64,000 bases of DNA from Shuttleworthella satelles DSM 14600. GTDB taxonomy: Bacteria; Bacillota; Clostridia; Lachnospirales; Lachnospiraceae. A program made the translations under genes and the position numbers. Each line of letters begins with the position of its first letter. Positions within the stretch are counted from its first letter, which is position 1. Below, in pieces: positions 1 through 64,000 of this stretch. The stretch spans positions 1,104,825 to 1,168,824 of the forward strand of contig NZ_GG665866.1 in assembly GCF_000160115.1 (NCBI RefSeq), in the 5' to 3' direction. The notes beneath the pieces are model-generated. The model worked only from the letters and a program-made list of their open reading frames with translations, made no database searches and was not told the origin of the DNA.

Positions 1-460
1 AATCACTGTTCAGAGGGGACTCGATAATGACGATGGCATTGGCCCTGAGAAGATCTCTCAGCTGTCTTAAGACGCCCTCTTCAAAATCCTGTCCATAGGG
101 GGGATCCATAAAGACAAGATCCGGCAGATCCCGTCGATCCCAGAGAGCCAGGGCTGAGGAGACGTCAGAGGCAATTACCTTAGCCCTCTTTTCCAGATGA
201 CATCTGCGCAGGTTTTCCTGAATGCAGGCGATAGCCTCTCTCCCCTGATCCACAAAGGAGGCTGCTCTTGCCCCGCGGCTCAAGGCCTCAATCCCCATCT
301 GCCCGCTGCCCGCAAAGAGGTCCAGGAAATAAGCCCCCTCGACTTCATTCTGCAGAATGTTAAAGAGGGTTTCCTTTACCCGGTCCTGAGTCGGTCGAGT
401 CTTGAGCCCCCTGGGCGTCAAAAGCTGTAATCTTCTGGCGCTGCCAGCAATCACTCGCAT
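1..460 (-). CDS. rsmD: 16S rRNA (guanine966-N2)-methyltransferase RsmD, partial (3' end off window)
   Basis: My own translation of the minus strand from the ATG at 460 gives 153 residues running off the left edge. It shows the N-terminal TRPTQDRVKETLFN block typical of RsmD, the SAM-binding motif DLFAGSGQMGIE (about residues 47-58) and the catalytic DPPY motif (119-122). The family methylates G966 of 16S rRNA during 30S assembly. About the last 30 residues are missing if the length is typical (about 185). The start overlaps the end of the upstream pncC-like gene by 10 nt, so the two are probably co-transcribed. Confidence 0.9.
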   Translation of the reverse strand, partial: MRVIAGSARRLQLLTPRGLKTRPTQDRVKETLFNILQNEVEGAYFLDLFAGSGQMGIEALSRGARAASFVDQGREAIACIQENLRRCHLEKRAKVIASDVSSALALWDRRDLPDLVFMDPPYGQDFEEGVLRQLRDLLRANAIVIIESPLNSD

Positions 461-975
461 AGCTGATCCTCTTTCTCCTTCTCCCGGATACAATCCAAAA
501 GAAGCTCCAAAGCGGCAGCGGTCGCCTTGTCGCGAACCGTATTCCGGTCCCCGGAGAAGGCATAGTGGCGAACCAATGTGTTGCCCTCGTAGGAACAGGA
601 TAAATAGACCGTGCCGACCGGTTTGGACTCGCTTCCACCGTCCGGCCCCGCAATTCCGGTCGAGGAGAGGCCAAAGTCAGACTGGTAGCAGACTCTGGAG
701 CCGAAGGCCATCTCCCTGGCTGTCTGCGGGGAGACCGCTCCGAAGAGTTCCAGGGTCTCATGGCGAACCCCCAGCAGAGACTCCTTGGACTGATTGGAAT
801 AGGTGATCAACCCCTGGGAAAAGACATTGGACGCCCCCGCTACTCCGACCAATTCGGCAGATATCAGCCCACCGGTACAGGATTCACTGCTGGTGACCGT
901 CCATCCATGGCTGACGAGATTACAAACAACCTGATCGGCGAGCTCTTTCGCCCGCGTCCTGAGCTTATTTTCCAT
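451..975 (-). CDS. pncC: CinA C-terminal domain protein, nicotinamide-nucleotide amidohydrolase
   Basis: 174 residues that match the stand-alone C-terminal domain of CinA. Landmarks are SESCTGG (30-36), which carries the active-site Ser, and GIAGPDGGSESKPVGTVY (107-124). The family deamidates nicotinamide mononucleotide to nicotinate mononucleotide in pyridine nucleotide salvage. The N-terminal MoCF-like domain of full CinA is absent, which is common. The ATG follows the pgsA stop by one nucleotide, with an AAAGGAG ribosome site inside pgsA, so translation is probably coupled. The cinA-pgsA pairing is common in Firmicutes. Confidence 0.88.
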   Translation of the reverse strand: MENKLRTRAKELADQVVCNLVSHGWTVTSSESCTGGLISAELVGVAGASNVFSQGLITYSNQSKESLLGVRHETLELFGAVSPQTAREMAFGSRVCYQSDFGLSSTGIAGPDGGSESKPVGTVYLSCSYEGNTLVRHYAFSGDRNTVRDKATAAALELLLDCIREKEKEDQLCE

Positions 976-976
976 A

Positions 977-1519
977 CTATTTCTGCTCCTTTAAGACAGC
1001 CGCGTTCTGCAGCAGGTAGGTGACCAGTGAAATCAGAGTCAGGGCCAGGGCGATCCACATGAGGATGTCTCCCAGAAGGGCCCAGTAGACATTATCAAAT
1101 GCCAGCACCTTGACAATGACCATCAGCATCTGAAAAACCGTCTTGAACTTGCCCCAGTAGTTGGCCGCGATTACAATCCCGTTATCAGAGGCAATCAGAC
1201 GAAAACCGCTGATTATGAATTCTCTGGCCACAATGATGATCACGATCCAGGCATAGACCTGTCCGGAAACAATCAGACAGATCAGGGCGGATACCACCAG
1301 AAGCTTATCCGCCAGAGGATCCATAAATTTTCCGAAATCCGTGATCAGGTTGTACTTGCGCGCAATCTTGCCATCCAGAAGGTCTGTCAGACTGGCGACG
1401 ATAAAAATCGCCGCAGCCGCAAGACGCAGTCCCTGCGACTGCCAGCCCAGAAGGTAGACTATCACGAAGACCGGAATCAGCAAAACGCGAAAGACCGTTA
1501 GTTTATTGGGAAGATTCAT
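977..1519 (-). CDS. pgsA: CDP-diacylglycerol-glycerol-3-phosphate 3-phosphatidyltransferase
   Basis: 180-residue integral membrane enzyme that makes phosphatidylglycerophosphate from CDP-diacylglycerol and glycerol-3-phosphate, the first step to phosphatidylglycerol. The CDP-alcohol phosphatidyltransferase signature DX2DGX2ARX8GX3DX3D is intact: D46, D49, G50, A53, R54, G63, D67 and D71. Several hydrophobic helices flank it. The ATG lies inside the 3' end of rimO (17-nt overlap), with AGGAG upstream. The length is normal for the family. Confidence 0.94.
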   Translation of the reverse strand: MNLPNKLTVFRVLLIPVFVIVYLLGWQSQGLRLAAAAIFIVASLTDLLDGKIARKYNLITDFGKFMDPLADKLLVVSALICLIVSGQVYAWIVIIIVAREFIISGFRLIASDNGIVIAANYWGKFKTVFQMLMVIVKVLAFDNVYWALLGDILMWIALALTLISLVTYLLQNAAVLKEQK

Positions 1520-2852
1520 CCGTCGGCTCTCCTATCAGATCGTACTCATAAGCGCCTGATACGTGCGTCATAACCAGGTCGCCTGTGTGAAAGACGTCGT
1601 TTTCTCCGCTGACAAAAATATAGCCGTCAACATCAGGGGCATCCCGATAGGTTCGTCCCACATAGGCGGGTTCGTCAGCGATCTTGCCCTCGATGATCGC
1701 CTCCAAGTCAGAGCCGACCAGGGACTCATTCATGGCGAAATTGATTTTCTGCTGCTTTTCCATCACCCGGGCCAAACGCGCTTCCTTGACCTTTTGATCC
1801 AGCTGTCCGGCAAACGAAGCGGCAGGCGTATCCTCCTCCTGGGAATAGGCAAATGCCCCAAGGCGGTCAAACTGCATCTCGTCGATAAAATCGAGCAGAT
1901 TCTGATGCATCTGATCCGTCTCACCTGGGAAGCCGCAGATGACGGTGGTGCGAATGGCAATGTCCGGCATGGCCTCTCTGAGCATGGCAACCTTTTTTCG
2001 AATATCGTCCTGATTGGTTCTGCGGCCCATTCGTCTGAGGATCTCGTCATCCCCGTGCTGGATAGGCATATCGATATAGTGCAGGACCTTGTCATTGCGA
2101 ACCATCGCCTGAATCAGCTCCTGATCAATCTCCTCCGGATAGGCGTAAAGAATGCGGATCCAGCGCAGGCCCTCGATATCGTTCAGCTTATCCAGAAGCT
2201 CCGGCAGCATCTTCCTCCCATAGAGGTCACTGCCATAGAGAGTCGTCTCCTGGGCGACTAAAATCAATTCTCTGACCCCCTGGGAGACCAGTTCCCTTGC
2301 CTCTTTGATCAGCTTGATCATGGGGACCGACCGGTAGCTGCCGCGCAGCTTCGGAATAATGCAGTAGCTGCAGTGCTTGTCGCAGCCCTCCGCAATCTTT
2401 AAGTAGGCGTAGTGACCTGCCGTCGTCAGAAGCCGTCCTGCTTCCTCATCATCCGGAAGATCGTCAAGATCATCGATACGGGTCTGCGGCAAGCCGTCGA
2501 GGACCGCATGCAGGACAGGGACGATATCATCGTAGGAGTTGGTTCCCAGCACCCCATCCACCTCCGGGATCTGCTCTCTGATCTGCCTGGCATACCGCTG
2601 GGAGAGACAGCCTGTGGCGAGCAGAGCCTTGAGACGTCCTTTCTCTTTATAAGCAGCCATCTGCAGGATGGTCTCTATGCTCTCCTCCTTGGCTGATTCA
2701 ATGAAGGCGCATGTATTGACAATGATAATATCCGCTTCCTCTTCACTGTCAGTCATGGAAAAGCCGTCGCGGTGCAGACGGGAGAGCATATGCTCCGAAT
2801 CCACCAGGTTTTTGTCGCAGCCGAGGGAGACAAAGAGGATCTTTAAAGACAC
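1503..2852 (-). CDS. rimO: Ribosomal protein S12 methylthiotransferase RimO
   Basis: Radical-SAM enzyme that adds a methylthio group to a conserved Asp of ribosomal protein S12. I chose the GTG start at 2852 because it directly follows the rpoZ stop with a GGAGGAGG site 6-7 nt upstream, giving 449 residues. It has N-terminal UPF0004 cysteines near 12, 48 and 82, the radical-SAM CX3CX2C (CDKHCSYC, about 157-164) and a C-terminal TRAM domain. The SLGCDKNLVDSE start is typical of RimO, while MiaB has a different N-terminal signature; a separate MiaB is present at 23732-25336. Confidence 0.95.
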   Translation of the reverse strand: MSLKILFVSLGCDKNLVDSEHMLSRLHRDGFSMTDSEEEADIIIVNTCAFIESAKEESIETILQMAAYKEKGRLKALLATGCLSQRYARQIREQIPEVDGVLGTNSYDDIVPVLHAVLDGLPQTRIDDLDDLPDDEEAGRLLTTAGHYAYLKIAEGCDKHCSYCIIPKLRGSYRSVPMIKLIKEARELVSQGVRELILVAQETTLYGSDLYGRKMLPELLDKLNDIEGLRWIRILYAYPEEIDQELIQAMVRNDKVLHYIDMPIQHGDDEILRRMGRRTNQDDIRKKVAMLREAMPDIAIRTTVICGFPGETDQMHQNLLDFIDEMQFDRLGAFAYSQEEDTPAASFAGQLDQKVKEARLARVMEKQQKINFAMNESLVGSDLEAIIEGKIADEPAYVGRTYRDAPDVDGYIFVSGENDVFHTGDLVMTHVSGAYEYDLIGEPTDESSQ

Positions 2853-2853
2853 C

Positions 2854-3264
2854 CTACGCCTCCTCCAATTCGCTGCCGGCGGCATCCGTCAGATCAGAGC
2901 TCTCCTCTTCATCCTCCTCAGCCTCATCCTGGGCCTTAAGAGCGTCTCTCTTCTCCTTCTCAGCTCTGGCAGCGGCCTCCGCAGCGGTTCTGGCAGCAAG
3001 GGCCTCCTCCTCATTTAAAATCACAAGCTTGCCCTGAGCCAGCTCATGGACGGCGATCGTAATCGGCTTCATTCCCTCGGTGTTCTCTATCATGGGGCTG
3101 GCCCCGGCGATCAGCTGACGGGCGCGCTTGGCGCAGGCCGCAACAATGGTATAACGGGAATTGACCATCGGCTCCTCTCCGACCTCAACCTGATTGTTGA
3201 TGATCTGCATCAGCTCCACATAAGACGGGTGGATCATCTCAAAACGCGCATCGTTCTTAGCCAT
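2854..3264 (-). CDS. rpoZ: RNA polymerase omega subunit with long charged tail
   Basis: 136 residues. The omega core NSRYTIVAACAKRARQL (35-51), which contacts beta-prime, is clear. Clostridial omega is usually 60-90 residues. Here the last 50 or so form an Ala/Glu/Arg helix-like stretch followed by a strongly acidic tail (EEDEEESSDLTD). The gene sits between gmk and rimO; the gmk-rpoZ order is standard in Firmicutes. It starts 2 nt after the gmk stop, with AGGAGAAG upstream. The function of the tail is unknown. Confidence 0.92.
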   Translation of the reverse strand: MAKNDARFEMIHPSYVELMQIINNQVEVGEEPMVNSRYTIVAACAKRARQLIAGASPMIENTEGMKPITIAVHELAQGKLVILNEEEALAARTAAEAAARAEKEKRDALKAQDEAEEDEEESSDLTDAAGSELEEA

Positions 3265-3266
3265 TC

Positions 3267-3911
3267 TTACTCTTCTCCTTTCGCGAAGACCTGAAGTTCT
3301 CTCTGAATCCGGGCAATCGCCCCTCTTCTGCGGAATGTATGATTGTGTTCACTCTGAATGATCGAGTGAACCTGAGCGACAGAGTCCTCGATCTTATCAT
3401 TGATTACCAGGTAGTCATATTCGTTCATGAGTCTGGACTCTCTGGCGGAAATTGCCAGCCTCTGAGCCACAACCTCTTCGCTCTCGGTTCCCCTGCCCAA
3501 AAGACGATCTCTAAGCGCCTCGGCGGAAGGCGGCGTCACGAAGAGGAGGAGGGCCTCAGGGAAGATCTTCTTTACCTGCAGAGCGCCCTGAACCTCGATC
3601 TCTAAAATGATATCCCTGCCGGCCGCGATCTCTTCCTGCACATATGCCCTGGGCGTACCGTAATAGTTGCCGTTAAAGTTGGCGTATTCCAGCAGTTCTC
3701 CGGCCGCAATCATCTGCTCAAAGGACTCTTTGCTCTTGAAAAAGTATTCCCGTCCATCCTCTTCTCCGTCCCGAATCCCTCTGGTCGTCGCTGAGATAGA
3801 CAAATGGTAGGTATCCGGGTGACGACTCATGAGGTGCTTCATAATCGTCCCCTTCCCCGCTCCTGAAAACCCTGAGAGAACGATCACCATTCCGCTGTCT
3901 TTCTCTAACAT
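3267..3911 (-). CDS. gmk: Guanylate kinase
   Basis: 214-residue nucleotide kinase that converts GMP to GDP with ATP. The P-loop GFSGAGKGT is at 14-22, and the GMP-binding segment SATTRGIRDGEEDGREYFF spans 40-58, both canonical. The ATG has AAGGAG 7 nt upstream. It is the first gene of a probable gmk-rpoZ-rimO-pgsA-pncC-rsmD transcription unit. The 342-bp gap upstream separates it from the divergently transcribed rqcH. Confidence 0.96.
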   Translation of the reverse strand: MLEKDSGMVIVLSGFSGAGKGTIMKHLMSRHPDTYHLSISATTRGIRDGEEDGREYFFKSKESFEQMIAAGELLEYANFNGNYYGTPRAYVQEEIAAGRDIILEIEVQGALQVKKIFPEALLLFVTPPSAEALRDRLLGRGTESEEVVAQRLAISARESRLMNEYDYLVINDKIEDSVAQVHSIIQSEHNHTFRRRGAIARIQRELQVFAKGEE

Positions 3912-3948
3912 CTGCCACTCCTTAATCTATATGCCACATCGATATGCT

Positions 3949-3970
3949 GCGCATCGACATCTGAACCTGC
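3949..3970. promoter_or_regulatory. Near-palindrome upstream of gmk
   Basis: CGATATGC and GCGCATCG lie close together as an imperfect inverted repeat (6 of 8 pairs), about 40 bp upstream of the gmk start. It could be a protein-binding site or chance; nothing else in the sequence decides this. Confidence 0.25.
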
Positions 3971-4026
3971 TCAACAGACAGAAATAATTCAATTTATTAT
4001 ATTCTAGGAAACAAGCTCCGTCAAAC

Positions 4027-4066
4027 CCGTGCGGGATCGAATCAAAGCCCGTCATAGCCCGCACGG
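4027..4066. repeat. Perfect 9-bp inverted repeat in the gmk/rqcH divergent gap
   Basis: CCGTGCGGG (4027-4035) and CCCGCACGG (4058-4066) form a GC-rich 9-bp stem with a 22-nt loop. The surrounding 342-bp gap (3912-4253) is AT-rich and holds no convincing gene. Neither side has a good T-run, so it is not a clear terminator. It may be an operator or an RNA structure in the gmk leader. Confidence 0.5.
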
Positions 4067-4109
4067 ACAGTTCCCTCATCATCTCTCATTTTTCAAGTCG
4101 AATCATAAC

Positions 4110-4158
4110 TCCATTGCTGAAGTGAATTTCCTTTGTTGAAGTGAATTTTCTTTATAAT
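4110..4158 (+). promoter_or_regulatory. Candidate rqcH promoter region with a 20-bp imperfect tandem repeat
   Basis: A TATAAT box lies at 4153-4158, 95 nt before rqcH. It is preceded by two tandem copies of a TTGCTGAAGTGAATTTCCTT-like unit (about 4112-4151). No good -35 hexamer sits at 16-18 bp, so the promoter assignment is weak; the tandem repeat itself is clear. Confidence 0.35.
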
Positions 4159-4253
4159 AGAGCAAAAATCAAGCATAATATAGCAATATCAAACGTTAAA
4201 ATATCTCGCAGACATTCTCTTGTCGCGATTTACACAGAAAGCAGGGTGATTCT

Positions 4254-5999
4254 ATGGCATTCGACGGATCCAGCATCCACTGCCTGGTATCAGAACTGAA
4301 TCGAGAGCTCACGGGTGGACGCATCTCAAAAATCGCCCAGCCGGAGGCCTTAGAGCTTCAGCTGACCATCAAGACAGCCGCAGGCAACCGCCGTCTTCTG
4401 ATATCGGCCAACGCCTCTCTTCCCCTTATCTATCTGACCGAGGAGAATAAGACCGCCCCTCTGACCGCCCCTGTCTTCTGCATGCTCCTTCGCAAGCACA
4501 TTCAGGGCGGACATATTTCTTCTATTGAGCAAATCGGCTTCGAGCGCGTCATCCGCATCCGCGTCCGCCATATGGATGAGCTGGGCGACCCCGCCGAGAA
4601 GCAGCTCTACATTGAAATTATGGGAAAGCACTCCAATATCATCTTCTGCGATCAGGAGGATAAGATCATCGATGCCATCAAGCGCGTCCCCTTCTCCCTC
4701 TCCTCAGTCCGAGAGGTTCTGCCGGGACGAGATTATTTCATTCCCGCTCAGGAGGGAAGACACAACCCTCTAAACAGCAGTCAGGAGGAATTCATCTCCG
4801 CTGTCTTCTCCTCGCCCAGGCCTCTGGTCAAAGCCATCTACTCCGCCTATACGGGTTTTTCTCCGGTCATCGCCAATGAGATCCTCTGCCGGGCGGGACT
4901 GTCCTCAGCCAACAGCAGCGCGGAGCTGACAGAAATCCAGCAGATCCAGCTCTACGGCGCGTTTGACCGCATGATGACCGACCTTGGCCAGGAGCGCTTT
5001 AGCCCCTGTCTGATCAGGGATGCGAAAAGCGGCGCCCCCAGGGAATACGCCGCCTTTTGCATCAGCTTTTATCCAAAGGATACACTGGTCAGATACGAGT
5101 CTATCTCCCGCCTTTTGGTCGACTACTACGCGGGCCGCAACAAGGCGACCAACATGCAGCAGAAATCCTCGGATCTCAGGCATCTTCTGACCACTCTCCT
5201 GGACCGCAACCGCAAGAAGGAGGCCATCCAAAAGAAGCAGCTCAAAGACACTGAAAAGATGGACCTCTACCGCATCCGGGGCGAGCTGCTGCACACTTAC
5301 GGTTGCAGTGCCAGACCGGGCGACAGGTCTTTAACCTGCGTCAACTACTACGACAACAAAGAGATTGTCATCCCTTTGGATCCTCTTTTGTCCGCGCAGG
5401 AGAATGCCGCCAGGTGCTTCGCTCGCTACGAGAAGCTGAAGCGAACCAAAGAGGCCTCCCTCCGCTTGATCGAGGAGACCTCTTTGGCCATCGCCCATCT
5501 GGAATCCATGCTGACTGCCCTGGATCTGGCCGAAAACAGCGCTGACCTGGAGGCCGTCCATCAGGAAATGATCCGATACGGCTACATCAAAAAGAGGGGC
5601 AATGGCAAGAAAATCCAAGGAAAGAGCAAGCCCCTGCACTATGTGACGGAGGACGGCTATGACATCTATGTGGGCAAGAACAACGAGCAAAACGACTATC
5701 TGACCTTTAAGGTGGCCACGGGCAACGACTGGTGGTTCCACGCCAAGAAAATCCACGGCTCCCACGTCATTGTCAAGAACCCTGCCGGAGGAGAAATGCC
5801 CGACCAGGTCTACGAAATTGCCGCCTCCCTGGCCGCCTATTACTCCCAGGGACGGGAGTCCGGAAGCGTCGAGGTCGACTACCTGCAGAAGAAGAAGGTC
5901 AAAAAGCCTGCCGGAGCTGTTGCCGGCTTCGTCGTCTACTACAGCAACTACTCCCTTTTAGCAAGGCCCTCCACAGAGGGCGCCAGGCTTGTCGATTGA
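4254..5999 (+). CDS. rqcH: Rqc2 homolog RqcH (NFACT family)
   Basis: 581 residues. The N-terminal NFACT-N/fibronectin-binding fold (start MAFDG), a central helical coiled-coil region (about 370-450) and the C-terminal NFACT-R domain with WWFHAKKIHGSHVIV (about 493-507) are all present. RqcH binds stalled 50S subunits and recruits tRNA-Ala to add C-terminal alanine tails that mark nascent chains for degradation. The position equivalent to the Asp-Arg pair of Bacillus RqcH (D97/R98) reads Glu97-Arg98 here. Single gene on the plus strand, convergent with recG. Confidence 0.93.
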   Translation: MAFDGSSIHCLVSELNRELTGGRISKIAQPEALELQLTIKTAAGNRRLLISANASLPLIYLTEENKTAPLTAPVFCMLLRKHIQGGHISSIEQIGFERVIRIRVRHMDELGDPAEKQLYIEIMGKHSNIIFCDQEDKIIDAIKRVPFSLSSVREVLPGRDYFIPAQEGRHNPLNSSQEEFISAVFSSPRPLVKAIYSAYTGFSPVIANEILCRAGLSSANSSAELTEIQQIQLYGAFDRMMTDLGQERFSPCLIRDAKSGAPREYAAFCISFYPKDTLVRYESISRLLVDYYAGRNKATNMQQKSSDLRHLLTTLLDRNRKKEAIQKKQLKDTEKMDLYRIRGELLHTYGCSARPGDRSLTCVNYYDNKEIVIPLDPLLSAQENAARCFARYEKLKRTKEASLRLIEETSLAIAHLESMLTALDLAENSADLEAVHQEMIRYGYIKKRGNGKKIQGKSKPLHYVTEDGYDIYVGKNNEQNDYLTFKVATGNDWWFHAKKIHGSHVIVKNPAGGEMPDQVYEIAASLAAYYSQGRESGSVEVDYLQKKKVKKPAGAVAGFVVYYSNYSLLARPSTEGARLVD

Positions 6000-6012
6000 A
6001 GGGATCTTTTCC

Positions 6013-6055
6013 GGGGAAAAACTTGAATCGGCCTCATGAGATTCTTCTTTTCCCC
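6013..6055. terminator. Imperfect hairpin between convergent rqcH and recG
   Basis: GGGGAAAA (6013-6020) pairs with TTTTCCCC (6048-6055), and GAATC (6025-6029) pairs with GATTC (6040-6044) inside it. The location between convergent genes suggests a shared terminator, but the trailing T-run is short. Confidence 0.4.
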
Positions 6056-6067
6056 TTTCCCTGCGGA

Positions 6068-6112
6068 TTCGTGCAGACTTCCTTCCCTTACAGGTTCGTG
6101 TAGACCTCCTGC
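6068..6112. repeat. 27-bp-period duplication spanning the recG stop codon
   Basis: On the plus strand TTCGTGCAGACTTCCT (from 6068) recurs as TTCGTGTAGACCTCCT (from 6095), three mismatches in 16. The recG stop (6088-6090) lies between the copies, so the last recG codons are echoed in its 3' flank. Confidence 0.5.
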
Positions 6113-8139
6113 CGTCTGCGCTCTAAAAAGCTGCGAATCCCCGCGTGCTCCTCAAAGACCAGCCTGGGATCTGCCTCCAGGATTTCCTTGCTGTCCTCGG
6201 AAGCCATCTGCAGGACATCGGCGTCCTGGTAGATGTCCGCGATCTTAAAGTCCAGGTCTCCGGACTGTCGAATTCCGAAGAAGTCGCCCGGGCCGCGCAG
6301 CTTCAGATCCTCTGAGGCGATGGCAAAGCCGTCATTGGAGTGCACCAGAATCTCCAGGCGCCTGGAGATCTCCTCTGAATCCGAGGAATCAATGAAAATG
6401 CAGTAGGCCTGATCCGCTCCTCTTCCCACGCGGCCCCTGAGCTGATGGAGTTGGGCCAGCCCGAAGCGGTTGGCATTTTCAATAAGCATAACGCTGGCAT
6501 TGGGCACATTGACACCAACCTCGACAACCGTCGTGGAAACCAGGACCTGAATCTTGCCGGAGGCGAAGTCCTCCATCACCTTGTCCTTGTCTTTGGACTT
6601 CATGCGCCCGTGCAAAAGACCGACGGTGATCTGATCCCCGTAGAAATCCTTCAGTGCCTGCGCATAGTCCATGACATTTTCATCCTCGCTGACATCGGAG
6701 GCCTCTATCAGAGGGCAGATCACATAGGCCTGGCGGCCGGCCAGAACCTCTCTGGCCACAAACTGCCAGGCGCTTTTCTTTTTATCCGAGCGAATGATGG
6801 CGTTCTTGATCTTCCTGCGGCCAGAGGGCAGCTCCCGTATCACAGACAGATTCATATCTCCATAGAGAATCATGGCCAAGGTTCTGGGAATGGGGGTCGC
6901 GGACATGACAAGAACATTGGGCGACTGACCCTTGGAGGCGAGGATCTTTCTCTGTCTGACCCCGAAGCGGTGCTGCTCGTCCGTCACCACCAGAGCCAGA
7001 TCCCTGAATTCGACCGTTTCCTGAATCAGGGCGTGTGTTCCGACGATAAAAAGGGCATCCTCCTCTGAGATCCTGGACTGGATTTCCCTCTTCTCTTTGG
7101 CTGTCGACGCGCCGGTCAAACATACCACAGAGTAGGGCAGCGCATACTCCTGGCAGAGTCTGATAAACTCTTTTTCGTGCTGTCTTGCCAGGACCTCGGT
7201 CGGGGCCATAATGACAGCCTGAAAGCCATTCTCCAGGCAGGCCAGCATCGCCAGAAAGGCCACGATCGTCTTACCGCTCCCCACATCGCCCTGAATCAGC
7301 CTCTGACTGACCAGGGGCGCTGAGAGGTCTCCCAGAATATCAGCCAGAGCCTTCTTCTGTCCGGGAGTCAGGTCAAAAGGCAGTCTTTCCTTGACATCTT
7401 CCATCTGGGCCGTCTCTGTGATCGGATGCCGGTTTTCTTCCGGGGCCTCATCCAGGCGGTTTCTCCCCAGCTCCAGAAGGAAGAAAAAGAACTCGTCGTA
7501 GACCAGGCGCTTCCTGGCTCGCAGCAGATGATCAAAATCGATGGGAAAGTGAATCTGCTTTAATGCCCACTCATAGGAGGCCAGCTGATTGCCTTCCAGA
7601 ATCTCCTGCGGGAGATATTCTCCCAGGCGGATACCACTGTCAAAGACGGTTTGAACCGCCTTCTTGACGTTGTTATTGGTCAGCCCGCCGGTCAGACTGT
7701 AAACCGGCTGTGGCTGCTGCATAAGGGCACTGTACTCGTCCGGACTGTAGATCTGAGCCTGGGATATTTTGAGCCTTTCCCCCTCCGCTTCCAGTTTTCC
7801 ATAGAAGACATAGGCCTCTCCGACCGCGAGCTGACTTCGGATATAGGGCATGCGAAACCAGACCAGGTCCAGAGACCGATCCCCGAAAAAGGCGGTCGCA
7901 AGAGTCACATCCATGCGCCGCCCCTTCCTGACTTTGGCCGGACTCTTGAGCCTGGCCAAAAGAGCGACGGACGCGCCGGGCTTTAAGTCCCCGTAATTGG
8001 ACAGGGGCGGATAGACCTGATAGGACCTCGGGTAGTGCAAGAGAAGGTCGCCCACCGTGTAGATATCCAGTTTTTGGTAGAGTTTCTCTGTCTTCTCCCC
8101 GATCCCCTTAAGGTCACGGAGTCTTTCCATGTAATCCAT
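6088..8139 (-). CDS. recG: ATP-dependent DNA helicase RecG
   Basis: Helicase that remodels stalled forks and branched DNA. I prefer the ATG at 8139 (683 residues, the usual family length) over an upstream ATG at 8181, because GGAGAG lies 5-6 nt before 8139 and the extra 14 residues are lysine/arginine-rich and not family-like. The N-terminal wedge/OB domain precedes Walker A GDVGSGKT (about 285) and the DEQH box (about 387), followed by the helicase C domain with HQLRGRVGRG. Transcribed away from fakA, with a terminator-like hairpin at 8233-8304 just upstream. Confidence 0.95.
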   Translation of the reverse strand: MDYMERLRDLKGIGEKTEKLYQKLDIYTVGDLLLHYPRSYQVYPPLSNYGDLKPGASVALLARLKSPAKVRKGRRMDVTLATAFFGDRSLDLVWFRMPYIRSQLAVGEAYVFYGKLEAEGERLKISQAQIYSPDEYSALMQQPQPVYSLTGGLTNNNVKKAVQTVFDSGIRLGEYLPQEILEGNQLASYEWALKQIHFPIDFDHLLRARKRLVYDEFFFFLLELGRNRLDEAPEENRHPITETAQMEDVKERLPFDLTPGQKKALADILGDLSAPLVSQRLIQGDVGSGKTIVAFLAMLACLENGFQAVIMAPTEVLARQHEKEFIRLCQEYALPYSVVCLTGASTAKEKREIQSRISEEDALFIVGTHALIQETVEFRDLALVVTDEQHRFGVRQRKILASKGQSPNVLVMSATPIPRTLAMILYGDMNLSVIRELPSGRRKIKNAIIRSDKKKSAWQFVAREVLAGRQAYVICPLIEASDVSEDENVMDYAQALKDFYGDQITVGLLHGRMKSKDKDKVMEDFASGKIQVLVSTTVVEVGVNVPNASVMLIENANRFGLAQLHQLRGRVGRGADQAYCIFIDSSDSEEISRRLEILVHSNDGFAIASEDLKLRGPGDFFGIRQSGDLDFKIADIYQDADVLQMASEDSKEILEADPRLVFEEHAGIRSFLERRRQEVYTNL

Positions 8140-8232
8140 TCTGTCTCTCCGCTTTTTTGTCCTGTCTGCGTTTTTCTTCAATAAATTATTGGCATATCAT
8201 TGGCATTTTTCTCTCAGAGACGAAATCAATGA

Positions 8233-8304
8233 TTAAAAAGAGCCGGCCGACATACACCGCGGATGCACAGAAGGTAAAAAACGCGATATATGCCGGTCGG
8301 CTCT
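8233..8304 (-). terminator. Terminator hairpin downstream of fakA
   Basis: AGAGCCGGCCGACATA (8239-8254) pairs with TATGCCGGTCGGCTCT (8289-8304), with two G-T style exchanges. Read in the fakA direction the stem is followed by TTTTTAATC. It lies 70 nt past the fakA stop and 94 nt before recG, in a 235-bp gap that holds no gene. Confidence 0.6.
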
Positions 8305-8385
8305 GTATTACTTATTTCTGTCCAGGGAAGGACTCACGCGACACTGTAATACCCATTTCTGTCTGAGGAAGGTCTCACTCGACAC
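8301..8385. repeat. 41-bp tandem duplication overlapping the fakA stop codon
   Basis: Read on the minus strand, CAGTGTCGAGTGAGACCTTC followed by CTCAGACAGAAATGGGTATTA is repeated 41 nt later as CAGTGTCGCGTGAGTCCTTC with a similar second half. The first copy contains the last codons and TGA of fakA; the second is non-coding. Roughly 80% identity. Confidence 0.65.
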
Positions 8386-10036
8386 TGACCACATAGCAGT
8401 ATACAGGCTGCCCGCCGTTCTGGACCTCGACTTCGACCTGGGGATGACGCTGGCGCGTCTGCTCGGCAAGGGCATTGGCGTCCTCTTCACTGGCATCCTG
8501 TCCAAAATAGATGCTGATGATTGAGGACTCTTCATCCACCATGGCGTCGATCATCTGATGAAAGGCCCGGTTCAGATCCGCGTCAACGGAAATGATTCCA
8601 TCATCTCCGATCCCCATAAAGTCTCCCTGGTGGATCTGCTTATTGTCAATCAGAGTATCCCGGACCGCATAGGTGATCTGCCCGGTCTTAACCAGAGCGA
8701 TCTCTTCCATCATGCGGTTCTGATTATCCTCCAGAGACTGATCCGGAATAAAGTTGATCATAGCCGTAATTCCCTGTGGAACCGTCTTCGTGGGAATGAC
8801 GACAACCCTCTTGTCCTCGGTCAAATCTGCCGCCTGCTTCGCGGCCATGATAATGTTCTTGTTATTGGGAAGAACGATAATATTTCTGGCATTGGTCTTC
8901 TCGATCGCGGAGAGAATATCCTCCGTAGAGGGATTCATGGTCTGCCCTCCGGTGATGATGTGGTCGCAGCCCAGCTGGCGGAAGACATCATTCATTCCCT
9001 CTCCGACAGAGACGGCAACAAAGGCGATTTCTTTGGCCGATTCAGCCGATGATTCACTGCAAGAAGACTCTTTTTTCTCCTCTTCGGCTCTCTCCGAAGA
9101 AGCCTGCTCTGTCAGAGCCTCTTTCCCCTCCCTGGCCTGAACTGTCTTGGAGTTGGGATTGGAGTGCAGATGAACCTGATGCAGGACACCGTAATCCATG
9201 GCAATCGAGATCACCTGACCGGGATCATCACATTCGATTTCAACAGAAATGGAATTGGCATTGCCGGTCACCTGGCATTCCCTGCCCTTCATGATCTTAT
9301 GCCTCAGGTCAGAAACCTGATCGCCTGTGACAAGCATGGCAGAGACGACCTTGAAGCGAAGGCGATAGGCATAGGCCGCCTCCGTCTGAATCTCAACGGC
9401 CTTCGCCTCTACTTCACCTCCTGAGAGAACAATAAAGGCGCCTTTTAAGACCTCGATCAGGCCCTGTCCGCCGGAATCGACAACACCGGCCTGTTTTAAG
9501 ACGGGAAGCATATCCGGGGTCTGGGCCAGAACACGTTCGGCTTCCTTGATGACAGCGTCGGAAAATACCAGAACGTCGTCCGTCTGCGCCGCCATCTCAA
9601 GGGCCTTGTCAGCGGCGGCTCTCGCCACGGTGAGAATCGTACCCTCCTTTGGCTTCATCACAGCTTTATAAGCGGTCTCACAGGCTCTTTGCATGGCCTC
9701 GCAGAGGATCTGAACATTGAGTTCGGAATAGTCCCTGCTGATCTTGCAGAAGCCTCGAAAGAGCTGGGATAAAATAACGCCGGAATTACCCCTGGCGCCC
9801 CGGAGGGAACCGGAGGAGATGGCCTTGCAGATATCCTTCATGGCAGCTTCGCTGCCGAGTTCTTCTACCGCATGCGCGGCTGACGCAATCGTAGCCGTCA
9901 TATTCGTTCCGGTATCACCATCCGGGACAGGGAACACATTCAGCTCATTGATCCATTCCTTGTGATTGTCAAGGTTGGTTGACGCACCGAGAAATGCCTT
10001 TGCAAGAAGCCTGGCGTTGATCGTCTTCATTTCCAC
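8375..10036 (-). CDS. fakA: DAK2-domain fatty acid kinase FakA / YloV
   Basis: 553 residues. The N-terminal DhaL domain carries the Mg-ATP motif PVPDGDTGTNM (36-46), and the C-terminal half has the DegV-like/FakA segment GGQTMNPSTEDI (about 362-373). FakA phosphorylates fatty acids presented by the binding protein FakB; no fakB is in this window. The GTG at 10036 has AAGGAGG 7 nt upstream; an ATG two codons later is an alternative. It forms an operon with the preceding Asp23/YloU gene, the usual yloU-yloV pair. Confidence 0.9.
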   Translation of the reverse strand: MEMKTINARLLAKAFLGASTNLDNHKEWINELNVFPVPDGDTGTNMTATIASAAHAVEELGSEAAMKDICKAISSGSLRGARGNSGVILSQLFRGFCKISRDYSELNVQILCEAMQRACETAYKAVMKPKEGTILTVARAAADKALEMAAQTDDVLVFSDAVIKEAERVLAQTPDMLPVLKQAGVVDSGGQGLIEVLKGAFIVLSGGEVEAKAVEIQTEAAYAYRLRFKVVSAMLVTGDQVSDLRHKIMKGRECQVTGNANSISVEIECDDPGQVISIAMDYGVLHQVHLHSNPNSKTVQAREGKEALTEQASSERAEEEKKESSCSESSAESAKEIAFVAVSVGEGMNDVFRQLGCDHIITGGQTMNPSTEDILSAIEKTNARNIIVLPNNKNIIMAAKQAADLTEDKRVVVIPTKTVPQGITAMINFIPDQSLEDNQNRMMEEIALVKTGQITYAVRDTLIDNKQIHQGDFMGIGDDGIISVDADLNRAFHQMIDAMVDEESSIISIYFGQDASEEDANALAEQTRQRHPQVEVEVQNGGQPVYCYVVSVE

Positions 10037-10048
10037 CTGAGTTCCTCC

Positions 10049-10408
10049 TTAATCGGTAACGCGAACACCCTCGACGAAGATATTGATTTCTTTTACCTTC
10101 ATTCCGGTAAAGGCCTCTACCTGATATTTTACCGTGTCCTTGAGGTTGCGGCAGACGGTACTGATCCCGACGCCATATGCCACGATGACATGGAAATCCA
10201 AAGTGATCTCGCTCTTGTCATCAATTGCGACATTGATGCCTCGATTCAGGTAATCCTTCTTGAGCAGGCGCGTCAGTCCGTCCATCATATTGACGGCTGC
10301 CATACCCACGATACCAAAGCACTCCACCGCGATAGAGCCGGCATATGTCGCGATCACATCCGGATTAATCTCTATCTTGCCGAGTCCGGTAGACATTGCA
10401 CCTTGCAT
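10049..10408 (-). CDS. Asp23/YloU (DUF322) family protein
   Basis: 119 residues from the ATG at 10408, which has GGAGGTGCC immediately upstream; a longer frame from 10447 lacks a ribosome site. GKIEINPDVIATYAGSIAVECFGIVGMA is the typical start of the Asp23 fold, and the C-terminus has the VEAFTGMKVKEINIFVEGVR segment. In Bacillus the yloU-yloV pair sits near rpmB, as here. The family is linked to envelope homeostasis; the exact role is unknown. Confidence 0.88.
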   Translation of the reverse strand: MQGAMSTGLGKIEINPDVIATYAGSIAVECFGIVGMAAVNMMDGLTRLLKKDYLNRGINVAIDDKSEITLDFHVIVAYGVGISTVCRNLKDTVKYQVEAFTGMKVKEINIFVEGVRVTD

Positions 10409-10485
10409 ACAGGCACCTCCATTCTGAACAGACATTTTCACATGCAATTATATCGGATTCCCCGGAAAATACAAAGGGATTTTCC

Positions 10486-10514
10486 TTGCTTTTGCCCTGG
10501 CACTCTGCTATATT
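10486..10514 (+). promoter_or_regulatory. Promoter for rpmB
   Basis: TTGCTT (10486-10491), 17-bp spacer, TATATT (10509-10514), 60 nt before the L28 start. This is a good sigma-A-type match in the gap between divergent yloU and rpmB. Confidence 0.6.
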
Positions 10515-10573
10515 ATCAATGTTGTGATTTGCCACTGAGGGCAAATAATCTTAATTTAAGGAGGTGTCTGACG

Positions 10574-10759
10574 ATGGCAAAGTGTGCAGTTTGTGGTAAG
10601 GGCGCTCATTTTGGTATTAAAGTGAGCCATTCTCATAAAAGATCAAACAGAATGTGGAAATCCAATGTCAAGTCTGTTCGCATTATTGAGAACGGTACCC
10701 CGAAGAAGGCTTATGTCTGTACTTCATGCCTGCGTTCCGGTGCAGTTGAACGCGCATAA
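10574..10759 (+). CDS. rpmB: 50S ribosomal protein L28, Zn-ribbon type
   Basis: 61 residues (MAKCAVCGKG start). Cysteine pairs C4/C7 and C49/C52 make this the zinc-binding (C+) paralog type, as opposed to Cys-free L28 forms used under zinc limitation. The ATG at 10574 has GGAGGTG 8 nt upstream. It is monocistronic, with its own promoter at 10486 and a strong terminator at 10780. Divergent yloU-rpmB gene order is classical in Firmicutes. Confidence 0.96.
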   Translation: MAKCAVCGKGAHFGIKVSHSHKRSNRMWKSNVKSVRIIENGTPKKAYVCTSCLRSGAVERA

Positions 10760-10779
10760 AATCATTCCTTCGGATTTAT

Positions 10780-10810
10780 GACCCGCGAAGAAATTCGCGG
10801 GTCTTTTTTT
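10780..10810 (+). terminator. Rho-independent terminator of rpmB
   Basis: GACCCGCGAA (10780-10789) and TTCGCGGGTC (10794-10803) form a perfect 10-bp stem with a 4-nt loop, followed by seven T residues. Confidence 0.93.
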
Positions 10811-10912
10811 ACTTTCTGCGACCATCCTTTTTACTCTCGATGCCAATCTTTTATTTTTACTTTCAGTGACTTTCAAAGATCATCTTTCTTTTTTTTACAT
10901 TTAATGAGCATC

Positions 10913-10941
10913 TTGCCATCTCCTTTTGCAGCCAGTATCAT
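10913..10941 (+). promoter_or_regulatory. Promoter for hppA
   Basis: TTGCCA (10913-10918), 17-bp spacer, TATCAT (10936-10941). Transcription from here gives a leader of about 75 nt containing the hairpin at 10957-10991. Confidence 0.55.
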
Positions 10942-10956
10942 TTTATACAGGCAGTA

Positions 10957-10991
10957 GCTTCTGCTGTATCGCGTGTATCGCGGGCAGAAGC
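10957..10991 (+). promoter_or_regulatory. Leader hairpin with a doubled 9-mer in its loop, upstream of hppA
   Basis: GCTTCTGC (10957-10964) pairs perfectly with GCAGAAGC (10984-10991). The 19-nt loop contains TGTATCGCG twice in tandem. No T-run follows, and the ribosome site AAGGAGGG lies 18 nt downstream, so it could affect translation or mRNA stability. The rest of the 265-bp gap is T-rich and holds nothing else I can support. Confidence 0.5.
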
Positions 10992-11024
10992 AGTTGTTCA
11001 TAATATAATAAGGAGGGTCTGCAT

Positions 11025-13127
11025 ATGGAACTGTTTTTCCTGATTGGATTTATCGGAGCACTTGTCGCCCTGCTCTTTGCGCAGAGTCGCCGCCTTGTCG
11101 TTATGGCCTGCCCGGAGGGCAATGACCGGATGAGGAAAATCGCGTCCGCGATCCGCGAGGGCGCGAACGCCTATCTGAAACAGCAATACGCCACCGTCGC
11201 CAGAATCTTCGCGATCGTCTTTGTCATCCTCTTGCTCATGGCCTTTGGAACCAATGGGTCTATGCTCTCCAAATTCACTCCATTCGCATTTCTCTCAGGC
11301 GGCATTTTCTCCATGCTGGCCGGATATATCGGAATGAAAATCTCTACCCAGGCCAATTCCCGCACTGCCAGCGCGGCGTCAAAAAGTCTCAACCGGGGTC
11401 TTCGTGTCGCCTTTGCCTCCGGTTCCGTCATGGGCTTTACCGTCGTCGGACTCGGCATACTGGATATCTCCTGCTGGTTCTTTTTACTGCGTTTTATCTT
11501 CGGAATCTCTGACCCGACGGATCTTGGAAACATCATGGTTATGAACGGGATGGGAGCTTCTTTCATGGCTCTATTCGCCCGTGTCGGCGGCGGCATCTAC
11601 ACCAAAGCCGCCGATGTCGGAGCCGACCTGGTGGGCAAGGTTGAGGCGGGCATCCCGGAAGACGACCCCCGCAACCCCGCTACCATCGCTGACAATGTCG
11701 GCGATAACGTCGGCGATGTCGCTGGCATGGGAGCCGATCTCTACGAGTCCTACGTCGGTTCCATTCTCGCGACCTTTTCTCTCGGCCCCCTGGCCGGCTA
11801 TGGCTACCGGGGGATGCTCCTTCCCATGGCTCTAGCAGTGACCGGCATCCTCTGCTCCGTTCTCGGGACCTTTTTAGTTCGAACGGATGAAAATACAGAC
11901 CAGAAGGCTCTGCTGGGCTCCCTTCGCAAAGGAACCTACTCCGCGGCAATCCTGGCAGCGCTCTTCGCCGCGCCCCTTACCTATGTGATCCTTGGGAATA
12001 TGGGCGTCTATGTATCGATTCTGTGCGGACTCGCCGGAGGAACAGCAATCGGCTACTTCACCGAATACTATACATCCGATAGCTACAAGCCCACGCAGGA
12101 GCTCTCCGCTTCCGCTCAGAGCGGCACCGGACCGCTGATTATCGGCGGTATCTCCCTCGGCCTCAAGTCCACAATGTCCTCCATCCTGATTGTCGCAGCA
12201 GCGGTTATCATCTCCTTTATCGCGGCCGGCGGGTACGGCAACTATAATCAGGGCCTTTATGGAATCGGTATCGCCGCAGTCGGCATGCTCTCAACGCTGG
12301 GCATCACGCTGGCGACCGATGCCTATGGTCCTGTAGCAGACAACGCGGGTGGCATCGCTGAGATGTCCGGTCTTCCGGAAGTCGTTCGTGAGCGCACGGA
12401 TGCTCTGGACTCTCTCGGCAACACAACGGCCGCTACCGGCAAGGGTTTTGCCATCGGTTCCGCCTCTCTGACAGCGCTAGCCCTGCTGGTATCTTACGTC
12501 TCCATTGCCGACAACAAGCTCGCCGCCGCGGGGAAAAAGCTGATGGATCTCTCTCTGACCAACCCCCAGGTACTCGTCGGTCTCTTTGTCGGCGCCATGC
12601 TGACCTTCGTCTTCGCTTCCTATACCATGAGCGCCGTCCAGATATCCGCCCAGAGCATCGTCAGCGAAGTACGGCGTCAGTTCCGCCAGATCAAGGGAAT
12701 CATGGAAGGGACTGCGGATCCGGACTACGCCAGATGTGTTGCTATCTGCACCAGGGGCGCCCTTCGCCAGATGGTCATTCCCGCGCTTCTGGCAATCATT
12801 GTTCCCATCCTCACTGGCCTGATCCTGGGCTGCGAGGGTGTCGTAGGACTCCTTGGCGGAGTCTCTGTCACAGGCTTTGCCATGGCCGTATTTATGAGCA
12901 ATGCCGGAGGCGCCTGGGATAATGCCAAAAAGTACATTGAGAAGGGCAACTTCGGAGGCAAGGGGTCCGAGAGCCACAAGGCGGCCGTTGTCGGGGATAC
13001 CGTGGGTGACCCCTTCAAGGACACCTCCGGTCCGTCTCTGAACATTCTGATCAAGCTCTGCTCTACGATTTCCATCGTCTTCTCCGGACTGATCGTCGCC
13101 TTCCATCTGACCGGCTTCTTCATGTGA
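11025..13127 (+). CDS. hppA: Membrane-bound, K+-stimulated ion-pumping pyrophosphatase
   Basis: 700 residues, about 16 transmembrane helices. It couples hydrolysis of cytoplasmic pyrophosphate to export of Na+ and/or H+. Substrate motifs are intact: DVGADLVGKVEAGIPEDDPRN (about 198-218), DNVGDNVGDVAGMGADL (about 224-240) and GDTVGDPFKDTSGPSLN (about 655-671). The K+-dependence site reads GNTTAATGKG (about 465-474). Ala and Gly at the diagnostic positions indicate the K+-dependent class; independent enzymes have Lys and Thr. Whether the ion is Na+ or H+ cannot be read safely by eye. The ATG has AAGGAGGG 8 nt upstream. Confidence 0.95.
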   Translation: MELFFLIGFIGALVALLFAQSRRLVVMACPEGNDRMRKIASAIREGANAYLKQQYATVARIFAIVFVILLLMAFGTNGSMLSKFTPFAFLSGGIFSMLAGYIGMKISTQANSRTASAASKSLNRGLRVAFASGSVMGFTVVGLGILDISCWFFLLRFIFGISDPTDLGNIMVMNGMGASFMALFARVGGGIYTKAADVGADLVGKVEAGIPEDDPRNPATIADNVGDNVGDVAGMGADLYESYVGSILATFSLGPLAGYGYRGMLLPMALAVTGILCSVLGTFLVRTDENTDQKALLGSLRKGTYSAAILAALFAAPLTYVILGNMGVYVSILCGLAGGTAIGYFTEYYTSDSYKPTQELSASAQSGTGPLIIGGISLGLKSTMSSILIVAAAVIISFIAAGGYGNYNQGLYGIGIAAVGMLSTLGITLATDAYGPVADNAGGIAEMSGLPEVVRERTDALDSLGNTTAATGKGFAIGSASLTALALLVSYVSIADNKLAAAGKKLMDLSLTNPQVLVGLFVGAMLTFVFASYTMSAVQISAQSIVSEVRRQFRQIKGIMEGTADPDYARCVAICTRGALRQMVIPALLAIIVPILTGLILGCEGVVGLLGGVSVTGFAMAVFMSNAGGAWDNAKKYIEKGNFGGKGSESHKAAVVGDTVGDPFKDTSGPSLNILIKLCSTISIVFSGLIVAFHLTGFFM

Positions 13128-13190
13128 TTTCTCTCAGTGGAACCTGTGTCTGTCCGACATATACTCATGTGATTCCTTACAGTGATCATT
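13120..13190. repeat. 45-bp-period duplication overlapping the hppA stop codon
   Basis: TCATGTGATTTCTCTCAGTG (from 13120) contains the final Met codon and TGA of hppA and recurs as TCATGTGATTCCTTACAGTG (from 13165), 17 of 20 identical. Beyond that the copies diverge. Confidence 0.5.
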
Positions 13191-13206
13191 CTCTCTGTTA
13201 TTGTAA

Positions 13207-13250
13207 AAAGCACCCGGACAGCGGAAACCAAACCGCTGTCAGGGTGCTTT
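13207..13250. terminator. Bidirectional terminator between hppA and gerW
   Basis: AAAGCACCC/GGGTGCTTT (9 bp) encloses GACAGCGG/CCGCTGTC (8 bp) around an 8-nt loop. TTTCTCTT follows on the plus side and TTTTTACAA on the minus side, so it can serve both convergent genes. Confidence 0.88.
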
Positions 13251-13284
13251 CTCTTACGTGAGGAGCCTTGTTGGAAATTCCTTC

Positions 13285-13725
13285 TTATTTCTGGTCCTTC
13301 TGTGAGACTTTCTGGCGGATCGCCTCGGCCGCCTTGTCTCTGGCCGTCTCAGACAGACTTTTGTCCTGTCTGTCCTGTTTTTCTTTCTTGTCAGCTCTGG
13401 CTGTTGTAAAGCGGTCGACGAAATCGGGAACCATGTCCAGAATGCGGTCCATTCCGCTATGCGTCGATATGTTAATCAAGCGGGTGATGCCATTATGAAT
13501 GACAATCACTGAATTCGGAGAGACACGTCCTCCCATGCCTCCTGCCTGGTAATCCTTGGGTCCCATAGAACCGGCCCCCATTCCAAAGGAGACAGACACA
13601 AGGGGAATAATAATCGTGTCATCAATGTGGATGGGGTCGCCCACAACCGTCTTGGAAGAAACGAACTGATCCAGGCCATTGATCATACTGGCCACAGAGG
13701 ATTTAATACCTTCATTAGCTGCCAT
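13285..13725 (-). CDS. ytfJ: GerW/YtfJ family sporulation protein
   Basis: 146 residues with the hallmark GDPIHIDDTIIIPLVSVSFGMGAG and the GGMGGRVSPNSVIVI segment of the GerW/YtfJ family, needed for normal spore germination in Bacillus. It ends with a Lys/Asp/Gln-rich tail (from about 115). It follows a DUF2953 gene with an 11-nt gap, the conserved DUF2953-ytfJ pair of endospore formers, and the AAAGGAG site lies just after the DUF2953 stop. This is the clearest sporulation marker here, though such genes persist in some asporogenous relatives. Confidence 0.9.
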   Translation of the reverse strand: MAANEGIKSSVASMINGLDQFVSSKTVVGDPIHIDDTIIIPLVSVSFGMGAGSMGPKDYQAGGMGGRVSPNSVIVIHNGITRLINISTHSGMDRILDMVPDFVDRFTTARADKKEKQDRQDKSLSETARDKAAEAIRQKVSQKDQK

Positions 13726-13736
13726 TGCTGTCTCCT

Positions 13737-14717
13737 TTACTCATCCAGTATTTCCTTGATCCTATAATACGACTTACGGCAATCCCGATTCAAGAAGATT
13801 CGTATTGCGGCCCAGAGAAAACTGCGCAGGGCCAGGCGCATTCGCAGGCAAAACACACCGGAAAGATAGATCTCCTCACTGACAAAATCCGGGCGGATCG
13901 ACACGTTCTTCTGGTAAATCACCGGCAAGAGGCTGAGCAGGCCGGCGAGGTAGGCCGTATTCTGCGGATCATCCAGATCAAAAGCGACCCGCGTATCTCT
14001 CAGGCTAAGATGAAAACCGCGAAGGAGTTTTTTCAATCTCTTCCAGAGAAATTTCAGGCTCTTCTTGCTCTCTTCCTGGCGGATAAAGCTGAGAATACTT
14101 CGTATCTTCTTTGCCGCATCCTTTCCTTTTCCTGAATGGGCGCCAGAATCAGATATGCTCTCCTTCTGCCCGGACTCTTTTCTCCGGCTTCCTGTCTTTT
14201 TTCTCAGCTTCTTTTGGGATTCTATATTCCCAATATTTCGAACCGGCTGGCTGATCTCTTCCTTTATCTCCTGCTTCTTCTGAATTTCTGTATTCCCGGC
14301 ATCCCGGGACGACTGCCTCTTCGCCTCTTTTTTCTGCGGCTTTCCGGCCTCCTGGCTCAGCCGGCTCGTCTGCCCTGTAACTCTCTCCGTTAATACCTTG
14401 TCCACAGGATTTTGTTCCCCGGGCTCTTTTCGTCTGACGGCCTTGGGCCTCTGGTAGAGAGTGAGCAGACCCCAGAGAAGACTGACCCGTATGCTCGCCT
14501 CCTCTTCTCCCGTCGCGCGAACCAGGTCCAGCCCCAGAAAATAGAGAAATCCCCTGACCGACAGGCGCAGATCCAGGCTCTTATCTCTGCTGTCTCCCTC
14601 GCCGCTCGCCCGAATATGCATGGGGAAAATGACCAGATAGAGCAGACAGGCGAAAAGAAAGAGAAGAAGCGCCAGAAGGATGATTCCTGTCCACTTGAGG
14701 ATGAGAAGTAATATCAT
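13737..14717 (-). CDS. DUF2953 domain membrane-anchored protein
   Basis: 326 residues. One strong N-terminal transmembrane helix (about 3-33), then a conserved segment (SLDLRLSVRGFLYFLGLDLVRAT), a long hydrophilic, poorly conserved linker (about 95-215), and a C-terminal conserved region (GFHLSLRDTRVAFDLDDPQNTAYLAGLLS). The linker contains a diverged internal repeat: RDAGNTEIQKK and RNIGNIESQKK. The partner ytfJ follows directly. Function is unknown; the family is tied to sporulating Firmicutes by context. Its ATG overlaps the upstream gene's TGA (ATGA). Confidence 0.85.
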   Translation of the reverse strand: MILLLILKWTGIILLALLLFLFACLLYLVIFPMHIRASGEGDSRDKSLDLRLSVRGFLYFLGLDLVRATGEEEASIRVSLLWGLLTLYQRPKAVRRKEPGEQNPVDKVLTERVTGQTSRLSQEAGKPQKKEAKRQSSRDAGNTEIQKKQEIKEEISQPVRNIGNIESQKKLRKKTGSRRKESGQKESISDSGAHSGKGKDAAKKIRSILSFIRQEESKKSLKFLWKRLKKLLRGFHLSLRDTRVAFDLDDPQNTAYLAGLLSLLPVIYQKNVSIRPDFVSEEIYLSGVFCLRMRLALRSFLWAAIRIFLNRDCRKSYYRIKEILDE

Positions 14718-15028
14718 AATCTCTCCTCCTCGAACAATCTCTTCAGGTCCCCCTCGTATCCCATAGAAAGACTCTCTTTCACCATGCCAAGGATCAGGAG
14801 TCTGGCGCTGATGAAATTACTGGCCAGGCCAAGGACACGTCGGTCATCAAAACGCCCCCGGTTCCACTCCAGCCCACTGTAAATCTCAAGCTGGTTTTCT
14901 GTCGAGGGACAGTCTAACAGAACAAAGTAATAGGGCTTCAGCCGATGATGCTTTAATCTCTGCAGGACTGTGACCCGTTTGACCCCGACCAGATCGGGAC
15001 TGCGGTATATCTCTTTTAAAATATGCAC
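14714..15028 (-). CDS. Hypothetical protein, DUF2953/ytfJ neighbour
   Basis: I do not recognise this family. The GTG at 15028 has GGGGAGGG 5 nt upstream and gives 104 residues starting HILKEIYRSPDLVGVKRV; an ATG at 15076 would add 16 residues but has no ribosome site. The product is soluble, mixed alpha/beta, with segments PYYFVLLDCPSTENQLEIYSG and DDRRVLGLASNFISARLLILGM. It overlaps the DUF2953 start by 4 nt, so it probably acts with DUF2953 and YtfJ. Confidence 0.7.
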   Translation of the reverse strand: MHILKEIYRSPDLVGVKRVTVLQRLKHHRLKPYYFVLLDCPSTENQLEIYSGLEWNRGRFDDRRVLGLASNFISARLLILGMVKESLSMGYEGDLKRLFEEERL

Positions 15029-15117
15029 TTGTCCCTCCCCCTTTGCCGGGAAACATCTCTTACTTTCAAGCTCCATTGGATTAGAACCGACTGACTCTCC
15101 ACTCCAGTCAGAGCTTC

Positions 15118-15160
15118 TTTACGCACAAGGATCAGAATTCACAGTGATCAGAAACAGGCC
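15118..15160. repeat. 16-bp tandem duplication overlapping the PBP stop codon
   Basis: On the minus strand TTCTGATCACTGTGAA is followed directly by TTCTGATCCTTGTGCG. The TGA within the first copy is the stop of the penicillin-binding protein. 12 of 16 positions match. Confidence 0.45.
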
Positions 15161-16770
15161 TTGAAAACGGCCCCCGCCGCGGATGTTGCCGAGGTCGATG
15201 TCCCGCCGACCTCCTCGAGGATCACGGCAACAGCTACCTTCTTCTGATCCTGCTCCGCAAATCCAACGAACCAGGAGTGAGAGTCCTTCTCACTATTATA
15301 CTCCGCCGTGCCCGTCTTTCCATAGATGGTATAGCTTTTGCTGTTGATCGACCTGGCTGTTCCGTTGGTCACAACATACCGCATATAGCTTTTCAGCTGA
15401 TCTGCCTCGGCTGAAGTCATGAGCTGACCTGCCTGTCGGGCCTCCGCGGAATAAACCGGCAATCCGTCCTCGGAAGTCACCTTGTCCTTGATATAGGTTC
15501 GCATCAACTTTCCGCCGTTAGCGACCGCAGAAGCCAGCATCGCCATGTGAATGGGCGTCACAAGCGTATTTCCCTGGCCGATTGCTGTCTGCATGATTGC
15601 CGCGGCTCCGTCGCTTTTTGCCAGCTGAAACTTACTGGTCGCGCTGTTACTTAAGTCTGTCGGCAGATTCGTATCAAAAAGCATATCCCCCGCCGTCTGC
15701 TTCCACTGCTCATAGTTTAAGGACAGGCCCACATTCGAGAAAGCCGTGTTGCAGGAGTTTCCGAATGCCTGGGTCAGATTTTCCCGGCCGTGCTTCTCAT
15801 TGCCAAAACAGTGGATGGTGTATCCGTCTTTGCTGAATGTTCCCGTGCAGTCATAAGAAAAATTATGGTCAGATCCATTGTTCTGTCTGAGATAAGCCAG
15901 GCTGGTCACAATCTTAAAGGTAGATCCGGGGGGATAGAGTCCCTGATTGGCCCGGTTGACCAGGGCTGCCTGATCCTTGTCCGTTGACAGCTTGTCCCAG
16001 TTCTTCTCCAGCTTGTTAGGGTCGAAATCAGGCTTGGAGACCATGGCCAGGATCTTTCCCGTGTCAGGATCCAGCACAACAACCGCTCCCTTGTGATTCC
16101 CGATCGCACCATAGGCCGCCTGCTGGATCTTAGAATCCAGGGTCAGGGTGACATTATCCCCCTGGTCCTTCTTGCCTGCGAAAAGGTTCTGGATCCGGCG
16201 GACAGGGGAGACATGAGACCTGAGCAGGGTATCGTTCTCCTGCAGCTCGACTCCGCCCTTGCCGTTGCTGTTATATCCAACGGCATGGGCATAGACATCC
16301 TCGAAAGGATAAGAGCGATTCCCGTCCTTGCTGCTGGCTAAGACCTTGCCGTCAGAGGAGAGGATATCCCCCCTCGTCACCCTGGCCTCCGCCACACTGA
16401 GGCGGGGATTATAGGCGTTATTTCTGTAATAATCTCCCTCCTGTACCATGAAATGGATAAAATAGGCCCCTACCGCGATAAAAAGGGCGACAAAGACCGA
16501 AGAAATCACGGTGAACTCCGTGTTGTGAATGACCGGCGCATGCAGGTTGCTTCTGCGCAGGCGGCGCTTCGGCCGGCTTGTCTTCCCGGCAAGAGGGGCT
16601 CTCCCCTGATTTGCCGCTGAGGCATTCTGGCCTTCCGTTCCCTCTTTTCCTGCCTGAAGGTATGAGCCTGAAGGAGCGCCCTCTTCCTTGGGGCGCCCCT
16701 CTGATCTTCCCGAAGAGGGATCGGCCCTGTGCAGTCCCGGTCTGTGCAATTGATTCTTCTCTCTTGACAT
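15148..16770 (-). CDS. Class B penicillin-binding protein (transpeptidase), SEDS partner
   Basis: 540 residues. A basic, Gly/Ser-rich cytoplasmic N-terminus (1-80), one transmembrane anchor (about 86-108), a short pedestal region, then a transpeptidase domain with the catalytic S283-T-F-K286, S339-C-N341 and K485-T-G-T488. It cross-links peptidoglycan. It starts 10 nt downstream of a SEDS glycosyltransferase gene, which is the usual pairing for elongation or sporulation synthases; it could be a PbpA/SpoVD-like relative. No PASTA domains are visible. GGAGGCG lies 5 nt before the ATG. Confidence 0.9.
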   Translation of the reverse strand: MSREKNQLHRPGLHRADPSSGRSEGRPKEEGAPSGSYLQAGKEGTEGQNASAANQGRAPLAGKTSRPKRRLRRSNLHAPVIHNTEFTVISSVFVALFIAVGAYFIHFMVQEGDYYRNNAYNPRLSVAEARVTRGDILSSDGKVLASSKDGNRSYPFEDVYAHAVGYNSNGKGGVELQENDTLLRSHVSPVRRIQNLFAGKKDQGDNVTLTLDSKIQQAAYGAIGNHKGAVVVLDPDTGKILAMVSKPDFDPNKLEKNWDKLSTDKDQAALVNRANQGLYPPGSTFKIVTSLAYLRQNNGSDHNFSYDCTGTFSKDGYTIHCFGNEKHGRENLTQAFGNSCNTAFSNVGLSLNYEQWKQTAGDMLFDTNLPTDLSNSATSKFQLAKSDGAAAIMQTAIGQGNTLVTPIHMAMLASAVANGGKLMRTYIKDKVTSEDGLPVYSAEARQAGQLMTSAEADQLKSYMRYVVTNGTARSINSKSYTIYGKTGTAEYNSEKDSHSWFVGFAEQDQKKVAVAVILEEVGGTSTSATSAAGAVFKACF

Positions 16771-16780
16771 ATTCGCCTCC

Positions 16781-18136
16781 TTACAGGTGCTCCCGGTCGG
16801 ACTGCCTGCAGTAGAGTCCCTGGATCACAGCAATCATGAGTATGGTCGAGAGCAGGGAAGATCCCCCGTAGCTGACTAAGGGCAGGGTGACGCCGGTCGA
16901 GGGGATGAACTTGATGACTCCGCCGATCATGAGAACGACCTGAATGGCATAGGTAACCCCCAGGCCACAGGCAACAATCTTGTAGAAGGGATCTCTCATG
17001 CGAAGAGAAATCCGCATAAAGGCCAGAAAATAGGCAATGCAAAGGAGCAAGAGACAGAGTGCGTAGATTCCGCCGAACTCCTCACAGATGGCCGCGAAGA
17101 TAAAATCCTTGGTCACGACCGGGATTTTATCCGGCATTCCCTGGCCAAGTCCTGACCCGAACCAGCCACCGGAGGCAATGGCAAAGAGGGACTGGCTCAT
17201 CTGAAAGCCTGACCCATCGAAAGACTTCACCGGATTCTGCCAGGCCTCTACTCTCTGCTGCACATGGGGGAAGAGCCGGTATCCCACGAGAGCCGCCAGG
17301 GCAAAGGCCCCCAGTCCCAGAATAAAATAGCCCGGCTTTCTTGTCGCCACATAGAGCATCGCCAGATAGCAGAGAAAGAAAATGCTCGCGGAGCCGAGGT
17401 CCTTGGCCCCGACCAGAACCAGAACATGCGCCGCCGCAACGCAAGATGTGATGAAGACAATCTTGAAATCAGGCCTGTGGATATGAATCCGAAAGGGATC
17501 TCTGTCCTCCAGAGGCAAAACCTGCAGCATACTGGCGACGAAAAAGACGAAGAATATCTTGACCAGCTCAGAAGGCTGAATCGTAATCCCGGCAACGCTG
17601 ATTGAGAGGTTGGCCCCAAAGGTTCGATTTCCCAGCAGGGTCACCACGCTTAACATTCCCAGGCCGATGATGGCATAAAACCACTTGATTGTCTTAAAGA
17701 AGCGAAAGCGCTCAAAGAGAACCGGAATCATCGCCGAGAAAATCAGGGCAATCGCGCAAAACATCAGTTGTTTTTTGGCCAGAGAGAACTTGAGTCGAAC
17801 CAGCATGAGAAAGCCAATGGTCAAAAACATGCACATGTGATTGACCAGAGAGTAAGAAGCTCCCGAGTAGATATACTTGTATAGAATCATGGCGGCCGTA
17901 ATGATTCCCAACTCAGCCAGGCTGGCCAGCAGGATCTTGTAATCAAACTGCTGCACATACAAAACGATCACGCCATTGATCAGAGTCAGATAGATCAGTA
18001 TAGTCTGTCGGTTAAAGAGGCGCCTGGCCTCCTGACTCCGGGTATCCATCAAGAGCGAGCGAAAGGCCTCAATGGTATAGAGGACCATCATCAGTCCCAG
18101 TGAAAATCTTGAAATGGATGCGACAATATATCCCAT
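16781..18136 (-). CDS. SEDS-family peptidoglycan polymerase (FtsW/RodA/SpoVE)
   Basis: 451 residues with about 12 transmembrane helices, including an extended N-terminal helix set before the SEDS core. The conserved segment GSGLGQGMPDKIPVVTKDFIFAAICEEFG and the C-terminal GVTLPLVSYGGSS are classical. SEDS proteins polymerise lipid II glycan strands with a class B PBP, here the next gene. Sequence alone does not decide between FtsW, RodA and SpoVE; the pairing with a short PBP away from dcw genes argues for a RodA- or FtsW-like accessory pair. It overlaps the upstream U32 stop by 1 nt (TAATG). Confidence 0.9.
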   Translation of the reverse strand: MGYIVASISRFSLGLMMVLYTIEAFRSLLMDTRSQEARRLFNRQTILIYLTLINGVIVLYVQQFDYKILLASLAELGIITAAMILYKYIYSGASYSLVNHMCMFLTIGFLMLVRLKFSLAKKQLMFCAIALIFSAMIPVLFERFRFFKTIKWFYAIIGLGMLSVVTLLGNRTFGANLSISVAGITIQPSELVKIFFVFFVASMLQVLPLEDRDPFRIHIHRPDFKIVFITSCVAAAHVLVLVGAKDLGSASIFFLCYLAMLYVATRKPGYFILGLGAFALAALVGYRLFPHVQQRVEAWQNPVKSFDGSGFQMSQSLFAIASGGWFGSGLGQGMPDKIPVVTKDFIFAAICEEFGGIYALCLLLLCIAYFLAFMRISLRMRDPFYKIVACGLGVTYAIQVVLMIGGVIKFIPSTGVTLPLVSYGGSSLLSTILMIAVIQGLYCRQSDREHL

Positions 18137-20334
18137 TACTCCACTCCTCTGCGATAATGCCCTCTGGTATAGTCCTTCTTCCAGACAAGCCTGTCCCCTC
18201 TCACAGAGCGGCAGGCAAACGCAATGATCTTTCTCATCTGATCCGGGCTCTCTGTACTGAAATCCAGGCGGAATTCCCGGAAGCCAAAAGAGGCCAGCTC
18301 CGGAATCTGATCCAGAAGCATTGTGGGCAAATGATTATAGATTAGATTGTAGCAGGAGTCGCAGCGGTTTAAAACCCGCATGCGAACGCCCTTGCGATCC
18401 TCTAAAGACAGATGATGGGCCCTGTGGTCACAGCCCATACTGTCTTTGACCAGGCAGTTTGCCGTGATCATAAGCGGCAAATGCCCGTAAACACAGATGA
18501 TCCCATCCTCATTATCCCGATGCATGAGCTCAGCCCGATTCAGTTCCACAGGAGCTGTCAGGTGATGATAGCCCCAGGATCTGGCCCGGGCAAGAGCCCG
18601 GTTATTCATGGTGTAGAGGCGATAATCAAAAATGATCTTATCTGCGTCAATTCCCCTCTCACGCAAATATCCCAGGGCGTCTAAGCTTGAGACCATAAAG
18701 CCGTCGATCCATGCAGCCGCGCGATCGGACAAAAGCCCCTCTATCCAGGATTCGCTTTGCATGCGAAAGATCTGCGGCATGAAGAGATAGAACTTCTGCC
18801 CGCTCTCTCTGACCTGAATCCGCATCCGCTCACAGCTTTCCTCAGACATCCCGAGAATAAGCTCAGCCGGGCAGTAGATGGCTGAAATTTCCTGATTGCC
18901 GATCAGTTGATCAAGCTGTTTTCGATCCATAACAGAGGCAGAGAGGAATTTCTGTCCGCCTCCATCTGACCTCGCGGGCTTTGGCAGGGGAAGAAAGGGC
19001 TTGGCCCTTCTTTGCAGCTGCGCCCTCGTGAAATCCTGCCCCATCTGCTCGGCGATCAGTCCCTCTTCCAGCTCTCCTTGCATCCTTCGCCGGAGCTTTT
19101 TCAGAACAGACACAGGCACAAAGGGCCTGCCAATCACCTTCACCGTAAAATCACCGGGCATAAAGCAAGTGCCTCCCAGCTGAAGAAATTTGCCGGCGAC
19201 AGAGGCCTCTTCGGCAGCCTGCCTGCCCGCTGTCGCAAGCTCCTCCCCCACAAGCTGACAAGAAACCGCATGTCCGCGGACACTGGCCTGAAGATACAGG
19301 GCTTTTCCCTCCTCTAATATCAACTCTCCGTCCAGGAGATATTTTTTCTCCTCTTCCTCCTCGACCTGACTGATCTTATGCTGGTGAGACGGCTCAGTAT
19401 ATGTGAGCATGTCGGCGGAATTGTTCTCGTGCAGCCAGACATTCGTGAAGCCCTTGCGGTTGCCGAGATCCAGGAGTCTTTCAACCGTCTTCGGGTCGAC
19501 GCGATAGTTTTTGGCCCCCTTCTCCAGGTACTGATCGATCATGGATCGATAGACACGAACGACACCCAAGGCATAAGACATCTGCTTCATGCGTCCCTCG
19601 ATCTTCAGAGAGTAGACGCCGGCAGCATCCAGCGCCGGAATGTCCTCCAGGCCGCAGAGATCCTTCATGGAGAGGACATAGGGCCCGGCAAGGGGCATTC
19701 TTTTGCCATCGTCGCCGAGCAGAGTATAGGGCAGACGGCAGGGCTGTGCGCAGCGTCCCCGATTGCCGCTTCTGCCGCCGAACATGGATGACATATAGCA
19801 CTGGCCCGAATAGCAGACGCAGAGAGCCCCATGAACGAAAGCCTCCAGGTCCGCCTGACAGGACTCATGAATCCGGGCCATCTCCGCAATGGAGACCTCG
19901 CGGCTGACAACAAGGCGCTCAAAGCCCTGCTCCTGCAGAAACCTGGCCCCATAGATATTACTGACCGTCATCTGTGTCGAGGCGTGCAGTCCCAGTCCCG
20001 GAAAAGAGTCCTTGAGCAGGCCAAAGACTCCGAGGTCCTGAACTAAAATCCCGTCCACGCCCGCTTCATAGTAGGCTTTTGCATAGTCATAGAGACTGCG
20101 CTCAACCTCCGTGTTCTTAAGAAGGGTATTGATGGTCAGATAGGATTTCACCCCATGAAGATGCCCGTAACGAATGATCTCCTCCCCCTCTTTCGCGCTG
20201 AAATTGGCTGCGTAAGCCCTGGCCCCGAAGCGATCTCCGCCAAAATAGATGGCGTTTGCTCCGGCATTGATCACTGCCCTGGCGATCTGTGGACTTCCCG
20301 CGGGGGAGAGGAGCTCCAGACCCTTTTCACTCAT
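18136..20334 (-). CDS. U32 family peptidase / prephenate-independent tRNA or rRNA hydroxylation-type protein
   Basis: 732 residues from the ATG at 20334. The N-terminus (LELLSPAGSPQIARAVINAGANAIYFGG) and the Cys-containing signature CVCYSGQCYMSSMFGGRSGNRGRCAQPCR (about 170-200) define peptidase family U32. Later a DUF3656-like middle region and a C-terminal Cys-containing part are seen. Characterised members include collagenase-like peptidases and the RlhA/TrhP RNA hydroxylation proteins. This long form matches RlhA-type architecture, so an RNA-modification role is as likely as proteolysis. An ATG at 20379 exists but has no ribosome site. It overlaps zapA by 8 nt. Confidence 0.82.
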   Translation of the reverse strand: MSEKGLELLSPAGSPQIARAVINAGANAIYFGGDRFGARAYAANFSAKEGEEIIRYGHLHGVKSYLTINTLLKNTEVERSLYDYAKAYYEAGVDGILVQDLGVFGLLKDSFPGLGLHASTQMTVSNIYGARFLQEQGFERLVVSREVSIAEMARIHESCQADLEAFVHGALCVCYSGQCYMSSMFGGRSGNRGRCAQPCRLPYTLLGDDGKRMPLAGPYVLSMKDLCGLEDIPALDAAGVYSLKIEGRMKQMSYALGVVRVYRSMIDQYLEKGAKNYRVDPKTVERLLDLGNRKGFTNVWLHENNSADMLTYTEPSHQHKISQVEEEEEKKYLLDGELILEEGKALYLQASVRGHAVSCQLVGEELATAGRQAAEEASVAGKFLQLGGTCFMPGDFTVKVIGRPFVPVSVLKKLRRRMQGELEEGLIAEQMGQDFTRAQLQRRAKPFLPLPKPARSDGGGQKFLSASVMDRKQLDQLIGNQEISAIYCPAELILGMSEESCERMRIQVRESGQKFYLFMPQIFRMQSESWIEGLLSDRAAAWIDGFMVSSLDALGYLRERGIDADKIIFDYRLYTMNNRALARARSWGYHHLTAPVELNRAELMHRDNEDGIICVYGHLPLMITANCLVKDSMGCDHRAHHLSLEDRKGVRMRVLNRCDSCYNLIYNHLPTMLLDQIPELASFGFREFRLDFSTESPDQMRKIIAFACRSVRGDRLVWKKDYTRGHYRRGVE

Positions 20335-20998
20335 TGTTCTTCTTCGCTTTTCTCTCGCGGGCCTGTGTGTCTCTCTCATGAGACTGCGCGCCGGCCCCGG
20401 GATTCGCGGTCAGATCATCAAAGGACATCTGCATATCGTCCAGGCTCTTATCCTCGGCAATTTCCTGTAATCTGGCTGTCTCTGTTCCGCCGCGGCCTGT
20501 TTTTTTGCGCTCTGCCTTGATGTCCGCGTCACCTTTAGCAGGGTCTGTGCTCTTGTCTTTATTTCCGGCCATTTTGGTCGCTCTCTTGACAGCGGAAATT
20601 CCTTTTCCCAGTTCTTCGGTCTGCTCCTGAATCGTTCTGGCCGCGGCGGCAAGCTCCTGGCCCTTTTTGGCCAGCTGGCTCTCCTGCTCGTCATACTGAA
20701 CCCGAAGCGAGGCCAGCTGATGTTTGAGCTCATAGAGCTCCTTCTCCTTGGCAAGCGCCTCGTCCTCCAGCTCCTCGATCCTCTTCTGCGCCTTAAAGTA
20801 ATCGTCGGCAATATTAATCTGGGTCAGAACATGGCGCTCATCTCCGGAGAGCTTGCGCCAGGAGTCCATCTCCCTCATCTGATCCAGCAGATTATTGATA
20901 TAGACGCCAACCTTCTGCAGATACTCCTGAGACTCATATCCGCCCAGCCGATAGATTTTCCCGTCGATCAGCACTTCCTGTACATTCTTATCAGACAT
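20327..20998 (-). CDS. zapA: Cell division protein ZapA with C-terminal extension
   Basis: 223 residues. The first 100 are a ZapA domain (VLIDGKIYRLGGYESQEYLQKVGVYINNLL), which stabilises FtsZ bundles. A coiled coil follows (about 65-135), then a charged, low-complexity tail of about 85 residues that ordinary ZapA (85-100 residues) lacks. The tail ends with a Lys/Asn/Glu stretch overlapping the U32 start. GGAGG lies 6 nt before the ATG, inside the ruvB stop region. Confidence 0.85.
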   Translation of the reverse strand: MSDKNVQEVLIDGKIYRLGGYESQEYLQKVGVYINNLLDQMREMDSWRKLSGDERHVLTQINIADDYFKAQKRIEELEDEALAKEKELYELKHQLASLRVQYDEQESQLAKKGQELAAAARTIQEQTEELGKGISAVKRATKMAGNKDKSTDPAKGDADIKAERKKTGRGGTETARLQEIAEDKSLDDMQMSFDDLTANPGAGAQSHERDTQARERKAKKNNE

Positions 20999-20999
20999 C

Positions 21000-22004
21000 T
21001 CACTCCTCCATTTCTCTCTTCTGACCGAAATGATGATAGGCCTGGTCTGTCGCCACTCTTCCCTTCGGGGTCCGGTTGATCAGGCCGTTCTTCACCAGAT
21101 ATGGCTCATAGACCTCCTCGATGGTTCCCGCGTCCTCTCCAATGGCCGCCGACAGGGTATCCAGTCCGACCGGGCCCCCGTCAAACTTCTCGATGATGGT
21201 CATGAGAATCAGGCGGTCATTGCTGTCAAGCCCCATCTTATCAACCTCCAGCAGATCCAGAGCCTCCCCGGCCACCTCCCTGGTGATTTTCCCCTCGTAC
21301 TCTACTTCCGCGTAGTCGCGCACCCTCTTTAAGAGTCGATTGGCCAGACGTGGCGTTCCCCTGGACCTCCTGGCCATCTCATAAGCCCCCTCCCTGTCAA
21401 TCGTGACGCCGAGCTTATCTGCCGAATGCCTGATGATGACGGATAACTCCTGGGGGGTATAGAATTCCAGATGATGAATGATCCCGAAGCGGTCCCTTAA
21501 CGGGGCGGACAAGAGACCTGCTCTGGTGGTCGCCCCCACCAGGGTGAAATGGGGAAGGTCCAGGCGAATGGACCGGGCCGACTGCCCCTTTCCGATCATA
21601 ATGTCGATCGCGTAATCTTCCATTGCCGGATAGAGGACTTCTTCCACCTGCCGGTTGAGTCTGTGGATCTCATCGACGAAGAGAATGTCTCCCTCTCCCA
21701 GGCCGGACAGGATCGCTGCCATCTCTCCCGGCTTTGCAATTGCCGGTCCGGATGTGATCTTGACATTGACCCCCATCTCATTGGATATGATCCCTGCCAG
21801 GGTGGTCTTTCCCAGGCCGGGCGGTCCATAGAGGAGGACATGATCCAGAGATTCCCCCCGGTTTTTGGCCGCCTCAATATAAATTCCAAGAGACTGCTTG
21901 GCCTTCTCCTGTCCGATATACTCCGATAATTTCCTGGGCCGCAGGGAGAACTCCTGGGCCTGATCTTCCTCCTGAATTTCTGTACTGATGATACGTCTTT
22001 CCAT
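21000..22004 (-). CDS. ruvB: Holliday junction branch migration helicase RuvB
   Basis: 334 residues; AAA+ motor that drives branch migration with RuvA. Walker [10 protein letters not shown] (60-68), Walker B DEIH (111-114), sensor and arginine-finger segments ([18 protein letters not shown]) and the C-terminal winged helix ([24 protein letters not shown]) are all normal. It lies 60 nt downstream of ruvA. No ruvC is expected in Firmicutes (RecU replaces it). Confidence 0.97.
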
Positions 22005-22064
22005 ATTCTCGGACTCCCTCTTTCCCTGACCTTTGTTTGTGAAAGGCCCTCTGATGAAGCTGAA

Positions 22065-22664
22065 TTACCGCAGGGCGAGTTCCTTCAGGCCTGCTCTGAT
22101 CAGATCCTCGACACTCATGGAGGATATATCAAGATCGCGGATGGCCTGCAGGGCCTCAGCGGAGCTGTATCCCAGGGCGTTTAACGCCAGGATCGCCTCT
22201 CCCCTGATATCGTCGGAGGAGCGATCACTTGCCTTTGAATCCAGCTGGGCCTCCAGTGTCTGCGTGAAATCGATCTTATCCCTGAGATCTAAAATCACCC
22301 TCTGCGCCGTCTTCTTTCCAATACCGGGCGCCTGCGCGATCGTCTTATCATCTCCGGCCGCAATGGCAAAACGAAGCTGATCTACGGAGAGAACTCCGAG
22401 AATCGAGAGGGCTCCCTTGGGGCCGATTCCTCCCACCCCGATCAGGAGTTTGAAGAGATCAAGATCCTCCCTCTTGAGAAAACCGAAGAGAGAAAAGCCA
22501 TCATCTCTCACCTGGAGATAGGTGTAGACGCGAAGCTGCATCTGCCTTCGAATCTGGGACAGACTGGACTGAGGAAGTCCGATCTCATAGCCGATACCGT
22601 CATGATCCAATACGATCCCTTCCGGGTTTATTTCTTCTACTCTTCCTTGAATATAGGAAAACAT
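22065..22664 (-). CDS. ruvA: Holliday junction DNA helicase subunit RuvA
   Basis: 199 residues from the ATG at 22664, with GGGGAGG 7 nt upstream overlapping the previous stop; a GTG two codons earlier is too close to that site. The N-terminal OB fold (FSYIQGRVEEINPEGIVLDHDGIGYEI), two helix-hairpin-helix motifs (LIGVGGIGPKGAL and APGIGKKTAQRVI) and the C-terminal domain III that contacts RuvB (SSAEALQAIRDLDISSMSVEDLIRAGLKELA) are complete. Confidence 0.96.
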   Translation of the reverse strand: MFSYIQGRVEEINPEGIVLDHDGIGYEIGLPQSSLSQIRRQMQLRVYTYLQVRDDGFSLFGFLKREDLDLFKLLIGVGGIGPKGALSILGVLSVDQLRFAIAAGDDKTIAQAPGIGKKTAQRVILDLRDKIDFTQTLEAQLDSKASDRSSDDIRGEAILALNALGYSSAEALQAIRDLDISSMSVEDLIRAGLKELALR

Positions 22665-22666
22665 CG

Positions 22667-23182
22667 TCACACCTCCCCTGTCTGTGACAAAACCGCGATA
22701 TGCTTAATCCGATCGTGAATCAGGGCGGCAATAATTCCGATCAGAACTCCTGTCAGACAGCCCGCGATCATGAGTACCGGCAGGTAAAAGAGCACATTGT
22801 AATTGTTGACCAGCAAAACCGCCATGAAGATCTGGCCTACATTATGTGTAAAGCCACCCACGACCGAAACGCCGATCATGCGCAGCTTTAAAAAACGGCG
22901 GGCTAGATACATACAGAAGAAACTGAGCAGTCCGCCCGCGAGGGAGTAGGCGATGGAGAAAGCATTGCCGAACATAAAGCCGGACAGGATGATTCGCAGG
23001 AACGAAATCAGAAGCGCCATGGGAGCCCCATAGAGATAGAGGACTAAAACGACAACCGTGTTGGTCAGTCCCAGCTTCATGCCCGGCACGCCAAAGTAGA
23101 AGGGGATCAGAGATTCCACATAGGAAAAGACCAAAGCCAGGGCCAGGAGCACTCCCATAACCGGGACTTTTCTTCGATTCAT
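22667..23182 (-). CDS. Gx transporter family membrane protein (EetB-like; Hpre_diP_synt_I family)
   Basis: 171 residues from the ATG at 23182, which has GGAGG 6 nt upstream. Five or six hydrophobic helices with the family segment GVPGMKLGLTNTVVVLVLYLYG and GGFTHNVGQIFMA. The family is often annotated as heptaprenyl diphosphate synthase component I and resembles ECF-type S components. It is paired with a NusG_II-domain protein upstream. As I recall, the Listeria extracellular electron transfer genes eetA and eetB belong to these two families. The proximity to apbE and rnf supports a redox or quinone-related role, not proven. Confidence 0.82.
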   Translation of the reverse strand: MNRRKVPVMGVLLALALVFSYVESLIPFYFGVPGMKLGLTNTVVVLVLYLYGAPMALLISFLRIILSGFMFGNAFSIAYSLAGGLLSFFCMYLARRFLKLRMIGVSVVGGFTHNVGQIFMAVLLVNNYNVLFYLPVLMIAGCLTGVLIGIIAALIHDRIKHIAVLSQTGEV

Positions 23183-23349
23183 ACAGCCTCCTCTCTCCTT
23201 ACCTTCCAAGCTATTCCCTAAACAGATACCATGTGCTGTCAGCTGACTTCTCAGCCAGCAAGAATATCCCAGGAGTTCATCCTTGCTCCATATCTCCTGT
23301 CTGACGGGGGATCTCAAGCATTCGCAAACATATCCTGTCGTCGGCTCTC

Positions 23350-23739
23350 CTACTTGACAACGGAATCCATGGAATCCTTATCTCCGCTGATCACGGTAAT
23401 GACAACCCGATTGGGAAGACAGACAATGGACTGACCGACCTTATTGATTCTCCCCTGTTTGACACAGAGCTGATCGTGGCAGTTAGCCTCGGACATATGC
23501 GCCTGCCCTCCCTCAATCGTCACCTGATTGATCACGTTTCCGTTTGAATCGCGAATCAAAATCACCTGATCCTTATCCAAATCGTAGACTCCTAAAAGGG
23601 CGCCTCTCTGTTCAATTCGAATCCTCCCGCCTGATCTGCTGTGCCTGAAGGCCCAGAAGGCGAAGAAGGCAAAGGAAACGGCTAACAGAAGGACGATAAC
23701 GACAATATCACGCTTAGCGATGTAACCCTTTTCAAACAC
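23350..23739 (-). CDS. NusG domain II membrane-anchored protein (EetA-like)
   Basis: 129 residues from the GTG at 23739, which has GGAGAG 7 nt upstream; a TTG at 23754 is possible. One N-terminal transmembrane helix (about 10-32), then an external NusG_II beta-barrel (DQVILIRDSNGNVINQVTIEGG) with the conserved ANCHDQLCVKQGRINKVGQSIVCLPNRVVI segment containing three Cys. This is not the transcription factor NusG. It is paired with the Gx transporter gene 167 bp downstream. It overlaps the miaB stop by 8 nt. Confidence 0.85.
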   Translation of the reverse strand: MFEKGYIAKRDIVVIVLLLAVSFAFFAFWAFRHSRSGGRIRIEQRGALLGVYDLDKDQVILIRDSNGNVINQVTIEGGQAHMSEANCHDQLCVKQGRINKVGQSIVCLPNRVVITVISGDKDSMDSVVK

Positions 23740-25336
23740 GGATCTGCTCTCCAATATAGTAAAATCCCCTGCATTCAGTCAGTCTGACCTGAACCAGTCT
23801 GCCGATCAAATCGGCGCCGCCCGGAAAATGAACCGTCGAATTGTTGCTCATACGGCCGGTGACAAGAGCAGGGTCCTGGCGGTTGACTTCCTCCACTAAA
23901 ACCTCCTGTATACTTCCGGTATAAGCGGCGGCCCGATTGCGCGCGTCCTTCTGCGTCTGAGCCAGCAAGCGGTCGAAGCGGTCCTTTATCACAGATGCCG
24001 GGGTCTGATCCTCCCTGGCCCACTTGGCCGCCGGAGTCCCGGTTCTGGGCGAATAGACAAAGGTAAAGGCCGAGTCATAGCCAACCTGCCTGACCACATC
24101 CATGGTATCCTCAAAGTCCTCTTCCTCCTCCCCGGGAAATCCCACGATGATATCCGTTGTGATCGATACATTGGGGATGCGCTTTCGGATCCGGTCAGCC
24201 AAGGCCAGATAGGACTCCTTGGTGTACCTTCGATTCATGCGGGCCAACAGGCGTGAAGATCCGGACTGAAGCGGCAGGTGCACGTGATGGCAGATCTTGT
24301 CGGAAGCGGCAATGACGTCGATCAATTCGTCAGACAGGTCCTTGGGATGGGATGTCATGAAGCGGATGCGGGCGAGCCCCTCAATCTTCTCAATTTCACT
24401 CAAGAGCTGAGCGAAGCTCATGTGATCCTCCAAGCCCGCCCCGTAAGAGTTGACATTCTGTCCCAGAAGCATGACCTCGACTACTCCGTCGTCAACCAAT
24501 CGCTCGATTTCCCGAATAATCTCAACCGGCCGACGGCTTCTCTCACGGCCCCGGACATAGGGGACGATACAATAGGTACAGAAGTTGTCGCAACCGAACA
24601 TGATGTTGACGCCGGATTTAAAGGAGTACTTGCGCTCAACCGGGAGATTCTCCACGATTCGATCCGCATCCTTCCAGATATCGATAATCATCTGATCCGC
24701 CTGCAGGGCCTCATATGCCAGCTCAGCGAACTTGTAGATATTGTGAGTCCCGAAGATCAGGTCGACAAAGCGATAGGACTGCCGGATCTTATCCACAACG
24801 ACGTCCTCCTGCATCATACAGCCGCAGAGGGCGATCATCATGCCTGGATTGGTCTTCTTGAAACCGTGCAGATATCCGAGCCGGCCATAGACCTTGTTGT
24901 TCGCGTTCTCACGGACCGTACAGGTGTTGTAGATGACGAAGTCAGCCTCCTCCGACTCCTTCTCCACATAGCCGATCTTCTCTAAGATCCCCCGCAGCTT
25001 CTCCGAGTCCCTGGCATTCATCTGACAGCCAAAGGTCGTGACACAAAAGGTCAGCTTGCGGCCGGCCTCCTCTTCCCTGGCTTTGACCAGACGTCTGGCC
25101 CTCTCCATAAAATAGTACTGGCGCAGAGGCTCCTCCCGGGGGGGCACAGAGGAGTCGTAATCTATCTCAGCGATCCTGGCGCTCAGGCTGGCCCGCGCGG
25201 TCTCTTCATCCTTCTTCCATGCCGCGGGATCCTCGGAAAACAGGTCGTTTCCCGTGGAAAAAGCGGGTTCTGAAAGGTTTTTTATGCCGCCCTCTCTTGT
25301 GGCAGCGGTAAATTTCTCATGTAATTCTCGGTTCAT
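23732..25336 (-). CDS. miaB: tRNA-2-methylthio-N6-dimethylallyladenosine synthase MiaB
   Basis: 534 residues. Radical-SAM methylthiotransferase that converts i6A37 to ms2i6A37 in tRNA. After an N-terminal extension of about 95 residues the UPF0004 domain starts at TFGCQMNARDSEK (C104), the radical-SAM CX3CX2C is CDNFCTYC (about 249-256), and a TRAM domain closes the protein. The N-terminal extension (30-75, acidic and Pro-containing) is common in clostridial MiaB. The ATG directly abuts the stop of the folate gene, with AAGGA inside that gene's end. Confidence 0.95.
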   Translation of the reverse strand: MNRELHEKFTAATREGGIKNLSEPAFSTGNDLFSEDPAAWKKDEETARASLSARIAEIDYDSSVPPREEPLRQYYFMERARRLVKAREEEAGRKLTFCVTTFGCQMNARDSEKLRGILEKIGYVEKESEEADFVIYNTCTVRENANNKVYGRLGYLHGFKKTNPGMMIALCGCMMQEDVVVDKIRQSYRFVDLIFGTHNIYKFAELAYEALQADQMIIDIWKDADRIVENLPVERKYSFKSGVNIMFGCDNFCTYCIVPYVRGRERSRRPVEIIREIERLVDDGVVEVMLLGQNVNSYGAGLEDHMSFAQLLSEIEKIEGLARIRFMTSHPKDLSDELIDVIAASDKICHHVHLPLQSGSSRLLARMNRRYTKESYLALADRIRKRIPNVSITTDIIVGFPGEEEEDFEDTMDVVRQVGYDSAFTFVYSPRTGTPAAKWAREDQTPASVIKDRFDRLLAQTQKDARNRAAAYTGSIQEVLVEEVNRQDPALVTGRMSNNSTVHFPGGADLIGRLVQVRLTECRGFYYIGEQIRV

Positions 25337-25951
25337 TTACAATCCTTTCAGGAGAACTCCCGATCGGTAACGACTGCAGTCAATCCATTTCTCTTCCGTC
25401 ACGATATAGTCCATCTTCTGATCCCAGTCCGCCTGAGGAATCGGATCATCAGAGATCTGAAAACGATAGGCGACGGCGATTCGAATCAAGTCTTTGTGTT
25501 CCCGTAAAAAGCGATCGTAATAGCCGCCTCCATAACCGACCCGACTGCCGCTGACATCGAAGGCCAGTCCCGGAACAATGGCGACAGCAAAGCCGGATTG
25601 ATAGGGATTTTCTCTTCGAACCGGCTCTTTGATTCCCCAGAGCCCAGGCTCAAGATCGAAGACGGAGGAGGCCGGATAAAATCTGAGCTCTCCCTCTTTC
25701 GTCAGCGGAAAGTACTGCTCTCTTCCTTCCTCCCAGCGCTTCTTAATCCAGGGCCAGAGGTTAATCTCTTCATCCATGGGGGCAAAGACAAGCAGGGGCC
25801 TGTCCTCCCTTCGCTCTTTTATGGAATCCAAAAGCTCATCCAGATTCCCGCGGATATCCTGTGACCAGAGCGCTCTTGTTTGGGCAGGGATCCTCTTTCT
25901 CATCTGACGCATATGCCTGCGCAGTTCTTCAATCTCCTGACAGATATTCAT
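25337..25951 (-). CDS. 5-formyltetrahydrofolate cyclo-ligase
   Basis: 204 residues from the ATG at 25951 with GAGGGTGAT upstream; a frame from 26020 adds 23 non-family residues that would run into the apbE promoter. The enzyme uses ATP to turn 5-formyl-THF into 5,10-methenyl-THF. Family landmarks are RKRIPAQTRALWSQDI, VPGLAFDVSGSRVGYGGGYYDRFL (nucleotide/folate loop) and a C-terminal AVAYRFQISDDPIPQADWDQ. First gene of a run through miaB and the NusG_II/Gx pair. Confidence 0.92.
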   Translation of the reverse strand: MNICQEIEELRRHMRQMRKRIPAQTRALWSQDIRGNLDELLDSIKERREDRPLLVFAPMDEEINLWPWIKKRWEEGREQYFPLTKEGELRFYPASSVFDLEPGLWGIKEPVRRENPYQSGFAVAIVPGLAFDVSGSRVGYGGGYYDRFLREHKDLIRIAVAYRFQISDDPIPQADWDQKMDYIVTEEKWIDCSRYRSGVLLKGL

Positions 25952-26032
25952 ATCACCCTCTAAAAAAACAGCGTGCACACCTGTGAAAAGGCGGCGTGCA
26001 TACCTAAGAAAGTTTACCATATTTCTTGTATC

Positions 26033-26060
26033 TTGAGTACGTTTCGGATTATGCTATACA
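26033..26060 (+). promoter_or_regulatory. Promoter for apbE
   Basis: TTGAGT (26033-26038), 16-bp spacer, extended -10 TGC-TATACA (26052-26060), 33 nt before the apbE ATG. Confidence 0.6.
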
Positions 26061-26092
26061 GGACTAACAGAATGTTCCGTACGGAGGTTTCA

Positions 26093-27139
26093 ATGAAAAC
26101 AGCCCTTAAAAAAATAGTCCCGCTCAGCCTCATCGCCCTGACAGCCGCACAGGTCCTCTGTTCCTGCGCCAGCGCTCAGAAAAGTGAGCCCTATCAGAAA
26201 TCAGGCTTCTATTTCGATACGATCATCAACCTGACTCTCTACGGACAAGACGGACAAAAAGAGTCGAATTTCGACGGTGCCTTCGCTCTGGCCCAAAAAT
26301 ACGATAATCTTCTCTCCATGCAGAAGGAGGGCAGCGATATCAACCGGATCAACGCCAACCCCAAAAGCTGGGTTGAAGTTGACCCCGCGACGATCGAGGT
26401 CTTAAAGGACGGCATCCGCTATTCTCAGGAGTCCTCAGGAAGCTTCGACATAACTGTCGGCAAGCTCTCCTCTCTCTGGAATATCTCCGACGCGGCGGAG
26501 AATGACCACAAGGGTCAGATCCCGTCTCAGGATCAGATCCGCCCCCTTCTCTCCCATATCGGCTGCGATAAGATCAAAATCGACGGCAATAAAGTTATGC
26601 TGGATGATGATCAGACCGCCATTGACCTCGGCGGCATCGGCAAGGGCTATATCGCCGACAAGATGAAGGAATACCTGCTTTCCCAGGGAGTAAAGAGCGG
26701 CTTAATCAACCTTGGAGGCAACGTCTTAGTCATCGGCCAGAAGCCGGACAAGACCGATTTTGAGATCGGTATCCAAAAGCCCTTCGATCAGGACGGAGAT
26801 GTCCTGGCCTCTGTCAAGCTCAATGACCAGACGGCCGTGACCTCAGGTATTTACCAGCGCTACTTTAAGGGGGAGGACGGAACCATTTATCACCACATGT
26901 TAAATCTCAAGTCCGGTTACCCGGAGCAGAACGACCTGTCCTCCGTCACCATCATCTGCAAGGAGTCAACGGAGGCGGACGCCCTCTCGACCATCACCTA
27001 TCTCAAGGGTAAGGATGAGGGAATCAAATTCATCGAATCCCTGGACGGCGTGGAGGCCGTCTTCATCGACCGGGACAACCATATCTCCTATAGCTCAGGC
27101 ATTGGAAAAAAGATCCCCTTCCGCGAGATCAGCCAATAG
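26093..27139 (+). CDS. apbE: FAD:protein FMN transferase ApbE (lipoprotein)
   Basis: 348 residues from the ATG at 26093 with GGAGG 5 nt upstream. A lipoprotein signal (helix about 8-22, lipobox ending VLCSC) places it on the outer face of the membrane. The family segments DQTAIDLGGIGKGYIADKM (about 174-192) and AVTSGIYQRYF are intact. ApbE moves FMN from FAD onto a Thr of target flavoproteins. The targets are next door: RnfG (SGATIT) and RnfD (TGATP) both carry acceptor-type motifs. Convergent with rnfB. Confidence 0.95.
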   Translation: MKTALKKIVPLSLIALTAAQVLCSCASAQKSEPYQKSGFYFDTIINLTLYGQDGQKESNFDGAFALAQKYDNLLSMQKEGSDINRINANPKSWVEVDPATIEVLKDGIRYSQESSGSFDITVGKLSSLWNISDAAENDHKGQIPSQDQIRPLLSHIGCDKIKIDGNKVMLDDDQTAIDLGGIGKGYIADKMKEYLLSQGVKSGLINLGGNVLVIGQKPDKTDFEIGIQKPFDQDGDVLASVKLNDQTAVTSGIYQRYFKGEDGTIYHHMLNLKSGYPEQNDLSSVTIICKESTEADALSTITYLKGKDEGIKFIESLDGVEAVFIDRDNHISYSSGIGKKIPFREISQ

Positions 27140-27204
27140 GCATCCTGACTGATTTCTGTTTATAAATAGACTTCCATTCATAAATAAATTTTCGTTTATA
27201 AAAT

Positions 27205-27240
27205 ACGAGTTCTTACCTCTAAAAAAAGATAAGAACTCGT
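27205..27240 (-). terminator. Terminator of the rnf operon
   Basis: ACGAGTTCTTA (27205-27215) pairs perfectly with TAAGAACTCGT (27230-27240), 11 bp. In the rnfB direction it is followed by ATTTTATAAACG. The 193-bp gap also has AT-rich near-repeats of TTATAAAT upstream of the stem. Confidence 0.75.
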
Positions 27241-27332
27241 CTCTATGGTTCTCTGATAAGAAAAATCCGGTGGCGCGTGACCTTCCACCCGGTCAATCCG
27301 TTATGTGTTGATACATCGGAGCAGAAATTATA

Positions 27333-28178
27333 TCAGGCCTGTGCCGCTTCGGCGCGCTTTGCCCGGTTCTGCTCTGCCAGCGGTACATTCTGCATGAGAA
27401 TGACCTTTTTGGGACACTTGTCCGCGCACTTGCCGCAGCCGACACACTTGGACTGGTCAATATGAGCGATGTTGTTGACGACGTGTACCGCATCGTACTC
27501 GCAGGCCTTCTCACACATATGACAGGCGATACAGCCGGCCTTGCAGACCTTGCCGACCTTTGGCCCCTTATCCTCTGAAATACAGGATACCGCGTAAGAG
27601 GAATCATAGGGGATCATCTCTATGATATCGCGGGGGCAGGCCGCAACGCACTTGCCGCAGGCCTTGCACTTCTCACGGTCGACAAAGGAGATCCCATCTA
27701 CGATATGAATGGCGTCAAAGGGACAGGCCCGAACGCAGGTCCCGAGACCGAGACAGCCGTAACTGCAGGCCTTGGCTCCGCCGCCGGGAAGCTGAGACGC
27801 GGCGACGCAGTCCATAAGTCCCTGATATTCATACTGATCTTCCGCCTTCTCACAGTTGCCGGAACAGCGGACGAAGGCCACTTCTCTTTCAGCGGCGTCC
27901 GCGGAGACGCCCATGATCTCAGCGACCTGGGCCGCGACGGGTTCCCCTCCGACGGGACATTGATTGACGGGGGCCTCTCCCTTGGCGATTGCCGCGGCAA
28001 GAGCGGCGCATCCGGTGTAACCACAGCCGCCGCAGTTATTGCCCGGCAAAACATCTAATACAGCCGCCTCCTTGGGATCTACCTCCACAGCGAACTTCTC
28101 CGCGGAAAAGCCCAGGAAGAAGCCGACAATGACGCCGGCTCCGGCGACAACTACTGTTGCAAGAATTATTCCAGTCAT
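27333..28178 (-). CDS. rnfB: Rnf complex subunit B, ferredoxin-like electron entry subunit
   Basis: 281 residues. An N-terminal transmembrane helix (3-23), an Fe-S domain with GNNCGGCGYTGC (about 46-57), then ferredoxin-type CX2CX2CX3CP clusters: CLGLGTCVRACP, CKACGKCVAACP, CIACHMCEKAC and CVGCGKCADKCP. RnfB accepts electrons from reduced ferredoxin. Last gene of the operon; ends in an Ala/Lys/Arg-rich tail. GGGAGG precedes the ATG, 2 nt after the rnfA stop. Confidence 0.95.
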   Translation of the reverse strand: MTGIILATVVVAGAGVIVGFFLGFSAEKFAVEVDPKEAAVLDVLPGNNCGGCGYTGCAALAAAIAKGEAPVNQCPVGGEPVAAQVAEIMGVSADAAEREVAFVRCSGNCEKAEDQYEYQGLMDCVAASQLPGGGAKACSYGCLGLGTCVRACPFDAIHIVDGISFVDREKCKACGKCVAACPRDIIEMIPYDSSYAVSCISEDKGPKVGKVCKAGCIACHMCEKACEYDAVHVVNNIAHIDQSKCVGCGKCADKCPKKVILMQNVPLAEQNRAKRAEAAQA

Positions 28179-28180
28179 AC

Positions 28181-28762
28181 TTACCTCCCGATCATCCCGG
28201 AGAATCCGAAGAATGCAATTGCCATCAGACCTGCCGTCACAAGAACGGAAGCCGTTCCCCTGAATGGCTCAGGAAAGTCATTGAACTGAATTTTCTCCCG
28301 GATACCGGCCATGATTACAATGGCGATCAAAAATCCGACCGACACACCGGCTCCGTAAATCACACCCTGCAGAACATTGTACTTATACTGAACGATATTT
28401 AAGGCCGCGCCTAAAACAGCGCAGTTGGTTGTGATCAGGGGAAGGTAAACACCGAGAGACCGGTAAAGGGCCGGGACATTCTTCTTCAGGAACATCTCGA
28501 CAAACTGTACCAGAGCGGCGATTACAACAATGAACACAATCGTATTCAGATAGTCCAGCTTATTGGGGCCGAGAATCAGTGTGTATATCGCTCCCGTCAC
28601 CGCAGACGCAATGGTGATGACAAATACAACCGCTCCTCCCATACCTGCCGCGGTCTTAACGTCCGTGGATACCCCAAGGAAGGGGCAGAGACCCAGGAAC
28701 TGGCTGAGCACGACATTGTTTACAACGGATGCCGCAATAAAAATCAAAAGTAAAGAAGCCAT
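28181..28762 (-). CDS. rnfA: Rnf complex subunit A
   Basis: 193-residue membrane protein with six hydrophobic helices. C26 in GLCPFLGV and C114 in TTNCAVLG are the family's conserved membrane cysteines, which together with the RnfE pair bind an Fe-S centre in the membrane. RnfA and RnfE are inverted-topology homologs forming the ion path. GGGAGGTGAG lies 5 nt before the ATG; the upstream rnfE ends 15 nt away. Confidence 0.96.
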   Translation of the reverse strand: MASLLLIFIAASVVNNVVLSQFLGLCPFLGVSTDVKTAAGMGGAVVFVITIASAVTGAIYTLILGPNKLDYLNTIVFIVVIAALVQFVEMFLKKNVPALYRSLGVYLPLITTNCAVLGAALNIVQYKYNVLQGVIYGAGVSVGFLIAIVIMAGIREKIQFNDFPEPFRGTASVLVTAGLMAIAFFGFSGMIGR

Positions 28763-28777
28763 TTTCGCTCACCTCCC

Positions 28778-29821
28778 TCAGTCTTCCCTGGCCAGAGTCT
28801 GGTCTTTGTCTTCAGCCTCGGGCTCGGGCTCGGTCTCAGCCTTCGCTTCCGTCTCAGACACAGGCTCAGATTTAGACTCATCCTTAGCCTCAGTCTCAGC
28901 TTTCGCTTCTGTCTCAGACACAGACTTAGTCTCGGTCTTGACTCCAGTCTCAGCTTTAGCCTCAGTCTTAGTCTCGGTCTCCGCCTCATCCTTAGCCTCG
29001 GCTTCAGCCTTTGCCTTTGCCTCAGCTTCAGCTTTTGCCCTGGCCTTAGCCTCAAGAGCCGCCTTCATCTTCTCTGCCTTGGCCTTCTCGGCCTCAGTAA
29101 ATTCGACCGTGGCAGGCGTCATACCATGACATTGATCCTGCAGAGAACAACTCTTGCAGTCTCCGGTAAAGACACAGCCCTGGGCCGGAGGCAGGGGCTT
29201 GCCCTTGGCATCCGCCTTCTTGCGGACCACATTCATCACTGCGACCAGGATGGAGAGAATGAAGAAAGCGCCCGGGGCCAGGACAAAAATCGTAATCGGG
29301 GTATAGCCGATCTTTCCTGTATCCGCCAGAGGAAGAACCTGCATCTTAAAGAGCTGGCCTGCGCCCAGGAACTCACGGACAAGGCCGATCGCAGTGATCG
29401 AACAGGTAAAACCAAGTCCCATGCCAAGTCCGTCAAAGAAAGAAGGAATGACAGGATTCTTGGATGCATAGGACTCCGCGCGTCCCAGGATAATGCAGTT
29501 TACAACGATCAGGGGAATGTAAATGCCCAGCGCGTCATTAATCGCCGGCGCGTAGCCCTGCAGGAGCATCTGCACCACCGTTACCAGGGATGCGACAATG
29601 ACAATATAAGCGGGCATGCGCACGCGGTCAGGGATGATTTTTCTCAGTGCTGAGATGATCAGATTTGACAGGGCCAATACCGCTGTGGTAGAGAGTCCCA
29701 TTCCGATTCCGTTGACGGCGGATGTGGTGACCGCGAGTGTCGGGCACATTCCAAGCATCAGTACAAAGGTGGGATTCTCCTTGTAAATTCCATTAACTAA
29801 TCTCTCGATTGGCTTGTTCAT
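28778..29821 (-). CDS. rnfE: Rnf complex subunit E with Cys-cluster and long low-complexity C-terminal extension
   Basis: 347 residues, where typical RnfE has 190-230. The membrane core (1-200, six helices) carries the conserved C26 and C109. After the last helix there is a CX5CX2CX5C cluster (C216, C222, C225, C231), which could bind metal or an Fe-S centre. The final 110 residues are a Lys/Ala/Glu/Thr low-complexity tail with no hydrophobic parts. The tail region is a degenerate hexamer-like DNA repeat. Start TAATG overlaps the rnfG stop by 1 nt, with GGGAGG upstream. Confidence 0.92.
   Translation of the reverse strand: MNKPIERLVNGIYKENPTFVLMLGMCPTLAVTTSAVNGIGMGLSTTAVLALSNLIISALRKIIPDRVRMPAYIVIVASLVTVVQMLLQGYAPAINDALGIYIPLIVVNCIILGRAESYASKNPVIPSFFDGLGMGLGFTCSITAIGLVREFLGAGQLFKMQVLPLADTGKIGYTPITIFVLAPGAFFILSILVAVMNVVRKKADAKGKPLPPAQGCVFTGDCKSCSLQDQCHGMTPATVEFTEAEKAKAEKMKAALEAKARAKAEAEAKAKAEAEAKDEAETETKTEAKAETGVKTETKSVSETEAKAETEAKDESKSEPVSETEAKAETEPEPEAEDKDQTLARED
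28793..29070. repeat. Degenerate GTCTCA/GCCTCA hexamer-like repeat in the rnfE tail
   Basis: The DNA encoding the RnfE tail is built from many diverged copies of a 6-bp unit (GTCTCA, GCCTCA, GTCTCG, GCCTTC). It leaves long open frames on both strands, which explains an unconvincing Ser/Ala-rich plus-strand frame over the same stretch. Confidence 0.75.
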
Positions 29822-30450
29822 TACTTGTCACCTCCCATCAGACTCCTGGCATAGGCCACACCTGAATTGACGCCAATGGTCACAGCGCGAGAGGTGATCG
29901 TCGCGCCAGATATGGCCTGGATTTCATTGTCTGCAGAGGGCTTCTCCTTTACGACCTCAAGGGCCTTATCCGTCTTCTTCCCGTTAAACTGATCCTTGAA
30001 CTTTGGTTCTGTAGACTTCATGCCAAGACCGGCTGTCTCAGAAATTGTCGTAATAGAATAGCCGTTTAGGGTTCCGTCATTTTTGATACCGACAGAGAAG
30101 GTGATATCTCCGCCGTATCCCTTATGAGAGGTTACGGTCACGACATAACCGATCTTATTGCCTGAGCTGTCAACAGCCTCGACCGCGTTTTTAATATCGT
30201 CATCCGGAAAACCATTCTCATGAATGTAAGCGGAGGCCTTGTTTTTCGAGGCGTCTTCCTCTGAGTCAAATCCGTCGATCTGCTTAAAGTCGGCCGCGTC
30301 CGCGTAGACCTCTTTATAGGCTTTTTTGGTCGCTGCCTCCTGAGCATTTTTAATCGGGATCTCGGTAATGTTGTTGACAAAGCCGAGGGAAACACCGGAG
30401 ATCAGAGTGATACCGGTCAGTATCAGAGCATCATGTACAATACGGTTCAC
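29821..30450 (-). CDS. rnfG: Rnf complex subunit G, covalent FMN protein
   Basis: 209 residues from the GTG at 30450, which has GGGAGGCG 5 nt upstream inside rnfD; an upstream frame to 30504 adds residues inside rnfD only. One N-terminal helix (about 6-24) anchors an extracytoplasmic FMN-binding domain. SGATIT (about 181-186) is the flavinylation motif recognised by ApbE. KGYGGDITFSVGIKNDGTLNGYSI is typical of the fold. It overlaps rnfD by 4 nt. Confidence 0.95.
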   Translation of the reverse strand: MNRIVHDALILTGITLISGVSLGFVNNITEIPIKNAQEAATKKAYKEVYADAADFKQIDGFDSEEDASKNKASAYIHENGFPDDDIKNAVEAVDSSGNKIGYVVTVTSHKGYGGDITFSVGIKNDGTLNGYSITTISETAGLGMKSTEPKFKDQFNGKKTDKALEVVKEKPSADNEIQAISGATITSRAVTIGVNSGVAYARSLMGGDK

Positions 30451-31394
30451 TGTGCGCCTCCCTTCTTCTCCTTCACTTGACCAAATGCCATGGGCACCGT
30501 CCATCTCTCAATCAGAGGAACGAGCAGGTTGGACAGAATAATCGCGTAGGAAACGCCCTCTGCGTTCGATCCATAGAATCGGAAGAGACCGGTAAAGATA
30601 CCAAGAACAACTCCAAAAACAATTCTTCCCATGGGCGTCACAGGACTGGTGACATAGTCAGTTGCCATAAAGAAGGCGCCCAGGATGATACCTCCGCCGC
30701 AGATTTCCTCCGCTAAAAAGAGCAGGTCAAAGCCATGCTTTCCAAAGAGAAGGGCGAAGACCGAAAAGGTCGCGATATAGACCAGAGGAATTCTCCAGTC
30801 AATAATCTTCATGGCAATCAGGAAGACAGCTCCGATCAAGAGGCAGAGGGTAGATGTCTCACCGATCGTCCCTCCGATGCGCCCCAGGAACATGGACAGA
30901 AGATTCACGCTGCCATTGCCTGACTTGATGATGGCAAGAGGCGTCGCGCCGGTATGTCCGTCAAAAGCGAACTTGGTCATATCACCGGCAAATGAGATCA
31001 GAAGGAAGCATCTCGCGCCAAGAGCAGGGTTCATGAAGTTCTGCCCCAGACCGCCGAAGACCATCTTGACAACAAAGATGGCAAAGAGACCGCCGATCAC
31101 CGCCTCAAACCAGGGAAGTGTCGGGGGAAGGTTCAGGGCCAAAAGCAAGCCGGTCAGGACAGCGGAATAATCTCCCGTTGTGTTCTTGTGATGGGTGATT
31201 TTGTTATATAGCCACTCTGAGCAAACCGTTGTCGCAATGGTAATGCAAATCAGAAAGAGGGCATACCACCCAAAGTTGTAGACGCCAAAGATGCTGGCGG
31301 GCATCAGGGCCAAAATCACGCACTGCATAATGGTGCGCGTGCTCATCTTATCTCTCACATGAGGAGATGAGGTCACATTCAACATATTACTCAC
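30447..31394 (-). CDS. rnfD: Rnf complex subunit D
   Basis: 315-residue polytopic membrane subunit of the NqrB/RnfD family. HTGATPLA (147-154) carries the covalent FMN acceptor Thr. About nine helices; the segment GGLGQNFMNPALGARCFLLISF is conserved. Start GTG at 31394 has AGGAGGTG 7 nt upstream. Electron transfer through the RnfC-D-G-E-A-B chain couples ferredoxin oxidation and NAD+ reduction to Na+ or H+ export. Confidence 0.95.
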   Translation of the reverse strand: MSNMLNVTSSPHVRDKMSTRTIMQCVILALMPASIFGVYNFGWYALFLICITIATTVCSEWLYNKITHHKNTTGDYSAVLTGLLLALNLPPTLPWFEAVIGGLFAIFVVKMVFGGLGQNFMNPALGARCFLLISFAGDMTKFAFDGHTGATPLAIIKSGNGSVNLLSMFLGRIGGTIGETSTLCLLIGAVFLIAMKIIDWRIPLVYIATFSVFALLFGKHGFDLLFLAEEICGGGIILGAFFMATDYVTSPVTPMGRIVFGVVLGIFTGLFRFYGSNAEGVSYAIILSNLLVPLIERWTVPMAFGQVKEKKGGAQ

Positions 31395-31404
31395 GATTCA
31401 CCTC

Positions 31405-32754
31405 CTACCTGGCAGCCGCTGCCTTAGCCTTGGCAGCCGCGGCTCGCTTATCCGCCATCACCTGCTTCTTCATCAGACGCACGCTCTGCGCGGTATGTCT
31501 TCTCGCGGGACACACAAAGGAACAGGATCCGCACTCGATACACTCAAGGCCATGCCACTGCTCAAAGAGTTCCTTCTGCCCCCGGTCATTGTAGTCGGCC
31601 AGGCGGCAGGGAATCAGGTTCTCCGGGCAGGCCTCAACACAGCGGCCGCAGTTGATGCAGGCGGACGCCTCATAGCTGACGCAGGTCTCTGCCGTCATGG
31701 CGAGGAGGGCGGACGTCGTCTTGGTGCTGGCGACATGGGTGTCGTACATGGCAAAGCCCATCATGGGGCCTCCTGAGATGTACTTGGCCACCTCCTGATT
31801 GGTCCCGCCCGCGGCGGCAAGAATCTCATCCATGTAGGTGCCGATATGGATGTGGAAGTTCTGCGGCTCAGCAACCGCGTCGCCGGACACCGTAAAGATA
31901 CGGTCAATAACGGGAATGCCGAAGCGAACCGCCTTGTAAATGGCACATATGGTGGCTACATTGTCTACGATGCAGCCCGCGTCAGCGGGAAGCATCTTGG
32001 AATTAATAGCCCGGCCGGTGCAGGCATATATGATCTGCCGCTCACCTCCCTGTGGGTATTTGGTCTTGAGAGGAATCACACTCATGCGCGGCTCATCCTT
32101 GACAAGCTCCTCAAGTTTGGCAATGCAGTCGGGCTTGTTGTTCTCCACGCCGAAGAAGCCCCTGGCCTTGCCGAAGATCTGCAGGATGATGCGCATTCCC
32201 TCAACCAGTTCCTCCGGATGATCCATCATCTGACGATAATCGGAAGTGAGGAAGGGCTCACACTCCGCGCAGTTGGCGATGATTGTATCGATTTCATCCG
32301 GATTCTTGGGGGACATCTTGACCGCGGTTGGGAAGCCCGCGCCGCCCATACCGACAACGCCAGCCGTGCGGATCTTGTCAATAATCTCCTCTTTGCTCAG
32401 ATAATCGACCTCATCACACTCTGTGAAATCGACTTCCTGGTACTGCTCGTCATTCTCGATAATGATCGCGTCGCCGACAGCTCCGGCCGCGCCCAGACGG
32501 GGCTCAATTCCCTTCACCTTTCCGGACACAGAGGCGTAGATGGGGGCGGAGACAAATCCACCGGCCTCCGCAATCATCTGGCCCCTCAGCACGGTGTCAC
32601 CGGCAGCCACAATGGCCCTGGCCGGAGCGCCGATGTGCTGGGAGAGGGGGAAAGCCAGTTCCTTACCGGGAAGCAGCTCTTTGACCGGCTTGTCCTTCGA
32701 GAGATCCTTCCCCTCGATCGGATGCACGCCGCCCTTAAATGTGTTTAAAGACAT
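31405..32754 (-). CDS. rnfC: Rnf complex subunit C, NADH-interacting Fe-S/flavin subunit
   Basis: 449 residues from the ATG at 32754 with GGGAGGA 7 nt upstream; a frame from 32853 adds residues without family character. It has an N-terminal biotinyl/lipoyl-like barrel, a Complex I 51-kDa-like Rossmann core with GVVGMGGAGFPTAVK, an SLBB domain and two [4Fe-4S] motifs: CINCGRCVEACP (about 366) and CIECGSCSFVCP (about 404). A short Ala/Lys tail ends the protein. First gene of rnfCDGEAB. Confidence 0.95.
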   Translation of the reverse strand: MSLNTFKGGVHPIEGKDLSKDKPVKELLPGKELAFPLSQHIGAPARAIVAAGDTVLRGQMIAEAGGFVSAPIYASVSGKVKGIEPRLGAAGAVGDAIIIENDEQYQEVDFTECDEVDYLSKEEIIDKIRTAGVVGMGGAGFPTAVKMSPKNPDEIDTIIANCAECEPFLTSDYRQMMDHPEELVEGMRIILQIFGKARGFFGVENNKPDCIAKLEELVKDEPRMSVIPLKTKYPQGGERQIIYACTGRAINSKMLPADAGCIVDNVATICAIYKAVRFGIPVIDRIFTVSGDAVAEPQNFHIHIGTYMDEILAAAGGTNQEVAKYISGGPMMGFAMYDTHVASTKTTSALLAMTAETCVSYEASACINCGRCVEACPENLIPCRLADYNDRGQKELFEQWHGLECIECGSCSFVCPARRHTAQSVRLMKKQVMADKRAAAAKAKAAAAR

Positions 32755-32787
32755 ACTTAGTCCTCCCATAAAATATAAGCTGTGTTT

Positions 32788-32796
32788 ATTATAGCA
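32788..32796 (-). promoter_or_regulatory. Extended -10 element of the rnf operon promoter
   Basis: On the minus strand TGC-TATAAT (32796-32788) lies 34 nt before the rnfC start. No good -35 is seen at 16-18 bp, as expected for an extended -10 promoter. The wider 330-bp gap 32755-33084 is very T-rich on the plus strand and holds no gene I can support. Confidence 0.5.
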
Positions 32797-33084
32797 TTCT
32801 GCCGATTTCTGGCATCTTTCCTCGGATGATTTTTTGTATCTTTCAGAAAACATCTCTTGATTTCTCCGGCGTTTTTTGTTATATATGCCTAACTTTTTAT
32901 AGTCTCTGTTTCATGAACTCAGCCCCTCTTTTGTGCGTGTTTTTTAATCTGATCCTATTTTACGGATTCTGTTTTATTTTGATCTTTCGGGGAATTTTCT
33001 TCTCGCCTTTGCTTCATCTTTTTGATTTATATTTTTTGGCTTATTTTTCGGATCCTTTCCGCCCCTTCATGTTAGAATGTTTTT

Positions 33085-34167
33085 ATGAAAATTTGGACAG
33101 ATGCTCTCTCTTTGGATGGACAGGAAGAAACAAGTGAATATCAGGCTCTTGGCCCCGGAGCATTTCTTTTGGATATTGAGACCACCGGTTTTTCGGCCAA
33201 ATTCTGCTCCATCTACCTGATCGGCTGCGCTGTCCGTCGGGATCGTCAGCTGCTTCTGACCCAGTTCTTTGCCGAGACGCCTGCCCAGGAGCCGGCGATT
33301 CTGGCCGCTTTCGCCGACTATCTCTCGGACAAGAATTCCATCGTCACTTTTAACGGCCAGGCCTTTGACCTGCCTTTTCTGGAAAGCCGCGCCCGAAGGT
33401 CCGGCGTGAATCTTCCCCTGCGACAGCTTATCTCCATTGACCTCTATCGAACCGCCAGAAAATATCGTGCCATTCTGCATTTGCCCTCTTATAAACAGGA
33501 GTCCATTGAGAAGGCTCTGCATATCGAGCGCAAGGACAAGTACAGCGGAGGACAGTTGATCGATGTATATCAGGACTATTGCCGGAACAGGGCCTCAGAG
33601 TCAGAGTCACTTTTGGCCCTGCACAATCACGACGATGTCTTCAACATGTACCCTCTGCTTGGCCTTCTCTCCTATGAGAAGCTGAGAGAGGCTAATGTAA
33701 GCCTGACTGATATCCAATCCAATGACCGGGAGATGATTTTGAGCGCCAGATTAAATCTGACCCTGCCCGCAATAGCCCGGGTGCAATCCGAATCTGTCTA
33801 TATGATTCTGGAGAAGAATCAGCTTCATGCCTCTATCCCCCTGCGAAGGACACGCATGCGCTATGAGCTGGATCATCCGGCTGACTACTACTACCTCCCC
33901 GAGGAGGATATGGTGATCCCCAAGGTTCTCGCCTCAAGCATAGATTCCTCCCGTCTGAAGAAGGCCACCCGTCAGAACTGCTGTGTCAAGAAGGAGGGAC
34001 TCTTTTTCCCCATAGACGACTTTGTCATGAAGCCGGAGGGACTCCCTGTCTTCCGCGAGCATCCAAAGAGCCGCCAGACTTATCTGGAATTTCCAGAAAC
34101 AAAGTCAGAAGAATTCATACAGAGATATCTGGAGTCCATTCTGCACTCCATCGAAAGCTACAAGTAA
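33085..34167 (+). CDS. RNase H-like domain exonuclease (YprB family)
   Basis: 360 residues. DEDD exonuclease motifs are seen: Exo I DIETTG (29-34), Exo II TFNGQAFDLPFLESR (about 88-102) and Exo III HNHDDVFNMYPL (about 181-192, a DEDDh/y-like His-Asp). The C-terminal half (from about 215) is a beta-rich domain typical of long YprB-like proteins. The substrate is not known; probably 3'-5' cleavage of RNA or single-stranded DNA. No ribosome site precedes the ATG, while an extended -10 (TGT-TAGAAT, 33071-33078) is just 7 nt upstream, so the mRNA may be leaderless. Confidence 0.82.
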   Translation: MKIWTDALSLDGQEETSEYQALGPGAFLLDIETTGFSAKFCSIYLIGCAVRRDRQLLLTQFFAETPAQEPAILAAFADYLSDKNSIVTFNGQAFDLPFLESRARRSGVNLPLRQLISIDLYRTARKYRAILHLPSYKQESIEKALHIERKDKYSGGQLIDVYQDYCRNRASESESLLALHNHDDVFNMYPLLGLLSYEKLREANVSLTDIQSNDREMILSARLNLTLPAIARVQSESVYMILEKNQLHASIPLRRTRMRYELDHPADYYYLPEEDMVIPKVLASSIDSSRLKKATRQNCCVKKEGLFFPIDDFVMKPEGLPVFREHPKSRQTYLEFPETKSEEFIQRYLESILHSIESYK

Positions 34168-34217
34168 CAGCGTACACACTGCCCGTAACCTGCGATCAGA
34201 CACAGAAGGAGAAACTC

Positions 34218-34766
34218 ATGAAACGCTTTCTTCGCGGCGCCAGACACAACAGACAGATCTATGCCTTCGCCCTGCTTGGTCTGCTCTTGATTCTCTTTCC
34301 CGGGCAGATCACCAGCTATGCCTCTGAGCTGATCGGCGGTCTTATGCTTCTCTACGGAGCATTTGACCTCTTTATGCATCACTTCTACAGGACCCATCAT
34401 ATTCACACAGGGACCTCCCTTCTCTATCTGATCCTGGGTGCGGTCATCCTCTTTCAAACGCAGCAGGCTCTTGTCACAATAGGCATCACATGGGGTATCA
34501 TATCCCTGCGCGAGGGGGCTTATGAAATCGATGAGATCCTCAACGGCAGGAAGATCACGATTCCTCAGGCTATTATGCTGTTCCTCTCTTTCATCTTTGC
34601 CGCCATGCTCCTCTTCGACCCCTTCCATCATTTTGAGTTCCATGTGCGCCTGGTCGGCTTTGAGATGATCTTCGACACCCTGGATTTCATGTGGGCAGAG
34701 CGCAGCCGCACGAAGACAGAAAGAGCTCCCTCCGAAGAGGGAGCCGATGGGGATCAAAAATCATAA
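34218..34766 (+). CDS. DUF308/HdeD-like membrane protein
   Basis: 182 residues, five or six hydrophobic helices between about 13 and 130 in the paired-helix pattern of the HdeD/DUF308 family (LIGGLMLLYGAFDLF; ILGAVILF; GIISLREGAYEIDEIL). A hydrophilic tail of about 30 residues follows. Function is unknown. It lies 50 nt after the exonuclease gene and is probably co-transcribed; AGAAGGAG lies 8 nt upstream. Convergent with the Zn-ribbon gene. Confidence 0.75.
   Translation: MKRFLRGARHNRQIYAFALLGLLLILFPGQITSYASELIGGLMLLYGAFDLFMHHFYRTHHIHTGTSLLYLILGAVILFQTQQALVTIGITWGIISLREGAYEIDEILNGRKITIPQAIMLFLSFIFAAMLLFDPFHHFEFHVRLVGFEMIFDTLDFMWAERSRTKTERAPSEEGADGDQKS
34715..34744 (-). terminator. Terminator with UUCG-type loop, inside the 3' end of the DUF308 gene
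   Basis: GCTCCCTC (34725-34732), CGAA, GAGGGAGC (34737-34744): on the minus strand this reads as an 8-bp stem with a TTCG tetraloop followed by TCTTTCT. It would stop transcription of the minus-strand Zn-ribbon gene, 51 nt past its stop, while coding on the other strand. Confidence 0.55.
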
Positions 34767-34794
34767 ATTCCCTTCACTGCAGCAAATTCGCATT

Positions 34795-35052
34795 TCATGA
34801 TGTGGGATCTTTTCCCTTTACATTTGGGAAAATCCTCGCGTATTTCTGGTCCGGAATGTCTGCGAAAAACAGGTGACAGCTCCTGCAGACATAGGATTTC
34901 AGATTCATATTGGTCAGGTTGCTCGTTAATTGTATTGATTTTTTTGTCTTTTCAATGAGGTTTCCACCATCGGGGATCCACTTCATGCCAAGTCGATCAG
35001 GAATAACCCAGCCGATTTCCGCCTCGTTTCCGCAAATTGGGCATTTTCTCAT
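34795..35052 (-). CDS. Small zinc-ribbon protein (DUF6487-like)
   Basis: 85 residues. CPICGNEAEIGWV at the start and YVCRSCHLFFAD near the end form a CX2C...CX2C zinc ribbon with a central W-P-DGG segment (WIPDGGNL), as in small DUF6487-type proteins of Firmicutes. No enzymatic motif; function unknown. GGAGGGT lies 8 nt before the ATG. The gene is AT-rich compared with its neighbours and stands alone between convergent transcripts. Confidence 0.72.
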   Translation of the reverse strand: MRKCPICGNEAEIGWVIPDRLGMKWIPDGGNLIEKTKKSIQLTSNLTNMNLKSYVCRSCHLFFADIPDQKYARIFPNVKGKDPTS

Positions 35053-35185
35053 GGGTATTACCCTCCATATTTTTTATACTGAATATTATTTAATATCTCT
35101 CTAGTTCTGTTAGAAATATTTTATATGGTTTCAATTCAGCTGTCTTCAGATTTTGTAATATGATAACTAATCCAATCTTTTCAGC

Positions 35186-35341
35186 TTACAGTTCAGCATA
35201 TTCATACTCCATATTTGTCGAGAGCTTCACCATCTCAAGAAGAATCCTGGTCACCCTGGCCATGTCCCTCTCCTGCCAGGACTCCGCGTCAATGGATACC
35301 AGTCTCTGAAATTGCCGCAGCAGGCGCTTTTCATTTACCAT
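35186..35341 (-). pseudogene. Remnant of an M20 family (peptidase T-like) gene
   Basis: My translation gives 51 residues starting MVNEKRLLRQFQRLVSIDAE, then SWQERDMARV. This closely resembles the first 30 residues of PepT-like M20 peptidases (RLL-F--LV-ID-ES--ER-MA). After that the frame turns into unrelated sequence and stops. The metal ligands of M20 enzymes lie further downstream and are absent. GAGG lies 5 nt before the ATG, so a short peptide could still be made. The rest of the 582-bp gap (35053-35634) contains only the rpsA terminator. Confidence 0.55.
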
Positions 35342-35440
35342 ATTTGCCTCAGATATCTCATTCTCTCTTCCGTCACGATATAGATTCAGATATCTCTCTT
35401 GCGCTTCTCCAGGCGCAATATGGACTCAGATCTCCTCTTT

Positions 35441-35488
35441 GGAAAAAGATAAACCCGCCCCATCCCTATTCACAAGGGATGGGGCGGG
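35441..35488 (-). terminator. Terminator downstream of rpsA
   Basis: CCCGCCCCATCCCT (35454-35467) pairs perfectly with AGGGATGGGGCGGG (35475-35488), a 14-bp stem with a 7-nt loop. In the rpsA direction TTTATCTTTTTCC follows. It lies about 150 nt after the rpsA stop; nothing coding is seen in between. Confidence 0.88.
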
Positions 35489-35634
35489 CTCATCAGCACA
35501 TTTTGTCCTGATACCATACAAAATGATATCTCCATTTAAAACACAGATATCAATGCGACAGTCAGCTTTTTTGTCTCAGAAAAGAGACAAGCTTCTCAGA
35601 GAACAGTCGACCTTCCTGAAAATCATACCGCCAA

Positions 35635-36750
35635 CTACTCGGCATCGCTGTCGGTGTAAGCGGTCTCAACATCCTCATCGTGAGCGAAACGGGAGTTGGA
35701 GTCATCAAGAGCCTTCATGGAAAGACTGATCTTGTGATCCGCCTCGCGGAACTCGACGATAACCGCGGTAACCTCCTGACCTACAGAGAGAATGTCAGAG
35801 GGCTTGTCGACATGATCCTTAGAAATCTGAGAGACATGGAGCAGGGCGTCAATGCCGGGAGCAAGCTCAATAAAGGCGCCGAAATCAGTCATGCGGGCAA
35901 CCTTACCGGCAACAACGGTACCGACAGCGAACTTCTCAGACGCGCCGTTCCAGGGATTCTCATCAGCGAACTTGCGGGAGAGGGCAATCTTGGTTCCGTT
36001 GATCTCCTTGATGAAGACGCGAACCTTGTCATCCACATTGAATACCTTGCGGGGATTCTCAACGCGGCCCCAGCTCATCTCAGAGATGTGCAGAAGTCCG
36101 TCGATTCCGCCCAGGTCTACAAAGGCGCCAAAATCCGTGATGTTCTTGATGGTGCCCTCAATGATGTCGCCAACCTTGAGCTTCTCCAGAAGATCCTTCT
36201 GGATCTCGCTCTTGCGCTCTACAAGAATCATCTTGCGATTGCCGATGATTCTTCTCCTGCGGGGATTAAACTCCGTGATCTTGAACTCGATTTCCTGGCC
36301 CAGATACTTGTTCAGATCGCGCTCATAGCGGTCAGATACAAGACTTGCCGGGATGAAGACTCTGGTTCCCTCGATCTCGACAGAAAGGCCTCCCTTGAGA
36401 ACCTGTGTCACAGGCGCTTTGAGCACTTCCTCGTTCTCGAAGGCCGCCTCAAGCTTCTGGTTGCCCTTCTCCTGGAGCAGTCTCTTGTATGAAAGACTCA
36501 CCTGACCCTCTCCGTCGTTCACCTTGGTGACAACGGCCTCCATAGTATCGCCAACCTTATGCAGGGTGGTCAGATCCAGGTTGGAATCATTGGAGTAGTC
36601 ACTTCTTAAGATGACGCCATCGGACTTGTAGCCGATGTTCAGGATGATCTCGTCCGGCTTAACGGATAAAATCGTGCCTTCCACTACCTCTCCATTTCTG
36701 ATTGTCTTAAGACTCTCTTCCAGCATTTGTTCAAAACTCATTTCTGACAT
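35635..36750 (-). CDS. rpsA: 30S ribosomal protein S1 homolog
   Basis: 371 residues with four S1 (OB-fold) repeats, starting at about 18, 104, 189 and 275, where proteobacterial S1 has six. Repeats 3 and 4 are the most canonical (ITDFGAFVDLGGIDGLLHISEMSW; MTDFGAFIELAPGIDALLHVSQIS). An acidic tail ends the protein. In many Clostridia S1 is fused to IspH; here the two are separate but overlap by 20 nt. GGAGG lies 9 nt before the ATG inside ispH. Confidence 0.93.
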   Translation of the reverse strand: MSEMSFEQMLEESLKTIRNGEVVEGTILSVKPDEIILNIGYKSDGVILRSDYSNDSNLDLTTLHKVGDTMEAVVTKVNDGEGQVSLSYKRLLQEKGNQKLEAAFENEEVLKAPVTQVLKGGLSVEIEGTRVFIPASLVSDRYERDLNKYLGQEIEFKITEFNPRRRRIIGNRKMILVERKSEIQKDLLEKLKVGDIIEGTIKNITDFGAFVDLGGIDGLLHISEMSWGRVENPRKVFNVDDKVRVFIKEINGTKIALSRKFADENPWNGASEKFAVGTVVAGKVARMTDFGAFIELAPGIDALLHVSQISKDHVDKPSDILSVGQEVTAVIVEFREADHKISLSMKALDDSNSRFAHDEDVETAYTDSDAE

Positions 36751-37591
36751 TAGTTTGAACCTCCTTTATAATTTTTTGTGGGGTGCTGGCCCCTGCTGTT
36801 ATGCCTACATTTTGAATGGATTGTAGTACCGACACATCAAGATCATCTATGGTCTGGATAAAGTATGTTTGCTTGCATTCACGGCTGCAGATCTCATACA
36901 ACTTCTGTGTATTGGAACTGTTTTTGCCACCAATAACCAACATGACATCTGTCTTGCGTGCGATCTCGTAAGCGTCTCTCTGACGCTCTTCCGTCGCATT
37001 GCAGATCGTATTAACAGCGGTAATATCATATCCTTTTTGCTCAAGTATTTCAACCAATTGGCCAAATTTCTTATAGTTGAATGTAGTCTGAGAGACCACA
37101 AGCAGCTTGTCATTTTCGGACAGGGTAAATGCCTCCGCCTCTTTTTCTGTCGTGATCGCGGTATAGGGGCTTCCCGCCGGGATCCAGCCGATGATCCCCT
37201 CCACCTCCGGATGTCTCGCGTTGCCGATGATAAGAATGTGATAGCCCTCCCTCGCGTATTTCTCCACCAGGCGGTGAATGCGAAGAACATTGGGGCAGGT
37301 GGCGTCCACCAGCGTAAATCCGTGATCCTCCAGGTCATGATAGACCTTCGCTGTGATCCCGTGAGAGCGCAGGATTACAATGCCGGGCTCATACTCAGAC
37401 AAATCATGCCCTTCCTCGATGACTGCGACCCCTCTCTTTTCAAAATCCCGGACGACAATCTCATTGTGGATGATGGGACCATAGGTGTAGATCGGCCCCT
37501 TCCCCCTGGCGATTTCCTGATCGACCATGTCGACGGCCCTCTGCACACCGAAGCAAAAGCCGGCGGAAGGCGCCAAAATCACGTTTTTCAT
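36731..37591 (-). CDS. ispH: 4-hydroxy-3-methylbut-2-enyl diphosphate reductase
   Basis: 286 residues; the last enzyme of the MEP isoprenoid pathway, using a [4Fe-4S] cluster. The three cluster cysteines are seen in GFCFGVQRAV (C13), VDATCPNV and NTICNATEERQ. TLGP-equivalent and HGITAKVYHD segments are present. It overlaps cmk by 4 nt (ATGA) and rpsA by 20 nt; cmk-ispH-rpsA is the standard order in Clostridia. Confidence 0.96.
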   Translation of the reverse strand: MKNVILAPSAGFCFGVQRAVDMVDQEIARGKGPIYTYGPIIHNEIVVRDFEKRGVAVIEEGHDLSEYEPGIVILRSHGITAKVYHDLEDHGFTLVDATCPNVLRIHRLVEKYAREGYHILIIGNARHPEVEGIIGWIPAGSPYTAITTEKEAEAFTLSENDKLLVVSQTTFNYKKFGQLVEILEQKGYDITAVNTICNATEERQRDAYEIARKTDVMLVIGGKNSSNTQKLYEICSRECKQTYFIQTIDDLDVSVLQSIQNVGITAGASTPQKIIKEVQTNVRNEF

Positions 37592-38256
37592 TTTATTTCC
37601 TCTTCTGCCAATTGCAGGATCCGCTCCACCACCTGATCGATGGACATTTGAGAAGAGTCGATCCGAACCGCATCCTTGGCCTGCGCTAAGGGAGAGATCT
37701 TACGGTGCATATCCCTGTCGTCTCTCTCCTCGATGTCTCTTTGAATCTGCTCCAGATCAAAGGCTTTCCCCTGGGCCTCATACTCTTTTGCCCTGCGCAA
37801 AGCGCGGGTCTTTGCCGACGCGGTCAGATAAATCTTGAGGGATGCGTGGGGCAAGACGGTCGTGCCGATATCTCTCCCATCCATGACCAGATTTTCCTGG
37901 GCCGCCAGTTCTCTCTGCAGACAGGTCAGCTGGTCTCTGACCTTTGGGTAGATACTGCTGGCAGAGGCGGCATTTCCAACCTCTTCCGTGCGGATCAGGC
38001 CGGAGACATCCTCCCCATTGAGGAGAACCTCCTGTTGTCCCTCGCGATAGCGAAGGGATACATGGCAGTCTTTGACCTGCTTTGAGACAGCGTCTTCGTC
38101 ACTTAAATCCACTCCTGACCGAAGCAAAAAGAGGGCAATGGCCCGGTACATGGCCCCAGTGTCGACATAGAGATAGCCGAGTTCCTTTGCCACCCGCCTG
38201 GCGATAGTTGACTTTCCTGCCCCCGCGGGGCCGTCAATTGCGATATTCATATACAT
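37588..38256 (-). CDS. cmk: Cytidylate kinase
   Basis: 222 residues; phosphorylates CMP and dCMP. P-loop GPAGAGKST (9-17), YVDTGAMYRAIA (about 31-42), DGRDIGTTVLPHA (about 125-137) and the LID region are normal. Two in-frame ATG codons lie at 38256 and 38250; the first has AGAGG 6 nt upstream. The flavoprotein gene ends 57 nt upstream. Confidence 0.95.
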   Translation of the reverse strand: MYMNIAIDGPAGAGKSTIARRVAKELGYLYVDTGAMYRAIALFLLRSGVDLSDEDAVSKQVKDCHVSLRYREGQQEVLLNGEDVSGLIRTEEVGNAASASSIYPKVRDQLTCLQRELAAQENLVMDGRDIGTTVLPHASLKIYLTASAKTRALRRAKEYEAQGKAFDLEQIQRDIEERDDRDMHRKISPLAQAKDAVRIDSSQMSIDQVVERILQLAEEEIK

Positions 38257-38312
38257 GATACGCCTCTTTTCTCTTTCATATCCAAATCAGAGCACTCCAT
38301 CAAAAAACCCGC

Positions 38313-39563
38313 TCAAGACTCCGCCGCGGACATCCCGGCCAGATATCCTGTCGACCAGGCCACCTGCAGATTAAAGCCGCCGGTCAGAGCATCCACATCG
38401 ATGAGCTCCCCGGCCAGATAGAACCCTTTTACCAGCCTGGACTCCATGGTAGAAGGATTGATTTCTTTGACGCAAATCCCACCCTGGGTGATGATAGCCT
38501 CTGAAAATGACCGGGTTCCGGTCAGAGTCAGGGGAAAGTGTTTTAGGCAGCGCATAATCCGCTCCCGGTCTTCCCTTGTGAGATCATGCATCTTTTTGTC
38601 CTGGTCAATCCCGGTCCTTGCGATTACAAGCGGTATCAGCTTGGATGGGAGGAGTCCTCCGTAGAGATTCTTATAGGACTTGTTGATCTTATCCCTGATC
38701 TCCCTCTGCAGTCTGGCGTCAAGCTCCTGCTCGCTTACAGCGGGCTTTAAATCAATCTCCGCCCGCAGAATTCCTTCTTTTCGAAGACGTCTGCCAAGGA
38801 TACTGGCCGCAGACAAAATCAGGGGACCGGAGACCCCGAAATGGGTAAAGAGCATCTCTCCAAATGCCTCGTAAAGTTTTTTCCCCTGCTTGCCGAAAAC
38901 CTTAAAGCTGACATTGCGCAGGGAGAGTCCCTGCAAGGTAAGGAGGTCATCTTCTGCCACAGTCACAGGTACCAGACCGGGGATCGGCTCCTTTATGGAA
39001 TGTCCCAGGCTCTCAGCCATCCGGTAACCGTCCCCGGTCGACCCCGTCGAGGGGTAAGACAGACCTCCGGTCGCAAGGATGACGGCATCCGCCCGCAGTT
39101 TTCGCCCGTCTTCAAGAATCAGACCGGTGACAGCGCTCGTTTCTCCTGCCTCAAGCACCAGATCCCTGACCCTGCAGGAAAGCCAGATCTTGACTCCCGC
39201 TTTCCTACAGAGCCCAGCCAGAGTATTGGTCACGTCCGAAGCGTGATCCGACTGCGGAAAGACCCGGTTTCCGCGCTCGACCTTGCAGGGCATTCCCCCC
39301 TGAGCAAAGAGCTCCATTACCCTCCGATTGTCAAGGCAATAGAAGGCGGAATACATAAACTTTGGATTTGTGACCAGATGCGAGAAGAATTCCTCCGGAT
39401 CACAGGCGTTTGTGAAATTACACCTGCCTTTTCCGGTGATGTAGATCTTCTTGCCCAATTTCTCATTTCTCTCCAGGAGAGTGACCTTAGCCCCATGACT
39501 TGCGGCGGCGTATGCTGCCATAAGCCCGGCAGCGCCGCCGCCGACAACGATGATCTCAGGCAT
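38313..39563 (-). CDS. BaiN/HI0933-type FAD-dependent oxidoreductase
   Basis: 416 residues. The N-terminal Rossmann motif VVGGGAAGLMAAYAAA (6-21) and the signature GRCNFTNAC (about 66-74), GGMPCKVERGNRVFPQSDHASDV and ATGGLSYPSTGSTGDGY place it in the HI0933/YhiN family; BaiN of bile acid 7-dehydroxylating Clostridia is one member. Substrate is unknown here and no bile acid genes are seen. Commonly encoded next to cmk in Firmicutes. It overlaps the RpiR regulator by 8 nt. Confidence 0.88.
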   Translation of the reverse strand: MPEIIVVGGGAAGLMAAYAAASHGAKVTLLERNEKLGKKIYITGKGRCNFTNACDPEEFFSHLVTNPKFMYSAFYCLDNRRVMELFAQGGMPCKVERGNRVFPQSDHASDVTNTLAGLCRKAGVKIWLSCRVRDLVLEAGETSAVTGLILEDGRKLRADAVILATGGLSYPSTGSTGDGYRMAESLGHSIKEPIPGLVPVTVAEDDLLTLQGLSLRNVSFKVFGKQGKKLYEAFGEMLFTHFGVSGPLILSAASILGRRLRKEGILRAEIDLKPAVSEQELDARLQREIRDKINKSYKNLYGGLLPSKLIPLVIARTGIDQDKKMHDLTREDRERIMRCLKHFPLTLTGTRSFSEAIITQGGICVKEINPSTMESRLVKGFYLAGELIDVDALTGGFNLQVAWSTGYLAGMSAAES

Positions 39564-40479
39564 GCTTCACCTCGCCCGGATAGTCCATCCCAAGGGAATC
39601 GTCCGATGGATTGAGCTCATCGATCCCATCAAACGCATACTCTCTGACAAGCTCCTCCAAAGTCTTCATCTGTCTTGCGACCGCGCTCTTCCTCTTTCTG
39701 GCCATGGCGACCAGAAGGGCGTTGATCAGGCTCATGGGAGCGACCAGGGACTGGGCGATTTCGTTGAGCTCTACCTGTGCTGTCAGATTGCAGGAGGAAT
39801 AGAGGTTCATGGGGGATGTGACCCGGTCTGTCAGAGAGATCACCTTGGCGGAACGGGCATTCGCGAACTCCATCGCCTTTAAGGTCCGCATGGAATAGCG
39901 GGGAAAGCTGATCCCAAAGAGGGTGTCTTTGGATCCGATATGGATCATCTGCTCAAAAATCTCTGAGGTGTTCAGACTGGTGATCATATGGATATCGTCT
40001 CTGACCAGGCGCAGGTATGAGACCAGATACATGGCCAGGGGCGCGGACGCCCCTAGCCCCACAATGTAGACATTTTTAGCTGACAGGATAATGTCGACCG
40101 CCTCATCGAAAGCATTCTGGTCCGTCTGCCGGAGAGTCTCCTCCAATTGATGGCGATCAGACTCCAGGATCTGGGCCAGGATCTGAGATTTTCCGGCTCT
40201 TTTATTCTGGCTCTTGATCTCCTGTCGCTCCATCAGACGATTCTTGACATTGTCCTCCAAGTCCCTGCGAAAGGCCGGATAACCGGAGTAGCCGAGCGAC
40301 ATGGCGAAGCGGACCGCTGTGGACTCAGAGACGCCGACCGCTCTTCCAAGCTGAGCCGCCGTCATAAAAACCGCCTGATCATAATAATCCGCTATATAAT
40401 TGGCGATCCACTTCTGTCCCTTGCTCATCCTGCTGTAGTCGGCATTGATGCGGGCCATCAAGTCATTTTTCACTGCCAT
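39556..40479 (-). CDS. MurR/RpiR family transcriptional regulator
   Basis: 307 residues from the ATG at 40479; AGGGGCAGCGG lies upstream, and the longer frame to 40644 would pass through the promoter. N-terminal RpiR helix-turn-helix (TAAQLGRAVGVSESTAVRFAMSLGYSGYPAFRRDL, about 44-78) and a C-terminal SIS sugar-phosphate-binding domain (VYIVGLGASAPLAMYLVSYLRL). It normally controls sugar or amino-sugar genes; none is adjacent. Its operon partners are the BaiN-like protein and cmk, so its target is unclear. Confidence 0.88.
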   Translation of the reverse strand: MAVKNDLMARINADYSRMSKGQKWIANYIADYYDQAVFMTAAQLGRAVGVSESTAVRFAMSLGYSGYPAFRRDLEDNVKNRLMERQEIKSQNKRAGKSQILAQILESDRHQLEETLRQTDQNAFDEAVDIILSAKNVYIVGLGASAPLAMYLVSYLRLVRDDIHMITSLNTSEIFEQMIHIGSKDTLFGISFPRYSMRTLKAMEFANARSAKVISLTDRVTSPMNLYSSCNLTAQVELNEIAQSLVAPMSLINALLVAMARKRKSAVARQMKTLEELVREYAFDGIDELNPSDDSLGMDYPGEVKHA

Positions 40480-40513
40480 ATCCGCTGCCCCTTTCCTCGC
40501 GATACACCCATTC

Positions 40514-40544
40514 ATTATAAAAAAGAGGACCGCCCTTTGTCCAA
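40514..40544 (-). promoter_or_regulatory. Promoter for the RpiR regulator
   Basis: TTGGAC (40544-40539), 19-bp spacer, TATAAT (40519-40514) on the minus strand, 35 nt before the ATG. The spacer is long but the hexamers are good. Confidence 0.45.
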
Positions 40545-40658
40545 TCGCGTTAACTAAAGGGCAAGCCGGGAATTGGCTGGTGAATTGACGGTGAATTGGC
40601 TGAAGGATGATTCGGGAACTGACCGAAGAGAAAAGCCGGGACATTAAACAAAAAGAAT

Positions 40659-40689
40659 AGCCGGGAAGACCTGCTCTGTCCTCCCGGCT
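40659..40689 (-). terminator. Terminator downstream of the orphan membrane protein
   Basis: AGCCGGGA/TCCCGGCT stem extended by GAC/GTC around a 7-nt loop. On the minus strand it is followed by ATTCTTTTTG; the plus side also has CTTTCGTTTTT. It lies 26 nt past the stop of the gene at 40715. Confidence 0.75.
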
Positions 40690-40714
40690 CTTTCGTTTTT
40701 ATTCCAAGAATACG

Positions 40715-41278
40715 TTATCGCCAGCTCACTGACATCTCTCCGTCTATATCGCGCATATCCATATACCAGACAAGGAAATGCAGGATCAGATAAAGGGCAA
40801 ATAAAATGAGGGCAATTATCCCAGGGAAGGATGTGCCATACACTGCATTCCTGCCAAGCAAAAATGCACTCCAGCTGCAGACCAGCGCAAGGTTCCTTGC
40901 TCCTACCAGGGCCTTGCCCGCCCCCTTTTCCTTATGGTCTGATTCTCTGACCGCAGTTCCGTCATCCATCCAGTAAGCGACGATCTGGCATATGAAGATC
41001 AGGAGAGCCGCACTGATTTGAATGAAAAAAACATTCCAATCTTCCCTCAGTATACAAATACATTCCACCAGAAAGGCAAAGCCTGAGAGGAAGTAGAACG
41101 CGCTCCTTAATCCTTGGCTTTTCATCCCGGCATAGAAATCATAGGCAGCCAAAAGAAGTAAGGACACCGAGAGCATTAGGATCCTCATTGGAAAATAAAA
41201 TGTCAAACAAATCGCAATCATCATCCACGCCAGAAGAAACAGCGCCTCAAGGGTAATTCTCAAGTTCTTATGCTTCAT
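40715..41278 (-). CDS. Hypothetical polytopic membrane protein
   Basis: 187 residues; I do not recognise the family. Five hydrophobic helices at about 9-27, 31-48, 58-75, 83-103 and 128-172 (two helices), with a charged loop at 106-122 (DDGTAVRESDHKEKG). No enzymatic motif. GGAGGGG lies 5 nt before the ATG. A 22-bp-period imperfect tandem repeat (about 41312-41356) lies upstream in a 214-bp AT-rich gap. Confidence 0.7.
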   Translation of the reverse strand: MKHKNLRITLEALFLLAWMMIAICLTFYFPMRILMLSVSLLLLAAYDFYAGMKSQGLRSAFYFLSGFAFLVECICILREDWNVFFIQISAALLIFICQIVAYWMDDGTAVRESDHKEKGAGKALVGARNLALVCSWSAFLLGRNAVYGTSFPGIIALILFALYLILHFLVWYMDMRDIDGEMSVSWR

Positions 41279-41311
41279 CTTCCCCTCCTGTTAAGTGATT
41301 CCTGTCCCCTA

Positions 41312-41356
41312 TCAATCATATATCCGATCTCTATACACAATATATCAGACTTCTAT
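41312..41356. repeat. 22-bp imperfect tandem duplication
   Basis: ATATATCCGATCTCTATACAC is followed by ATATATCAGACTTCTATACGC with four differences. It lies in the intergenic, AT-rich stretch upstream of the orphan membrane protein and might contain its promoter. Confidence 0.5.
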
Positions 41357-41472
41357 ACGCCGCCAGACGCTTCTACTCCATTTCTCCCCTATAACAGCTG
41401 TTACTAAATATAATCTAACACGATTGCACACAGTTTGTCCACGAAGTTAAAATCCGGTTTGGAAAAAGCTGG

Positions 41473-41500
41473 TTTAGCCGGTTTAGACCGGTTTATCTTC
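41473..41500. repeat. Threefold TAAACCGG repeat containing the acetyltransferase stop codon
   Basis: On the minus strand TAAACCGGTC, TAAACCGGC and TAAACCAGC follow each other; the first TAA is the stop codon of the upstream gene. Confidence 0.6.
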
Positions 41501-42278
41501 GATGGCTTTCAATCCAGGAAACAGAGAAATCTACAATATCGCGTTGCCTCATGAATCTGGAATCGGCGTTACCCACCTTACCTGCACTTGCAAGTCCTGT
41601 TTTATCAAAGGCACTTCCGATCTCCTCAAAATCTGCTCCGTCAACAAACAAGGTACTGTATGCCTTCCATACGCGCACCCCCTTTTCAAGGATGGCGCTG
41701 TGTTCGACGCAGTTATGTTTCCCCGGATATGTTGCACGTACATCTGCCAAGTGAATCGATGTATTCTTGTCATATCCGACGCCCAGTAACAATACCTTTG
41801 CGTCAAGTTCATAGAGCTTTGCGATCGGTGAACCCTCTCCAAATATATTGGAAAGGCTATGTTCTGCCGTAATATAGGCAGCATGTTTTCCCCATGCGCA
41901 CAGGGATCTTGCCGGATGATCTGTTCGGATGCTGCCTGGCCATTGTCGAAACATTTCCGCAACAGCTCCCATCGTATTGGTCGGTGTGATCTCTTTGTCA
42001 TATGCCGGCCAGTTTTCTCTGATGATATTCCAGTCTGACTTGTCTGCATCCCAATGCACACCTGTTTCGGGATCCAGATTTTTCCATGACTGTGTCGGCA
42101 TTACAATGGTACCTTCAGATGTCACCACTTCCATGAGGGCTTCTATCACAGCCTGTGCCCCGCCGCATACATATCCAATGTTCTTTAAGGATGTATGTAC
42201 CATAACAATATCCCCTTTTTTCAAACCAATTCCTCTTAATCCCTGCACGATATCTTTTTTACATACCACTTTCATCAT
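41493..42278 (-). CDS. AAC(3)-family aminoglycoside N-acetyltransferase-like protein
   Basis: 261 residues covering the whole antibiotic N-acetyltransferase fold. Conserved blocks are LKKGDIVMVHTSLKNIGYVCGGAQAVIEAL (about 19-48), VMPTQSW, PTNTMGAVAEMFRQWPGSIRTDHPARSLCAWGKHA (about 98-132) and GVGYDKNTSIHLAD. AAC(3) enzymes acetylate the 3-amino group of aminoglycosides with acetyl-CoA; chromosomal homologs such as YokD often have other or unknown substrates, so resistance is not implied. It looks more AT-rich than its neighbours and is flanked by palindromes, suggesting acquisition. Confidence 0.85.
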   Translation of the reverse strand: MMKVVCKKDIVQGLRGIGLKKGDIVMVHTSLKNIGYVCGGAQAVIEALMEVVTSEGTIVMPTQSWKNLDPETGVHWDADKSDWNIIRENWPAYDKEITPTNTMGAVAEMFRQWPGSIRTDHPARSLCAWGKHAAYITAEHSLSNIFGEGSPIAKLYELDAKVLLLGVGYDKNTSIHLADVRATYPGKHNCVEHSAILEKGVRVWKAYSTLFVDGADFEEIGSAFDKTGLASAGKVGNADSRFMRQRDIVDFSVSWIESHRR

Positions 42279-42334
42279 CTTTACCTTTTCCCATCAAAAA
42301 ATTGCAAATTTGCCAGAGATTGCGAATTAAAAAC

Positions 42335-42359
42335 GGGATACTCGCTCCGCGGGTATCCC
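42335..42359 (-). terminator. Palindromic element a / terminator of the decarboxylase operon
   Basis: GGGATAC (42335-42341) and GTATCCC (42353-42359) with an 11-nt loop TCGCTCCGCGG. In the oadA direction it is followed by GTTTTTAATTCG, so it can terminate the operon. It shares its arm sequence and loop length with element b. Confidence 0.7.
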
Positions 42360-42370
42360 ATCGTTCATGA

Positions 42371-42403
42371 CAATGGAATACTCGCAGAGCGTGTATTCCA
42401 TTG
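42371..42403. repeat. Palindromic element b downstream of oadA
   Basis: CAATGGAATAC (42371-42381) and GTATTCCATTG (42393-42403), 11 bp perfect, loop TCGCAGAGCGT of 11 nt. It is related to element a (GGRATAC arms, TCGC-starting 11-nt loop). Confidence 0.75.
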
Positions 42404-42449
42404 TTTGTGAAATATATCTTTAAAAAACGATACGCAAGAAAGCATGGCT

Positions 42450-43859
42450 TTACACAGGATAGGCCCCGTTCTCGCTGTCTGCCAGCTTGGCGTCCATCTT
42501 GGTCTGCTGAGCCTGACGGTACTTGAAGTACTCGACAGCAACCTGAGGGAAGAGGGCATAGGACAAGGTATCCTCATCCTGCTGTTTGTAAGGAGCAACT
42601 GCCTTTTCCATTTCCGGGAGCTGGGGTTCTATCAGATCCGCCGCCCGACAGCTGATCGCCTCAGACTTACGATCGCCTAGAGCTTTCTCGACAACCTCAG
42701 GATTAAAGGGTTTCTCGGTCTTTCCGTATTTACCCAGGAGCAAATCCTTGGTCTGATCCGTCACGACCTTATAGCGCTCTCCCATGAGGACATTGAAGAC
42801 GGCCTGTGTCCCCACGATCTGTGAAGAGGGGGTAACCAGAGGGGGCTCACCCAGATCCTTGCGGACGCGGGGTACTTCCTCGAGGACCTCCTGCAGCTTG
42901 TCAGACTTTCCCTGCTCCTTGAGCTGTCCGATCAGGTTGGAGAGCATTCCTCCGGGAACCTGATACATGAGGGTCTTGATATTAACTCCCAGAACCTTGG
43001 GATCCAGGCGGCCATTATCGATGTACTTCTGGCGAATGGGAGCAAAGTACTCGGCGATCTCTGCCAGCTTGTCCAGATCCAAGCCTGTATCATAGGGAGT
43101 ATCCTTGAAAGCCTCAACCATGACCTCAGTCGCCGGCTGTGAAGTCCCCAGGGCAAAGGGGGAAATGGCAGTATCGATGATATCAGCGCCTGCCTCAACC
43201 GCCTTCATCAGGGTCATGGAGGCTACGCCGGAGGTGTAGTGAGTATGAATCTCTATCGGCAGATCCGTCGCGGATTTTAAGGCGCTGACAAGCTCGGTCG
43301 CAGCCTTGGGAATCAGCAGCCCGGACATGTCCTTAATGCAGATGGAATTGGCTCCCATCTCTTCAATGCCCTTGGCCTTCTTCATCCAGTAATCTAAGGT
43401 ATAGGCGTCACCCAGGGTATAGGACAGGGCTACCTGGGCGTGTCCCCCCTCCTTAACCGTCGCCTTGACCGCCGTCTCTAAATTGCGCAGGTCATTCAGG
43501 CAGTCAAAGATACGCACCACATCAATTCCATTGGCCACAGACTTCTGTACGAAGTACTCCACAACGTCATCTGCATAGGGCTTATAACCTAAGATATTCT
43601 GTCCGCGAAAGAGCATCTGCAGAGGCGTGTTCTTGAAGCCAGCTTTGAGCTTGCGCAGACGGTCCCAGGGGTCTTCCTTCAAAAAACGCAGGCAGGCATC
43701 GAAAGTAGCTCCGCCCCAGCACTCCACTGCATTATAGCCGATCTTGTCCATGGCCGGAACAATGGGAAGCATCTCCTCCGTCGTCATGCGGGTTGCAATC
43801 AGAGACTGGTGGGCATCACGCAGAACCGTCTCTGTAATCTTTAATTTCTTATCAGCCAT
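42450..43859 (-). CDS. oadA: Oxaloacetate decarboxylase alpha / 5S-type carboxyltransferase subunit
   Basis: 469 residues, pyruvate-carboxyltransferase TIM barrel with ETVLRDAHQSLIATRM (9-24), the metal ligand segment IEIHTHYTSG (about 202-211) and the PYC_OADA conserved domain (PGGMLSNL). It lacks the C-terminal biotin domain of classical OadA; biotin is carried by the separate protein at 45543-45902. It moves carboxyl from oxaloacetate to biotin, or the reverse onto pyruvate. The ATG follows a 507-bp repeat region that separates it from oadB; GAGAGGAG lies 6 nt upstream. Confidence 0.92.
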   Translation of the reverse strand: MADKKLKITETVLRDAHQSLIATRMTTEEMLPIVPAMDKIGYNAVECWGGATFDACLRFLKEDPWDRLRKLKAGFKNTPLQMLFRGQNILGYKPYADDVVEYFVQKSVANGIDVVRIFDCLNDLRNLETAVKATVKEGGHAQVALSYTLGDAYTLDYWMKKAKGIEEMGANSICIKDMSGLLIPKAATELVSALKSATDLPIEIHTHYTSGVASMTLMKAVEAGADIIDTAISPFALGTSQPATEVMVEAFKDTPYDTGLDLDKLAEIAEYFAPIRQKYIDNGRLDPKVLGVNIKTLMYQVPGGMLSNLIGQLKEQGKSDKLQEVLEEVPRVRKDLGEPPLVTPSSQIVGTQAVFNVLMGERYKVVTDQTKDLLLGKYGKTEKPFNPEVVEKALGDRKSEAISCRAADLIEPQLPEMEKAVAPYKQQDEDTLSYALFPQVAVEYFKYRQAQQTKMDAKLADSENGAYPV

Positions 43860-43896
43860 GTATCTCTCCTCTCAACAAGTGATACAAGTGTTTCCT

Positions 43897-44286
43897 CCCT
43901 GCATTCGCATTCCCGCTCTGCTCCGCATCGCTTCATGCTCATGCAGGGGATTTTCCTGTCGTCTTGATGATCACCGGATTGCTCCGCACTTCGCGCTCCC
44001 GCAATCCTCCCCTGCATTCGCATTCCCGCTCTGCTTCGCATCGCTTCATGCTCATGCAGGGGATTTTCCTGTCGTCTTGATGATCACCGGATTGCTCCGC
44101 GCTTCGCGCTCCCGCAATCCTCCCTGCATTCGCATTCCCGCTCTGCTTCGCATCGCTTCATGCTCATGCAGGGGATTTTCCTGTCGTCTTGATGATCACC
44201 GGATTGCTCCGCGCTTCGCGCTCCCGCAATCCTCCCTGCATTCGCATTCCCGCTCTGCTTCGCATCGCTTCATGCTCATGCAGGGG
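43897..44286. repeat. Tandem array of about 112-bp hairpin-rich repeats between oadB and oadA
   Basis: Units start at 43901, 44014, 44126 and 44238 (periods 113, 112, 112; the last is a 49-bp partial). The two middle copies look identical; the first differs by two substitutions and one insertion. In the operon's direction each unit has hairpin 1 (GGATTGC...GCAATCC with GCGC-GAA-GCGC inside), a spacer GGTGATCATCAAGACGACAG, and hairpin 2 (CCCTGCAT...ATGCAGGG enclosing GCAT-GAAGCG-ATGC). No gene is credible here; the plus-strand open frame through it is a by-product of the repeat. Confidence 0.92.
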
Positions 44287-44299
44287 CGCCTCTCAAAGT

Positions 44300-44346
44300 T
44301 GGTGTATCGCGCTTTGGTGAGCGAGCTCCCCACGCGCAATACACCA
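44300..44346. repeat. Palindromic element next to the oadB stop
   Basis: TGGTGTAT (44300-44307) pairs with ATACACCA (44339-44346), with GCGC/GCGC just inside and GAGCGAGC in the loop. It lies between the 112-bp array and oadB. The GC-rich, GCGAGC-type core resembles the other palindromes around oadA. Confidence 0.65.
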
Positions 44347-44366
44347 GCTTTGCTCGGCTGTGATCA

Positions 44367-45515
44367 TCATATCCCAAATATTGCCATGAAGACGCCGGCC
44401 GCGACAGCCGTGCCGATAACGCCGGCGACATTGGGTCCCATTGCATGCATCAAAAGGAAGTTGGTCGGATCCTCTTCTGCACCCACCTTCTGGGAGACAC
44501 GGGCGGCCATCGGCACAGCGGATACTCCGGCGGACCCGATCAGAGGATTGATCTTGCCGTGTGTGATATGTGATAAGATTTTTCCCAGGATCACACCTCC
44601 GAAAGTACCGAAAGCGAAGGCAATCAGACCCAGAACAACGATTTTGATCGTCGTCACATTGAGGAAGGCCTCCGCGGAAGTAGAAGCTCCTACGGAAGTT
44701 CCCAGCAGGATAACGACAATGTACATCATGGCATTGGACGCGGTCTCTGTCAGCTGACGAACCACACCGGACTCACGGAAAAGATTGCCCAGCATCAGCA
44801 TCCCGACCAGGGGCGCCGTCGTGGGAAGGACAAGGCAGACAATGATCGTCACAATGATAGGAAAAAGAATCTTCTCCAGCTTGGACACCGGACGAAGCTG
44901 CGCCATATGTATGGACCGCTCCTCCTTGGTCGTGAACAGCCTCATGATCGGAGGCTGAATGATGGGCACCAGGGACATATAAGAATACGCCGCCACGGCG
45001 ATCGGCCCCATCAGAGCCGACTGTCCCAGCTTGCCCGCCAGGAAAATCGATGTAGGACCGTCCGCTCCTCCGATAATGGAAATGGCCGCTGCGGCCTTGT
45101 CGGAAAATCCCATAAAGATGGCCAGAAGATAGGCCAGATAGATCCCCAGCTGAGCAGCCGCCCCCATCAAAAATGAAATAGGGTTGGCGATCAGAGGACC
45201 GAAGTCAGTCATTGCCCCGACGCCCATAAAGATGAGAGACGGTAAGATGGACCACTCGTCCAGCTGGTAGAAATAGTAGAGCAAACCTCCTACGCCGTTG
45301 CTGGTATCCTCCGGACTTGCGATAATATCGGGATAGATATTGACCAAGAGCATGCCGAACGCAATCGGCACCAGCAAGAGGGGCTCAAAGCCCTTCTTGA
45401 TCGCAAGAAAGAGGAAGACGCAGGCCACGCCGATCATGACATAATTTCCGGGAGTGAGACTCGCGAAAGCTGTCTGACCGAGGAGGTTTGTTATCGTCTC
45501 CAAAACATAACTCAT
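44367..45515 (-). CDS. oadB: Na+-pumping decarboxylase beta subunit
   Basis: 382-residue polytopic membrane protein of the OadB/MmdB/GcdB family, which decarboxylates carboxybiotin and pumps Na+ outwards. The signature GGADGPTSIFLAGKL (about 149-163), the SMG-type segment FMGVGAMTDFGPLIANP and the C-terminal GKINPLIGSAGVSAVPMAARVSQ with the Asn/Asp/Ser residues implicated in Na+ binding are intact. GGAGG lies 9-10 nt before the ATG. The preceding gene encodes the biotin carrier. Confidence 0.95.
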   Translation of the reverse strand: MSYVLETITNLLGQTAFASLTPGNYVMIGVACVFLFLAIKKGFEPLLLVPIAFGMLLVNIYPDIIASPEDTSNGVGGLLYYFYQLDEWSILPSLIFMGVGAMTDFGPLIANPISFLMGAAAQLGIYLAYLLAIFMGFSDKAAAAISIIGGADGPTSIFLAGKLGQSALMGPIAVAAYSYMSLVPIIQPPIMRLFTTKEERSIHMAQLRPVSKLEKILFPIIVTIIVCLVLPTTAPLVGMLMLGNLFRESGVVRQLTETASNAMMYIVVILLGTSVGASTSAEAFLNVTTIKIVVLGLIAFAFGTFGGVILGKILSHITHGKINPLIGSAGVSAVPMAARVSQKVGAEEDPTNFLLMHAMGPNVAGVIGTAVAAGVFMAIFGI

Positions 45516-45542
45516 GAATTATTTCCTCCTGGAAAGGCTCGC

Positions 45543-45902
45543 TTAGTTCATGGTGGCCAGAAGATCACCGGCCTCGACCTGCTGTCCCTCTGTTACTTCG
45601 ATTGACGCGACGGTACCGTCCTGGGCAGCAACAACCGGGGTCTCCATCTTCATAACCTCAAGGGTTAAAACTGTATCCCCCTTCTTGACCGCGGTTCCCA
45701 CAGGAACATTGAGCTTAAAGACCTTGCCTGCGGCTCCGGCCTCAATGCGAACAGATCCTGCTCCACTGCCTGCCGCAGGGGCTGCAGGGGCTGCTGCGGG
45801 AGCTGCGACGGCCTGGCTGCGTGGGGCGGATGCGGATCCGGCTCCCTCTTCTACAGTGACATCATAGCTCTTGCCGTTAACGGTGATCGTATAGTTTTTC
45901 AT
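45543..45902 (-). CDS. Biotin carboxyl carrier protein of the decarboxylase
   Basis: 119 residues from the ATG at 45902 with AGGAGGAAG upstream. An N-terminal segment MKNYTITVNGKSYDVTVEEG, an Ala/Pro hinge (25-50) and a biotinyl domain with EVMKMETP; Lys85 is the biotin acceptor. It corresponds to the 1.3S subunit of transcarboxylase or MmdC. A separate carrier means it can serve both carboxyltransferases of the operon. Confidence 0.93.
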   Translation of the reverse strand: MKNYTITVNGKSYDVTVEEGAGSASAPRSQAVAAPAAAPAAPAAGSGAGSVRIEAGAAGKVFKLNVPVGTAVKKGDTVLTLEVMKMETPVVAAQDGTVASIEVTEGQQVEAGDLLATMN

Positions 45903-45918
45903 GGTGACTTCCTCCTGA

Positions 45919-46632
45919 TTAATATCTTCTCTTGATGGACCGAACGACGAAATCATCGGTCGAGCTTCCGGTGGACGCAGCAATCGCTGCGGAAACAATG
46001 GCGACTAGCTCAAGATCGTCGGCATCTTCTCCTTCATCCTCATCTTCCTCCAGGAACTCATCTATCAATGGTTTCTTGACAGACGCGCCGGAACCGGGAA
46101 TGAATTTGAAGAGACTGATCAAAATTGAGATCAGGATCAGCATGAAAAATACCGTTCCCATGCCCATGAGGACATTGAGTCCCGCCTTGCCCATGGTCTC
46201 GCCTAACCCATAGACTTGCTCAATGTTGATGGATGTGACCTCCATGGTCTTGGCCTTCATCACATAGGTCAGCTTTAAGTCGCGCTTGCTGTACTTAAGG
46301 ATCTGTGTCGCGGTCAGGGTCTTTCCTGACTTACTCAAAGTGAATTTGCCGTAGTCCTGGAAATCTCCCGCCTGGTCGCGGTTTTCGGCCCAGTTTTTAA
46401 ACATCTCGGCATAGACCGCAGCATTCTCTTCCTTTGTATTCTTGCTGTAGTAGTTCTGATACTGTCTGGCTTCATCGGCGGACAAAGCCTGCAGCTGACC
46501 GGCCGTCTTTTGAATCACAGACTGAATATCCTGCTCAGAGTAGCCATTGTAGTCCGTCCTGGCGCTGCCGCAGGCAGTCAGAAGAAAAATGCTGATCAAG
46601 GTCAGAGCGAGAATTCTTACTTTCTTTCTCAT
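45919..46632 (-). CDS. OadG-family subunit with lipoprotein N-terminus
   Basis: 237 residues from the ATG at 46632 with AAGGTGAG upstream. A lipoprotein signal ends in LLTAC (Cys21), an extracytoplasmic domain of about 120 residues follows, then one transmembrane helix (about 152-177) and an acidic cytoplasmic tail (EEDEDEGEDADD) ending in the OadG-like IVSAAIAAS segment. OadG/MmdD proteins hold the complex together and bind Zn2+ in some members. The outer domain is absent from classical OadG (about 80-130 residues). Confidence 0.85.
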   Translation of the reverse strand: MRKKVRILALTLISIFLLTACGSARTDYNGYSEQDIQSVIQKTAGQLQALSADEARQYQNYYSKNTKEENAAVYAEMFKNWAENRDQAGDFQDYGKFTLSKSGKTLTATQILKYSKRDLKLTYVMKAKTMEVTSINIEQVYGLGETMGKAGLNVLMGMGTVFFMLILISILISLFKFIPGSGASVKKPLIDEFLEEDEDEGEDADDLELVAIVSAAIAASTGSSTDDFVVRSIKRRY

Positions 46633-46645
46633 AGTCTCACCTTTC

Positions 46646-48058
46646 TTACTTGGTCCCGTGCTTCTTGAACGCGAAATCCTCTCTCTTTCCAAGGAGCATT
46701 TCAAAACCGGCAATCAGGTATTTTCTCAAATCCTCGGGAGCGACAATCCGGTCGACAAAGCCTCGGCCTGCCGCCGTGATGACGCCTGACTGCTTCTCTG
46801 CAAATGCCCTGGCCTGCGCCGCCTGCTCTGCCTGATCGGCAGAAGCATACATGACCTGGGCGGCCAGACTGGCGTCCATAATCTCAATCTGCGCATCGGG
46901 CAGAGCGAAGGTTAAATCAGCGCCGACAGACTTGGCGTTCATAGCTAAAAATGCCGTTCCGACAGCCTTCTTAGTAATTACATTGATCTTGGGAACCGAG
47001 GCGGAGGCCAGAGCGTAAATCAGACGGGCCGCAGCCTGTCCCAGGGCCTTCTCCGCATAGAGACTCGCCTCATAAGAAGCCACGTTGGTCAAACTGAGCA
47101 GAGGAATATCAAACGCGTCGCAGAAGCGGACAAAATCAGCCGCCTTATAAGCCCCATTGACTGTCAGCTGATTGCCGTCATCCCGGTCATCGCACTTCTG
47201 CGTGTTGCCGAAGATGCCGACCGTAATTCCGCCGAGCCGGATAAAGCCTGTGGTCATCTCTTTGGCATATCCTGCCCTGGTCTCAAAAAACACATGCTGG
47301 TCGGCGAGCTCCGCTGCGGCGGCCCGGGCATCGTCTCTCTTGACATCCAGCCCTTCGGCGGCGCGATTCAAATCATCAGAGGCCTCAGCGACCTCTCCCT
47401 CCTGCAGATTGGAGCCGGGAACAAGAGAGATCATAGAGCGGATCTGAGACAGAATTTCTTCTTCGCTTCCAATTCCATCCGCGTTACCTGCCTCAAACTG
47501 AAAGGCAGCGGAGGCAGTATCTAAGGTCTCCTCACTGTTGCCGGGAATTGCGTTGGCGGAGTTGATGAAGAGTCTGGCGCCTTCCTCGATAAAGGTGAAA
47601 TCTGATATCGATGTCAGAATTCCCAGACCTCCGCCGCAATTACCAAAGACCGCTGTCAGCTGAGGAATCACACCGGAAGCCGCAACTGCGCTGGCATAAA
47701 TCCGTCCGACCGCGTCCAGGGCGTCTATAGATTCCTGCAGACGAATCCCGGTCGAATCGAGAAGCCCGATCACTGGCGCTCCGACCTTGACTGCCATTTC
47801 GTAGAGCTGGCAGATCTTTCTGGCATGCATCTCGCCGACGGATCCGCCCATCACCCCGGCATCCTGGCTGTAGACAAAGACCAGATTCCCGTCGACGGTT
47901 CCGTGACCGATCACAACACCGTCAGACGGAGCCTTCTGCTCCTGAGAATTAAAATCCGTACTTCTTGAAGTCACAAGCGCTCCGAGTTCCACGAAGCTGT
48001 GCTCATCGAGAAGAGATTCGATTCTTCGGAACGCAGGGCTTGTTGCTACATTACTCAT
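46646..48058 (-). CDS. mmdA: Acyl-CoA carboxyltransferase subunit (MmdA / 12S type)
   Basis: 470 residues from the ATG at 48058 with GGAGG 7 nt upstream. Crotonase-fold carboxyltransferase of the propionyl/methylmalonyl-CoA family: GVVIGHGTVDGNLVFVYSQDAGVMGGSVGEMHARK (about 47-81), GIRLQESIDALDAVGRIY and the C-terminal MNAKSVGADLTFALPDAQIEIMDAS. The family transfers carboxyl from an acyl-CoA (usually methylmalonyl-CoA) to biotin. It is somewhat shorter than typical MmdA (about 510), and the substrate cannot be fixed by eye. First gene of the operon. Confidence 0.88.
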   Translation of the reverse strand: MSNVATSPAFRRIESLLDEHSFVELGALVTSRSTDFNSQEQKAPSDGVVIGHGTVDGNLVFVYSQDAGVMGGSVGEMHARKICQLYEMAVKVGAPVIGLLDSTGIRLQESIDALDAVGRIYASAVAASGVIPQLTAVFGNCGGGLGILTSISDFTFIEEGARLFINSANAIPGNSEETLDTASAAFQFEAGNADGIGSEEEILSQIRSMISLVPGSNLQEGEVAEASDDLNRAAEGLDVKRDDARAAAAELADQHVFFETRAGYAKEMTTGFIRLGGITVGIFGNTQKCDDRDDGNQLTVNGAYKAADFVRFCDAFDIPLLSLTNVASYEASLYAEKALGQAAARLIYALASASVPKINVITKKAVGTAFLAMNAKSVGADLTFALPDAQIEIMDASLAAQVMYASADQAEQAAQARAFAEKQSGVITAAGRGFVDRIVAPEDLRKYLIAGFEMLLGKREDFAFKKHGTK

Positions 48059-48171
48059 GCTCATTCCTCCATATATTATGATCTCTCTCACGCATTTTTA
48101 TATGCTCTTTGCAGAAAAAACGCGTTCTACTGGCCCTGTCCCCCGAAAAAGGTCCAAAAGCCGACTAAATA

Positions 48172-48200
48172 ATAGTATCTCTCTTATCTGGATAATTCAA
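48172..48200 (-). promoter_or_regulatory. Promoter of the decarboxylase operon
   Basis: TTGAAT (48200-48195), 17-bp spacer, TACTAT (48177-48172) on the minus strand. It lies directly after the scpB stop and gives a leader of about 105 nt before mmdA. Confidence 0.55.
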
Positions 48201-48220
48201 CTGAATGAATCGCTAAATAA

Positions 48221-48793
48221 TCAGATATCCACCTCCATCTCTGCGGCCTCCTCGGAGGCCTCCTGACGGAACTCCTCGACCTGGAGAGGGCTCATGGCCG
48301 GCAGTTCATCCAGGGAAGAAACCCCGAAGGAACGCAAAAACTGCTCCGTCGTTCCAAAGAGCATGGGTCTTCCCGGAGCGTCCAGCCGTCCCAGCTCCTC
48401 AATCAGGTCATACTCCACAAGCCGACTGATGGCATGATCTGAGGATACCCCGCGAATCTTGTCCACCTCCGCCTTCGTGACCGGCTGCTTATAAGCCACA
48501 ATCGAGAGGGTCTCAAGCATGACATCCGTCAGGACCTGTTTTTTGGGCTGTCTGGCAATTTTAATCAGTGACTCGTAAATATCAGTACTGGTGCACATCT
48601 GATAGGCGGACTCCAAAGAGATGATCCGCATTCCCCTATCCTGAAGCTCATAGTCCCGCTTCATCTGCTCCAGACAGTCGGTCACCTGAGAAAGCGGAAT
48701 CTGAAGAGCCTGCGCGATACGCGTTGGCTCAACGGCATCTCCCATGGTAAAGAGAATTCCCTCGACTGTCTTATAGAGTTCTTTCTTCTCCAT
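48221..48793 (-). CDS. scpB: Segregation and condensation protein B
   Basis: 190 residues; two winged-helix domains that bridge ScpA in the SMC-ScpAB condensin. LYKTVEGILFTMGDAVEPTRIAQAL and LETLSIVAYKQPVTKAEVDKIRGVSSDHAISRLVEYDLIEELGR are canonical. The acidic C-terminus is family-like. The ATG follows the scpA stop by 6 nt with GGAG inside scpA. Confidence 0.95.
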   Translation of the reverse strand: MEKKELYKTVEGILFTMGDAVEPTRIAQALQIPLSQVTDCLEQMKRDYELQDRGMRIISLESAYQMCTSTDIYESLIKIARQPKKQVLTDVMLETLSIVAYKQPVTKAEVDKIRGVSSDHAISRLVEYDLIEELGRLDAPGRPMLFGTTEQFLRSFGVSSLDELPAMSPLQVEEFRQEASEEAAEMEVDI

Positions 48794-48799
48794 GATTCC

Positions 48800-49561
48800 C
48801 TACTCCTCCGTCAGTCTGGACTCGATCTCGATCTCTCCGAAGCTCTCCTCCTGACTGACCACAATATTTCCTGCCTTCATCATTTCAAGAATGGCCAAAA
48901 AGGTCACGACAAGTTCCGTTCGGCTCTTCGCCCCCTGTAAGAGACTTCGGAAGGAGAAACGCTTTCTCGTCCGGGCGAATTTTCTCAAGTCGTCGATCCT
49001 GTCATCAACAGAGACCTCTTCCCTCTTGATATTGCCGAATTTGGCCCGGATGGGATCAATCCGCCGCTCCTGTCTGAGCAGTGCCTCCCGAAAGACCTCA
49101 TAGAGCCGGTTCAAGTCGACGCCGGACTCTTCAATCAGCTGATTGGGATCTACCGGCGGCTCATAGGCCCGGACCTCTTTCGGAATCGAGGCCCTGTGGT
49201 AGAAATGCAGCCTGGCCGCCGACTGCTGATCCCTCAGCTGGTCGGCCATATATTTATAGAGCTTGTATTCCAGAAGCTGACGAACCAGGTCTGCCCTGGG
49301 GTCCTCTTCCTCCTGAGCTTCCTCTCCGTCAGACTTGGGAAGAAGCATCCGGGACTTGATATCAAGAAGAGTGGCTGCCATGACCAGAAATTCACTGGTC
49401 ACATCTAAAGACTCCTCCTTCATAGCCTCCATATACTCCATATATTGTCTGGTGATTTCGACAATCGGAATATCGTAGATATCGACCTTATTCTTGTCAA
49501 GGAGATGCAGGAGCAGGTCTAAGGGCCCCTCAAATGTCTCCAGTTTCACGTTGAGTTCCAT
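48800..49561 (-). CDS. scpA: Segregation and condensation protein A
   Basis: 253-residue kleisin of the SMC complex. The N-terminal segment VKLETFEGPLDLLLHLLDKNKVDIYDIPI (5-33) binds the SMC neck, and the C-terminal winged helix (FLAILEMMKAGNIVVSQEESFGEI) binds the SMC cap. GGAGAT lies 5 nt before the ATG. The pnp terminator lies in the 86-bp gap upstream. Confidence 0.95.
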   Translation of the reverse strand: MELNVKLETFEGPLDLLLHLLDKNKVDIYDIPIVEITRQYMEYMEAMKEESLDVTSEFLVMAATLLDIKSRMLLPKSDGEEAQEEEDPRADLVRQLLEYKLYKYMADQLRDQQSAARLHFYHRASIPKEVRAYEPPVDPNQLIEESGVDLNRLYEVFREALLRQERRIDPIRAKFGNIKREEVSVDDRIDDLRKFARTRKRFSFRSLLQGAKSRTELVVTFLAILEMMKAGNIVVSQEESFGEIEIESRLTEE

Positions 49562-49595
49562 AAAATCTCCGACAGCGACACAGAAGAAAAATCAC

Positions 49596-49631
49596 AAAAA
49601 AATCCGCTCGCAGGAAAGATCCGGCGAGCGG
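49596..49631 (-). terminator. Terminator of pnp
   Basis: CCGCTCGC (49604-49611) pairs with GCGAGCGG (49624-49631); in the pnp direction the stem is followed by ATTTTTTTG. It sits 16 nt after the pnp stop. Confidence 0.85.
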
Positions 49632-49647
49632 GGTCAGGCTTTTAAAG

Positions 49648-51738
49648 TCACTGAGCCAGGTCAGACGACTTCATCGAGAAAGACATGCGACCCATCTTAT
49701 CCTTGCCCATGCAGACCACTTCGACGATATCGCCCAGGGTCAGTACATCCTCAACGCGGTCAATTCTCTGGTTGGCAATCCTGGAGATGTGCACCATCCC
49801 CTCCTTGCCGGGGGCGAATTCGATGAAAGCGCCGAATTCCTTGATGGAAACCACCTTTCCTGTCAGATGCTGTCCCTTCTCAAAATCCATCGTGATAATC
49901 TCTACCAGACGGACCGCCTCGTCGATTGCGGCCTGATCCATCGCCGAAACAGAAACTGCGCCGGACTCGTCAATATCAATCTTGGCTCCGGTGCGATCGA
50001 TGATCTCGTTGATGGTCTTGCCTCTCTGACCGACCACATCGCCAATCTTGGACGGATCAATCTGGATCTGCACAATCTTGGGAGCGTACTTGGACAACTC
50101 GGCGCGCGGCCGGTCGATCGCCTTTGACATGCAGTTGTCCATGATAAAGAGACGGGCCTCATGGGTTCTTCGGATGGCCTCCTCAACGATGGTCCTCGTC
50201 AGACCGTGGATCTTGATATCCATCTGGATGGCCGTGATGCCGTCTTTCGTCCCGGTCACCTTGAAATCCATGTCCCCAAAGAAATCTTCCAGACCCTGAA
50301 TGTCCGTGAGCAGAACATAGTCGTCATCGTCCTCCCCTGTTACCAGTCCGCAGGAAATGCCGGCAACCATCTTCTTGATGGGAACGCCCGCCGCCATCAG
50401 CGACATGCAGGAAGCGCAGGTAGAGGCCATGGAAGTAGACCCGTTTGACTCAAAGGTCTCTGAGACAGCGCGAATCGCGTAAGGGAAATCCTCCACGGTG
50501 GGCAAAACCGGAAGCAGCGCTCTCTCCGCCAAAGCCCCATGGCCGATCTCCCGCCGTCCGGGTCCCCTGGAGGGCTTGGTCTCTCCCACAGAGTAAGAGG
50601 GGAAGTTATACTGGTGGATGTAGCGTTTATTTGTCACATTGGCGTCCAGTCCCTCTACCCTCTGCACCTCTGACAGGGGCGCAAGGGTGACAATATTACA
50701 GATCTGGGTCTGTCCTCTGGTGAACATGGCGGATCCGTGCACGCGGGGGATCAAATCCACCTCCGCGGACAGAGGGCGGATCTGATCCAAGGCGCGGCCG
50801 TCAGGCCGCCTGTGGTCTTTCAGGATCATCTTCCGAACCGTCTTCTTCTGGTACTGATAGACCGCGGAATCCAGGACAGCCAGGTAATCCTCACGGTCAG
50901 CGAAAGCCTCGGCCAGGCGCTCTGTCACCCTGCGGATATTCTCCTCCCGAACCTGTTTTTCATCGGAGAACACAGCCTCTTCCATCTGCTTTGGAGTCAC
51001 AATCTTCTTCATTTCCTCGAACATCTGCCGGTCAATTGCCACATGTTCATAATCGTGCTTGGCCTTGCCGACCTCAGCAACCATCTGATCAATCAGGGCA
51101 ATAATGGTCTGGTTGACGTCATGCGCCTTGTAGATCGCCTCAATCATCTCCTGATCAGACAGCTCATTGGCCCCGGCCTCGATCATGATAACCTTGTCTC
51201 TGGTGGATGCCACCGTCAGACGCAGGTCTCCATTGTCCCAGTCAGACTGGGAAGGATTGATCAGCAGATCCCCATTGATCATCCCCACCTGTGTCATGGC
51301 GCAGGGGCCGTCGAAGGGAATATCAGAAATCGCGGTCGCCATTGCCGTGCCAATCATAGCGACCAGTTCCGGTCTGCAGGAGGGATCCACGGAGAGCACC
51401 AAATTGTTCAGGGTGACATCATTGCGGTAATCCTTGGGAAAGAGAGGCCGCATCGGACGATCAATCACGCGGGCGGTCAAAACAGAGTTCTCGCTGGCCT
51501 TACCCTCTCTCTTGTTGAAGCCGCCGGGAAACTTGCCGACCGAGTAGTACTTCTCCTCGAATTCGACGGACAGAGGGAAGAAGTCAATCCCCTCTCTGGG
51601 CTTTTCGCTGGCAGTCGCCGTACACAGAAGCGTCGTCTCCCCGTAGCGGATCATAACCGCCCCGTTGGCCTGCTTGGCGACCTTGCCCACTTCGATCTGA
51701 AGTTCCCTTCCGGCTAATTCCATCCTAAATGTCTTCAT
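49648..51738 (-). CDS. pnp: Polyribonucleotide nucleotidyltransferase (PNPase)
   Basis: 696 residues from the ATG at 51738 with GAGAAGG upstream; the frame to 51780 adds 14 non-family residues. Two RNase PH domains joined by a helical linker, then KH (KIVQIQIDPSKIGDVVGQRGKTINEI) and S1 (GKVVSIKEFGAFIEFAPGKEGMVHISRI) domains. It degrades RNA 3' to 5' with phosphate. FGSG-like GFNKREGKASE and the catalytic KVTGTKDGITAIQMDIK block are intact. It follows rpsO, the universal order. Confidence 0.97.
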   Translation of the reverse strand: MKTFRMELAGRELQIEVGKVAKQANGAVMIRYGETTLLCTATASEKPREGIDFFPLSVEFEEKYYSVGKFPGGFNKREGKASENSVLTARVIDRPMRPLFPKDYRNDVTLNNLVLSVDPSCRPELVAMIGTAMATAISDIPFDGPCAMTQVGMINGDLLINPSQSDWDNGDLRLTVASTRDKVIMIEAGANELSDQEMIEAIYKAHDVNQTIIALIDQMVAEVGKAKHDYEHVAIDRQMFEEMKKIVTPKQMEEAVFSDEKQVREENIRRVTERLAEAFADREDYLAVLDSAVYQYQKKTVRKMILKDHRRPDGRALDQIRPLSAEVDLIPRVHGSAMFTRGQTQICNIVTLAPLSEVQRVEGLDANVTNKRYIHQYNFPSYSVGETKPSRGPGRREIGHGALAERALLPVLPTVEDFPYAIRAVSETFESNGSTSMASTCASCMSLMAAGVPIKKMVAGISCGLVTGEDDDDYVLLTDIQGLEDFFGDMDFKVTGTKDGITAIQMDIKIHGLTRTIVEEAIRRTHEARLFIMDNCMSKAIDRPRAELSKYAPKIVQIQIDPSKIGDVVGQRGKTINEIIDRTGAKIDIDESGAVSVSAMDQAAIDEAVRLVEIITMDFEKGQHLTGKVVSIKEFGAFIEFAPGKEGMVHISRIANQRIDRVEDVLTLGDIVEVVCMGKDKMGRMSFSMKSSDLAQ

Positions 51739-51765
51739 ACAAACCTTCTCCACTGATACAAACCC

Positions 51766-51792
51766 ACTATAAAACATCATCTACAAGCGCAA
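51766..51792 (-). promoter_or_regulatory. Weak promoter candidate for pnp
   Basis: TTGCGC (51792-51787), 15-bp spacer, TATAGT (51771-51766), 28 nt before the ATG. The spacer is short. A 25-nt hairpin (GGAATG...CATTCC, 51824-51848) lies between the rpsO terminator and this site and could be a processing target if pnp is read through from rpsO. Confidence 0.3.
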
Positions 51793-51863
51793 CCTGCGGC
51801 TATGTGATTTTTATAAAAGCAATGGAATGTGAGCCTCTCATACATTCCCTTGTCAAAAATAAA

Positions 51864-51884
51864 GCGGAGTGATAATCACTCCGC
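51864..51884 (-). terminator. Terminator of rpsO
   Basis: GCGGAGTGAT/ATCACTCCGC, a perfect 10-bp stem around one base, followed in the rpsO direction by TTTATTTTTG. It is 12 nt past the stop; partial readthrough into pnp is usual in this arrangement. Confidence 0.85.
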
Positions 51885-51895
51885 CTAAGAAATTC

Positions 51896-52162
51896 TTATT
51901 TACGCAGACCCAGGCGCTCGATTAAGGAACGATATCTCTCAATATCCTTGTCCTTGAGATAGCCCAGGAGATTGCGTCTCTTTCCGACCATCTTCAGAAG
52001 ACCGCGGTTGGAATGGAAATCCTTGGGGTTCTTCTTCATGTGCTCGGTCAGCTCATTGATGCGAGCCGTCAGAACTGCAATCTGTACCTCGGGTGAACCG
52101 GTGTCGTTCGCTCCCTTGGCGTACTCGTTGATAATTGCTGTCTTTTTGTCTTTTGCGATCAT
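51896..52162 (-). CDS. rpsO: 30S ribosomal protein S15
   Basis: 88 residues, the normal length. Canonical [59 protein letters not shown] block binding 16S rRNA helices 20-22. AAGGAGG lies 7 nt before the ATG. The 125-bp leader is long enough for the S15 autoregulation seen in other bacteria, but I cannot define its structure. Confidence 0.97.
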
Positions 52163-52269
52163 TCGAATCCTCCTTATTTCAATCGATTCGCCGCTACCAA
52201 GTGCGGGTCGGAGTTTCCGCGCACTGAGTATGGCCTCAATTACCGATAGATCATACCATACCTGCTCTT

Positions 52270-52298
52270 AATATAGCAAGCTGTATTTCACTCCGAAA
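52270..52298 (-). promoter_or_regulatory. Promoter candidate for rpsO
   Basis: TTTCGG (52298-52293), 17-bp spacer, TATATT (52275-52270). It overlaps the 3' end of ribF and gives a leader of about 100 nt. Confidence 0.45.
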
Positions 52299-53223
52299 GA
52301 CTCTCCGGGTGACGGCTCACGTATCTGGCAATCTGCTCTTTATCTCTGCCGATCTGCAGCTTCAGGGCCTTTATATCCTCGAATTTCTTCTCATCTCTCA
52401 CAAAGTGCAGAAAATCAATTCTGGCCTCCCTTCCATAGATATCTCCCTCAAAGTCCATCAGATAGGTCTCGATCCCGGGCGCGCGTCTGCCCTCAATCGT
52501 CGGCTTGACGCCGACATTGGTCATGCCCCAGTAAGACTTTGTCCCCATCACTACTCTGGTTACATAGACCCCATAGCGGGGCAGAAGTTTGTCCTCAGGC
52601 GGAGAGAGATTGATGGTCGGAATTCCGATCGTCCGCCCGATTTTTCTGCCGTGAACAATCTCTCCGTAACAGAAGAAATCGTAGCCCAGGAGGGCATTCG
52701 CCTCTTCGATCTGCCCCCCTGTAATCAGACGGCGGATGCGGCTGGAAGAGATATCCTCCCCGCCCTCCTTGAGCTTGGGAATAATCAGGGGGCGAAAGCC
52801 AAGCTCCGAAGCCAGTTGCTTAAGGGTCTCAACATCTCCCGCCCCGCGATAGCCAAAGTGAAAGTCCTCTCCCACGACCAGCGTTCGCATAGACAGGTCA
52901 TGAACCAGCTGTCGAAGGAAGGCTTCCGGCTCCATACGCGCAACCTTTTCGTTGAATTCCCATTGGAGCAGGCAGGAAATTCCGGTCCTCTCGAAGAGCA
53001 TGCCTCTCTCCCTGTTATCCACGATGTTAAAGCGATCCTGATCCAGAAATCTGCGAGGGGATGTCTTAAATGTCAGGGCAACTGAGACCAGTCCTCTTGT
53101 CTCCTCCTCCCTGGTCTTATCTATCAAAAGGCGGTGTCCCCTGTGAAGGCCGTCAAACTTGCCCACACAGACAGCGCTGTCTTCCATTATCCGATCCTGC
53201 GCGGGACCATAGAGATAGATCAT
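52288..53223 (-). CDS. ribF: Bifunctional riboflavin kinase / FAD synthetase
   Basis: 311 residues. N-terminal FMN adenylyltransferase domain with VCVGKFDGLHRGHRLLIDKT (18-37) and the ISSSRIRRLI motif (about 162-171); C-terminal flavokinase domain with GRTIGIPTINL (about 205-215; Thr for FMN/Mg) and GMTNVGVKPTI. It makes FMN and FAD, which the many flavoproteins nearby use. It overlaps truB by 4 nt (ATGA). The Cys-Val-Gly-Lys-Phe start differs slightly from the more common IGNFDGVH. Confidence 0.95.
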   Translation of the reverse strand: MIYLYGPAQDRIMEDSAVCVGKFDGLHRGHRLLIDKTREEETRGLVSVALTFKTSPRRFLDQDRFNIVDNRERGMLFERTGISCLLQWEFNEKVARMEPEAFLRQLVHDLSMRTLVVGEDFHFGYRGAGDVETLKQLASELGFRPLIIPKLKEGGEDISSSRIRRLITGGQIEEANALLGYDFFCYGEIVHGRKIGRTIGIPTINLSPPEDKLLPRYGVYVTRVVMGTKSYWGMTNVGVKPTIEGRRAPGIETYLMDFEGDIYGREARIDFLHFVRDEKKFEDIKALKLQIGRDKEQIARYVSRHPESLSE

Positions 53224-54167
53224 AGCCTCTCCTCATAGAAGAAGTTCTTCAGGCGAAGTCCCTCCTCGCATCTCACATAAATTCCAAGAAAAACCCCGTC
53301 AGACAGATAGACCCGAAAGGCCAGTCCCAGACCGGCCTTTCGCCAGTCTGACCCTGTCCGCGACTGCTTTTCCCCCTCATAAAGACAGGTTATCCCCTCT
53401 GTCTTCTCCGCGATGGGAGCCCCGTTTTTCCCCGCCTTCGTCAGTCCCTCTGGAAGCTTTAATGCCGGAAGATCCGCGAAGACAGCGTCAACCGGATAGA
53501 GAATGTCTTCCAGTCTCCCGGCGGCGGCTGCTTCCTGGATCTGATCCAGCCGCAGCGCGTTCTTACTGTCAAAATCCCCTACCCGGATTCGCTCCAGGGC
53601 GGCCATAGATGCTCCGCATCCGAGGGCGTCCCCGATATCCGAGCAAAGGGTACGGATATAGGTTCCCTTGGAACAGGTCACCTCCATTATGACATGGGGT
53701 AATTCCATGGATAGAATCTGAATGTCATAGATCACGATGTGACTGGCCCTGCGTTCCAGCTCAATCCCCTGCCTGGCGTAATGATAGAGTCTCTTTCCTC
53801 CCACCTTCCTGGCTGAGTACATGGGCGGAATCTGATCCTGCGGGCCGAAAAAGGAGGCGACCTCTCTTTGAATCTCATCCTCACTGACCGAGACTGGATT
53901 TCGTTCGAGAATTTGCCCCGTCATATCCTGGCTGTCCGTTCGTATTCCCAGCTGCATATCGGCGATATAGGTCTTGGTCCAATTCGCCATGAGATTCACC
54001 GCCTTGGTCGCCCGACCGATACAGACCGGGAGAACCCCTCTGGCAGCCGGATCCAGAGTCCCGGTATGACCGATTTTTCTAATATGCAGGATTCCCCGCA
54101 ATTTGGCCACCACGTCAAAGGAAGTGAAGCCGGGCTCTTTGTAGACATTGAGGATTCCGGATCTCAT
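53220..54167 (-). CDS. truB: tRNA pseudouridine55 synthase
   Basis: 315 residues from the ATG at 54167 with GGAGAAAAG upstream; the frame to 54221 adds 18 non-family residues. GILNVYKEPGFTSFDVVAKLRGIL, then KIGHTGTLDPAARGVLPVCIGRATK contains the catalytic Asp of GTLDP. YSARKVGGKRLYHYAR and the C-terminal PUA-like region follow. It lies between nrnA and ribF, the conserved rbfA-nrnA-truB-ribF order. Confidence 0.96.
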   Translation of the reverse strand: MRSGILNVYKEPGFTSFDVVAKLRGILHIRKIGHTGTLDPAARGVLPVCIGRATKAVNLMANWTKTYIADMQLGIRTDSQDMTGQILERNPVSVSEDEIQREVASFFGPQDQIPPMYSARKVGGKRLYHYARQGIELERRASHIVIYDIQILSMELPHVIMEVTCSKGTYIRTLCSDIGDALGCGASMAALERIRVGDFDSKNALRLDQIQEAAAAGRLEDILYPVDAVFADLPALKLPEGLTKAGKNGAPIAEKTEGITCLYEGEKQSRTGSDWRKAGLGLAFRVYLSDGVFLGIYVRCEEGLRLKNFFYEERL

Positions 54168-54273
54168 CTTTTCTCCATTGCAATCTATTGAACATATGCT
54201 CCGCAAATGCTTCATCCGCATTCCATGTCATGAAAAAATATCCCGCCTGCCGAAACAGGCGGGATCGACTGGA

Positions 54274-55221
54274 TCATGACAGCAGATCTTCCACGCGATC
54301 AGCGAAGAGACGGATGGCCTCCTTCGGTTCAAGCGCCGTATTGCAACCCGCTGCCCTGACATGTCCGCCGCCCCCGTATTCCATGGCTAAAGCTGCCACA
54401 TCGATCCTGCCGTTGGACCGGAAGCTGACTTTAAAGTCATCCTCACCCACCTGATATAGGAAACAGGCCACCTCCACTCCCTTAGTAACGCGCAGCTGAC
54501 TGACGATCTGATCCAGATCACTGGCCGCGACGCCATAGGCGTCCATCTCCTCTTTTGTGATATAGGACGCGACAAAGCTGCCGTTTGCGTAGAGTCTGGC
54601 CTTGTCCAGGGCATGACCAAGGACGCGGTTCTGCGCAAAGCTTCTGGCTGAGAAAGTGGCGTCGATGATCCAGGAGTAGTCGATTCCTGTGCTCATGAGT
54701 CTCCCGGCGATCCGCATGGTCTTCTCAGAAGTGCAGGAATACTGGAAAAGTCCGGTGTCATGGGCGATTCCCATATAGAGACATTGGGCGATCTTATCGT
54801 CCAGCATCTCCTGATCAATCAGATCAAAGATGAGCTCCGAAGTCGAACTGGCATCTGGAAAAATATAGTTGATCCGGGCAAAATCCCCCATACGGACATG
54901 GTGATCGACGCAGACGGTCTCTTTGGCCGCGTAAAAATACCTTGCGGCCGGGCCGATGCGGTCGATGGCGCCGCAGTCCAATGTGATGAAGAGATCAAAT
55001 TTTCTCTCCTCACCAACCTGCCTCACCTGACTGGCCCCCGGCAAAAAGAGAAACTTGTCCGGCAGGGGATCCAGATAAACCCTGATATCCCGATCCGGAT
55101 ATTTTTTCGTCAGATAGTTCCAGAGACCCAGGCAAGAGCCGATGGCGTCCCCATCGGGACGAATATGGGCCGTAATCCCGATGACCCTGTGGCCTTGAAT
55201 CACTTCGTCAATCTTTCTCAT
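54274..55221 (-). CDS. nrnA: DHH family oligoribonuclease / PAP phosphatase NrnA
   Basis: 315 residues from the ATG at 55221; an ATG at 55242 would add seven residues, and family alignment of the first motif favours the shorter form. DHH motifs: HIRPDGDA (about 18-25), LDCG (about 82), CVDHHVRMGDF (about 104-114); DHHA1 motif GGGGHVRAAG near the C-terminus. It degrades short oligoribonucleotides and 3'-phosphoadenosine 5'-phosphate. It overlaps rbfA by 14 nt. Confidence 0.93.
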   Translation of the reverse strand: MRKIDEVIQGHRVIGITAHIRPDGDAIGSCLGLWNYLTKKYPDRDIRVYLDPLPDKFLFLPGASQVRQVGEERKFDLFITLDCGAIDRIGPAARYFYAAKETVCVDHHVRMGDFARINYIFPDASSTSELIFDLIDQEMLDDKIAQCLYMGIAHDTGLFQYSCTSEKTMRIAGRLMSTGIDYSWIIDATFSARSFAQNRVLGHALDKARLYANGSFVASYITKEEMDAYGVAASDLDQIVSQLRVTKGVEVACFLYQVGEDDFKVSFRSNGRIDVAALAMEYGGGGHVRAAGCNTALEPKEAIRLFADRVEDLLS

Positions 55222-55585
55222 GATGCTTTGCGTCCTCTTCATTTACCTGATCGATCAGCTTGGACATGCGAACTCCGTAGGCGATGGAATCATCCAGGAT
55301 AAAGAAGAGCTCCGGCGTATTGCGCAGGTTGACAGAGTGGGCAAGCTTGCCGCGGATAAAACCGGCGGACGACTTGAGTCCCTTGACGGTATTGATCCCC
55401 GCCTCTTTGTCTCCGAGCACGGAGACGTATACCTTGGCCGTCTTGAGATCCGGGGCCACCTCAACCAGCGTGACACTGGTCATAAGGCTGACCCTGGGAT
55501 CCTTGACGTCTTCCCGGATAATCTTGGAGAGCTCACGCAGAACTTCTTCATTGATGCGATTGTTTTTGACACTGCGTTTTCTCAT
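55208..55585 (-). CDS. rbfA: Ribosome-binding factor A
   Basis: 125 residues; KH-like domain protein for late 30S maturation. INEEVLRELSKIIREDVKDPRVSLMTSVTLVEVAPDLKTAKVYVSVLG is canonical, with the AxG-type kink in SSAGFIRGKLAHSVNLRNTPELFFILDDS. AAGGAGG lies 5 nt before the ATG. It follows infB by 24 nt. Confidence 0.96.
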   Translation of the reverse strand: MRKRSVKNNRINEEVLRELSKIIREDVKDPRVSLMTSVTLVEVAPDLKTAKVYVSVLGDKEAGINTVKGLKSSAGFIRGKLAHSVNLRNTPELFFILDDSIAYGVRMSKLIDQVNEEDAKHHEKD

Positions 55586-55609
55586 GCATCCTCCTTGGAG
55601 GCGAAGCTC

Positions 55610-58486
55610 CTAACGGGGAACCTCCACCATCTTGTAAGCCTCAATCTCATCGTCAACCTGAATGTCCGCAAATCCGTCAAAGACCAGACCGCACTCATAA
55701 CCGGCCTTGACCTCTTTGACATCATCCTTGAAGCGCTTGAGGGACCCGAGATTCCCCTCCCAGATCATATCCTTGCCGCGATGAATCCGAACCTTGCAGC
55801 CGCGCTCCACCTGACCGTCCAAAACATAGGAACCGGCGATATTTCCGACGCCGGAGGCCTTGAAGATCTGGCGAACCTGGGCATGGCCGATCACCTGCTC
55901 CTCATAGATGGGCTCAAGCATTCCCTTCATAGCGCCCTCGACATCTTCAATGGCATTGTAGATAACGGAATAGATCTGAATGTCAACCCCCTCGTCCTCT
56001 GCCATATTCTTGGCCACGGTATCCGGGCGCACATTAAAGCCGATGATGATCGCGTTCGAGGCAGACGCCAGCACGACATCAGATTCAGAGATAGCTCCGA
56101 CGCCTCCATGAATCACCTTGACGATCACTTCATCATTTGACAGCTTCTCCAGGGCGCTGGTGACAGCCTCGACAGAGCCCTGTACGTCCGCCTTGACGAT
56201 CAGATCCAGTTCCTTCATGCTGCCAGCCTTAATCTGGTCAAAGACATTGCCCAGCTTGGTTCTGGCTCTCGTCTCATCCAAAAGCTTGGACTTGGACTCC
56301 TCGACAAAGGTCTGGGCATAAGAGCGGGCCTCCTTGTCGGAGTCGAGCACGTTGAAGATCTCCCCGGCATTGGGAACCTCAGAAAGTCCCAAAATCTCAA
56401 CGGGAACAGATGGACCTGCCTGCTTCACCCTCTTGTGATGGTCGTCAGACATGGCCCGGATCCTTCCGAAGCTTGCGCCGGCGGCCATGTAGTCGCCGAC
56501 ATGCAGGGTTCCCTTCTGTACCAGGGCGGTCGCGACAACGCCGCGTCCTCTGTCCAGCTTCGCCTCAATGATGACGCCGCGGGCATTGCGGTTGGGATTG
56601 GCCTTGAGCTCCAGAACATCTGCCGTCAAAAGAATCATATCGAGAAGGGTATCGATTCCCTCTCCGGTATGGGCGGATACAGGAACCATGACCGTTGATC
56701 CGCCCCAGTCCTCCGGAATCAGTTCATATTCCGAGAGCTCCTGCTTGACGCGGTCTACATTGGCCCCGACCTTATCGATCTTGTTAATGGCGACAATAAT
56801 CTCCACGCCGGCAGCCTTGGCATGATTGATCGCCTCAACGGTCTGCGGCATGACGCCGTCGTCAGCGGCAACCACTAAGACAGCAATATCCGTAGAATTG
56901 GCCCCACGCATCCGCATCGCGGTAAAGGCCTCGTGTCCGGGCGTATCCAGGAAAGTGATTTTCCGATCCTTGGCCTTGACCGTATAGGCTCCGATGGCCT
57001 GCGTGATTCCTCCGGCCTCCTTGCCGCTCACATTGGATTGGCGTATTTTGTCCAGAAGAGAGGTCTTACCGTGATCGACATGACCCATGACAACGACAAC
57101 CGGCGGTCTGGGTACCAGGCTCTCGGGATCATCATCCTCATCGGTCAGGAGCTCCTCGATCACGTCTTCTTTTTCCTCAGGCTCGCAGATACAGTTGAAT
57201 TCCTCAGCGATCTTCTCCGCCTGTTCGTAGTCCAGCTCTGTATTGATAGTGGCCATCGTCCCCTTCATAAAGAGGTTCTTGATCACCTCGGATGGGGTTA
57301 CCATCATCTTCTCAGCCAGAGACTGAATGGTCAGATGTTCGGGAAGCTGAATCGTGAGCAGTTCCTCCATATTTCTCTCCGGTCCCTTGTTCTTATTTCG
57401 GTTGCGCTTGGTTGTGGTCTTCTCGAGAGAAACCATATTCTCGGCATGACGGCTCCTGTCGTCCCTTCTCTTGCGGTTCCCGTAGGCAGACCCTGATCCG
57501 TAATTCTTGCGGCCCCCGTTGCCGTTAGCGACAACCGGGCTCTGAACCATTGCGGCTGCGGAACCGCGGCCGCCCTGACCGGCATTTCCCCTGCGGGCTC
57601 CACTGTCATTGCCGCCTCGTCCGCGATTGGAGCCTCGATTATCTCCCCCTCTGCCGCGGTTATTTCCATAGCCGGACTTGGAGAGGTCAATATGGCCGAG
57701 GATCTTGATTCCGGCTCCCTTGGAGGCTGCCTTCGCGGGCTCCCTCCTGGCAGGGCGCTCGCCCGCGGCAGTCTGTTCTCTCTTTCTGGTCTCTTCCCCT
57801 TTGGCCTTCCGGTCAGCCCCCGGAGCCTGCTCTGTCCTGGACGTCTGCTCTCTGGGTGCCTGCTCTCTGGGTGCCTGCTCTCTGGGCGTCTGCTCCCTGG
57901 GTGTCTGCTCACGAAGAGTCGCGTCCTCCTGCCCGCTGATCGCTGTGGGAGTCTGCTCTTTTATCTCCTCCTGAGGCTCATTGGAGACAAGCGTTCTCTG
58001 AGAGACCAGTCCCTTGGGCCGGATGATTCCCCTTGGCGCGGTCTGACGGCGATCGTCCCGATTCCTGCGGCGATCCCCTTCTCTTCTCCTTGCCCTTCCA
58101 TCGCCGCCGCCATTGCTCATGTTCTGGTGATTGACGATAAACCTGACATGTTTTTTCTTTGGCTTCTCCTGTCCGGCAGCAGTCCCATCCGCCGTCTTCT
58201 CTCTGGCCTTTTCGCCGTCGGCGGTCTCCGGCTTCTTCTCCCGGACCGGCCTATGCGCAGCAGCTTCCTGACGCACCTTCTCTGCCTCCATGTCCTTTTT
58301 GACAGAAGCTTCCTTCTTTTTCTCCGACTTTTTCATAAAATGCCCCCGGATCCCGTCCGCCGTCTCCTGGTCGAGCCCGCTGGAGACGGTCTTTGCATCC
58401 GCGCCCATCTTCTGCGCAAGGACAAGGACATCCTTGGATTCCGCTCCGATCTCTTTTGCTAATTCATATATTCTGGTTTTTGCCAT
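55610..58486 (-). CDS. infB: Translation initiation factor IF-2
   Basis: 958 residues from the ATG at 58486 with GGGAGG 6 nt upstream; the frame to 58525 lies over the upstream intergenic region. The N-terminal IF2_N fold ([25 protein letters not shown]) is followed by a disordered Arg/Gly/Gln-rich linker of about 320 residues, a second IF2_N, then the G domain (GHVDHGKTS about 467-475, DTPGHE, NKID) and domains II-IV. The linker contains pentapeptide repeats REQ[TA]P and RGG-rich stretches. It places fMet-tRNA on the 30S subunit. Confidence 0.96.
57841..57915. repeat. 15-bp minisatellite in infB coding the REQ[TA]P repeats
   Basis: Five in-frame units of 15 bp (57841, 57856, 57871, 57886, 57901), for example GTGCCTGCTCTCTGG on the plus strand. 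They encode Arg-Glu-Gln-Thr/Ala-Pro repeats in the IF-2 linker. Confidence 0.85.
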
Positions 58487-58499
58487 TCCTGGTCCTCCC

Positions 58500-58814
58500 T
58501 TATTCAGTTGTGGACTCCGCGTCAATCTTTTGGCACAAAGCCTCCGCCATCTTCCTATCCGTCACACAGACCACGGCCCGCATCTTTTGACCGATGGCGT
58601 GCCCGATGCTGATCTTACTCCCGTAAATACGGAGATCCGTATGGTAGTAACTGCACATATCACGAAAATCCTTTTTCGTGTTCTCCGAGGCATCCTCAGC
58701 CACCACCACCAATGCGGCCCGATGTCTCTTCACATTCTTTTCTACGGAAAAAGCCCCGCTCTGTACATGTCTTCCTCTGGCACAAAGGCCAAGAAACTGG
58801 AGAACACGGTTCAT
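58500..58814 (-). CDS. ylxQ: YlxQ, L7Ae/L30e-type RNA-binding protein
   Basis: 104 residues with the L7Ae fold: [44 protein letters not shown]. Members bind kink-turn or related RNAs; the precise target of YlxQ is not settled. It lies between rnpM and infB with a ribosome site (GAGGAG) inside the rnpM end, as in other Firmicutes nusA operons. Confidence 0.9.
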
Positions 58815-58817
58815 GAA

Positions 58818-59072
58818 TCACATCTCCTCGCTCAATGCCCGCAGCACACTCTCATCGACTCTCGCGCCCAGGGCCCTGTCTATGGCCTTGCTGCGGATCG
58901 CTTTGGCCAGGCAATCCGGGCTCTGACAAAGATAGGCGCCTCTTCCCTGTCCCCTGTGGTCTCGGTCAATGAAGACGGATCCCGACTTGCATCGCAGGCA
59001 AATGAGTTCCCTCTTAGATTTCATCTGCCGGCAGGCGACACACATGCGCATGGGAACATGCTTTAAGCTCAT
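58818..59072 (-). CDS. rnpM: YlxR / RnpM family RNA-binding protein (DUF448)
   Basis: 84 residues with the DUF448 signature RMCVACRQMKSKRELICL (9-26) and GRGAYLCQSPDCLAKAIRSKAIDRAL (about 43-68). YlxR has been reported to bind RNase P RNA and modulate its activity, hence RnpM. It overlaps nusA by 4 nt (ATGA). Four Cys (11, 14, 49, 54) could bind a metal, though not in all homologs. Confidence 0.93.
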   Translation of the reverse strand: MSLKHVPMRMCVACRQMKSKRELICLRCKSGSVFIDRDHRGQGRGAYLCQSPDCLAKAIRSKAIDRALGARVDESVLRALSEEM

Positions 59073-60289
59073 GCCTCATCATCCTCATCAAAGTCCGCGT
59101 CGTACTCCTCATCGTCCGCATCGCTTTGCTGATCATACGAATCCTCGCCCTCATAGGAGGGATCATCTTCATAGTCCTCCTCGTAAGCGTCCTCATCATA
59201 GTCGTCGTCATAGTCCTCGTCGTAATCCAGCCAGCCCTCAGCCTCCTGAGCCTGTGTCTCCGACTTGATATCAATCTTATAGCCGGTCAGCCGGGCTGCC
59301 AGACGGGCGTTCTGCCCCTCCTTTCCAATTGCGAGGGAGAGCTGATAGTCGGGAACAACCACCTTTGCCTCTCTGGCGTCTTCATCCGCAAGCACCGCGA
59401 TCACCTTGGCTGGAGACAGGGCATTTTCAATCAACATGGCAGGGTTCTCATTCCAGTTGATAATGTCTATCTTCTCGTTGTGGAGCTCGTTGACAATCGC
59501 GTTGACACGGCTTCCGTTGACGCCCACACAGGCGCCAAGAGGATCTACATCCGGGTCATTGGACCAGACCGCCATCTTGGTCCGGCTGCCCGCTTCACGC
59601 GCAATCGCCTTGATCTCAACGATTCCGTCCTTGACCTCTGTCACTTCCTCCTCAAAGAGCCTCTTCACGAGCTCCGGGTGCGTGCGAGACACCCGAATGC
59701 GGGGACCCTTGGCCGCGTCCTTGACCTCAAGCACATAGACGCGGATCCGGTCGGACTGGTGATAATGTTCTCCCTTTACCTGCTCGCTCTCCGGAAGAAA
59801 AGCGTCGACCTTACCCAGATTGACCGAGATATTCCTTCCGATGAATCTCTGCACGACGCCGGTAACGATATCGTGTTCAATCTTGATATACTCATCCAGG
59901 AGAATTTTCCTCTCCTCCTCCAGGATCATCTGCTTCATGATGTTCTTGGCTGTAGACGCCGCGATACGGCTGAAGTCATGTGACTGCAGCTCCTCTTCCG
60001 CCGTGTCTCCCACATTCAGACTCCCGTCAATGTCGTGCGCCTCCTCTAAAGACATCTCACTCTGCGGATTGGTCACTTCATCGACAACCGTCTTTTTGAC
60101 GAACACGTGGAAGTCCCCTGTCTCGCGATCTACAACCGCCCGCAGATTGGTCGCGTTGTCGGAGAACTTATAAGTCACCTTGCAGGCGGCAACAAGAGAT
60201 TTTTCAATCGCTTCGAGAATATGCTCCTTGCTGATACCGCGCTCCGTCTCCAAGGCATCAAGCGCTTCCAGTAAATCTGTGTTACTCAT
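59069..60289 (-). CDS. nusA: Transcription elongation factor NusA with acidic C-terminal tail
   Basis: 406 residues. N-terminal RNAP-binding domain (1-130), S1 (VTGVVQRFIGRNISVNLGKVDAFLPESEQ), KH1 and KH2 (GACVGVNGSRVNAIVNEL; LSLAIGKEGQNARLAARLTGYKIDIKSE). The Firmicutes NusA core ends near 345 here; the last 60 or so residues are almost purely Asp, Glu and Tyr. Gram-positive NusA lacks the acidic AR domains of E. coli, so this tail is unusual. It affects pausing and termination. AGGAGGG lies 5 nt before the ATG. Confidence 0.95.
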   Translation of the reverse strand: MSNTDLLEALDALETERGISKEHILEAIEKSLVAACKVTYKFSDNATNLRAVVDRETGDFHVFVKKTVVDEVTNPQSEMSLEEAHDIDGSLNVGDTAEEELQSHDFSRIAASTAKNIMKQMILEEERKILLDEYIKIEHDIVTGVVQRFIGRNISVNLGKVDAFLPESEQVKGEHYHQSDRIRVYVLEVKDAAKGPRIRVSRTHPELVKRLFEEEVTEVKDGIVEIKAIAREAGSRTKMAVWSNDPDVDPLGACVGVNGSRVNAIVNELHNEKIDIINWNENPAMLIENALSPAKVIAVLADEDAREAKVVVPDYQLSLAIGKEGQNARLAARLTGYKIDIKSETQAQEAEGWLDYDEDYDDDYDEDAYEEDYEDDPSYEGEDSYDQQSDADDEEYDADFDEDDEA

Positions 60290-60310
60290 GTTTTCCCTCC
60301 TGAGATAATT

Positions 60311-60784
60311 CTAAAACGACGAGAGATCAATGGCCTCTCGGATCAGCGCGATATCCTCCCTGCAGATCTTTCGGATCCCCTCTTCGCTCTCGATTGTGAC
60401 GTCCGCCTTTGAGTAGTCCCGCAGCAGACCCAAAAATTCCTTTTCACCGTCGATCGCCCGGTAGCTTTTAATTTCCACCTCTTTGTCAAGATTGCGCGCG
60501 AAGTCCCGCTCTTTGCGGATGGGACGGCCCAGACCCGGAGAGGACACCTCAAAGGTATAGGTCCCGTCGATGTAATCTTCCCGATCCAGGATCTCGTTCA
60601 TTTCTCTGCTGACATCGACGCAGTCATCGATGGTAATTCCACCCGGCTTGTCGATATAGGCTCGAAGATAGTACTGTCCCCCCTCCTTGACATACTCCAC
60701 GTCCACAAGAGAAAAGCCATCTTTCTCCAGGATGGGAAGGAGAAAAGCCTCTGTCTTCTCTTCATAGGTCTCTTTTCGTGACAT
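60311..60784 (-). CDS. rimP: Ribosome maturation factor RimP
   Basis: 157 residues from the ATG at 60784 with GGAGACGG upstream; the longer frame to 60808 lacks a site. AFLLPILEKDGFSLVDVEYVKEGGQYYLRAYID, ITIDDCVDVSREMNEILDRED and the EVSSPGLGRPIRKERDF motif are canonical for RimP. It helps 30S assembly. First gene of the rimP-nusA-rnpM-ylxQ-infB-rbfA transcription unit. Confidence 0.95.
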   Translation of the reverse strand: MSRKETYEEKTEAFLLPILEKDGFSLVDVEYVKEGGQYYLRAYIDKPGGITIDDCVDVSREMNEILDREDYIDGTYTFEVSSPGLGRPIRKERDFARNLDKEVEIKSYRAIDGEKEFLGLLRDYSKADVTIESEEGIRKICREDIALIREAIDLSSF

Positions 60785-60813
60785 TCCGTCTCCTGTCCTG
60801 CTCTGCACAAGAT

Positions 60814-60841
60814 GGGAGCGGGTCCTCTCGGATCCGCTCCC
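60814..60841 (-). promoter_or_regulatory. Strong hairpin in the rimP-nusA leader
   Basis: GGGAGCGG (60814-60821) pairs with CCGCTCCC (60834-60841), extended by GTCC/GGAT to 12 bp with a TCTC loop. It would begin about 9 nt into the mRNA. No T-run follows, so it is not an ordinary terminator. Confidence 0.7.
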
Positions 60842-60856
60842 AACAACAACATATAT

Positions 60857-60885
60857 ATGATAGCACCTCTTGACCTGTCTTGCAA
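60857..60885 (-). promoter_or_regulatory. Promoter of the rimP-nusA-infB operon
   Basis: TTGCAA (60885-60880), 17-bp spacer, extended -10 TGC-TATCAT (60862-60857) on the minus strand. It is one of the best sigma-A matches in the window and lies 73 nt before the rimP ATG. Confidence 0.72.
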
Positions 60886-60925
60886 GTGCCGGGATTTCCT
60901 TTCTTTCAGCCGTCGGCCAGCGGAA

Positions 60926-61264
60926 CTATTTTATGTCTGCCGACCCGTTTTTTAAATTTTTGCTGAAAGCCATCCACAAATTTAAAACAACAACAGCCAA
61001 AAGAACAATCACCAATGTAAGATATAAAAGAAATGTATACTTAAAAAAATCACCTAAAAAGCCAATAAGCGTCGCCATTGCACAAACAGCATAAAACCGA
61101 GCGATCCCTTTATAAAAAACTTTCTTATTATATTTATCTTGTTCTTGTCGAGATAAGGCATTATAGATCGGTATAAATAGGCCTCCCTTACCTGTGTACA
61201 ATAAAATACTGATTACCACCAGATAGACCAAAACACACCATTCAATAATATATCGTTCCATCAT
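60926..61264 (-). CDS. DUF3784-like small membrane protein
   Basis: 112 residues from the ATG at 61264 (AGGGG/GGAG upstream; an ATG one codon later is equally possible). Three hydrophobic helices with the family-like central segment GKGGLFIPIYNALSRQEQDKYNKK, as in DUF3784 proteins. Function unknown. The gene is clearly AT-rich relative to its neighbours, suggesting recent acquisition or weak selection. Confidence 0.7.
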   Translation of the reverse strand: MMERYIIEWCVLVYLVVISILLYTGKGGLFIPIYNALSRQEQDKYNKKVFYKGIARFYAVCAMATLIGFLGDFFKYTFLLYLTLVIVLLAVVVLNLWMAFSKNLKNGSADIK

Positions 61265-61358
61265 TCCCCTGATTTCTCCTAACACACATGCTAATTGCTC
61301 CAATACAATCATTCTTTCACAATCATTAAAAGGATTTTGTGGACTCCATTATTTCTGC

Positions 61359-61592
61359 TCAATACCCACTCAAAATCCGAATAATTGCCGGATAGTTCTC
61401 TGCCTCATGGGGATAGGTGCAGTCTGTGCATACCTTGACCATGCGGCCGCGGATCTCTCTCATCTCGTAGTCCCCCGGGCAGTCATAGGTGTAGAGAGGA
61501 CAATAACAGAAGAGGCAGTTGATATGCTCCATCTTATGGCAGGGGTAATACTTGCAGTCCCTGTTCTCAAAATATCGAAATGAATTCTTCAC
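61359..61592 (-). CDS. Cysteine-rich small domain protein
   Basis: 77 residues from the GTG at 61592 with AAGGAG 6 nt upstream; a frame to 61631 has no site. Eight Cys in the arrangement FENRDCKYYPCHK, INCLFCYCPLY, DCPG and KVCTDCTYPH define the Cys_rich_small family (possible metal binding). The family is usually found beside cobalamin biosynthesis genes in Clostridia, exactly as here, after cbiA. Its role is unknown. Confidence 0.85.
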   Translation of the reverse strand: MKNSFRYFENRDCKYYPCHKMEHINCLFCYCPLYTYDCPGDYEMREIRGRMVKVCTDCTYPHEAENYPAIIRILSGY

Positions 61593-61669
61593 GCCATTCT
61601 CCTTATCATCAGATACTGCCCTCACCCGCATGTTGTACCCGGCAGCCTGTCTTTGATTTCTGTCTCGTT

Positions 61670-63223
61670 TCAGTCATCATTTCTCTCCTCGGCCATCCTT
61701 CTCTTATGATAGAGGTCAGCTGCATAGAGGAAATTGGCGGCAAACCCGGGGCAGGAAGCGTAATAGAGATGGGGAAAGCCCCACCAGTGATCCGGACCCG
61801 AAAAAGCACAGGACCAGCTCCTCCCTGAGAGCGGCTTGGTTGCCAACATATCGGACCCGTTTTCACTTGTGTCATAGTAGTGAAACTCATGCCCGCGAAT
61901 CCCCTCTGTCCCGGAAAAGCCGCTCTCCGTCTTCCCCAGCAGTTCAACATAGCCAAAGCGAACCAGTCGGTTGGTCTTCCAGGCTTTTCCGGGCAAAAGC
62001 CCGCACATGCGATAGGATTTACCATCGGGATCACTCACGAGCTCCTGCAAGTATAGAAAGCCTCCGCACTCGGCAATCGAGGGCAGGCCGCCGGAAATGG
62101 CTCTTCGGATATCGGTCCGCATACCGTAATTGTCCTCCAGCTGCTTGAGATAGAGCTCCGGGTATCCTCCGCTTAAAATCAGCCCGTCAATATTCTCAGG
62201 CAAGCGCTTGTCATGCAGGGGGGAAAAGGGAATGATCTGCGCCCCCATCTCCTCGAAAACTCTCTGATTCTGCGGATAAATGAAGGAAAATGCCCGGTCC
62301 TTTGCCAGAGCAACGCGAAGGCCGAAAAATTTGCCGGCATATTCCCTGCTTTTAGGCTTTTGCCGATCCTGTCCGCCCCGGCCATCGCTGTATTTCTGCT
62401 GCTTTAATCCGTTCCCACTGTCGCCGCGATTTTGCTTGTCCAGTTCTCCCCCGTCATCGCTGTAGCTTTGCCGGTCCCGTCCGCTCCTGTCGTTGCCACA
62501 ACCCGATCTATTCTCCCCAACATTCAGGAGAGGAGCCTGTCCTGCAATTTCTTCAATGGCCGCAAGGTCCAGGCTTTCTTTTGCCATCTCCGCCAGCTTT
62601 GTCAGCTTTAACTCGAGATCAGAAAGGCTGTCCGGAGTCATCAGACCCAGATGTCTGCTTCCGATTTCAATCTGCCGGTCTTTTGCCAGATAACCGCAGA
62701 CGGGAAGCTTGAGCTCCTCCTCGATCAGGGTCTTCAATCGGGGATAAAAGGAAGGGGAGACCTGATTTAGAATACAGCCGCGGATCAGTCCCTCCCGGTC
62801 GTCATCCATAAAGCCCCGCAAAAGAGAGATCAGGCTGCGCCCGATCCCCCCGGCTCTGACCACAAGAATGATCGGCGTCTTTGTCCAGACCGCAAGCTGG
62901 TAGGAGGACGCCTCTTCGCTGACCCCTCCCAGGCCGTCATAGAGGCCCATCACTCCCTCAATCAGGGCAAAATCACTCCCGGCTCTTTTGGCATCCTCTG
63001 CCAACAGATGGCAAATATCACTTTGCCCCAGAAAGTAGGGATCTAAGTTATCAGATGAAACGCCTAACATACGGCGGTGAAACATGGGGTCGATGTAGTC
63101 CGGCCCGCATTTAAAAGAAACGGGATTTCTCCCTCTCTTCTTCAGAGCCGCCAGAAGACCGCAGGTGACTGTGGTCTTGCCTGAACCGCTCATAGGAGCG
63201 GCAATCATAATTCTACTGACCAT
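61670..63223 (-). CDS. cbiA: Cobyrinate a,c-diamide synthase
   Basis: 517 residues, about 55 longer than usual. N-terminal dethiobiotin-synthetase-like P-loop APMSGSGKTTVT (9-20), GLYDGLGG (about 93-100), and a C-terminal class I glutamine amidotransferase domain with the ECGGFLYLQE nucleophile block (Cys about 384) and GHEFHYYD. It amidates the a and c side chains of cobyrinate with glutamine and ATP (anaerobic route). Between the domains (about 236-297) is a hydrophilic low-complexity insert with repeated DRQ-YSD-GG elements. Confidence 0.94.
   Translation of the reverse strand: MVSRIMIAAPMSGSGKTTVTCGLLAALKKRGRNPVSFKCGPDYIDPMFHRRMLGVSSDNLDPYFLGQSDICHLLAEDAKRAGSDFALIEGVMGLYDGLGGVSEEASSYQLAVWTKTPIILVVRAGGIGRSLISLLRGFMDDDREGLIRGCILNQVSPSFYPRLKTLIEEELKLPVCGYLAKDRQIEIGSRHLGLMTPDSLSDLELKLTKLAEMAKESLDLAAIEEIAGQAPLLNVGENRSGCGNDRSGRDRQSYSDDGGELDKQNRGDSGNGLKQQKYSDGRGGQDRQKPKSREYAGKFFGLRVALAKDRAFSFIYPQNQRVFEEMGAQIIPFSPLHDKRLPENIDGLILSGGYPELYLKQLEDNYGMRTDIRRAISGGLPSIAECGGFLYLQELVSDPDGKSYRMCGLLPGKAWKTNRLVRFGYVELLGKTESGFSGTEGIRGHEFHYYDTSENGSDMLATKPLSGRSWSCAFSGPDHWWGFPHLYYASCPGFAANFLYAADLYHKRRMAEERNDD
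62340..62515. repeat. Diverged tandem repeat in the cbiA interdomain linker
   Basis: Copies resembling CATCGCTGTA plus TTGCCGGTCCCGTCCGCTCC recur about every 90-100 nt on the plus strand, encoding DRQSYSDDGGELDKQNRGD and KQQKYSDGRGGQDRQ. The segment is in frame and inserts about 60 residues. Confidence 0.6.
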
Positions 63224-63273
63224 TTCACTCCTCTTTCTGCTAATCCGAAATGCACTTTCTGCTGACCCGTAAG

Positions 63274-64000
63274 CTATACCTCTCCCAGAACTCCACTGAT
63301 GATGTAGATCCCATTTTCAGCCATCATCATGTGATAGGAGGCAATATTCCTGGCCCTGGAGACCTGCACCAGGCTGATCTTCTCCCTCCTAATCGGCAGA
63401 CTGACCGCCAGTCTCTGATATTCCGCCAGAGTCTCCAGTGTGATGGCATTTAAGACAAAGCGAACCGGCTTGCCACAGCGCCAGAGTTCCTCAAAAATGG
63501 CTCGAAGCGCCCCGGAAGAACCGCCGATGAAAACGGCGTTTGGATCCGGCAAATCCTCCAGAGCCGCCGGAGCTCTTCCATGGATCAGCTTGATATTGTT
63601 TAAGTCAAGAGCAGCCATATTCCTGCGGATTAAATCGACAGCCTCCGTCTTCTGCTCGATCGCGTAGACTGTGAGATCTGGGCTGATATTAGCCGCCTCC
63701 ATGGCGACAGATCCGCTGCCGGCGCCGATATCATAGAGAATATCTCCGGGCTTTAATCCAAGAGCAAGGACAGACAGGTGGCGGATTTCTTCCTTGGTCA
63801 TCGGCACCTTATCCCTGAGGAACTGGCGGTCCTCTAAAACCGGTGTCAGAGGGCGGACCACCCGCTTTCCGATGAAAAATGCAGACCAGAGACCTTCCGC
63901 GTAGCTGATGTCCGCGGCCTCCTTCAAGTCACAGAAGATCACCTTCTCACCCTTACATCCCAGCTGATAGCCAAGAATCAGATCCATTCTCTGCCTCTGT
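63274..64000 (-). CDS. Precorrin-6Y/cobalt-precorrin methyltransferase, CbiT domain with end of CbiE domain (5' end off window)
   Basis: The frame stays open past the ATG at 63987 to the window edge. Residues up to about 45 match the end of a CbiE domain (LGYQLGCKGEKVIFCDLKEAADI). Then DRQFLRDKVPMTKEEIRHLSVLALGLKPGDILYDIGAGSGSVAMEAA is the canonical CbiT start with SAM motif DIGAGSGS. This points to a CbiE-CbiT (CobL-like) fusion that methylates C5 and C15 and decarboxylates C12. The stop is 50 nt before cbiA; a cobalamin riboswitch, if any, would be beyond the window. Confidence 0.88.
   Translation of the reverse strand, partial: QRQRMDLILGYQLGCKGEKVIFCDLKEAADISYAEGLWSAFFIGKRVVRPLTPVLEDRQFLRDKVPMTKEEIRHLSVLALGLKPGDILYDIGAGSGSVAMEAANISPDLTVYAIEQKTEAVDLIRRNMAALDLNNIKLIHGRAPAALEDLPDPNAVFIGGSSGALRAIFEELWRCGKPVRFVLNAITLETLAEYQRLAVSLPIRREKISLVQVSRARNIASYHMMMAENGIYIISGVLGEV

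Follow-up and report, generated by a model that had tools for sequence, protein, structure and literature searches.

Introduction

Clostridiales-1 (RF01699), which Rfam types as 'Gene; sRNA', appears in Weinberg et al. (2010; PMC2864571) only as a probable RNA that is not cis-regulatory, occurring in Clostridiales and in the human gut and with no assigned function; the main text of that paper does not mention mobility. In a literature search that covered mainly openly available papers, we found Clostridiales-1 listed, with no interpretation as a MITE, and found no paper on MITEs in Lachnospiraceae.

Described systems that resemble the one reported here include small repeated elements of other bacteria. 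BOX of Streptococcus pneumoniae (boxA-boxB(n)-boxC) is likewise small and interspersed, with inverted ends, a stable RNA fold and an internal module of variable tandem copy number, and is transcribed with neighbouring operons (PMC3049150); a cis influence on messages has been discussed for BOX, ERIC, Correia and BIME elements (PMC3049150). QMITE1 and QMITE2 of Coxiella burnetii are MITE families that yield small RNAs, QMITE2 being 150-190 bp with direct repeats of 7-11 nt (PMC5896051), and the BrickBuilt MITE of Porphyromonas gingivalis contains a minisatellite and is always intergenic (PMC4596501). Here we describe an operon of Shuttleworthella satelles DSM 14600 (Lachnospiraceae) in which part of a Clostridiales-1 element has been multiplied, and we compare it with relatives across the order.

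The array between oadB and oadA

The whole stretch of DNA analysed (the window) comprises 64 000 nucleotides of contig NZ_GG665866.1. On its minus strand, a 507-nt gap separates oadB, the sodium-translocating decarboxylase beta subunit (44367-45515; TIGR01109, 466 bits), from the downstream oadA, the oxaloacetate decarboxylase alpha or pyruvate carboxylase B-type subunit (42450-43859; NF008985, 744 bits). Between these co-directional genes TRF finds a tandem array at 43893-44286 (minus strand; period 112, 3.5 copies, 98% matches, score 765), whose exact units, read on the minus strand, are two identical copies of 112 bp, one of 113 bp and a terminal partial copy of 52 bp. Unit 3 has gained one G and carries a C-to-T change in hairpin C that leaves a G-U wobble, and unit 4 has a single loop change. 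A preliminary description of this DNA had placed three full copies and one partial copy, two of them apparently identical, between co-directional oadB and oadA, and the TRF result, the exact units and the gene family matches all bear this out; its suggestion of recent expansion fits the 98-100% identity of the units. Since the 112-bp period is not divisible by 3, we dropped a coding-repeat reading of the array. Folding the 507-nt gap, a check which that description had named, gave -240.5 kcal/mol as compared to -162.5 +/- 5.5 for shuffles (z -14). We found no intrinsic-terminator-like or promoter-like site within the oadB-oadA gap. Elsewhere in the window, TRF reports other short-period tandem repeats at 57845-57910 (15 bp x 4.4) and 28877-29054 (12-36 bp), and the carboxyltransferase of the operon (46646-48061) is mmdA-like at 349 bits, far under the curated mmdA cut-off of 999.

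The array is part of a larger feature. With cmscan, the segment at 44193-44366 (minus strand) matches RF01699 over the full model (positions 1-166) at 112 bits (E 1.2e-24), and a second match, which has no hairpin A, lies at 43968-44086 (minus strand, 79.4 bits); the RF01699 gathering score is 48 bits. The complete element resembles the Rfam family in its closing stem, its hairpins A, B and C and its conserved loop residues, with hairpin A diverged in the window copy. It begins directly 3' of the oadB stop with a 5' end and hairpin A (44286-44366) that are single and lie outside the repeated unit, and it supplies the first hairpin B (44234-44285) and hairpin C (44201-44232) of the array. The further copies, all on the minus strand, are hairpin B at 44122-44173, at 44009-44061 (with the extra G) and at 43897-43948 (the final partial unit), and hairpin C at 44089-44120 and at 43976-44007 (with the wobble). 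The order on the minus strand is thus oadB stop, hairpin A, (B-C-spacer) x3, B and the oadA ribosome-binding region, with hairpin B present four times and hairpin C three times in the array and complete element together. That the feature is a Clostridiales-1 element is practically certain, and the RF01699 matches show that the 112-bp unit is the B-C core of this known family plus a spacer. The 'repeat' of the preliminary description therefore stands as an array, but it is only part of the feature, as the complete element starts at the oadB stop.

Occurrence in the genome and in relatives

The preliminary description had also proposed searching the unit against its own genome, and it does occur elsewhere: three full copies of 168 bp lie in sense orientation at a fabG-fabF junction, directly after the stop codon (these gene names rest on a reading of the translated sequence, not on a family match). 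Between the oad and fab loci, hairpin B shows a two-sided change that keeps the pair (CCCTGCAT/ATGCAGGG against CCCTACAT/ATGTAGGG). These two are the only clear Clostridiales-1 loci in this genome, which thus gives no sign of current activity. The same genome has another hairpin-rich tandem array between co-directional ORFs (G000 C4:667049-667405; L018, about 1412-1890), with a unit of ~117 bp; it scores just 28-29 bits to RF01699 and so probably belongs to a different palindrome family.

Across our samples, Clostridiales-1 matches were present in 214 of 397 genomes of the window's family and in 57 of 295 genomes of the order, several other families included, while the four positives in a phylum sample of 348 all came from the window's own family. 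G270, a complete genome of 3.5 Mb, contains 93 matches, 66 of them above the cut-off, with about ten head-to-tail clusters; all 61 copies examined there were intergenic. Such tandem copies elsewhere in the family agree with the proposal that the window element was amplified in place. One G270 copy (L067), carrying a ATTGATAT duplication, lies directly upstream of dnaK, and a subgroup of G270 copies (L221-L229, L231) shares an extra hairpin module of ~50 nt within hairpin C.

The oadB-oadA junction itself bears on the idea of a regulatory RNA of the host, be it a leader, an attenuator or riboswitch-like, that serves the oad operon specifically and was duplicated for stronger control. The window has 534 nt between the oadB stop and a conserved motif of OadA, as compared to a median of 76 nt in 77 relatives, and its gap is the longest among the 78 loci compared. 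One relative (G051) has a full-length Clostridiales-1 at the same junction and three of 80 (L079, L111 and L122) have weaker relatives of it; together with the sense orientation ahead of oadA, the compensatory changes and the conserved unpaired GA motifs, this would suit an oad-specific RNA. Yet in most relatives the gap is short and lacks the element, the window gap holds no terminator-like site, and copies elsewhere adjoin unrelated genes such as fabF, dnaK and mutS2. We rejected enrichment at this junction, 3/80 being near chance: with dozens of copies per genome, three or four occurrences in about 80 relatives are about what chance would give, so we claim no special oad function. A dedicated oad regulator was rejected as quite improbable, since the element also lies beside unrelated genes and is absent from the junction in most relatives. 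In several other Lachnospiraceae (L091, L113, L117 and L130) this junction contains hairpin-rich or tandem repeats that are unrelated to the element.

Signatures of mobility

In two other Lachnospiraceae genomes and in dozens of further genera, Clostridiales-1 occurs as dispersed, intergenic copies with 17-bp terminal inverted repeats (TIRs) and 7-bp target duplications. Aligned flanks define an extended element that begins with GATRCCAGGGTCAAAAG, continues through hairpins A, B and C and a fourth hairpin, and ends with CTTTTGACCCCAACATC, the two ends being inverted repeats; the TIRs of relatives read GATRCCAGGGTCAAAAG and GATGTTGGGGTCAAAAG and are unrecognisable in the window copy. Exact 7-mers abut both ends in 12/29 and 12/30 copies where about 1 is expected; as direct repeats they were found in 26/61 copies of the enlarged G270 set (expected 1.7) and in 12/28 (expected 0.9), counts that none of 5000 shuffles reached, and in 11/39 (expected 0.8) among 40 further loci, other families included. 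The duplicated target is AT-rich, ~7 bp, with the consensus ATWWTAT. Internally deleted derivatives that keep the ends alone, some only 40-90 bp, carry perfect duplications in two genera (G270 and G231), and one G270 insertion is missing from two sister species, in which the flanking genes are contiguous. The element is short (about 200 bp), has no transposase gene and is multicopy and dispersed, and it has the TIRs, target duplications, deletion derivatives and empty site that typify a MITE. The sequence comparison shows, then, that Clostridiales-1 appears to be a small mobile DNA element, with a conserved RNA-like core, that spreads among the genomes of Lachnospirales.

Some copies from other families of the order terminate in markedly different sequences that are nonetheless mutually complementary, which makes conservation weaker at the ends than in the body; six of these (L284, L285, L286, L289, L292 and L294) have variant complementary ends around the B-C core and no visible target duplication. 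A search of viral contigs and of the surroundings of unpaired ends in two genomes yielded no autonomous element whose ends match. In G270 and G231, such unpaired ends belonged only to truncated or mini copies, and ordinary genes fill the 4-kb and 2-kb intervals between paired ends in G270. A phage origin was rejected, since none of 2.9 million viral contigs matched the 5' end pattern. Promoter targeting, in which the ends would fall just 3' of TATAAT-like sites, was likewise rejected, for although the target is TATAAT-like, -35 matches barely exceed expectation. So was an orientation bias: 41/61 G270 copies face the downstream gene, but divergent and convergent gaps are mixed among these, and at co-directional junctions the split of 22 sense to 13 antisense is not significant.

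The window copy is degenerate, with a diverged hairpin A, no right end of the CTTTTGACCCCAACATC type and no fourth hairpin; on its left side only, an ATATGAT that fits the family's 7-bp target consensus overlaps the oadB stop (44366-44372, minus strand), and there is no second ATATGAT. Its own mobility is therefore inferred from its relatives. The earlier suggestion of a mobile, non-autonomous palindromic element is accordingly supported for the family, while the window copy has no recognisable outer ends. A mobile origin of the window element is highly probable on the strength of these relatives, and for Clostridiales-1 identity and mobile origin jointly we put the probability at about 0.8.

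Structure of the core and alternative readings

Among 29 diverse copies, two-sided changes occur in 32 of 43 predicted pairs, 95.8% of cells pair, and covariation is 0.450 as compared to 0.184 when shuffled and 0.036-0.108 when slid. Compensatory changes, whose absence the preliminary description would have counted against itself, are thus present. Because complementary ends are expected of any inverted repeat, it is hairpins A, B and C that are informative, and these bear on whether the array is a selfish or neutral DNA palindrome with no RNA role, its pairing the product of cruciform or hairpin-mediated DNA events only. Hairpin A behaves as that reading would have it, its non-Watson-Crick cells showing no strand bias (G-U 49, A-C 47); the ends-only derivatives, which apparently still move, and the lack of significant orientation preference at co-directional junctions fit as well. 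Hairpins B and C do not: on the Rfam strand they have 26 G-U cells against 5 A-C, or 17:5 with close relatives collapsed (p 0.017), so that tolerance of G-U but not of A-C is confined to the two hairpins that the window array multiplies. Their internal-loop residues are also invariant across several families of the order. The G-U/A-C contrast suggests that the B-C core is under selection as RNA; it is moderate evidence, because it involves few events and part of the same data went into the structure prediction, hairpin A serving as a control under the same bias. An element of DNA alone is accordingly a rather unlikely explanation.

The substitution bias in hairpins B and C, together with the Rfam type, would also suit a true trans-acting small RNA gene that is multicopy by happenstance. 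Such a gene would not be expected to have TIRs, target duplications and an empty site; upstream promoter matches (at 10 of 12 positions) show a slight excess, 6/61 copies against 2.2 expected, and the window copy sits inside an operon with no promoter-like site of its own. We consider this reading improbable. The short, GC-rich, intergenic hairpins in tandem recall REP/BIME palindromes mobilised by a RAYT (Y1) transposase. HUH/Y1 transposition is not known to duplicate its target, whereas Clostridiales-1 insertions frequently have 7-bp target duplications, and a REP/BIME origin is scarcely credible.

Proposed origin and effect of the array

In the MITE reading that we favor, the element, non-autonomous and of MITE type, would have transposed to the oadB stop codon, mobilised in trans by an enzyme acting at the 17-bp inverted ends and duplicating ~7 bp of AT-rich target, after which its outer ends most probably decayed. 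The array starts and stops with hairpin B, from which we infer that expansion took place between B hairpins, putatively by slippage or unequal exchange. Given the co-directional setting with no promoter-like or terminator-like site, the array is probably co-transcribed with oadB and oadA, as a predicted spacer of ~500 nt in their message. As for BOX, ERIC, Correia and BIME elements, it would influence the oadB-oadA message in cis and not as a separate small RNA, perhaps through an exonuclease block, cleavage sites or translation uncoupling; this transcription and cis action are the least certain of these steps. A real effect on oadA, which the preliminary description had suggested, is plausible, though somewhat doubtful. 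More speculative, and on the whole unlikely, is the broader proposal that treats Clostridiales-1 as a mobile RNA gene or module: a MITE whose B-C core stays RNA-functional throughout the order Lachnospirales, whose ends are exchanged or lost, and whose core hosts multiply inside operons, so setting the ratio of neighbouring subunits.

Comparison with known systems

As compared to Clostridiales-1 as listed in PMC2864571, the copies described here add 17-bp inverted ends, 7-bp duplications, deletion derivatives, an empty site and B-C amplification. Relative to the literature searched, what is new is the set of transposon signatures, the contrast of hairpins B and C with A, and the amplification of B-C within an operon; we do not claim priority for these. 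An Rfam sRNA family found in about half of the sampled Lachnospiraceae, with dozens of copies in some, thus appears to be a transposable element, and many annotations of gut genomes would have to be reread in that light. A puzzle is that the MITE seems able to move without its body, yet its RNA structure is apparently kept under selection; the window array, which multiplies the B-C core alone inside an operon, would be a good place for measuring the effect of that core.

QMITE1 and QMITE2 belong to another organism; for Clostridiales-1, the RNA structure was the first thing to be catalogued, and it extends over an order. BrickBuilt has a 23-nt unit with no spacers, as compared to the 112-bp unit with two hairpins in the window. 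The closest analogue, as far as a likeness of architecture goes, is BOX, with its repeated internal module inside a MITE; host and sequence modules differ, and in Clostridiales-1 the amplified core is a hairpin pair that shows compensatory changes between genera and between families of the order.
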